A stretch of 23,604 bases of DNA, taken from a virus. The stretch's first letter is position 1; every line of letters starts with the position of its first letter. The position numbers and the translations under genes are program-made. The stretch is taken from positions 1 to 23,604 of the IMG/VR virus record IMGVR_UViG_3300049048_000090. One strand, 5' to 3'. The notes below the pieces were generated by a model. It made no database searches. It was not told the origin of the DNA and saw nothing but the letters and a program-made list of their open reading frames with translations. Shown here piece by piece: positions 1 through 23,604 of the stretch.

Positions 1-1127
1 GGGATGTAGTTGGTTCCGTCGAAGCGATAGCTCACACCATTCTGGCGGACAATGGTGCCTGGCTGAATGGCCACCGGCTGTGTTGCCTGACGGACGGGAG
101 ATGCGGCGGGCAGCGTGGCTGCTGCGGCAGACGGAAGAGACCCAGCAGCCGGGGGCTGTGTGGCCATGTCTGTGACAGCGGCAGAGGCGCGCTGTGTGCG
201 GAACGTGTTTATGCTTTGAATTTCTTCTGGAGAAAGAGACGGAGGCACCTGAAGTGCCTTTGCTTGCATAATCTTGTCGAGAATGCCTTGGCCTGACGGC
301 GTGTTGGCAAACTGATTGATGCGATCAACAGAGCCGAGGCGCAGATACTGGTCCACATCGGCAAGGTTCTGGGCGTTGCGACGGTCAAACACTAAATCAG
401 CGCCAACACGCCCTTGATTGAGAGCTGTTTCACGCAGGTCTAGGCCCCTATCTGTTTGGTCTAGCTTTCTGCCTGCGCGTTTTGCCTCTTCTTCAGCTAG
501 CTTCTTGCGAAGCTCGGCAATTTCAGCAGCCGTCTGAGCCTGTGTGTTGCGATAGTTGGCGAGATTCTGTGCAGCCTCCACTTGCTCAGCCGTCTGAATG
601 ACGCGAGGAGTGTTGCGCACAGTGCGGCGCGTGCCAGTGGCGGGATCGAGCACAATACGCTCTTCCTGAAGAACAATGTCTTGGCCAGGAAGGCGATTCT
701 GGGTTGATTCGTAGGTTCCGAGAATGCCTGCCTCCAGCTCTTCTGGGGAAGAGGCAGCAGTGAAGGCGTTTGTTGGGGCGCCATAGCGATTGCGAGGAGT
801 CACGCTCTGTGTGGTCTCAAGCTCAATGGGCTGATATTGCGCCTGAAGGGCTGCACGACGCGAGACGATGGCCCTGTCCTGCTGAAGCTGGGGCTCCAGC
901 TCAAGCTGGCCACGCTGGGCTGCAAGGCGAAGCTCGCGAAGGGAATTGGCGTCAGAGCGGTCAAGGGCGAGCTGACGCTGGTTGTTGAAATTACCAATAA
1001 GCTGAATGCCTTGGCCAGTGCCTTGTGTCAGCCCCTGATAATCGGCAGCGAGAAGTCGCGGGTCAACCCCACGGAATTCCGGCATAACCGAAGCCCGCCC
1101 AAAACCGCCTGTAGCTAAAGTTGCCAT
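1..1127 (-). CDS. Putative internal virion / ejection protein, 3' end outside window
   Basis: An open frame runs without a stop from an ATG at 1127 to the left edge (375 full codons), so the C-terminus is missing. I see no catalytic motif. The first 70 residues are Gly/Gln/Leu-rich. Around residues 175-230 a charged heptad-like stretch (AEIAELRKKLAEEEAKRAG) predicts a coiled coil, and an Ala/Pro-rich linker follows near residues 310-350. The start lies 3 bases after the stop of the upstream gene, at the end of the virion operon and next to a similar Ala/Gln-rich protein. That placement resembles podovirus internal core or ejection proteins, but this is inferred from position and composition only. 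No Shine-Dalgarno sequence is evident. Confidence 0.75.
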   Translation of the reverse strand, partial: MATLATGGFGRASVMPEFRGVDPRLLAADYQGLTQGTGQGIQLIGNFNNQRQLALDRSDANSLRELRLAAQRGQLELEPQLQQDRAIVSRRAALQAQYQPIELETTQSVTPRNRYGAPTNAFTAASSPEELEAGILGTYESTQNRLPGQDIVLQEERIVLDPATGTRRTVRNTPRVIQTAEQVEAAQNLANYRNTQAQTAAEIAELRKKLAEEEAKRAGRKLDQTDRGLDLRETALNQGRVGADLVFDRRNAQNLADVDQYLRLGSVDRINQFANTPSGQGILDKIMQAKALQVPPSLSPEEIQSINTFRTQRASAAVTDMATQPPAAGSLPSAAAATLPAASPVRQATQPVAIQPGTIVRQNGVSYRFDGTNYI

Positions 1128-1130
1128 AAT

Positions 1131-2219
1131 TTAAGCGATATATCCGTAGTTTCCGCCGTAGGTGGGCTGAACGCTGCTGGGCTGATATGTTGAAGCCGGG
1201 GCCTTTGTGGCTTGATTCTGCCTGTTGGCATAAAGCCCAGCACCAGCACCAATCAGATTACCACCTGCGCCCATAAGGGCGTTGCCGCTCTGCGCCTGAA
1301 CAGCCGCTGCATTCTGTGCTGCTGCTGTGCTTGCGTTACGATTGCCAACAGTGAGATCGACAAGAGATGAAGGTGTAAGCCCAACCTCCGGTCGGGCGAT
1401 GCTCTGGCCAAATTGAGCCAGCTGGAATTGACGATTGAAATCTTGCTGGCCAAGGTCGGAAATGAGGCCTGCCGTCGATAGGCGTTGAGCTGTGTTCTGG
1501 AGACCGAATTGCCCCTGCGCATTGTTGAATGCCTGTTCTTGGGCGCCGAAGGCACCAGCATTGGCCAGCCGCTGATTGGAGAGGTTCATGGAGCTGATGC
1601 CGAGGTCACGAGCTGATAGGTCACGACCAAGGCCGAGGCCTCCACCGCCTACGGCGCCTGCGTTGGCTGCTGCACGGCGAGATATTTCATTGCGGGCCGA
1701 CGTGTCTAGCGCCCCGCCAAGGGCCAAATCGGCACGAGCACGTGCAATGGCATCAGCCAGAAGAGGGGATTGTTGAAGCTGCGCGTTTCCAGCATTGGAG
1801 AAATCATTGTACAGCCCCGTGCGCAGGGTTTGTCCTGTGGTGCTAAGGGCATTGTTTGTGCCGGTGTATGGGAGTAGAGATGATGTGGCTTGCTTGCGGA
1901 GGGCTGCCACTTCGGGTGCATATTGCTGTTCCAATGCGGCCGAATCAGCCGCATTGCGCTTAGCCAAGTCGCGGGCCTGTTGATCGAGAGAGGCGATATC
2001 AACGTCACTGCCTTGGCCCGCAGCTGCGGCAGCCTTGCCTGCCTTTTTCTGTTGATTGGCGCCATAAGCAGAAGTTGCTGCTCCAACGACAGTTACGCCA
2101 ACAGCCACCCAGGTCGCTTGTTGTTGCATTGGCAGAGAAGCACGAAAGCCCTGTTGCTGCTGTATTGGATTAAACGTCTTTTTGGAGGGCATCGGAGAGG
2201 AGCTTTTGTATGTCGCCAT
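1131..2219 (-). CDS. Ala/Gly/Gln-rich putative internal virion (DNA ejection) protein
   Basis: The frame encodes 362 residues of low complexity (Ala, Gly, Gln, Asn) with no enzyme motif. Two glycine-rich hydrophobic segments, near residues 37-54 (WVAVGVTVVGAATSAYGA) and 314-331, could insert in or cross a membrane, as expected of ejection proteins that form a channel. The middle is probably helical. The ATG at 2219 overlaps the cupin-like gene by 50 bases. An internal ATG at 2192 would shorten the overlap to 23 bases, but neither has a convincing ribosome-binding site. The stop is followed after 3 bases by the next gene, so the two are probably co-translated. Function is inferred from place in the operon and composition. 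Confidence 0.75.
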   Translation of the reverse strand: MATYKSSSPMPSKKTFNPIQQQQGFRASLPMQQQATWVAVGVTVVGAATSAYGANQQKKAGKAAAAAGQGSDVDIASLDQQARDLAKRNAADSAALEQQYAPEVAALRKQATSSLLPYTGTNNALSTTGQTLRTGLYNDFSNAGNAQLQQSPLLADAIARARADLALGGALDTSARNEISRRAAANAGAVGGGGLGLGRDLSARDLGISSMNLSNQRLANAGAFGAQEQAFNNAQGQFGLQNTAQRLSTAGLISDLGQQDFNRQFQLAQFGQSIARPEVGLTPSSLVDLTVGNRNASTAAAQNAAAVQAQSGNALMGAGGNLIGAGAGLYANRQNQATKAPASTYQPSSVQPTYGGNYGYIA

Positions 2220-2679
2220 CTATTTGTAAAAATTCTTCAGATTGTTCAATGCTAGACACATCACGCGGCTCAATAATGCGTGCTTCGATTTCTTCGACGG
2301 TGGTTTCTGTGGCAGGGTGCGCCGTAATCCACGTGCAATCCTCGCCAATAAGCAGCACGCGTCTTGTGCCGGGCTTGGTGATGCCGAAATATGGGGCCTT
2401 AATGATTTGAACACCGTTCTCGCCGTCCCAGACGGCGGCCTTGCCAGCCAACACGAAATAGGGGTGTTCCGTGCGGTGGATTTTGCTGGTGATTAGGCTT
2501 CCCTTAGCCATCTCGATGCGGCGGCAATAAAGGCCCGGCGTGAAGAAATGCTCAACCGGCGCCACGCATGGCTGCATAAGGCGCATCTCCGCCTCCAGCG
2601 CGTCTATTTTGGCGTGCTGGGTGGGAGTGGTTATGCCGCCTGCGATGGCGCATATACATGCTGGCTCCATGCCGCTCAT
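2170..2679 (-). CDS. Small cupin-like virion-associated protein
   Basis: 169 residues. The section from about 60 to 125 has the strand-turn rhythm of a cupin barrel: SLITSKIHRTEHPYFVLAGK, then a turn (WDGENG), a PGTRR segment and a late His121. His68 and His72 are placed like first-motif metal ligands, though a full ligand set is not clear. Small cupin-like proteins occur next to tail genes in uncultured phages, with unknown role. The ATG shares one base with the stop of the tail-collar gene (TAATG), implying translational coupling, and the 3' end overlaps the next gene by 50 bases. It could be a tail-associated sugar- or metal-binding protein; enzymatic activity is not shown. Confidence 0.7.
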   Translation of the reverse strand: MSGMEPACICAIAGGITTPTQHAKIDALEAEMRLMQPCVAPVEHFFTPGLYCRRIEMAKGSLITSKIHRTEHPYFVLAGKAAVWDGENGVQIIKAPYFGITKPGTRRVLLIGEDCTWITAHPATETTVEEIEARIIEPRDVSSIEQSEEFLQIDGDIQKLLSDALQKDV

Positions 2680-3653
2680 TAGCTGCTCCTAATGATGAAG
2701 TGCATGCCAAGCACCGGGTGGACAATATTGAAGGGCGTGTCAGACCCAAGCCCGTCAGTTTGCCATGAATTAGATCCGCTTCCGGGATTGCTCACGAGTC
2801 CGCCAGCCGGGTTGGCCGTATTGCCGTCAGCGCTGGCCTTCGTGTAGCGGTTTGTGGCACCAGGAGTGGATGGGAGGTTGGCGGTGGTGATAACATTGGT
2901 TTCGCCGCCGCTCGTCTGAGCGATGCTCCAAGGCGTAGCTCCGGTGGCCGTTCCAGTCCCGATACCAATAGGGCTTCTTCCCCTGAAATCAGGCACGTTA
3001 AAGGTGGTGATACCATCGCCACCAAAGGCGGCCCCAATGGCCGTAAATAGGGCCGGGTAGCTTGCGATAGCCTTCACTGATCCGTCACATGATAGCCAGT
3101 TACTCGGGGCGGTGGTGCCGCCGTACATCATAATGCCGCCGATAGGCAGTCCTGTGTTCCAGCTGGGCGCCACGCCAGGACCATTACTGGTGAGCACGGT
3201 GCCGGATGCACCGAAAGGCGCGAACACATTGGCTATGGCCGCATTTTGTGTCGCAAAGACATCCTCATAGATGTCATGCCAAGCGCCATTGTAGTACGTG
3301 TATGCGCCAAGCGCCTTCCCGGCTCCGTTTAGCTTAATCCAGTATTGATACAGGGCTGGGTCAGGCTCTGTCTCAGATAAAATATATTTCAGGCTGACAT
3401 CAGCCACTGGTAAAGGCTGGTAATTACCTAATGTAGAACTCCATCCAAAAAAAATACCTGGCTCCGTCGTCGTGTTATACCAAGGCCCCACATCAGACGA
3501 CGGCTCCGTCGTGCCCGACACAAACAAGGCAAGACTCTGCTGCGTTACGATGGAAAGACGTGCTGCTATGGCGTCGGCAAATTGTTGTGGCGTGCCCTGA
3601 AAATTGAGAGGCAAGCTTCCGAATTGGACGATGAGTGGAAGTGTGTTTGGCAT
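2679..3653 (-). CDS. Tail fibre protein with phage tail-collar domain
   Basis: 324 residues. The C-terminal half has a classic phage tail-collar domain: near residue 170 it reads LPIGGIMMYGGTTAPSNWL, then CDGS, YPALFTAIGAAFGGDG, and TTFNVPDFRGRSPIG. This is followed by a Ser/Gly/Thr-rich tip and a HPVLGMHFIIRSS ending typical of collar-domain fibres. The N-terminal half (FVSGTTEPSSDVGPWYN, later a YYNGAWHDIYED block) resembles the Trp-containing repeats found in fibres of environmental phages. It is expected to be trimeric and to help receptor binding at the tail tip. The start overlaps the stop of the preceding tiny frame by one base (TAATG), and the stop overlaps the cupin-like start likewise. 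Confidence 0.88.
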   Translation of the reverse strand: MPNTLPLIVQFGSLPLNFQGTPQQFADAIAARLSIVTQQSLALFVSGTTEPSSDVGPWYNTTTEPGIFFGWSSTLGNYQPLPVADVSLKYILSETEPDPALYQYWIKLNGAGKALGAYTYYNGAWHDIYEDVFATQNAAIANVFAPFGASGTVLTSNGPGVAPSWNTGLPIGGIMMYGGTTAPSNWLSCDGSVKAIASYPALFTAIGAAFGGDGITTFNVPDFRGRSPIGIGTGTATGATPWSIAQTSGGETNVITTANLPSTPGATNRYTKASADGNTANPAGGLVSNPGSGSNSWQTDGLGSDTPFNIVHPVLGMHFIIRSS

Positions 3654-3787
3654 TAGACTATTGGTGCGGCGCCTCCTGCGCCAGAAGAGCTAGAGAATCC
3701 AGAGCAGCACTCACCAGCCGGAGCCACATAGTCTATCTCTATGAAGCGCGGAGTATTTGGCTGGAGGGCTTTGAATGGCGTGCTTAT
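3653..3787 (-). CDS. Candidate tiny virion protein with CCSG motif and no ATG start
   Basis: The frame is open from 3802 to the stop at 3655-3653 (49 sense codons). It ends exactly in the TAATG overlap with the tail-collar gene, as real genes do here. It has no ATG or TTG. The only possible starts are an ATA at 3787 (44 residues, the boundary given) or a GTG at 3727. The peptide (FKALQPNTPRFIEIDYVAPA, then GECCSGFSSSSGAGGAAPIV) resembles the repeat cassette of the protein at 10476-11006 (LNLRSNTGRCAP then DRACCSGDDGD). Its tail also resembles the capsid C-terminus (SSCGFSSGSGTSSPVV). I infer a small capsid- or tail-associated peptide, or the remnant of one. Confidence 0.42.
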   Translation of the reverse strand: MSTPFKALQPNTPRFIEIDYVAPAGECCSGFSSSSGAGGAAPIV

Positions 3788-3829
3788 GGCTGAAGGATGG
3801 TTTTACAAATAATTTACTCAAGACCAATG

Positions 3830-6800
3830 CTAGACTGGGATGCCCCACTTATCTATGAAGTAGGCCGCAAGGCTTGCAGTTTCGGACGTGGTAAGCTCCC
3901 GGTTGAAGGTGCAGTGCTCGAAATAAATTGCGCTCGGGGCACCGCAGCCACCTAGTCCATCGTCTATCGTAATCGCATCCAATCCAGCCGATGTTCTCAC
4001 CACAGTGTAAAGCGCAACGTCGCCAAATACAGCAGCTAATGTTGGTGCTCCGTTATTAACCCTTATCGTGTGGCTTGCAAATGATGCAAAGTTGCCCGTA
4101 CCCGCCGACCCCTGAAGCCACGGTTTTTCAGGGGAGCTGGGGTCGAGTATTACTGATCCAGCAAGGTTTCCGCCTCTTGGGGATTGGAATGCGGCATCAG
4201 TGAGCTTGCAGCAGTAAAAAAGCGTCTGAGTGAGCGCCCCGCCGACCGGCAGAACTGGTGCGTCGAAATACTTCCCGGTGAACGCGCTACCAGTCACTGG
4301 GCCTATCTCAGCGCCGGGGAGTCCATTCTGTATGGCCGCTCTGTATATTGGCCTATTCCCGGGGAAGGCGCCTGTTGACATGTCCCTTCCAAGACCAGAG
4401 AAGTCCAACAGAAGGTTGATTTGGCCTCCCTCAGAAAGCACTGGGTTCTGAGACATATCCCACCAGCCGGTGAGTCCCTCAATTTCATCCGGTGGTACAG
4501 GCGGCGGAGGAGGAAGCGCAACTATGGCAACAAACGAGCCATCGCGTACGGCGGCTATCTCGATGTCGTCAGAATCAAATGGTCCGCTGTAATTGCTGCT
4601 TACTCCGCTAGCTGCGCCAATGGCTACAGCCTCGGACGATGAGAGCGTGATATCTAAGTTAATTTCGGAGTCTATACCGTAGGTGTAATACTGGGCGAAA
4701 AACAACACTGCCTCACTGTCTTCCGTCCAGCCATCAATGATCGTATCCGTTAAATCGACTTGCTGCCCAAATTCGGCATAAGGAATGGCACGGATGAAGC
4801 GCAAGGCTCCAATTCCGTCATAGATGTAAACGTTAATGAAAAGAGCCTCATCAAATGCCGATCCGTCAGTGGCCTCAGAGGAGAGGTCAAGAATGTATTC
4901 GCCATGGCAATCCAGCCGTGCTATTGCTTGAGATGTGGCTGAAGCAAGTGCAGCCGCGTTGGCGGCAGATTGACTTACGGTGCTTGTGAATGTACCAGCT
5001 GCAACCGTCACCGTCACGCTGTCTCCGATATAGCCATCCGGACATGCTGCCGTGTAGCGCTGTATGGTATTTCTGTAAATTGTCTCTGGGCAATTACGGC
5101 ATTGCTGCTCGGCTTCAATGTACGCCGCCCAATAAGCCTTACGGTCTGCATCGGCCTGAGAGATGATGCTGGTGGCCGTGCCTACGGCGGAAATGTTTCC
5201 GCCTTCTGCTTGGCAATAAGCCTCTGCACTGGCGCTGCCGTTAATAATCGGGAATGCGCAGGTGTTGATGAAGTAGTCTTTATCGGCACAGCCGTTCTCT
5301 GATAGAGAATTTGGATTGACCTCATCATCCTCGCAGTTGCCTGCTGCCTGATCCTCAAAAACGACAGACTGGGCAAGATAGCCAGCCACTCCCATGCGGC
5401 CACTCCACACAACCAGAAGCCCGAACGTCAAATCAACATCGTTCGGGTGAAGCCCCTCGATCCCTCCCTTGTTGCAGCGGGTGGGCTCCACGTTTTCCTG
5501 GGTTCGTATGATGCGTGTTTGGGGGCGATGCCCGTACATGCAGCTGTTGATGTCGTAAATTGTGTCTCCGTAGATTGCTCCCTCTGTGGCGGCGATTTCC
5601 TTGGTGAGAATGCGGGTGTATCCGCCCTTTCTTCCGCCGACAGCCACCATGACAGAAACATCCCCCAATACTTCTTGAAGATTAAGCTCTGCGTAGGTGA
5701 ATCGCTTCAGCTGATTAGGACGGCCGAAGTCATTCTGGCGGAATTGAGCGAAGCACGTGATGGGGGCGCCATTATCCGTGCGATCAGGAAGGTTTGCTTC
5801 CCAGATTTTAAGGCAGCCATTGTAGTCCTTGGAGGCAAAGAAAACACGCTGCACGCCATTCACATTGCCGACGGCCCACTGCACTGGGCGCCAGCCAGTC
5901 CAATAACTATTCCATGCGTTTAGCGGCCCTTCAAATACGGCTTGGTCTAAGCACCATGTGTGGCGGTTGTAAACGTCGCCAGAGGGCACCGAGCACAGCA
6001 GATAGTTCTCGTAGGAGCATGCGCAAATTCCCGATATGTCCGGGCCAATATTGCTCTTGCTGCACATCATCTCGTTGTCCTGAATGTCGATGCGGCTTGA
6101 TCGATTCAGCGAGAAGGCCTGGTCACTATTAATGAGCCCCATTGGGCTAAACCACCAAATCAGTCCGTATTGCTTAACCAGCGAGAGCGGAGCGGCGCAG
6201 CCAATGTTGCTAAAAACAATCTTTTGAAAATTGGGTGTCTCAAGCCACTTAGTTCTGTCCTGTATGCTTGTCTGGAATAGGGTGCCATTATCAATGGTGA
6301 AGACAATGAGGCCGTCCTGCTCGGGAGTCTCAATCATGCCCGTGCATTCGCCGGGAAGGTAGAAGGCGCGTCCCTCATTGATGTACTGGGCCTCTGTGAA
6401 TTTAAGGGGGTTCCCGATGTCTGACGCAAACAGCATTCCGTCGCGGCTAACCCACAGGCGATTGCCGCTCCACTTCATACATAGTCCGATGAACGTTTCA
6501 TCGAGCCCCACTTGTGTGATGTGCTCGCCATTGGCGTCGGACAATGTGCCGGGGGTTGGGTTGAGGTGGCGGGATGTCGAGCCGTCCCAGAACGCAGCTC
6601 GGGTCACACCGTCCTGCATCATCAAAACATTGTATGGCTTGCTGACGAAGATAAGCTCCCCGTCTGCCGTGTAGTCCGTGCTTTTCAGGCAGCTTTCAAA
6701 GACGACAAATTTGCTCGTGTTGCTGAAGCGCACATCGGGAAGACGGCGATATTCTGAGAACGGTGCAGCCGATACGTACACGTAGCCATCAATAGCTATC

Positions 6801-7033
6801 ACCTGATGAGGGACGCCATTGGCTGGCGTGAACAGCGTGAAGCCTTGGATGTTTTCTCCGGGGATTGAGAGCAGCGTTGCGCTGCCAGGACGCGTTTGAA
6901 CTACGCCGCCGCGCGCAGTCACATTCATACCGGAAATATACTCCCCGGGAGATAGCTTATCTGGCAGCGTGAAACTGTCTAGGGCAGCCGTCCAGTAGCC
7001 GTCAGTTACCTGCAATGTTTCGGCTTGCGGCAT
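3830..7033 (-). CDS. Large tail protein with lectin-like C-terminal domain
   Basis: 1067 residues. The start chosen is the ATG at 7033, which overlaps the upstream stop (TAATG); a longer frame to 7096 is ignored. Residues 1 to about 560 have repeated strand motifs, such as ANGVPHQVIAIDGYVYVSA and DGLIVFTIDNGTLFQTS, that suggest a propeller-like tail hub or nozzle. A middle section is Cys-rich and Ala/Ser-rich (AAALASATSQAIARLDC). After a proline linker (LPPPPPVPP) the last roughly 210 residues look like a concanavalin/LamG-type sandwich: GLTGWWDMSQ at the start, DFSGLGRDMS, and AAYFIDKWGIPV at the end. Its place after a connector-like gene fits a podovirus tail-tube or nozzle component, with the lectin domain possibly binding host glycans. 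Confidence 0.78.
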   Translation of the reverse strand: MPQAETLQVTDGYWTAALDSFTLPDKLSPGEYISGMNVTARGGVVQTRPGSATLLSIPGENIQGFTLFTPANGVPHQVIAIDGYVYVSAAPFSEYRRLPDVRFSNTSKFVVFESCLKSTDYTADGELIFVSKPYNVLMMQDGVTRAAFWDGSTSRHLNPTPGTLSDANGEHITQVGLDETFIGLCMKWSGNRLWVSRDGMLFASDIGNPLKFTEAQYINEGRAFYLPGECTGMIETPEQDGLIVFTIDNGTLFQTSIQDRTKWLETPNFQKIVFSNIGCAAPLSLVKQYGLIWWFSPMGLINSDQAFSLNRSSRIDIQDNEMMCSKSNIGPDISGICACSYENYLLCSVPSGDVYNRHTWCLDQAVFEGPLNAWNSYWTGWRPVQWAVGNVNGVQRVFFASKDYNGCLKIWEANLPDRTDNGAPITCFAQFRQNDFGRPNQLKRFTYAELNLQEVLGDVSVMVAVGGRKGGYTRILTKEIAATEGAIYGDTIYDINSCMYGHRPQTRIIRTQENVEPTRCNKGGIEGLHPNDVDLTFGLLVVWSGRMGVAGYLAQSVVFEDQAAGNCEDDEVNPNSLSENGCADKDYFINTCAFPIINGSASAEAYCQAEGGNISAVGTATSIISQADADRKAYWAAYIEAEQQCRNCPETIYRNTIQRYTAACPDGYIGDSVTVTVAAGTFTSTVSQSAANAAALASATSQAIARLDCHGEYILDLSSEATDGSAFDEALFINVYIYDGIGALRFIRAIPYAEFGQQVDLTDTIIDGWTEDSEAVLFFAQYYTYGIDSEINLDITLSSSEAVAIGAASGVSSNYSGPFDSDDIEIAAVRDGSFVAIVALPPPPPVPPDEIEGLTGWWDMSQNPVLSEGGQINLLLDFSGLGRDMSTGAFPGNRPIYRAAIQNGLPGAEIGPVTGSAFTGKYFDAPVLPVGGALTQTLFYCCKLTDAAFQSPRGGNLAGSVILDPSSPEKPWLQGSAGTGNFASFASHTIRVNNGAPTLAAVFGDVALYTVVRTSAGLDAITIDDGLGGCGAPSAIYFEHCTFNRELTTSETASLAAYFIDKWGIPV

Positions 7034-8037
7034 TACCAGCGCCCCCATGCGCCGTAGCCGCCGCATCCATATCCATTGATGGTGTCGCCCGACCACTCTG
7101 ACGCGACCACGATGCTGGGGCCAATTCCAGTGGGTGTCTGTTTGACGTTTTGCCCGTCCGAAAGGAATTGAGTAGCCTGAGCTAGGGCGGCCGCCCCTAT
7201 ATCGTACCTAGATTGCCTGAAATGCTTCACTGCCTGGCAGGCCAGAAGGATTGCCAGCTTGTTATCAACATCAATCCAGTCGCTTCTTGATCGTATGATA
7301 GCATCGGCCTTTCGGTATTTGATCCTGGCCCAGCTGTTTTTAGAGCCAAGCCTGATGCGGCGGTAGGAGGGATAAGAAATTTCTGGGGTATAACTACCGA
7401 TCAAGACCTTGTTCGTAGCGTTATCGCTGTTAGCCGGATCTACAGCCACCAAGCGCACGAACCCCTTGCGGGGCAGCTGGAGAGAGATGCGGTCAATGCG
7501 TGCAATCAGAGGCACGTTGGGATTTGGTAGCGGATAGCCAGCAATTGTGGGAACCAGAAATCCATCGGCGCGTGTTCCATTTGGACCGTCCGAATAGATG
7601 CGCTCACCGTTTATGTCCCATCCAAATACTCGGATTTCTTTGTTATTATCCGAGGTTTCGTCAACCACAGCAACCAACTGCGAAGCAGCTACAGGGTCGC
7701 GGAATGTACAGAACTGGCCAAGCTCATCTGTGTAGCCGCAGTCGGTCCATCTTTCACTGCCAACGCCGCCCAGATTAAACTGATACCAATTATCACGCAG
7801 GTAAGTTGGTTGACCGCAGGTGGTAACAGACAAAACCGTCATGACGAACTCCGGCAGCGTGACGCAGGCATCGCACACCGTAATATCCAAAGTCCCAAGC
7901 TTAAAATCATACTGAGCCTTATCACTCAATAGCTTTAGCGCATCCGTCAGGTAGGAAAAAACCTGCGCCTCATTGCAATTACCAACCCCGTCAGAGGACG
8001 TGATCTCCGAGTAAATATCCGAAACCGTGAAGCCCAT
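7033..8037 (-). CDS. Head-tail / tail-tube adaptor-like protein
   Basis: 334 residues. The start MGFTVSDIYSEITSSDG, followed by a helical DALKLLSDKAQYDFK segment and mixed beta strands (PEFVMTVLSVTTCGQPTYLRDNWYQFN), resembles adaptor or tail-tube proteins that couple a podovirus portal to the tail. A late helical stretch, DVDNKLAILLACQAVKHFRQ, precedes a Gly/Tyr-rich end. I recognise no family with certainty. The start is 2 bases after the stop of the small acidic gene, and the stop overlaps the next ATG (TAATG), so it is translationally coupled to the large tail protein. Many Cys residues (CDACVTLPEF, CGQPT, CGYTDELGQFC) are unusual for such proteins and match the Cys-rich trend of the neighbours. 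Confidence 0.72.
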   Translation of the reverse strand: MGFTVSDIYSEITSSDGVGNCNEAQVFSYLTDALKLLSDKAQYDFKLGTLDITVCDACVTLPEFVMTVLSVTTCGQPTYLRDNWYQFNLGGVGSERWTDCGYTDELGQFCTFRDPVAASQLVAVVDETSDNNKEIRVFGWDINGERIYSDGPNGTRADGFLVPTIAGYPLPNPNVPLIARIDRISLQLPRKGFVRLVAVDPANSDNATNKVLIGSYTPEISYPSYRRIRLGSKNSWARIKYRKADAIIRSRSDWIDVDNKLAILLACQAVKHFRQSRYDIGAAALAQATQFLSDGQNVKQTPTGIGPSIVVASEWSGDTINGYGCGGYGAWGRW

Positions 8038-8039
8038 GA

Positions 8040-8387
8040 TTAATATTCCTCACGGTTCTTCTTTGCCTTATCGAGCATGTCTCCGAAATTTTGCGTGAGG
8101 CCATCGCGGGATTTGCGCTTAGGCATCTCGTCCTCTTCTTCGTCGATTTCTTCTGTTTCTAGAGGGGCAATGCCGTGAAGCTCCAGCTCGTAGCGATATT
8201 CTTCTTCGCCATCACGACTGCGCTCGGTCTTTTCGACTAGGCGATATTTGATTTCTGCCGTTCCAGCATCGCCAAAATCAATGGGCTCTTTGCTGGTGAT
8301 GTATGTGCATGGAAAGCTTTTGCGCTGTTTATCGAAAGACTCTTCCTTCATTTCGTGGCTAACGCCCAAATCAATGTAGTCTGGCAT
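8040..8387 (-). CDS. Small acidic protein of unknown function
   Basis: 115 residues, strongly charged. A central beta-rich section (GDAGTAEIKYRLVEKTERSR, then EYRYELELHGI) is followed by an acidic patch (ETEEIDEEEDE), a basic patch (MPKRKSRDG) and a C-terminal helix (FGDMLDKAKKNREEY). I do not recognise the family. Similar compact acidic proteins in late operons can be scaffold, chaperone or minor head proteins, but nothing here decides between them. It stands between a fibre gene (50-base gap containing a TGTAAAAA motif) and the adaptor-like gene (2-base gap), so it is almost certainly expressed with the virion genes. Confidence 0.72.
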   Translation of the reverse strand: MPDYIDLGVSHEMKEESFDKQRKSFPCTYITSKEPIDFGDAGTAEIKYRLVEKTERSRDGEEEYRYELELHGIAPLETEEIDEEEDEMPKRKSRDGLTQNFGDMLDKAKKNREEY

Positions 8388-8437
8388 GGTGGTAAAATGG
8401 GTGGGTTTTTACAGATGGCAACAGCGCTCCTTGGCTG

Positions 8438-10471
8438 TTAGCTGATAACAGCCATTTTGCGATTAACTCCGCCAATCTCCATGATGACATAGCCGGTTGT
8501 GATTGGTAGCGATCCATCGTCAGTATATGCGCCAACCTTAAGCGTGTTGGCTGTGCTGGTTGCTGGCGCGCCCGTAAGCAAGGAATTCGTTATGCTTATG
8601 TTTCCGGCTCCTGTGAGGCCAGATTCGCTCGATGTGCCCACTAGCCAGTTTCCGGTGTACGATATTCTAGCAAGCTCTGCGCCCACTGAATTAACATAGC
8701 GGCGGAATGCGATTGCCGAACGCATGTCGTTTGTTGCGGCATTCGTCTCCGTGATTGCCACGATGGAAGCCGCCGCCTCGATGTCAGTCCCGTCGCTTCC
8801 CGCGAAAAGTAGCTCACCATTCTCCTGCCCAATCGTCAGCGCGCCTTGAGTTCCAATTGCTGCGCTGTTTGCCTTCGCGAGAACTATGCGCGGACCTGCG
8901 GTGTTTGTGGACCATCGGTCCATCATCATGGAAGATCCTGCGGCTCCCGTGGAATTAATTTGATTGCTTGGTATAAATCCAAGGGGGCTGCCGTAAAGCG
9001 TTGTAGATCCGACCTGAACTCCCGTGGCATTTACTACGGTAAAGGACCCTGCGTCTGGCGTCGTCGCGCCCACCGTCCCATTGATATTGATGGATGCCGT
9101 GCCTGTGGCATTTGTCACCACCAGGGCAGATGGGGTTCCTAGGTCTGGCGTTACTAGGGTTGGGCTCGTTGCTCGAACAGGCGATCCGGTTCCTGTTGCC
9201 GTCGTCCAGACGGGAAGTGCCGATGCGCCGCCGCCAACCAGGATTTGAGTGGTTGCTCCTGCCGGGAGGGTCTGCTGTATACCGGTAGCAGTTGTTCCGG
9301 CCGCAATAAGCCCATATGCAGTGGTGCCACTGTTGCGGCCCGTGCCTCCGCTGGGGACGGGAATTGTATTTATCCAAACAGGAAGAAATCCGATGCCTCC
9401 ACTCGTTAGTATTTGCCCACCAAGGCCCGGATGAATGCTTTGCAATGGGCTGGTTGTTGTGGTGCCACCAGCCAACAATCCATACGCGTAAGTTAATGAC
9501 GCTAACCCAGTTCCCCCTTGAGGAACGGTGACAGCTGCATTGCTTGTTAGGATTGTTGACGAAGCATTTGGAAGCGTGAATGTTTTATTGCTTGTTGCGG
9601 GGCCACTGAAAACAACGAAGTCACTGCCCGTTGCAAGTGCTGTTAGGGCCGCATCAAGTGGCTGGTAAACAGCGGAAAGACTTGGGATGTCGGCAGCAAC
9701 AAGTGATCTAAACGTGGGAGCCGCCGCGCCTCCTCCGGTTGGTCCGGCAAACACCAAGTTAGCACTCTGGGTGGATAGCGAGAATGATAGGGCAGGCGTG
9801 GTTGTTGCCGTTGCAACGCTAGTTGTGAACAGCGGGGATAAATTTCCAGAAGAGAACGAGGACACGGTGCCTCCTCCGCCAGCAACGCTATCAAGTACGC
9901 CGCCAGTGAAGGTCATATTGCCGCCAATAGTTACGGCGGTCCACGTGCTTACTCCTGAGCGATAGTAAATGGTGTCTGTGCCGGAAAGCGCCTCTAGGGC
10001 CGCTAAGTCATCAGCAAGTGCCAGCGTTATGTTCCCGGAGGTCGTGACCGGGCCTCCTGATGCGGTGATGCCAGCAGCGGGTGGTGTGATGTCAACGGAC
10101 GTAACGGTGCCGAACCCAGCCGCCCCTATGTATATTTGGGCGGCGGTGGCATCAGCCAGCGTCAAAAAGCCACGACCGTATGCCGTTGTGCCTAGCGCTG
10201 CAATGGCGGTTAGGTCGGAGTCTAGTGGCTGATACCCAGATGCCACAGCAGCAGCAGTTATTGCGTCTGTTATTCCGTACCCGGCAAGGGTGGTTGGCTT
10301 CCCGGTTATTGATGCGAACGAAGGCGCTGGAGCGAGCGCAAGAATAGACGTAAGTGTGGCGCGGAAGTTCAGGCCAGGCTGAGCTAAGTCAACTAGCGGG
10401 ACATACATCCCAACAGACGGAGCAACGTCCGTCATCTGGGAAATCTTCTTATCTTGGGCTGTTATAGGCAC
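8438..10471 (-). CDS. Large fibre-like structural protein
   Basis: 677 residues with a GTG start at 10471, 4 bases after the preceding stop. The N-terminus (KKISQMTDVAPSVGMYVPLV) matches the short attachment module seen in many phage fibres. It is followed by a SITGKPTTLAGYGITDA segment and then Gly/Thr/Ala-rich repeats such as VPQGGTGLASLTYAYGLLAG and VPSGGTGRNSGTTAYGLIAA. The C-terminal part (ENGELLFAGSDGTDIEAAAS, then FRRYVNSVGAELARISYTGN) is a head domain as in tail fibres. It should be a fibrous trimer. Its second half resembles no enzyme. Composition and N-terminus are shared with the fibre-like gene at 12683-13888, suggesting that both dock to the same type of virion site. Confidence 0.82.
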   Translation of the reverse strand: MPITAQDKKISQMTDVAPSVGMYVPLVDLAQPGLNFRATLTSILALAPAPSFASITGKPTTLAGYGITDAITAAAVASGYQPLDSDLTAIAALGTTAYGRGFLTLADATAAQIYIGAAGFGTVTSVDITPPAAGITASGGPVTTSGNITLALADDLAALEALSGTDTIYYRSGVSTWTAVTIGGNMTFTGGVLDSVAGGGGTVSSFSSGNLSPLFTTSVATATTTPALSFSLSTQSANLVFAGPTGGGAAAPTFRSLVAADIPSLSAVYQPLDAALTALATGSDFVVFSGPATSNKTFTLPNASSTILTSNAAVTVPQGGTGLASLTYAYGLLAGGTTTTSPLQSIHPGLGGQILTSGGIGFLPVWINTIPVPSGGTGRNSGTTAYGLIAAGTTATGIQQTLPAGATTQILVGGGASALPVWTTATGTGSPVRATSPTLVTPDLGTPSALVVTNATGTASININGTVGATTPDAGSFTVVNATGVQVGSTTLYGSPLGFIPSNQINSTGAAGSSMMMDRWSTNTAGPRIVLAKANSAAIGTQGALTIGQENGELLFAGSDGTDIEAAASIVAITETNAATNDMRSAIAFRRYVNSVGAELARISYTGNWLVGTSSESGLTGAGNISITNSLLTGAPATSTANTLKVGAYTDDGSLPITTGYVIMEIGGVNRKMAVIS

Positions 10472-10475
10472 TTTT

Positions 10476-11006
10476 TTACAATGCGCACTCTAGCGCTAAA
10501 TATCCAGATTCATCTTCTAGGGCAAAGAACCCAAACCCGTCCTCAAGCGCTATGTATCTGCATCCCTCGCTAACGGTGAAGTATGGCTGCGGCAGTGAAT
10601 CTCCATCGTCGCCTGAGCAGCAGGCCCTGTCTGTTAACGGTGGGCGCGTCCACGCAATCGAGGCCACATCAAGATCGGAAACGGAGAACTCGGGGACGGT
10701 AGGCTGAGCCATAGCTAGCGGAGCGCATCGACCCGTATTACTGCGAAGATTGAGCGTGCTTACGAGCCATGATGGGTCTGGAACGACTGGCTGCGGGCCT
10801 TCGCCTTCTGTGGGCGTAAAATAGGGGGCTGCTTGCGCATCCCCATCATCACCCGAACAGCATGCCCTGTCCGTGATCGGAGGACGTGTAAATGCCAGCG
10901 CCGAATGCACATCTGCCGGGATGGTGAATTCTGGAATTGCTGCATTTTGGCCAAGGGCCAGAGGTGCGCAGCGACCTGAAGCGGTTTTGAGGTTGAGAGG
11001 AATCAC
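10476..11006 (-). CDS. Small structural protein with duplicated CCSG cassette
   Basis: I choose the GTG at 11006, 1 base after the preceding stop, giving 176 residues; an ATG at 11054 would overlap the upstream gene by 47 bases. The protein is an internal duplication. Residues about 3-68 and 84-148 repeat the order LNL..GRCAPLA, then IPEF or VPEF, TRPP.TDRACCSGDDGD and PYFT.[ST]EG. It ends in three short repeats (YIALEDG, FFALEDE, YLALECA) of a type found in phage structural proteins. Five Cys sit in conserved positions. It probably decorates the capsid or tail, or forms part of a fibre base. No catalytic motif is visible, and function is inferred from its neighbours only. Confidence 0.72.
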   Translation of the reverse strand: MIPLNLKTASGRCAPLALGQNAAIPEFTIPADVHSALAFTRPPITDRACCSGDDGDAQAAPYFTPTEGEGPQPVVPDPSWLVSTLNLRSNTGRCAPLAMAQPTVPEFSVSDLDVASIAWTRPPLTDRACCSGDDGDSLPQPYFTVSEGCRYIALEDGFGFFALEDESGYLALECAL

Positions 11007-11007
11007 C

Positions 11008-11253
11008 TTATTCGATGCAAAGGTATAGATTCTCGTCGATGAGAATGCCGCCACTTGCCTGATTTAAAAGTAGCGTGGGAAGTACGGTTCCTGGCTGCTC
11101 GGGATCTAATTCCCAATTAACCTCAGAGTTCACGAACAGCTCAACAGCAGTTATGTTTTCCGGGATGACACCAGACCCCATGGGGTCGATGGCTCCATGA
11201 CACGAAATCTGCGATGTCGTGTAGTTATAGGGGTTTTCTGGGCAGGTGGACAT
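11008..11253 (-). CDS. Small structural protein of unknown function
   Basis: 81 residues. It begins MSTCPENPYNYTTSQISC and ends LIDENLYLCIE, with a compact beta-rich middle (ITAVELFVNSEVNWELD). Cys residues near both ends could form a disulphide. I recognise no family. The ATG overlaps the stop of the small membrane-protein gene (TAATG). Its own stop is followed after 1 base by the GTG of the duplicated CCSG protein, so it lies inside a tightly coupled cluster. The Cys-containing, beta-rich design fits a decoration or tail-associated protein. Confidence 0.7.
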   Translation of the reverse strand: MSTCPENPYNYTTSQISCHGAIDPMGSGVIPENITAVELFVNSEVNWELDPEQPGTVLPTLLLNQASGGILIDENLYLCIE

Positions 11254-11525
11254 TAGTTTGGTTTTTTCTTCACCGCATCGGCGCTAGGCACCTCAAGACT
11301 CGTGAAGCGATTGGCTTTATCCAGAGCGTGAATCCAGCGCTCTTGATCCTGAATTGTCCACATTTGCCTCTGCTGTGAGTTAAGGTCTGAACGCAAATCG
11401 ACCAGCTCCTGCTTGATGTCGCGTAGGCCGTTTGCGCACACCCACGAAACCGTGGCTGTTGCTCCTATTACTGCAATCGCCACCGCTACGGTGATTTGAA
11501 GTGGGGTCTGGGGCACAAATTTCAT
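11253..11525 (-). CDS. Small membrane protein with coiled coil, possible lysis accessory or holin
   Basis: 90 residues, taking the ATG at 11525, which overlaps the upstream stop as ATGA; a frame reaching 11825 runs through the upstream gene and is ignored. Residues 9-30 form one hydrophobic helix (ITVAVAIAVIGATATVSWVC). The chain then continues as a heptad-like helix (LRDIKQELVDLRSDL) and the Trp-containing block MWTIQDQERWIHALDKANR. This layout is common among small phage membrane proteins near lysis genes. It stands directly after a lipoprotein/membrane gene. A holin, antiholin or spanin partner role is possible, but no endolysin is visible in the window, so the lysis idea rests on architecture alone. 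Confidence 0.7.
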   Translation of the reverse strand: MKFVPQTPLQITVAVAIAVIGATATVSWVCANGLRDIKQELVDLRSDLNSQQRQMWTIQDQERWIHALDKANRFTSLEVPSADAVKKKPN

Positions 11526-12289
11526 TTTGAGTCTATGTAGCGTAGTGCAAGCTGTTCTCGCAAGTATTTGTCGTTGATGGTATGTTGCAGGTCTTGCAAA
11601 AGTGTCTTGTGTTCGCTGTCCAGATTCGAGCTTTGATAGTCCATTATTTCCTTTGCCATTGCGGGTTGATCTATCTTTAGCTCCTCCACTGTCTGCACCG
11701 TCCGGCGTAGCGCCTCGGTGGTCTTTTGGGCCTTGTTGTGCTGGCGCCAGATTAAAAAGCCGACACCAAGGACCACGAGCACAATTGCCGCCGCCATGAA
11801 TAAAGGACTTCCATATGCATACCATGTCATGCCAAGCGCCGCAGCTATCGAGCCACTTGCCACTGCGGCGTCTATCTTGCCTGCATAGATTAAAATCCCT
11901 GTGATGACAGCGCCTACAATCACTGCATAGAGCAGCGGAGCGCGAGCCTTGTTATCGGCGTTCCGCAATGCCACGGCCTGATCGGGCGCTCTTGGCGCCG
12001 CCACAGAAATGTCCGTCTTCGTTTCTGTTTCCACCTTCTCCGCTGGCTGCGTGTAGGAGGTGGTTTCCCGCTCAATTGCGGGGCTTTGAGGCGTAGCCTC
12101 AATATTCTCCCTGACAACTACCGTGCCTGCTGGGATTGTGGTTTTAACGCTCTTCTGGCCCTCTTTGACAGAAGAGGGCGCAGAGGCGTCTTTCGGCGAA
12201 TAAAGCGTTACGCCATTCGGTGTCTTGATGCGACCCGTATTACACCCCGCCAGGAGCGCCAGCGTCAGGAATAGGAGCAGGGTCTTCAT
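11522..12289 (-). CDS. Predicted lipoprotein with membrane helices, possible lysis (spanin-like) protein
   Basis: 255 residues from the ATG at 12289. The N-terminus MKTLLLFLTLALLAGC is a textbook lipoprotein signal with Cys16 as the acylated residue. About 95 polar Pro/Ser/Thr/Glu-rich residues follow. Two to three hydrophobic helices then lie at roughly 117-185 (APLLYAVIVGAVITGILIYA through AAAIVLVVLGVGFLIW), followed by a 70-residue charged helical tail. A lipid anchor plus membrane helices in one chain recalls unimolecular spanins, although those lack such a long tail. The gene overlaps the upstream gene by 50 bases and the downstream one by ATGA. A holin-like or envelope-modifying protein is an alternative. 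Confidence 0.72.
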   Translation of the reverse strand: MKTLLLFLTLALLAGCNTGRIKTPNGVTLYSPKDASAPSSVKEGQKSVKTTIPAGTVVVRENIEATPQSPAIERETTSYTQPAEKVETETKTDISVAAPRAPDQAVALRNADNKARAPLLYAVIVGAVITGILIYAGKIDAAVASGSIAAALGMTWYAYGSPLFMAAAIVLVVLGVGFLIWRQHNKAQKTTEALRRTVQTVEELKIDQPAMAKEIMDYQSSNLDSEHKTLLQDLQHTINDKYLREQLALRYIDSK

Positions 12290-12671
12290 CAATGAGGATG
12301 GCCTCCAGCGCAATGAGCACTGAGGGCTGAATTTTGTTGGCCTCTAAATCGAGGTCGGAAACCTTCAGCTTGTGCGGCGCGAAGTCACCTTCGTCGTCCA
12401 GCACCTTGGCAATCTCTGCCTGGAATTTGGCAAAGCGCTCATCGCTGGACTTGATAGTCTCCTCGCCCTCCTTTAGGAGGCCCTTCACGATACTGTTTCG
12501 CGTGGCGTCGAAAGTCTCCACGGCAGCTTTCGCTTTGCGCAGATTCTTGATGATGGCATAGGAGGCAGAGCCTGAAAACACATATGGTTTTACAGGCTTG
12601 CCCTCGTGGTCAGCTGGCTCGATTAGGTGGCTCAGGCCACGATAGATTTTGATGATGTCGCTGTTTTTCAT
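12240..12671 (-). CDS. Small helical phage protein of unknown function
   Basis: 143 residues starting MKNSDIIKIYRGLSHLIEPA. It is mostly helical, with a central SYAIIKNLRKAKAAVETFDA segment and an acidic stretch. Its C-terminus includes SDLDLEANKIQPSVLIALEA and a proline tail. The layout (a short helix pair, then a predicted strand and LEAILID) resembles small conserved proteins of unknown function found in late regions of tailed phages (the DUF1617 type comes to mind), but I cannot confirm membership. It starts 11 bases after the fibre-like gene and its 3' end overlaps the lipoprotein gene by 50 bases. Confidence 0.68.
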   Translation of the reverse strand: MKNSDIIKIYRGLSHLIEPADHEGKPVKPYVFSGSASYAIIKNLRKAKAAVETFDATRNSIVKGLLKEGEETIKSSDERFAKFQAEIAKVLDDEGDFAPHKLKVSDLDLEANKIQPSVLIALEAILIDEDPAPIPDAGAPGGV

Positions 12672-12682
12672 GGGGAGACATC

Positions 12683-13888
12683 TTATGTGAGACTTATTCC
12701 GTAAATGGCAACATTTGCTGTTGCTGCCGAGCCCTGTGCGACAGTGAGGCGTACGAACAGGCTGGAGGCTGTGAGCGGCGTATCCAGAGCCGCAATGGTG
12801 AGCAGCTTGTATTTACCTGCCGCATTGAGGCCCGTGAGGGCAGCAGCCGTCACTACGGTGGTGCCGGTCCCTCCGGCGCCAGTGAACACCCCGACCTGAG
12901 CTGTAGAGCTGTCTGCGCTTGCGTCCGAAACAACCACGTAAAGCGGGATGTAGGAGGTGCTGCGAATGTTGGCGATGGTGCCAATGTCGGCAGGTGCAGC
13001 TGTATTGAGATTAACGGCCGACACAGAGCCCAGAAGGCGGAAGCCGCTATTGGTCCACTCAGGAACGCTTGTCGGACTGACTGTGAGGCCGAAATAGGGA
13101 GCGCCGACACCAAGGCGCGTGAAGAAGCCGCCGCTGTCGCGATAGTAAATGTCTCCAGCAGTGTCTCCACCAATGTTGATGATTGGGGCGGTGAGCGTCT
13201 TGTTGGTGAACGTCTCTGTACCAGCAATCGTAGCGAGCGTGCCTGTGCTGTCCGGAAGCGTAAGGGTTTTGGCGCTTGTTGCGGCGGATGCCAGCGTGTG
13301 GGCGAAGGTGTTTGTGCCGTTATTAACCTTCAGCGTGGCGTTATTGAATGTCTTGGCGCCGGAAACCGTTTGTGTGCCTGCAAGCACCATATCGCCACCG
13401 CCTGAGACAGTGATAGTGACAACGCTGCCAACATTCGTAGCTGTAACGCCTGGACCTACGAAATCGAATTGGGTGACGGCACTTGTGAGGGTGACTCCCT
13501 CGTCCTTCACGACGACGTTCGGAGACGCATCCGTTATGCCGTAGCCCCCCACTGTGGTGGGCGTTCCCGTAATTGTGCTCCACGCCTGTGTGCCGGTGTG
13601 GTTATTGCGATTTAAGAGCGATGTAACGCTCTGTCCGCTGTCTTGTAAAATGAGGCCGGAAGTCCCATCAAAGGATGGAAGATTCCCGGAAATAGCCCCG
13701 GTGGGGCCGATGACATTGCCTGCGCCAATCTCTGTGAGCAATGTGCTCTTCAGCAGAGAAAATGGCAGCTTATAGCTGGTGAGGACGGTGTACGGGTAGC
13801 GAACAAGATAGAGCAAATCTCCATCCTGAATATCGAGCGCTTCATCCAGCTCGTTGAGCTTGCGTGTCTGGTTCTCGTCAATTGCCAT
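12683..13888 (-). CDS. Fibre-like structural protein
   Basis: 401 residues. The start MAIDENQTRKLNELDEALDI, then QDGDLLYLVRYPYTVLTSYK, is an N-terminal docking module like that of the fibre gene at 8438-10471. The body has repeated fibre motifs: ITGTPTTVGGYGITDASPNV, TVSGAKTFNNATLKVNNGTN, TLPDSTGTLATIAGTETFTN and KTLTAPIIN, followed by a beta-rich C-terminal domain of about 130 residues. These TL-P-repeat blocks are typical of tail fibres and some head fibres. It is the first gene after the capsid gene and its terminator-like hairpin. That place would also suit a head fibre or capsid decoration, and a fibrous trimer is expected in either case. Confidence 0.8.
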   Translation of the reverse strand: MAIDENQTRKLNELDEALDIQDGDLLYLVRYPYTVLTSYKLPFSLLKSTLLTEIGAGNVIGPTGAISGNLPSFDGTSGLILQDSGQSVTSLLNRNNHTGTQAWSTITGTPTTVGGYGITDASPNVVVKDEGVTLTSAVTQFDFVGPGVTATNVGSVVTITVSGGGDMVLAGTQTVSGAKTFNNATLKVNNGTNTFAHTLASAATSAKTLTLPDSTGTLATIAGTETFTNKTLTAPIINIGGDTAGDIYYRDSGGFFTRLGVGAPYFGLTVSPTSVPEWTNSGFRLLGSVSAVNLNTAAPADIGTIANIRSTSYIPLYVVVSDASADSSTAQVGVFTGAGGTGTTVVTAAALTGLNAAGKYKLLTIAALDTPLTASSLFVRLTVAQGSAATANVAIYGISLT

Positions 13889-13915
13889 AAGAAATGTCTG
13901 TTAGGTGCCCAATAA

Positions 13916-13947
13916 GAAGGCGGCGGCGAAACCGCACCGCCGCCTTC
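13916..13947 (-). terminator. Hairpin after the capsid gene, probable (leaky) terminator
   Basis: An 11-bp perfect GC-rich stem (13916-13926 with 13937-13947) with a 10-base loop lies 34 bases beyond the capsid stop. The minus-strand continuation CTTATTGGG gives only a weak T-run. It may act as a partial terminator or as an RNA end stabiliser that raises capsid mRNA over downstream genes. Confidence 0.6.
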
Positions 13948-13981
13948 CCCTATGAGCAATGAGCGAACAATCCGCCAGCCG

Positions 13982-15232
13982 TTAGACGACTGGGGAAGAG
14001 GTGCCAGAGCCAGAGCTGAATCCGCAGCTTGAGAAGCCTAGATCCTGGTTGCAGCGCTGGTAAGCAATGGTGATGACGCCGTGCGGCACCTTTGGAACAA
14101 CCGCGTATTGATTGCGGTAGATGAACTGACCGAATTCGTTGTATTTGTTACAAGGAACGCGTGGTCCATCAATCCATTCAAGCTGGCCGTTGGCGAGCTG
14201 AGCGGGCCAAGACATCTCGCCCATACGGGTGAGCTTCTCGGGGGTGCGCCAAGCGAAGGTGTTCTTGGCAACGAGGAAGCCAATTTCGTAAGGAGCATTC
14301 ACCCATGCTGGGTTGCGAACAAGCTGGGCGGTGCCGCAGTCAACGTCCGTAGAGGTGATGAATGGCTCGATGAAGATTGGGGCGCCGGAGCCGTCAACCG
14401 AAGCGAAGCGAAGTGGATCGGGGTCGATACCAACGCGAACGCCACGGTAGAGAGGCTGGAAGGCGTATTGCCACAGCTGGTTCTTTTCGCGGGTGTAGCC
14501 GCCGGTGACAGCAGCAAGGAAGTCCTGACGGACACCTTCTTCATCACGGAACTTGTTCACCTGCTGGATGCCGAAGATGCCAATGAAGTGCTGTTCTTCG
14601 CCAGAGCCCCACTGCTGAATGCGGGCATCGTAGTTGTATTGGAGCTGCTCAACGAGGTAGAGCAGGCCCTTGTACGTCATTGGCGCATCAGGCAGACCGG
14701 GAGCCCATGGAGCCTGAGTGACGTTTTCGCCACCCGTGAGATTGCCGGTGCCGCCGTTAACTTTCACCTTGTAGCGGAGACCGGCAAGGTAGTAGAGGTT
14801 CCAGCGCTGAGCGGCCATGAGCACGTCTTTCAGCTCTTCCTTAAGCGCAGCAGTTGCGCCCTCGTAAGCGTCGATGACGGTTTCACGGGCCTTGTTGATA
14901 CACACCAGCCAGCTTTCGCCGCGATATTCCTGCAAAGAAGCAGTAAATTCGGTGTTGGAAGCCTGTGCCACTGGTCCCTCAAGTCCGCAAGCGAGATTGG
15001 AAGCCGTGGTAACGGGGTTAACCTTGGACTGTCCGCTTACGACACGATTGGTGACGATGGTGCGGATGCTGTCGCCTTGGAAATTCTTGATGGTGCCGCC
15101 GTCGTAGAGGGTGGCGTAGGGGTTAGCCTTGGCGGTGATGATAGCGCCGTCGTACATGAGCTGAGGGATCTGCGCACAAACCGCATTTGCGATGTCGCTA
15201 GCCTCGATCGGGCAGTCGTAACTTGTTGCCAT
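13982..15232 (-). CDS. Major capsid protein
   Basis: 416 residues from the ATG at 15232; a longer frame to 15280 adds an unlikely leader. The protein begins MATSYDCPIEASDIANAVCA. It has helical core segments (VIDAYEGATAALKEELKDVL, AAQRWNLYYLAGLRYKVKVN) and a late W-rich block (GQLEWIDGPRVPCNKYNEFG, then QFIYRNQYAVVPKVPHGVIT). The ending RCNQDLGFSSCGFSSGSG is flexible. The late block is like that of major capsid proteins in uncultured marine and podovirus-like phages, where a C..N...GQF motif is followed by a P..PH segment. It stands first in the virion operon behind a long structured leader and ahead of a hairpin, fitting a highly expressed capsid gene. The Cys-bearing tail is unusual. Confidence 0.75.
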   Translation of the reverse strand: MATSYDCPIEASDIANAVCAQIPQLMYDGAIITAKANPYATLYDGGTIKNFQGDSIRTIVTNRVVSGQSKVNPVTTASNLACGLEGPVAQASNTEFTASLQEYRGESWLVCINKARETVIDAYEGATAALKEELKDVLMAAQRWNLYYLAGLRYKVKVNGGTGNLTGGENVTQAPWAPGLPDAPMTYKGLLYLVEQLQYNYDARIQQWGSGEEQHFIGIFGIQQVNKFRDEEGVRQDFLAAVTGGYTREKNQLWQYAFQPLYRGVRVGIDPDPLRFASVDGSGAPIFIEPFITSTDVDCGTAQLVRNPAWVNAPYEIGFLVAKNTFAWRTPEKLTRMGEMSWPAQLANGQLEWIDGPRVPCNKYNEFGQFIYRNQYAVVPKVPHGVITIAYQRCNQDLGFSSCGFSSGSGTSSPVV

Positions 15233-15301
15233 AAAATGAAATATAAATCTGAACAATTTAGCCGCATTACGTAAGTGCAATGTAGAGGCCGAAGGATTTG
15301 G

Positions 15302-15395
15302 ATGTGCGGAGCCACATGCCTTGCTTCCCCTCGGCTGAGCGGGGCTAAATTAACAGCCTTTGCGAAACACCGGGTTCGCGTGGAGCTAGGCTCCA
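15302..15395 (-). promoter_or_regulatory. Structured 5' leader of the capsid transcript
   Basis: Between the capsid start and the divergent tRNA side, three or four hairpins lie in a row: 15302-15306 with 15313-15317; 15327-15330 with 15341-15344; 15362-15366 with 15375-15379; and 15381-15386 with 15390-15395 (a perfect 6-bp stem with a 3-base loop). They would form in the leader of a capsid mRNA started further right. Such leaders often stabilise phage late mRNAs. The stretch is not coding. Confidence 0.45.
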
Positions 15396-15405
15396 TACAG
15401 TGTGC

Positions 15406-15434
15406 TTTTTACATTCCTTCGGATTTTTACAAAT
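15406..15434 (-). promoter_or_regulatory. Paired TGTAAAAA motifs upstream of the capsid leader
   Basis: On the minus strand ATTTGTAAAAAT (15434-15423) is followed after 7 bases by AATGTAAAAA (15415-15406). Similar words occur in other late-operon gaps at 10472-10482, 8405-8416 and 3801-3810. Here they lie about 175 bases upstream of the capsid ATG, at the only divergent junction in the window. That would suit a late promoter, but the pattern does not match a standard bacterial -35/-10. Confidence 0.3.
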
Positions 15435-15531
15435 GCAACAGAGATTTTTGTTGATGAAGCGCAGAAGTTCTGCATTTCTTCTTGTCGCTGTCGCTAAGCA
15501 GCCGATAAGTCCCAATTTCTGTACAGTTAGT

Positions 15532-15563
15532 GAGACCCGGTTATCTTAGCGGAGCCGGGTTTC
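15532..15563 (+). terminator. Hairpin with T-rich tail in the divergent non-coding region
   Basis: Nine pairs (15532-15540 with 15555-15563, one G-T pair) close a 14-base loop and are followed on the plus strand by TTTATG. It may be a weak terminator or the 5' hairpin of a non-coding transcript leading into the tRNA-like RNA. The stretch 15435-15626 holds no convincing gene. Confidence 0.35.
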
Positions 15564-15626
15564 TTTATGCCCGGATAACAGATAAAAAACCTCGACCCCT
15601 CGGCTACGGATGCCAGCGGAGAGCAA

Positions 15627-15782
15627 TACGAAGACTGAATAGGCCTGTGGCGAAATGGTAAACGTGCTGGCTGTAGCCTAAAGCGTGGTTGCTCACGCGG
15701 CGAAACTGGTCTCCCTGAACCGAAGCAAACGGTGCCTTGGGGTTGCAGGTTCAAGTCCTGCCGGGCCTATTCAGTTTTCGTA
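15627..15782 (+). ncRNA. tRNA-like RNA with a 21-bp closing stem
   Basis: Bases 15627-15647 pair with 15762-15782 in 21 consecutive pairs (two G-T). Inside, 15650-15652 with 15663-15665 make a D-arm with loop AAATGGTAAA, and 15745-15749 with 15757-15761 make a T-arm with canonical loop TTCAAGT. Together they look like the two arms of a leucine-type tRNA. The part between them (15666-15744) is about 45 bases too long for any tRNA. It holds extra hairpins (15683-15687 with 15694-15698; 15719-15722 with 15730-15733) and no clean anticodon stem. No CCA is encoded. It may be a tRNA-mimic RNA, a Y-RNA-like module, or a tRNA carrying an insertion. Confidence 0.55.
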
Positions 15783-16085
15783 GTCACCGTCAGGGCGTCT
15801 TCCCCGATCAATAGCCAGGAAGAATTAAAAGTAACAGGCCTTCCGGAAGGAAGGGGGTGATGACTGAGAATAGCGTTTAACTTTACTGTTGAGCCAGCGC
15901 TGTGACCTCTCAGTGAAATGTGGCAACGCAACTTCCCAGTCTGAAGCGTTCTCATTCAATATCACACCTCTCCTGTAATGGGCGAGGTGTGGACGCACTG
16001 AGACCCGAACTAAATCGTTAGCATTCAAATAGCATTAAGCCCGAGCGGCAACGACGCGAGTGGCTATCAACAGACCAGCAATTTC
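15783..16085 (+). other. Non-coding stretch with hairpins, no recognised gene
   Basis: About 300 bases with no credible ORF or recognisable tRNA. A perfect 8-bp hairpin (15963-15970 with 15984-15991) and a shorter one near 16033-16065 are visible. The last bases (CCAGCAATTTC before the ATG at 16086) resemble the end of a tRNA plus spacer, as seen before the HNH gene at 17089, but I cannot fold a tRNA there. Confidence 0.4.
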
Positions 16086-16277
16086 ATGAAACAAGAAACA
16101 GCATTAAGGCTCATTTATGAGCTATTCCCTGAAGACAAGGCAAAGGCCATGTTAATGGAATATCAGAAAATAAAGAACAGCGGCAGCTACCATCCAAGAA
16201 GCTGGCTACAGGCAATGTTCTTTGTTGCGGCTGGAGGAAAGCCTCTGTTCAAATGGGAGAAACTAGATCGCTTATGA
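16086..16277 (+). CDS. Small helical protein of unknown function
   Basis: 63 residues starting MKQETALRLIYELFPEDKAK. It is predicted to be helical, with a central aromatic SWLQAMFFVAAGG segment. I do not recognise it. It is probably real because its stop overlaps the ATG of the methyltransferase gene (ATGA), so the two would be translated together, and because the bases before its ATG match those before the HNH gene start at 17089. It may help the methyltransferase or be unrelated. Confidence 0.6.
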   Translation: MKQETALRLIYELFPEDKAKAMLMEYQKIKNSGSYHPRSWLQAMFFVAAGGKPLFKWEKLDRL

Positions 16278-16771
16278 ATAAAGAAGAAACCAATAAACCC
16301 GTCCTAGACGCCTGCTGCGGCTCCCGCATGTTCTGGTTTGATCGCGCCGATGAACGCTGCTGCTTCGTCGATAAACGCCATGAAAGCCACGTCTTAAAAG
16401 ACTCCTCAAGCACAGGCGGAGAACGCGCCCTCAACATCCATCCAGACATTCAGGCAGACTTCACTGCATTGCCATTCCCCGACAATTCCTTTCACCTCGT
16501 TGTATTCGACCCGCCGCATTTAGTGCGCAACGGGAAGAGTGGATGGCTGGCCAAGAAATACGGAAAGCTAGGCGAGGGCTGGCGTGAGGAGCTAACCAAG
16601 GGATTCGCCGAATGCTTTCGTGTGCTCGCCCCGCACGGAACACTCATCTTTAAGTGGAATGAGAACGACATTCCCGTTTCCCATATATTGGCGCTCACCC
16701 CTGAGAAGCCCCTTTTCGGCAATCGCTGCGGCAAGAACGCTAAGAGCCATTGGATAGTTTTTATGAAATAA
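16274..16771 (+). CDS. Phage-type class I SAM-dependent methyltransferase
   Basis: 165 residues from the ATG at 16274, which overlaps the upstream stop (ATGA); an upstream in-frame ATG at 16253 is less likely. The SAM-binding motif I is PVLDACCGSRMFWFD (residues 9-23). FVDKRHESHVL follows at 31-41. The catalytic-type motif HLVVFDPPHLV (DPPH at 79-82) recalls the DPPY/NPPY motif of amino-group methyltransferases. The ending HWIVFMK is typical of a compact family frequent in phages and prophages. Its substrate is not known with certainty: DNA adenine or cytosine methylation is plausible, while RNA (including the tRNAs encoded next door) cannot be excluded from sequence. Confidence 0.85.
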   Translation: MNKEETNKPVLDACCGSRMFWFDRADERCCFVDKRHESHVLKDSSSTGGERALNIHPDIQADFTALPFPDNSFHLVVFDPPHLVRNGKSGWLAKKYGKLGEGWREELTKGFAECFRVLAPHGTLIFKWNENDIPVSHILALTPEKPLFGNRCGKNAKSHWIVFMK

Positions 16772-16814
16772 TCCAAAAGATTGTCTTGCCAACAGGCCAA
16801 GCAGCCGTCTCTCT

Positions 16815-16906
16815 CAAACAATAATTTGTAATCCACGTGGCTTAACGACGCTGTGCCCAATAACAGCAGACGACCTCGGATAGACGAGGCAGCGACCCGA
16901 AAGGGT
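16815..16906 (+). ncRNA. Structured RNA candidate before the tRNA array
   Basis: Between the methyltransferase stop and the first tRNA, four hairpins follow one another: 16815-16818 with 16825-16828; 16850-16854 with 16863-16867; 16874-16878 with 16885-16889; and 16895-16898 with 16903-16906 (GAAA tetraloop). A TTCTTTTTTG run follows at 16919. It could be the terminator region of the methyltransferase transcript, a tRNA-operon leader, or a small RNA. I recognise no family. Confidence 0.4.
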
Positions 16907-16933
16907 GGCTCAAGCTAGTTCTTTTTTGTTTAT

Positions 16934-17007
16934 GCAGATGTGATGTAACAGTAACATGACGCGTTGCCAACACGTACATGGGAGTGCGATTCTCCCCACC
17001 TGCACCA
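16934..17007 (+). tRNA. tRNA-Gly(GCC)
   Basis: First tRNA of the array. The acceptor 16934-16940 pairs with 16997-17003 with one A-C mismatch, and CCA is encoded. The D-loop is AACAGTA, without the GG pair. The anticodon loop TTGCCAA gives GCC. The T-loop is TGCGATT, with G at position 55. This is the AG/GC elbow type. A C-A mismatch also sits in the anticodon stem. Confidence 0.82.
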
Positions 17008-17008
17008 T

Positions 17009-17083
17009 GGAGGTAAAACATAGATAGCGATGTTTTCGGCTTTTACCCGAAAAAGGATGGCGCGAATCCATCTGCCTCCACCA
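17009..17083 (+). tRNA. tRNA-Lys(TTT)
   Basis: The acceptor stem has 7 pairs (one G-T), the anticodon stem has 5 perfect pairs with loop CTTTTAC, and CCA is encoded. The D-loop is AGATAGCG and the T-loop CGCGAAT, an AG/GC elbow with C at position 54. It begins 1 base after tRNA-Gly and ends 5 bases before the HNH gene start. Confidence 0.85.
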
Positions 17084-17088
17084 ATTTC

Positions 17089-17598
17089 ATGAAGAAGTGT
17101 TCAAAATGTTCAGAGCATAAACCGGATGACGATTTCTACATATCTAGAGATCGAAAAGATGGCCGACAGTCCTACTGCAAGGTTTGTGAGAAGAAGCATT
17201 ACAAGAATTGGCAGTCATTTTCTCCCGAAAGAAAAATGAGATATGCCGGTTGGAAGCTCGCAAGAATTCAGGAGCTTCGAGCGATAATGACTAAGGAGCT
17301 TGTTGCCAAGGGATGCGTAGATTGCGGCTGTCGAGATATTCGGGTCTTGGACTTCGATCACGTTGAGGGCCAAAAAATCAAAGGCGTTGGACGAGTCGCG
17401 TACTCCGCTTCTAGCGACCAAGCACTTATCGAGGAGATGTCTAAATGTCAGATTCGGTGCGCAAACTGCCACCGTATAGCAACGGCTATAAGAGGAAATT
17501 TCTGGACCCAAAAAGAGTGGGTTCGGTTGAATAGTGAAACGCACGTCGAGGGAGCCATTGAACCCGGTTGTCCGCAAAACAACGCCTTAGCTCAGTGA
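17089..17598 (+). CDS. HNH endonuclease inserted in the tRNA array
   Basis: 169 residues. An N-terminal zinc-ribbon-like region has C4, C7, C30 and C33 (CSKCSEHKPDDDFYI; YCKVCEKKHY). The nuclease domain has C76, C79, the catalytic DH pair at 90-91 (VLDFDHVEG) and C124, C127, H128 (CANCHR), a treble-clef HNH fold. The ATG follows tRNA-Lys by 5 bases. The last 58 bases overlap tRNA-Cys, and the TGA stop is the first three bases of that tRNA's T-loop. Free-standing HNH genes of this kind are usually homing endonucleases. Its place suggests mobility within the tRNA cluster, though a host- or DNA-processing role is possible. Confidence 0.85.
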   Translation: MKKCSKCSEHKPDDDFYISRDRKDGRQSYCKVCEKKHYKNWQSFSPERKMRYAGWKLARIQELRAIMTKELVAKGCVDCGCRDIRVLDFDHVEGQKIKGVGRVAYSASSDQALIEEMSKCQIRCANCHRIATAIRGNFWTQKEWVRLNSETHVEGAIEPGCPQNNALAQ

Positions 17599-17618
17599 GA
17601 CACTGAGGACGTGCTCCA
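17541..17618 (+). tRNA. tRNA-Cys(GCA), overlapping HNH gene
   Basis: The acceptor stem is a perfect 7 pairs (17541-17547 with 17608-17614), the discriminator is T and CCA is encoded. The D-stem has 3 pairs with loop AGCCATTGAA. The anticodon stem has 5 perfect pairs with loop CCGCAAA (C at position 33). The T-arm CTCAG/CTGAG has loop TGAGACA. The elbow has T19-A56 instead of G19-C56. The first 58 bases lie inside the HNH reading frame. Confidence 0.78.
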
Positions 17619-17626
17619 CACTTTAT

Positions 17627-17702
17627 GGGGGATTAGCTCATTCAGCAGAGCGTCAAGCTTGCACCTTGAAGGCGACCGGAGCATAGCCGGTATTCTCCAC
17701 CA
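17627..17702 (+). tRNA. tRNA-Ala(TGC)
   Basis: The acceptor stem has 7 pairs including two G-T, the D-stem is GCTC/GAGC and the anticodon stem has 5 pairs with loop CTTGCAC; CCA is encoded. The D-loop is ATTCAGCA and the T-loop AGCATAG, an AG/GC elbow whose T-loop begins with A instead of T. All stems are intact despite the odd loops. Confidence 0.88.
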
Positions 17703-17761
17703 TCTTGGGATTCACCTCCCGTGGCTAGAGGCCACCGCAAGGGCCGCGATAGTGTCCACCA
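17703..17761 (+). other. Tandem hairpin spacer ending in CCA
   Basis: Three hairpins follow one another: 17707-17710 with 17717-17720; 17721-17725 with 17731-17735 (perfect, 5-base loop); and 17736-17738 with 17746-17748. The stretch ends TCCACCA like a tRNA, but no 5' acceptor strand exists for it. It may be a degraded tRNA or a structured spacer. Confidence 0.4.
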
Positions 17762-17766
17762 ATTTA

Positions 17767-17835
17767 GCTGGTTTCCATGGCGGGGGCTGATCCCCTCTGT
17801 TTTTGGCCGTCCGCCTCAAGGATAAACTAGCACCA
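17767..17835 (+). tRNA. D-arm-less tRNA, probably Ile(GAT)
   Basis: The acceptor stem has 7 pairs (one G-T), the discriminator is A and CCA is encoded. Only 8 bases (TCCATGGC) separate the acceptor from an anticodon stem with loop CTGATCC, so there is no normal D-arm. The T-arm has 4 pairs and loop GCCTCAA. The GG of the shrunken D region could still pair with C55-C56. A one-base shift of the loop would give TGA (Ser), so the identity is uncertain. Confidence 0.55.
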
Positions 17836-17839
17836 ATTT

Positions 17840-17888
17840 GACGTGATAGGGCAGTCTCCGCGTCGTTAAATAAGTTTATCTGTCGCCA
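17840..17888 (+). other. 49-base mini tRNA-like element
   Basis: GACG(T)GAT at 17840-17847 can pair with ATCTGTC at 17878-17884 with one bulge, followed by G and CCA. Inside is a 3-bp hairpin with loop CAGTC, but no room for both anticodon and T-arms. It may be a deleted tRNA remnant or a spacer. An alternative hairpin, 17840-17843 with 17861-17864, also exists. Confidence 0.3.
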
Positions 17889-17889
17889 T

Positions 17890-17964
17890 GCGTTTCAGTT
17901 GTTTATAGATGCAAGCGAGTCTTCCAAACTTGAAGAGTGGGCGCAATACCCACGAAACGCACCA
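17890..17964 (+). tRNA. tRNA-Gly(TCC)
   Basis: The acceptor stem is 7 perfect pairs (GCGTTTC/GAAACGC), the anticodon stem has 5 pairs with loop CTTCCAA and CCA is encoded. The D-loop is TTATAGAT and the T-loop CGCAATA with a perfect GTGGG/CCCAC stem. AG/GC elbow type, with C at position 54. Confidence 0.87.
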
Positions 17965-17965
17965 C

Positions 17966-18051
17966 CCGCCAGTCGCATAGCAGCAATTGCAGGAGATTGT
18001 AACCCTCCCGGCCTTCGGGCCTACGTAGGTGCGAGTCCTACCTGGGGACCA
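17966..18051 (+). tRNA. tRNA-Tyr(GTA)
   Basis: Class II tRNA with a long variable arm (GGCC TTCG GGCC) and CCA. The anticodon loop TTGTAAC gives GTA, with an A-C mismatch closing the stem. The D-loop TAGCAGCAAT and T-loop TGCGAGT form an AG/GC elbow. The acceptor is imperfect (bulge or G-G mismatch near its end), so the 5' boundary is uncertain by 1-2 bases. Confidence 0.78.
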
Positions 18052-18106
18052 TTTTGCAAACGCTGACAAGCAGCGAAAGGGCGGTTGACGCTCCTTGATA
18101 ATTTAC
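18052..18106 (+). other. Spacer with two hairpins in the tRNA array
   Basis: This 55-base gap has no tRNA and no CCA. It holds a perfect 5-bp hairpin (18061-18065 with 18071-18075) and a second one (18079-18083 with 18089-18093), each with a 5-base loop. It is far longer than the usual 1-9 base spacers of the array. Confidence 0.45.
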
Positions 18107-18180
18107 GGTGATGTAGTTTAACAGCAAAACCTGCGGTCGATAACCGCAAGAAGAAGGGGCAGTACCTTCCTTCACCACCA
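18107..18180 (+). tRNA. tRNA-Ile(GAT)
   Basis: The acceptor stem has 6 of 7 pairs (one T-T), the D-stem GTTT/AAAC carries loop AACAGCA, and the anticodon stem is perfect with loop TCGATAA (C at 33). The T-stem GAAGG/CCTTC has loop GGCAGTA, and CCA is encoded. AG/GC elbow with a G-type T-loop. Confidence 0.83.
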
Positions 18181-18181
18181 T

Positions 18182-18252
18182 AGGTCCGAGCAGAAGCTGC
18201 GATTGAGCCTCCAAAACTCAAGATGAGGGAGCATTACCTTCCGGACCTGCCA
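18182..18252 (+). tRNA. tRNA-Trp(CCA) with reduced D-arm
   Basis: The acceptor stem is 7 perfect pairs (AGGTCCG/CGGACCT), the discriminator is G and CCA is encoded. The anticodon loop CTCCAAA gives CCA, with a C-A mismatch closing the stem. The D-arm is only GCAG-AAG-CTGC, a 3-base loop. The T-loop is AGCATTA. The AG of the mini D-loop still matches the AG/GC pattern. Confidence 0.78.
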
Positions 18253-18258
18253 CTTTAT

Positions 18259-18330
18259 GGAGTTCGTGATAGTTCACAGTTGCGCCTGAAGAGTGCGACG
18301 GATGCGGCGCGAAACCGCAGGACTCCACCA
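18259..18330 (+). tRNA. tRNA-Phe(GAA) with reduced D-arm
   Basis: The acceptor stem has 7 pairs (one G-T) and CCA is encoded. The D region is a 4-bp stem GTGA/TCAC with 4-base loop TAGT. The anticodon loop CTGAAGA gives GAA. The T-stem TGCGG/CCGCA has loop CGCGAAA. AG/GC elbow type. Confidence 0.78.
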
Positions 18331-18336
18331 TTTTAT

Positions 18337-18408
18337 AGCAGGGTAGTGTAATGTAGCACGCAAGGCTCATAACCTTGAAATTCCGTATCAAGTCGGACTC
18401 TGCTCCCA
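18337..18408 (+). tRNA. tRNA-Met or Ile2 (CAT)
   Basis: The acceptor stem has 7 pairs (one G-T), the discriminator is C and CCA is encoded. The anticodon stem is perfect with loop CTCATAA. The D-loop is AATGTA. The T-arm has only 4 pairs and an 8-base loop, TATCAAGT, so this is the one tRNA whose elbow pairing I cannot assign cleanly. It shows no initiator features (C-A at 1-72, GGG/CCC in the anticodon stem). Confidence 0.75.
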
Positions 18409-18414
18409 ATTTAT

Positions 18415-18490
18415 CAGGATGTGGTGCCAAAGGCTGGCGACTCCGCTTGGAACGGAGATTATGTGGGTTCGAGTCCCATCGTCCTGACCA
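18415..18490 (+). tRNA. tRNA-Pro(TGG)
   Basis: The acceptor stem has 7 pairs (one G-T), the anticodon stem is perfect with loop CTTGGAA and CCA is encoded. This is one of the few canonical elbows: D-loop AAAGGCT with GG and T-loop TTCGAGT with TTC. Confidence 0.88.
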
Positions 18491-18494
18491 TTTT

Positions 18495-18570
18495 GCTGCT
18501 GAGTTCAACTAGTGTTGATGGGTGTCTGTCTAACACCTTTAGGCGAGTGCAATTCTCGTCAGCAGCGCCA
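18495..18570 (+). tRNA. tRNA-Asp(GTC)
   Basis: The acceptor stem is 7 perfect pairs (GCTGCTG/CAGCAGC), the discriminator is G and CCA is encoded. The anticodon stem is perfect with loop CTGTCTA. The D-arm is a 5-bp stem TCAAC/GTTGA with 4-base loop TAGT, and the T-loop is TGCAATT. AG/GC elbow in a shortened D-loop. Confidence 0.83.
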
Positions 18571-18576
18571 TTTTAT

Positions 18577-18651
18577 GCCCGGTTCGTCCAGCAGCTAGGA
18601 CGGCAGTTTTACATACTGCTTACGAGGGTGCGAGTCCTTCATCGGGTACCA
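18577..18651 (+). tRNA. tRNA-Val(TAC)
   Basis: The acceptor stem has 7 pairs (two G-T), the D-stem is GTCC/GGAC with loop AGCAGCTA, and the anticodon stem is perfect with loop TTTACAT. The T-loop is TGCGAGT and CCA is encoded. AG/GC elbow type. Confidence 0.87.
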
Positions 18652-18656
18652 TTTAT

Positions 18657-18731
18657 TGCTCAGTAGTGTTAAAGTCACACGGCGTCCTGTTAAGACGACA
18701 ATTGCATGTGCGAGTCATGCCTGAGCAGCCA
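18657..18731 (+). tRNA. tRNA-Asn(GTT)
   Basis: The acceptor stem is 7 perfect pairs (TGCTCAG/CTGAGCA), the discriminator is G and CCA is encoded. The D-stem is 3 pairs with loop TTAAAGT. The anticodon loop CTGTTAA has 4 pairs below it, and the T-loop is TGCGAGT on a perfect stem. AG/GC elbow type. Confidence 0.82.
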
Positions 18732-18740
18732 TTTTCTTAC

Positions 18741-18815
18741 GGTCCTTTCGTATATTACGTATTACCTTCGTCTTTGAAACGAATGAACAAGGTGCAATTC
18801 CTTGAGGGACTGCCA
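18741..18815 (+). tRNA. tRNA-Gln(TTG)
   Basis: The acceptor stem has 7 pairs (two G-T), the anticodon stem TTCGT/ACGAA is perfect with loop CTTTGAA and CCA is encoded. The D-stem GTA/TAC carries loop TATTACGTAT and the T-loop is TGCAATT. The likely elbow is C18-G55 and G19-C56, a further variant. Confidence 0.8.
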
Positions 18816-18816
18816 T

Positions 18817-18890
18817 TGTCAATTGGCGTAACAGTAACGCGGCGCACTCTGAATGCGCAGTCGGTGGGGCAGCACCATCATTGACAGCCA
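18817..18890 (+). tRNA. tRNA-Gln(CTG)
   Basis: All four stems are well paired: acceptor TGTCAAT/ATTGACA, D-stem GCGT/ACGC with loop AACAGTA, anticodon stem perfect with loop CTCTGAA, and T-loop GGCAGCA. CCA is encoded. AG/GC elbow with a G-type T-loop. Confidence 0.87.
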
Positions 18891-18894
18891 CTTT

Positions 18895-18969
18895 GGGCCA
18901 CAAGCATTAACAGTGATGCACTTCGCTCTTAACGATGTGAACAGGGAGCATTACCCTGGCGGCCCACCA
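18895..18969 (+). tRNA. tRNA-Lys(CTT)
   Basis: The acceptor stem has 6 of 7 pairs (A-C mismatch), the D-stem is GCAT/ATGC with loop TAACAGTG, the anticodon loop CTCTTAA gives CTT (one T-T in the stem), and the T-stem CAGGG/CCCTG has loop AGCATTA. CCA is encoded. AG/GC elbow type. Confidence 0.83.
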
Positions 18970-19027
18970 TTCATCCCATGATGCCGGATAGGCGTCATGC
19001 CCCGTCAGCCCTGTGGCTGGCGGATAT
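18970..19027 (+). other. Spacer with two strong hairpins in the tRNA array
   Basis: Two 9-bp hairpins stand in tandem: 18977-18985 with 18991-18999 (loop GGATA) and 19002-19010 with 19015-19023 (loop CTGT). No tRNA, ORF or T-run is present. It could be an RNA processing or stabilising element, or the remains of inserted DNA. Confidence 0.5.
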
Positions 19028-19099
19028 TGGAGGTGATTCAGCAATACGCAGACTCTCATAAGGTCAGCGAAACGAGGGCAGCACTCGTACCTCCATCCA
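19028..19099 (+). tRNA. second CAT tRNA (Met, fMet or Ile2)
   Basis: The acceptor stem is 7 perfect pairs (TGGAGGT/ACCTCCA), the discriminator is T and CCA is encoded. The D-arm is ATT/AAT with 4-base loop CAGC. The anticodon loop is CTCATAA, and the T-stem ACGAG/CTCGT has loop GGCAGCA. AG/GC elbow type. Initiator hallmarks are absent, so a lysidine-type Ile2 tRNA is possible. Confidence 0.78.
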
Positions 19100-19105
19100 A
19101 TTTAC

Positions 19106-19181
19106 GGTCCTCAAATTCTGATAGCGGAATGAATTCTTGGTAAGAATTATGTGGCGAGTGCAATTCTCGCGTGGACCTCCA
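19106..19181 (+). tRNA. tRNA-Thr(GGT)
   Basis: The acceptor stem has 6 of 7 pairs, the D-stem is ATTC/GAAT with loop TGATAGCG, the anticodon stem is perfect with loop TTGGTAA, and the T-stem GCGAG/CTCGC has loop TGCAATT. CCA is encoded. AG/GC elbow type. Confidence 0.86.
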
Positions 19182-19186
19182 TTTAT

Positions 19187-19270
19187 GCGCATGTGACCTA
19201 AAAGCGAATAGCACAGCGTCTGAGCTTAGAACTCAGGGTTTTGCGGGTGCAAGTCCTGCCATGCGCACCA
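19187..19270 (+). tRNA. tRNA-Leu(TAG) with short variable loop and long D region
   Basis: The acceptor stem is 7 perfect pairs (GCGCATG/CATGCGC), the anticodon stem CTGAG/CTCAG is perfect with loop CTTAGAA, the T-loop is TGCAAGT and CCA is encoded. The variable loop is only 6 bases, unlike normal class II Leu tRNAs. The D region is about 26 bases, with a 10-base linker before a GCG/CGT stem. Loop AATAGCACAG fits the AG/GC elbow. Confidence 0.75.
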
Positions 19271-19278
19271 ATTTCCGT

Positions 19279-19353
19279 GGCCCATTCGACCATCAACTAA
19301 GTCGCTGCGTTTTCACCGCAGAGAAGAGAGGGTAGCACTCTCATGGGCTACCA
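19279..19353 (+). tRNA. tRNA-Glu(TTC) with A19-T56 elbow
   Basis: The acceptor stem has 7 pairs (one G-T), the D-stem is GAC/GTC with loop CATCAACTAA, the anticodon stem is perfect with loop TTTTCAC, and the T-stem GAGAG/CTCTC has loop GGTAGCA. CCA is encoded. The T-loop has T at 56, and the D-loop has A where the others have G, a compensatory A-T pair. Confidence 0.85.
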
Positions 19354-19357
19354 CTTT

Positions 19358-19434
19358 CGGGTCATAGCCCAATCGGTAGAGGCACCTGCCTTAAGAGCAG
19401 GTCAGTGAGGGTCCGAATCCCTCTGGCCCGACCA
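19358..19434 (+). tRNA. tRNA-Leu(TAA) with short variable loop
   Basis: The acceptor stem has 7 pairs (one G-T), the anticodon stem CCTGC/GCAGG is perfect with loop CTTAAGA and CCA is encoded. The D-loop AATCGGTAGA keeps GG and the T-loop is TCCGAAT, so G18-C55 and G19-C56 are possible. The variable loop has 5 bases, class I size, although Leu tRNAs of bacteria are class II. Confidence 0.85.
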
Positions 19435-19439
19435 TTCAT

Positions 19440-19531
19440 GGTCGTGTAGTTTAAGGAAAACCGCCGCCCTTATAAAGCGGATCGCACTAGATGAGTGCCG
19501 AACGTGGGATCGTTACCCACCACGACCACCA
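19440..19531 (+). tRNA. tRNA with anticodon TAT (Ile?) and long variable arm
   Basis: The acceptor stem is 7 perfect pairs (GGTCGTG/CACGACC) and CCA is encoded. The D-stem GTTT/AAAC has loop AAGGA with GG. The anticodon loop CTTATAA has a C-A mismatch closing its stem. A 5-bp variable arm GCACT/AGTGC is present, and the T-loop is ATCGTTA. The elbow is GG with TC. A class II arm on an Ile-type anticodon is unexpected. Confidence 0.72.
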
Positions 19532-19532
19532 C

Positions 19533-19607
19533 TGTCCTTACCCCGAGAGAGCGCGGGCCTCGTTTCGTAATCGAGAGTAGGCGGCTGCAATGCCGCAAGG
19601 ACATCCA
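19533..19607 (+). tRNA. tRNA-Thr(CGT)
   Basis: The acceptor stem is 7 perfect pairs (TGTCCTT/AAGGACA), the discriminator is T and CCA is encoded. The D-stem CCC/GGG has loop GAGAGAGCGC. The anticodon loop TTCGTAA has a T-T closing mismatch. The T-stem GCGGC/GCCGC has a 6-base loop TGCAAT. AG/GC elbow, with one T-loop base missing. Confidence 0.8.
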
Positions 19608-19613
19608 CTTTAT

Positions 19614-19687
19614 TCTGGCTAGTATTCAGTAATCCAGCCGCCCTTGTAGCGCGGATGAAGCCGGGGCAGCACCGGCAGCCAGATCCA
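19614..19687 (+). tRNA. tRNA-Thr(TGT)
   Basis: The acceptor stem is 7 perfect pairs (TCTGGCT/AGCCAGA), the discriminator is T and CCA is encoded. The D-arm is ATT/AAT with loop CAGT. The anticodon loop CTTGTAG has a C-C closing mismatch. The T-stem GCCGG/CCGGC has loop GGCAGCA. AG/GC elbow type. Confidence 0.82.
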
Positions 19688-19689
19688 TG

Positions 19690-19763
19690 GGGATTGTGAG
19701 GTAATAGTAGCCTACCAGCATGTGAAGCTGGGTGCACAGGAGCATAACCTGTCATTCCCACCA
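19690..19763 (+). tRNA. tRNA-His(GTG)
   Basis: The acceptor stem has 6 of 7 pairs (T-T), the D-stem AGGT/GCCT has loop AATAGTA, and the anticodon stem CCAGC/GCTGG is perfect with loop ATGTGAA. The T-stem ACAGG/CCTGT has loop AGCATAA, and CCA is encoded. A G precedes position 1 (a possible G-1), but the discriminator is A rather than the bacterial C. Confidence 0.83.
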
Positions 19764-19768
19764 TTTAC

Positions 19769-19844
19769 GCCGTCATCGTCCAACCATATAGGACACATCT
19801 TTGCGAAAGATGAAATCAAGGTGAGAGTCCTTGTGACGGCACCA
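19769..19844 (+). tRNA. tRNA-Arg(GCG) with T19-A56 elbow
   Basis: The acceptor stem is 7 perfect pairs (GCCGTCA/TGACGGC), the D-stem is GTCC/GGAC with loop AACCATATA, the anticodon stem CATCT/AGATG is perfect with loop TTGCGAA, and the T-stem CAAGG/CCTTG has loop TGAGAGT. CCA is encoded. A at T-loop 56 is matched by T in the D-loop, as in tRNA-Cys. Confidence 0.87.
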
Positions 19845-19848
19845 TTTC

Positions 19849-19924
19849 GCCGCATTCAGCTAGTTACAAAAGCCCAGCACTTCTAAGGCTCGGAACGGAG
19901 GTGGGATTCCTCCATGCGGCACCA
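19849..19924 (+). tRNA. tRNA-Arg(TCT) with C19-G56 elbow
   Basis: The acceptor stem is 7 perfect pairs (GCCGCAT/ATGCGGC) and CCA is encoded. The D-stem GCT/AGC has loop AGTTACAAA. The anticodon loop CTTCTAA gives TCT, above a weak stem (A-G and C-C mismatches). The T-stem GGAGG/CCTCC has loop TGGGATT. G at 56 is matched by C in the D-loop, the fourth Watson-Crick combination in the array. Confidence 0.8.
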
Positions 19925-19925
19925 C

Positions 19926-20000
19926 GCCTGATTCATCTAATGTATAAGATGACGCACTTCGAATGCGTTCATCCCGGTTAAAGTCCGGGGTTGGGCACCA
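19926..20000 (+). tRNA. tRNA-Arg(TCG) with G18-T19 / T55-A56 elbow
   Basis: The acceptor stem has 7 pairs (three G-T), the D-stem ATCT/AGAT has loop AATGTATA, the anticodon stem ACGCA/TGCGT is perfect with loop CTTCGAA, and the T-stem CCCGG/CCGGG has loop TTAAAGT. CCA is encoded. It keeps G18-T55 but replaces G19-C56 by T19-A56. Confidence 0.85.
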
Positions 20001-20001
20001 T

Positions 20002-20077
20002 TTTCCTGTAGCTCAATGTATAGAGCGGCGCACTCCTAAGGCGCAGGCTGTCGGCGAAACTCCGATCAGGAATACCA
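20002..20077 (+). tRNA. tRNA-Arg(CCT)
   Basis: The acceptor stem has 6 pairs with a T-T at the end, the D-stem GCTC/GAGC has loop AATGTATA, and the anticodon loop CTCCTAA has an A-G closing mismatch. The T-stem has 5 pairs (one G-T) with loop CGAAACT, and CCA is encoded. T19-A56 elbow; position 18 is ambiguous. Confidence 0.8.
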
Positions 20078-20078
20078 C

Positions 20079-20169
20079 GGAAGATGAAGCACCTGCGATG
20101 GGCGGGGACTTGTCTTGAAAACAAGGTGTCGTTAAATCGGCTGGAGTTCGAGCCTTCCTTCTTCCGCCA
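20079..20169 (+). tRNA. tRNA-Ser(TGA)
   Basis: Class II tRNA with a variable arm (GTCG/CGGC). The acceptor GGAAGA/TCTTCC is followed by T8-G9, the discriminator is G and CCA is encoded. The anticodon stem CTTGT/ACAAG is perfect with loop CTTGAAA. The D-loop holds GGG, and the T-loop TTCGAGC is canonical, although the T-stem has only 4 pairs. Canonical elbow. Confidence 0.82.
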
Positions 20170-20175
20170 TTTTAT

Positions 20176-20263
20176 AGAGGGTAAACAAGTCAGGGACTTG
20201 ACTGGTTTGCTAAACCATGAGACGCCTTCGGGCGTTGCGTTTCGAGTACGCTGCCCTCTGCCA
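20176..20263 (+). tRNA. tRNA-Ser(GCT)
   Basis: Class II tRNA with a 5-bp variable arm (ACGCC TTCG GGCGT). The acceptor stem has 7 pairs (one T-G), the D-stem is CAAGT/ACTTG with loop CAGGG, the anticodon loop TTGCTAA gives GCT, and the T-loop is TTCGAGT. CCA is encoded. Canonical GG/TC elbow; last tRNA of the array. Confidence 0.86.
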
Positions 20264-20289
20264 TTTCCACGTAGATTACAAAAACAAAA

Positions 20290-20907
20290 ATGAGCACCGA
20301 ACATAGCTGCCTCGAAAAATCCATCTGCCTTCAGCTCAACAAGAGCTGGCAAGCCATAGGCGTGCGCAGTGTACGCCAGGCGATCATCTGCCTTTGCGGA
20401 GGAGCTGACGGAGAAGTGCCTGCCATGGCCCTAGACATCACCATGTCTGCTGATGGTGAGCTTGAATCGGCCATTCCCACGAAGTGGGAGGATTGGGTGA
20501 AGCTGCCTGTCCGTGAGCAGGATCTTTCCATTGCCGTTCGTGACGGCGCCATTCGAGCCCCAACCGTCATCATCTGCCAGAACTATAACAAGGTGCCCCA
20601 GAAGATGCCGCGCCTTTCTTCTTCCGGAATTTGGCAGCGTGACGGCGGTGTTTGCCAATATTCTGGCCGCAAGCTTGCCAAGTCTGAAGGCAACATCGAT
20701 CACATCCTACCACGTTCATTAGGTGGCCGCGACAGCTGGGAGAACATGGTGCTTTCCCACAAGCAGATTAATTTCCTCAAGGGCAGCAAAACCAACAAGG
20801 AAGCAGGTCTTCAACTTCTCAAGAAGCCTGTTGCCCCCAAAGCCGTGCCCATATCATTTACCATTCGGGATGCGCGGCATGACCATTGGAAGCCTTTCCT
20901 TCATTAA
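20290..20907 (+). CDS. HNH endonuclease of a common phage family
   Basis: 205 residues. The N-terminal block (CLQLNKSWQAIGVRSVRQAI) and the middle (WEDWVKLPVREQDLSIAVRD; RAPTVIICQNYNKVPQKMPR) are characteristic of phage and prophage HNH proteins. The nuclease domain follows at residues 119-175: CQYSGRKLAKSEGNIDHILP with the catalytic DH at 137-138, then GGRDSWENMV and SHKQINFLKGSKT. Such proteins are homing-like nucleases or take part in DNA packaging and processing. The ATG lies 26 bases after the last tRNA. It is followed after 3 bases by a small basic ORF, so it probably shares the tRNA transcript. Confidence 0.87.
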   Translation: MSTEHSCLEKSICLQLNKSWQAIGVRSVRQAIICLCGGADGEVPAMALDITMSADGELESAIPTKWEDWVKLPVREQDLSIAVRDGAIRAPTVIICQNYNKVPQKMPRLSSSGIWQRDGGVCQYSGRKLAKSEGNIDHILPRSLGGRDSWENMVLSHKQINFLKGSKTNKEAGLQLLKKPVAPKAVPISFTIRDARHDHWKPFLH

Positions 20908-20910
20908 GCC

Positions 20911-21132
20911 ATGTCCCGCACAAAACGCCGCCTACCCAAGCGCTGCCTTCGCCGCCCACGCACCCTGAACGAGAAAAAGCAATCTCAGGGGCCGCTGGTT
21001 CGCGCCAAAAGAAAGGCCAAGCTGCTTCCGTGCGCATGGGATGACATTCATGTTTCCTCCTTTCCTCAATGCTCTAAGGTTAAGATCGTGAGAGGTGAGC
21101 GGGTATACTTCACCGTAAACACCAAGCCCTAA
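20911..21132 (+). CDS. Small basic protein of unknown function
   Basis: 73 residues, very basic at the N-terminus (MSRTKRRLPKRCLRRPRTLN) and with a predicted beta-rich end (KVKIVRGERVYFTVNTKP). No family is recognised. The ATG follows the HNH stop by 3 bases, in tandem with it. The charge would suit nucleic-acid binding, which is an inference only. A chance frame cannot be fully excluded. Confidence 0.5.
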   Translation: MSRTKRRLPKRCLRRPRTLNEKKQSQGPLVRAKRKAKLLPCAWDDIHVSSFPQCSKVKIVRGERVYFTVNTKP

Positions 21133-21222
21133 TTGCACATTGCAATAATTGCCTATCATTTGCATGGCAATTCCCATTGGTGATATTTATTGAATAACTA
21201 CATGCGGCGATAGAATGGAGGC

Positions 21223-21507
21223 ATGCTCACATTCCTCGTAATAACGCTCATCGTCATGAGCGTGCTTTTGGGCATAATTCTCCAACACCTACACACCATG
21301 GCCGTCATCGCAGAACTCGCCCCAGCCCTCACCGCCCTCCAGCAGAAGCTCAATGCCATTTTCCTTGGCGTTCAGCTCCTTAAAGACCAAGTGGCCCAAG
21401 GAGGCCAAATCCCCGCAGACGCGCAGGCGCTGCTGGACAACCTCAATTCCAACCTGAGCGCGCTTGACGCGCTGGTGAACCCTCCAGCTCCGTCACCGCT
21501 TCCTTAA
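21223..21507 (+). CDS. Small membrane-anchored helical protein
   Basis: 94 residues. Residues 3-21 are a single hydrophobic helix (TFLVITLIVMSVLLGIILQ). A long amphipathic helix follows (ELAPALTALQQKLNAIFLGV, then QLLKDQVAQ), ending in a Pro-rich tail. It could be a small holin-like, coiled-coil or inner-membrane protein, and no family is recognised. GGAGG lies only 1 base before the ATG, which is too close; ATG codon 12 is an alternative start but would remove half of the hydrophobic helix. A strong terminator follows directly, which supports a real transcription unit. Confidence 0.65.
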   Translation: MLTFLVITLIVMSVLLGIILQHLHTMAVIAELAPALTALQQKLNAIFLGVQLLKDQVAQGGQIPADAQALLDNLNSNLSALDALVNPPAPSPLP

Positions 21508-21515
21508 GCGCCCCC

Positions 21516-21543
21516 AAGCCCCAGCGTAATTGCTGGGGCTTTT
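21516..21543 (+). terminator. Rho-independent terminator
   Basis: A 10-bp perfect stem (21516-21525 with 21532-21541) with a 6-base loop runs into TTT on the plus strand, 9 bases after the stop of the membrane-anchored gene. On the minus strand it is followed by GGGGG, so it works mainly for plus-strand transcription, which ends here against the convergent minus-strand genes. Confidence 0.85.
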
Positions 21544-21944
21544 CATGCCCTGATGGCAACTAGGTCTTGCTTAGTTTTCTCGCCATGGCAGGCGTCGCAC
21601 AGCACCTGAAGACCCTCCTTCTCGCAGAACATGCGAGAAACGACGCCAGGCAGGTCTTCCGGGCACTTTAGCGAACCCACTGGTACTATGTGGTCAACCG
21701 ACACCTCCTTGTCGGGAAACCAGCCAGAACACTTGCAGCATCGAAACTCCCACTTAAGCCGCGCATTGCTGCTTTGGCTCGGGCGGCGAGCAGCCATCTT
21801 CACTTCACGAATCGGCCTCCACCAGCGGCTCTTCTGGCGTAGGGCACTCTTAATGAATCCCCAGAAGGCGGATTCAGACATTGTACCACCGTTACGTGGT
21901 TTTTCCGCCTTACCACGCATGGATGGTTTCTTCGCTTTAGGCAT
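21543..21944 (-). CDS. HNH endonuclease, small
   Basis: 133 residues. The basic N-terminus (MPKAKKPSMRGKAEKPRNGG) is followed by an HNH treble-clef fold: RCCKCSGWFPDKEVSVDHIV (Cys70, Cys72, catalytic DH 84-85) and LQVLCDACHGEKTKQD (C116, C119, H120). Small nucleases of this type are frequent in phages, as homing enzymes or near packaging genes. An internal ATG (Met22) is an alternative start. The ATG at 21944 overlaps the stop of the upstream glycosyltransferase-like gene by 8 bases, so the three minus-strand genes at the right form one operon. Confidence 0.83.
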   Translation of the reverse strand: MPKAKKPSMRGKAEKPRNGGTMSESAFWGFIKSALRQKSRWWRPIREVKMAARRPSQSSNARLKWEFRCCKCSGWFPDKEVSVDHIVPVGSLKCPEDLPGVVSRMFCEKEGLQVLCDACHGEKTKQDLVAIRA

Positions 21945-22686
21945 TGTTCAGCCCTAGCTTATTTCGCACATGCTGTCTAGCGCTGCCGTCTTTAACGCCG
22001 TGATAAAAACACGGCTGCACCTTTGCCTTATGACATGGGTGGTGCTTCGGCCATTTCTTATTCGCGAATAGCGTATCTGCATCAATCGTAGCGCGTTTGT
22101 AGTCCACCCAGAAGAGCGGAGATGCGTAGCTCTCCGACAGCAGCATTGGCGCATGGAAGCAGTCCCAGCCCACCCGATTGTCGCTCCAGAAGAATTCTTT
22201 GTGCTTTCCACGAATGGCTGGGCTGAATATGGCAGCCCCGTTGATGTGGGCGGTGGGATGGTCTTTGGCTGTGTACATGAAGCCGCCCACCATCTTCCCC
22301 TTGGTCTTGAACTCTGCATAGATCTCCCGCCACCAGCCCTTACGGAGGGGGCAGCAATCAGGCTCAAGGAACAGCACGGCATCATAGTCCCAGCCCTCTC
22401 GCTTCACGCCCATGTAGATGCGATCTAGGGTGGAGAAGAACACACAATTTGGCCCTGCTGGCCATCCTGTGTCCGTGCGCATTGAGTTGAATTTATGCAC
22501 CTGCACGAACTTGTGGGCAACATGCGTGACAACATCCCTTCGGGGCCAGCTATTAAACGAGTTGGCGAACATGAAATCAGCCTCCGCTGTCTTCACGTCC
22601 TCCATGTCGGCAATGAGCCTCGCCAGATCTAGGGCATGCTCTTGGTCGTAGGCGGACGACTGTAGGACGATTAAGAGACGGCTCAT
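21937..22686 (-). CDS. Glycosyltransferase-like protein
   Basis: 249 residues from the ATG at 22686, which overlaps the upstream stop (ATGA); a longer frame to 22743 is ignored. The start MSRLLIVLQSSAYDQEHALD suggests a GT-A type nucleotide-binding fold. YDAVLFLEPDCCPLRKGW (about residues 119-136) carries a D-x-D-like acidic motif, and GKMVGGFMYTAKDHPTAHIN and DNRVGWDCFHAPMLLSESYA follow. The family is not one I can name, but the layout fits phage glycosyltransferases that act on sugars of DNA, proteins or host polymers. It is co-transcribed with a second glycosyltransferase and an HNH nuclease. Confidence 0.7.
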   Translation of the reverse strand: MSRLLIVLQSSAYDQEHALDLARLIADMEDVKTAEADFMFANSFNSWPRRDVVTHVAHKFVQVHKFNSMRTDTGWPAGPNCVFFSTLDRIYMGVKREGWDYDAVLFLEPDCCPLRKGWWREIYAEFKTKGKMVGGFMYTAKDHPTAHINGAAIFSPAIRGKHKEFFWSDNRVGWDCFHAPMLLSESYASPLFWVDYKRATIDADTLFANKKWPKHHPCHKAKVQPCFYHGVKDGSARQHVRNKLGLNNA

Positions 22687-23604
22687 TCGGCGCGGCCTGC
22701 TGTGTTGTGGGGACCAAAGATCATAGGGCCTGTGTGGCCGCAAACGGCGCCCTTATGCACATACACCTTAAACCCGCATTCACGGGCTCTGGCGCACAGG
22801 GATACATCTTCTCCGGTGTCGGCATTAAGACGATTGAACCATCCATGCGGCATGTTTGGTTGGCGGGGTACGGTGGTTGGCCACAGTTCCGGAGCCATCT
22901 CGCGGATCTTAATAAACACCTCGCGCTTCACCATCATGGCGCCTGTTCCCACCCATTTGGTTTCTTGTAGGCCGTCGAATTCTAGGGAGTGGGCGCGCTT
23001 GTCTTCCTCCTTAGACTGAAACGCCTCGGAATATTGCGCCACACCACGACTGTTGCGGCCAAAATAGAGGCCGCCAACAATGTCTTTGTCGGCATTCCAC
23101 AGCTCATTCAGGAGCACGCGTGAGGCGAACTTCTCCGGAATGTCCACGCCATAATATCCATTGAAGATGGCGGCGCTGCCGCATGGAGCTAGAATGTCAT
23201 CATCAATGAATACTATCCGCTCCGCATCGCTCTTGAGGAACCTATCAACAAGAGAGTTTCTTGCATCCTCCAAGAGGGTGACGCCTTGGGTGATGGTGAA
23301 GCCTATCTTCCCCTTGTCGAATTTGGAATAGTTCGCCATCAGCATATGCACCGTTGAGGCCTCAATGGTTCGGTGTACAGGCATAGCTACGATGAGCTTC
23401 ATGCCCTCCCACTGTGCCATCTCCTCTTTCACCGTACAGGTGCCTTGGTGTTCGTTATAGGCCAGCTGCAAGGCCTCGTAGCCAGGCGATGCTTTCCCCT
23501 TCATCCAATTGACGATGGTGTTCCTGTGGACGCTGTACTTTTCGGCGGCAGCGTCATACCCGAGCCTGTCAATCGAGTCGATGACAAGCTGTTTTAGATC
23601 AATG
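22683..23604 (-). CDS. HTH-glycosyltransferase fusion, 5' end outside window
   Basis: The frame is open from the right edge to a TGA at 22685-22683 (306 full codons visible). The ATG at 23504 is probably internal, because the residues before it (LKQLVIDSIDRLGYDAAAEK, then YSVHRNTIVNWMKGKASPGY) form a helix-turn-helix that the ATG cuts in half. After a linker comes a GT-A glycosyltransferase: MKLIVAMPVHRTIEAS, RIVFIDDDILAP with a DDD metal-binding motif, WVGTGAMMVKREVF, and EDVSLCARARECGFKVYVHK. Such domains transfer a sugar from a nucleotide donor. The target here is unknown (modified DNA base, protein or lipid). The stop overlaps the next gene as ATGA. Confidence 0.8.
   Translation of the reverse strand, partial: IDLKQLVIDSIDRLGYDAAAEKYSVHRNTIVNWMKGKASPGYEALQLAYNEHQGTCTVKEEMAQWEGMKLIVAMPVHRTIEASTVHMLMANYSKFDKGKIGFTITQGVTLLEDARNSLVDRFLKSDAERIVFIDDDILAPCGSAAIFNGYYGVDIPEKFASRVLLNELWNADKDIVGGLYFGRNSRGVAQYSEAFQSKEEDKRAHSLEFDGLQETKWVGTGAMMVKREVFIKIREMAPELWPTTVPRQPNMPHGWFNRLNADTGEDVSLCARARECGFKVYVHKGAVCGHTGPMIFGPHNTAGRAE

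What the first reader, a model, noticed from the sequence alone, without database searches (positions are those of the whole stretch)
16934..20263. Compensatory rewiring of the tRNA elbow: D-loop 18-19 and T-loop 55-56 co-vary
Canonical tRNAs have an almost invariant G18-G19 / T55-C56 contact. Here about 19 tRNAs have A18-G19 with G55-C56. Three have T19 with A56 and keep or change 18-55: Cys AGCCATTGAA/TGAGACA, Arg(GCG) AACCATATA/TGAGAGT and Arg(TCG) AATGTATA/TTAAAGT; Arg(CCT) also fits T19-A56. Glu has A19-T56 (CATCAACTAA/GGTAGCA). Arg(TCT) has C19-G56 (AGTTACAAA/TGGGATT). A minority keep GG with TC (Pro, both Ser, TAT tRNA) or GG with CC (Leu TAA). All four Watson-Crick pairs occur at 19-56, while stems and CCA are intact. 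That pattern indicates selection for a folded elbow with a new base code, not decay. My inference is that such tRNAs would escape host enzymes, modification or nucleases that read the canonical elbow.
Basis: partly seen in the sequence, partly recalled or inferred. Interest (0 to 1): 0.95.

Follow-up and report, generated by a model that had tools for sequence, protein, structure and literature searches.

The report
Phage tRNAs with a rewired elbow
A phage carries a set of tRNAs for all 20 amino acids in which the contact that holds the tRNA corner together uses different bases that change in matched pairs, and sets of the same kind sit beside RNA-repair genes in bacterial chromosomes, which suggests spare tRNAs built to survive attacks that read the normal tRNA corner.

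Summary
The window holds 32 tRNA genes (16934-20263) for all 20 amino acids. In 28 of 30 scorable genes the D-loop holds the dinucleotide predicted from T-loop bases 55-56 (permutation mean 15.1, p=1e-5). The code recurs in tRNAs from viral and bacterial arrays that were not selected for it. Among 237 tRNAs with unambiguous D-loops, 18-55 is G-T 146 and A-G 86, never A-T. It held in 11 independent switches on supported branches. A57/G57 is invariant, and Ala G3:U70 and discriminator bases are kept, so these look like chargeable tRNAs. A18-G55 matches the UGNRA triloop plus outside A known from riboswitches, a composite GNRA loop. In Verrucomicrobiota chromosomes, whole arrays of this type lie beside RtcB, Ro60/TROVE, RlaP, Band-7 and a sigma factor (RtcB on the same contig, within 0.4-17 kb, in 9 of 16 genomes). 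Where tested, the other host tRNAs have the canonical T-loop and TruB is present. The window keeps the array plus the HNH gene that follows such arrays. Best explanation: a backup tRNA set that escapes elbow-reading nucleases or enzymes. The structure is well supported; the function is inferred.

The parts
16934..20263 (+). tRNA array: 32 tRNA genes, all 20 amino acids, most with encoded CCA; interrupted by an HNH ORF
16934..17007 (+). tRNA-Gly(GCC): D-loop AACAGTA, T-loop TGCGATT (A18-G55, G19-C56)
17009..17083 (+). tRNA-Lys(TTT): A18-G55, G19-C56, C54-A58
17089..17598 (+). HNH endonuclease ORF inside the array (likely homing-type); its 3' end overlaps tRNA-Cys
   Evidence: PHROG 2255; homologues inside other arrays
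17541..17618 (+). tRNA-Cys(GCA): D-loop AGCCATTGAA, T-loop TGAGACA (A18-G55, T19-A56)
17627..17702 (+). tRNA-Ala(TGC): A18-G55, A54-T58; keeps G3:U70
18182..18252 (+). tRNA-Trp(CCA): T-loop AGCATTA, very short D-loop
18415..18490 (+). tRNA-Pro(TGG), canonical GG/TC elbow
18741..18815 (+). tRNA-Gln(TTG): exception, ATTACGTA/TGCAATT (best read C18-G55, G19-C56)
19279..19353 (+). tRNA-Glu(TTC): A18-G55, A19-T56
19769..19844 (+). tRNA-Arg(GCG): A18-G55, T19-A56
19849..19924 (+). tRNA-Arg(TCT): A18-G55, C19-G56
19926..20000 (+). tRNA-Arg(TCG): G18-T55, T19-A56
20002..20077 (+). tRNA-Arg(CCT): T19-A56; 18-55 probably G-G. Nearest relatives are Arg(TCG) of Verrucomicrobiota arrays L155, L217, L160
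20290..20907 (+). HNH protein (205 aa) starting 27 bp after the last tRNA. Full-length homologues (40-46%) directly follow chromosomal G55 arrays that lead into RNA-repair operons

Best explanation
The array encodes real, chargeable tRNAs forming a nearly self-sufficient second tRNA set. Its elbow is held by a different but equivalent contact. In a normal tRNA the T-loop U54-U55-C56-R57-A58 makes a U-turn, G18 slots between 57 and 58 and pairs with pseudouridine 55, and G19 pairs with C56. Here the triloop is G55-N56-R57 and the inserted base is A18, which would complete a composite GNRA loop (G55-N56-R57 plus A18) as in UGNRA T-loop modules of other RNAs; 19-56 stays Watson-Crick in any of its four forms. 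This removes U55, so the tRNA cannot receive pseudouridine 55, and changes G18, so it cannot receive 2'-O-methyl-G18. It should not be cut by nucleases that need the T-psi-C sequence. The phage would use the set to keep translating when host tRNAs are damaged or depleted. In Verrucomicrobiota the same kind of array lies within an apparent RNA-damage operon (TROVE/Ro60, array, HNH, sigma factor, RtcB, Band-7, RlaP, phosphoesterase) as a damage-resistant reserve. Shown: covariation, repeated independent switching, preserved identity elements, linkage. Inferred: the A18-G55 geometry, nuclease escape, induction, use in translation.
For: Window code 28/30, p=1e-5. Unselected viral tRNAs: G55-C56 goes with AG 79/81 versus 82/450 elsewhere; T55-T56 with GA 14/14; T55-A56 with GT 7/7. 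For 7-nt D-loops, mutual information for 18-55 is 0.87 bits and at most 0.18 for every other D/T-loop pair; no A18-T55 in 237. Independent switches: 11 pairs, base 18 goes the same way in 10.9 on average and the other way in 0, p about 0.001; 32 of 48 anticodons occur with both elbows. R57 is invariant in 347/347 G55 tRNAs. Ala G3:U70 in 10/10 G55 Ala tRNAs versus 2/337 others; discriminators match the canonical counterpart 259/347 versus 139 by shuffling. UGNRA triloop plus outside A forms a composite GNRA (PMC2258182). Repair-gene linkage. Host tRNAs GTTC in 18/18 tested; TruB in 10/10 hosts. A tRNase that cuts between T and psi of the T-loop exists (PMC9086364).
Against: No expression, charging, modification or cleavage data. 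No elbow-reading nuclease was identified in these hosts. The window itself has no RtcB, RlaP or TROVE in 23.6 kb, and RtcB was found in only 3 of 15 viral records tested. Canonical-elbow arrays exist in mycobacterial plasmids and Streptomyces phage Moab, so arrays do not need the rewired elbow. G55 also occurs in single chromosomal tRNAs (Glu in Verrucomicrobiota, His in SAR11, Met in Patescibacteria) with no known damage link. Relatives of the window's tail genes carry no detectable array in the stretches held, so the array is not a fixed trait of this phage lineage.
Confidence: 0.55

Rival explanations
1. Modification independence. The A18-G55 elbow is stable without pseudouridine 55 and T54, so tRNAs made in a burst during infection or stress fold well before host enzymes can modify them. 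Nuclease escape plays no part.
For: G55 cannot be pseudouridylated while hosts have TruB. 54-58 also varies in G55 tRNAs (G-G, A-T, C-A, C-C besides T-A), so T54 methylation is also dispensable.
Against: Does not by itself explain linkage to RNA-repair genes, and many rapidly expressed phage tRNA sets keep TTC.
Confidence: 0.2
2. Diversion from translation. Changed elbows weaken EF-Tu or ribosome use so the charged tRNAs serve another pathway, as in staphylococcal cell-wall tRNA-Gly, or they act as decoys for a nuclease or as Ro60 ligands.
For: S. aureus non-proteinogenic tRNA-Gly replaces G18-G19 with UU or CU (PMC4052509); [quoted passage not shown] TROVE lies beside several arrays.
Against: Arrays cover up to 18-20 amino acids with normal anticodon loops, discriminators and Ala G3:U70, which decoys would not need; T-stem pair make-up is broadly like canonical tRNAs.
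Confidence: 0.12
3. Relaxed constraint with drift. Mobile tRNAs are under weak selection and wander between two equally good elbows; the shared type within one array reflects co-inheritance.
For: Two isosteric-like solutions exist; arrays mix both types in many viruses.
Against: Whole arrays are almost purely G55 (24 GC + 1 GG of 25 in G105; 17/17 in L177) although the switch arose many times within isoacceptors; identity elements are not eroded.
Confidence: 0.1

Closest known systems
Canonical tRNA elbow (G18-psi55, G19-C56, T54-A58)
   Same: Cloverleaf, U-turn T-loop with invariant R57, 19-56 Watson-Crick pair, intercalated base 18
   Different: Base code A18-G55 instead of G18-U55; all four pairs used at 19-56; 54-58 also varied
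UGNRA T-loop / lonepair triloop (TPP, AdoCbl and FMN riboswitches; interdigitated T-loops of the L1 stalk and RNase P)
   Same: G at T-loop position 2, R at position 4, outside A completing a composite GNRA (PMC2258182; T-loop modules in PMC4810234)
   Different: Here it appears in the elbow of tRNAs, covarying with the D-loop
tRNA arrays on mobile elements and phages (e.g. mycobacterial plasmids and phages, PMC5966550)
   Same: Dense array, many amino acids, HNH genes inside
   Different: The plasmid arrays examined have canonical TTC T-loops; here most are G55
Bacterial RNA-repair operon rsr-yrl-rtcBA (PMC7790460)
   Same: Ro60/TROVE and RtcB; the known operon responds to damaged tRNAs
   Different: The Verrucomicrobiota version includes an array of up to 25 elbow-variant tRNAs, an HNH gene, a sigma-70-family factor, RlaP and Band-7; the phage window has only array plus HNH
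Phage tRNAs that evade anticodon nucleases (eLife 85183, PMC10264068; Nat Commun 2024, PMC11555353)
   Same: Proposed role: replace tRNAs lost to host nucleases
   Different: Those papers concern the anticodon loop; neither mentions elbow, D-loop or T-loop
Staphylococcal cell-wall tRNA-Gly
   Same: Altered 18-19 positions
   Different: One amino acid, weak EF-Tu binding; here whole sets with normal identity elements

Membership tests
tRNA | Cloverleaf with 7/4/5/5 stems, 7-nt anticodon and T loops, CCA end | tested here: met
   18 strict cloverleafs, 0 in shuffles; the rest looser; Tyr acceptor stem irregular
tRNA | Aminoacylation identity elements | tested here: met
   Ala G3:U70 10/10; discriminators 259/347 versus 139 expected
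tRNA | Transcribed, processed, charged, used by ribosomes | not testable with these tools
   needs tRNA sequencing and biochemistry
Canonical elbow tRNA | G18-G19 with U55-C56 | tested here: not met
   only Pro, two Ser and the TAT tRNA keep GG/TC
UGNRA composite-GNRA T-loop module | G at position 2, R at position 4, partner A outside the loop | tested here: met
   R57 347/347; A18-G55 86 of 89 G55 tRNAs with a 7-nt D-loop
UGNRA composite-GNRA T-loop module | A inserted next to R57 pairing with G55 in three dimensions | not testable with these tools
   sequence covariation only
tRNA array of a mobile element | Many tRNA genes in a dense cluster on a phage or plasmid | tested here: met
   32 tRNAs in 3.3 kb on an IMG/VR virus record
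Ro60-Rtc RNA-repair operon (for the Verrucomicrobiota arrays) | RtcB and Ro60/TROVE encoded together | tested here: met
   RtcB within 0.4-17 kb on the same contig as the array in 9 of 16 genomes, TROVE in 5
Ro60-Rtc RNA-repair operon (for the window) | RtcB and Ro60/TROVE near the array | tested here: not met
   none in 23.6 kb; the record is a fragment
Staphylococcal-type non-proteinogenic tRNA | Single amino acid, weak EF-Tu T-stem pairs | tested here: not met
   all 20 amino acids; T-stem composition similar to canonical

The most novel reading that the evidence does not exclude
Bacteria and phages keep a complete parallel tRNA set with an alternative elbow code that is invisible to elbow-reading nucleases and modifying enzymes, deployed together with RNA-repair enzymes when the normal tRNA pool is attacked. 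This would be a tRNA-level immunity and counter-immunity layer that standard tRNA finders partly miss.
Probability: 0.4. Interest if true: 0.95.

Novelty: new variant of a known kind. Interest (0 to 1): 0.86.

Why it matters
The G18-psi55/G19-C56 contact is usually treated as nearly universal. Here nature has repeatedly re-solved it with a matched base code, across most amino acids, in mobile tRNA sets. That gives hundreds of natural compensatory mutants for testing what RNase P, the ribosome L1 stalk, TruB, TrmH, EF-Tu and tRNA nucleases really read at the elbow. The linkage to Ro60/RtcB/RlaP operons points to a tRNA-replacement arm of bacterial RNA repair that I found no report of, and offers a concrete reason for phage tRNA arrays. 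Common tRNA finders miss many of these genes (ARAGORN finds 8 of 32 here), so the phenomenon is under-annotated.

Tried and rejected
Close relatives of the phage: the capsid-like protein and a 334-aa protein gave none. The tail protein gave 4 distant relatives, none with tRNAs in the stretches held. The window's tail protein was not found in 289 Verrucomicrobiota genomes, so the host phylum is suggested only by array and HNH similarity. BLAST of the array in annotated phages found mainly tRNA-Tyr. Decay was rejected. Descent from one ancestral G55 tRNA was rejected: both elbows occur in 32 of 48 anticodons with at least 41 switches on the tree. Mycobacterial plasmid arrays as the source of the elbow type were rejected: all TTC. 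Several 490-560 aa ORFs beside arrays in GC-rich genomes turned out to be antisense shadows of RtcB or of neighbouring genes and were dropped. The strict pattern found arrays in only 5 of 289 Verrucomicrobiota genomes; it needs one exactly matching tRNA, so this is a lower bound. Paper searches for A18 with G55 in tRNA and for 18-55/19-56 covariation found nothing; the library is open-access only and Burroughs & Aravind 2016 on RNA repair could not be read, so prior mention of tRNA arrays in repair operons is not excluded.
Full report
What was claimed.

Checking the window. ARAGORN sees 8 tRNAs; Rfam sees 15 in the array above its cut-off and two more below or at it, depending on the search. 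A cloverleaf fitter that ignores D- and T-loop consensus finds 18 strict cloverleafs with CCA and none in eight shuffles. Adding the looser ones by hand gives 32 tRNAs for all 20 amino acids. Using the rule 55=U means 18=G, 55=G means 18=A, and 19 complements 56, 28 of 30 D-loops contain the predicted dinucleotide. Shuffling T-loops among tRNAs gives a mean of 15.1 and a maximum of 25 in 100,000, p=1e-5. Leaving out the common A18-G19/G55-C56 class, 10 of 10 fit (mean 3.8, p=2e-4). Two do not fit (Gln TTG and the second Met), two were not scored (Met at 18337, whose T-arm register is ambiguous, and Leu TAA with C55), and Arg(CCT) is ambiguous at 18-55.

Beyond the window. A pattern for A18-G19 ... 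To avoid circularity, tRNAs matching the pattern were set aside and only their neighbours tested. In 531 viral and window tRNAs, G55-C56 goes with AG in 79/81 (82/450 elsewhere, p=8e-46), T55-T56 with GA in 14/14 (p=7e-10), T55-A56 with GT in 7/7, G55-T56 with AA in 3/3, and T55-C56 with GG in 407/411. In 310 genome tRNAs, G55-C56 goes with AG in 195/204 (p=2e-54). With 7-nt D-loops, where 18 and 19 are unambiguous, 237 tRNAs give 18-55 = G-T 146, A-G 86, G-G 3, G-C 2 and never A-T; mutual information is 0.87 bits at 18-55 and at most 0.18 for any other D/T-loop pair. On a tree built without the loops, position 55 switches at least 41 times, and in 11 independent pairs on supported branches base 18 switches the same way in nearly every draw and never the other way (p about 0.001); 32 of 48 anticodons occur with both elbows. 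So the switch happened many times. Even the isolate Serratia phage BF has a G18-A19/T55-T56 tRNA-Pro.

Are they real tRNAs? Position 57 is a purine in all 347 G55 tRNAs and all 527 T55 tRNAs. Ala tRNAs with G55 have G3:U70 in 10 of 10, other G55 tRNAs in 2 of 337. The discriminator base matches that of canonical tRNAs of the same amino acid in 259 of 347 against 139 by shuffling. This is selection for charging, not decay.

Structural reading. G55-N56-R57 with A58 is a UGNRA T-loop. Such triloops commonly take an outside A that pairs with the G to make a composite GNRA loop (PMC2258182). In the tRNA elbow base 18 enters exactly that gap (PMC4810234). A18-G55 is therefore best read as the elbow changing from one known T-loop solution to the other. 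This is inference from sequence; no structure was seen.

Where such arrays live. Besides viruses, G55 tRNAs occur singly (Glu in Verrucomicrobiota, His in SAR11, Met in Patescibacteria) and as nearly pure arrays in Verrucomicrobiota and Chloroflexales genomes. In Chthoniobacter flavus the array is G55 throughout while 18 of 18 other tRNAs examined are GTTC. In one complete genome (handle G105) 25 of 25 array tRNAs have G55. Ten of ten such genomes encode TruB.

Link to RNA repair. Flanking genes are TROVE/Ro60, RtcB, RlaP, Band-7, a sigma-70-family factor, DUF4145, an AAA ATPase and a phosphoesterase. In G105 the order on one strand is array, HNH, sigma, unknown, RtcB, Band-7, DUF4145, RlaP, RlaP, phosphoesterase. 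Similar orders occur in G278 and G188 and in L234 and L152, with TROVE just before the array in G188 and L234. Within stretches of at most 8 kb, 9 of 20 arrays versus 4 of 91 loci with fewer than three G55 tRNAs have TROVE, RlaP, RtcB or Band-7 hits (odds ratio 18 for the first three, p=1.6e-5). In whole genomes RtcB lies on the same contig within 0.4-17 kb of the array in 9 of 16; most of the remainder are fragmented assemblies or lack RtcB.

Tie to the window. The HNH gene that starts 27 bp after the window's last tRNA (20290-20907) has full-length 40-46% homologues immediately downstream, same strand, of many of these chromosomal arrays (78-322 bp in L281, L283, L285, L234, L145, L152, L198). 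Several window tRNAs have their closest relatives there, e.g. Ala, Lys(CTT), Arg(CCT). The window thus looks like a phage-borne version of the array-HNH half of that module. It has no repair genes in the 23.6 kb available. Three of 15 viral records tested carry RtcB, and one viral array (L012) is followed by a CCA-adding-type nucleotidyltransferase.

Function. The known Ro60-RtcB operon of Salmonella is switched on by damaged tRNAs (PMC7790460), phages replace tRNAs cut by anticodon nucleases (PMC10264068; PMC11555353), and at least one tRNase cuts inside T-psi of the T-loop (PMC9086364). A reserve tRNA set that lacks U55 and G18 next to repair enzymes fits a damage-resistant backup. Modification independence is the main rival; diversion from translation and drift are less likely. 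None of this was tested experimentally.

Novelty. Arrays, repair operons and the UGNRA module are each known. I found no report of the elbow code, of whole sets using it, or of its link to RNA repair, within an open-access library only. I rate it a new variant of a known kind with high interest.

Noticed in passing
L281 1042-12887 (G105), L282/L283 (G278), L284/L285 (G188), L217, L155, L234, L249: Chromosomal operon-like module in Verrucomicrobiota: TROVE, G55 tRNA array, HNH, sigma-70-family factor, (AAA), RtcB, Band-7, DUF4145, RlaP x2, phosphoesterase, all on one strand.
   Followed up: yes
G55 tRNAs across loci, positions 54 and 58: The T-loop closing pair 54-58 also varies in matched fashion: T-A, G-G, A-T, C-A, C-C, A-A.
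   Followed up: partly
window 19440-19531; L012 291-382: tRNA with anticodon TAT and a long (22-23 nt) variable arm recurs in two viral arrays; which amino acid it carries is unclear.
   Followed up: no
L140, L158, L199, L209, L237, L241: Single G55 tRNA-Glu(CTC) of Verrucomicrobiota lies about 0.5 kb from a homologue (30-35%) of the window's HNH protein.
   Followed up: partly
window 15641-15769: Rfam tRNA hit of 129 bases with canonical GG/TTC loops and a very long inserted region, outside the array; nature unclear.
   Followed up: no
window 17703-17889 and 18971-19027: Gaps in the array hold CCA-ended segments that look like degenerate or non-standard tRNA genes.
   Followed up: no
L269 (Streptomyces phage Moab): Isolated phage with tRNA cluster, tmRNA, Ro-like protein, Band-7 and RNA ligase: a phage version of the repair plus tRNA combination, but with canonical elbows.
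   Followed up: partly
L012 3463-4884: Poly(A) polymerase / CCA-adding-type enzyme directly after a viral array rich in G55 tRNAs.
   Followed up: no
L131, L146, L163, L176 and other Pelagibacteraceae loci: Housekeeping tRNA-His of SAR11 has A18-G55 (AATAGTTA/TGCRATT).
   Followed up: no
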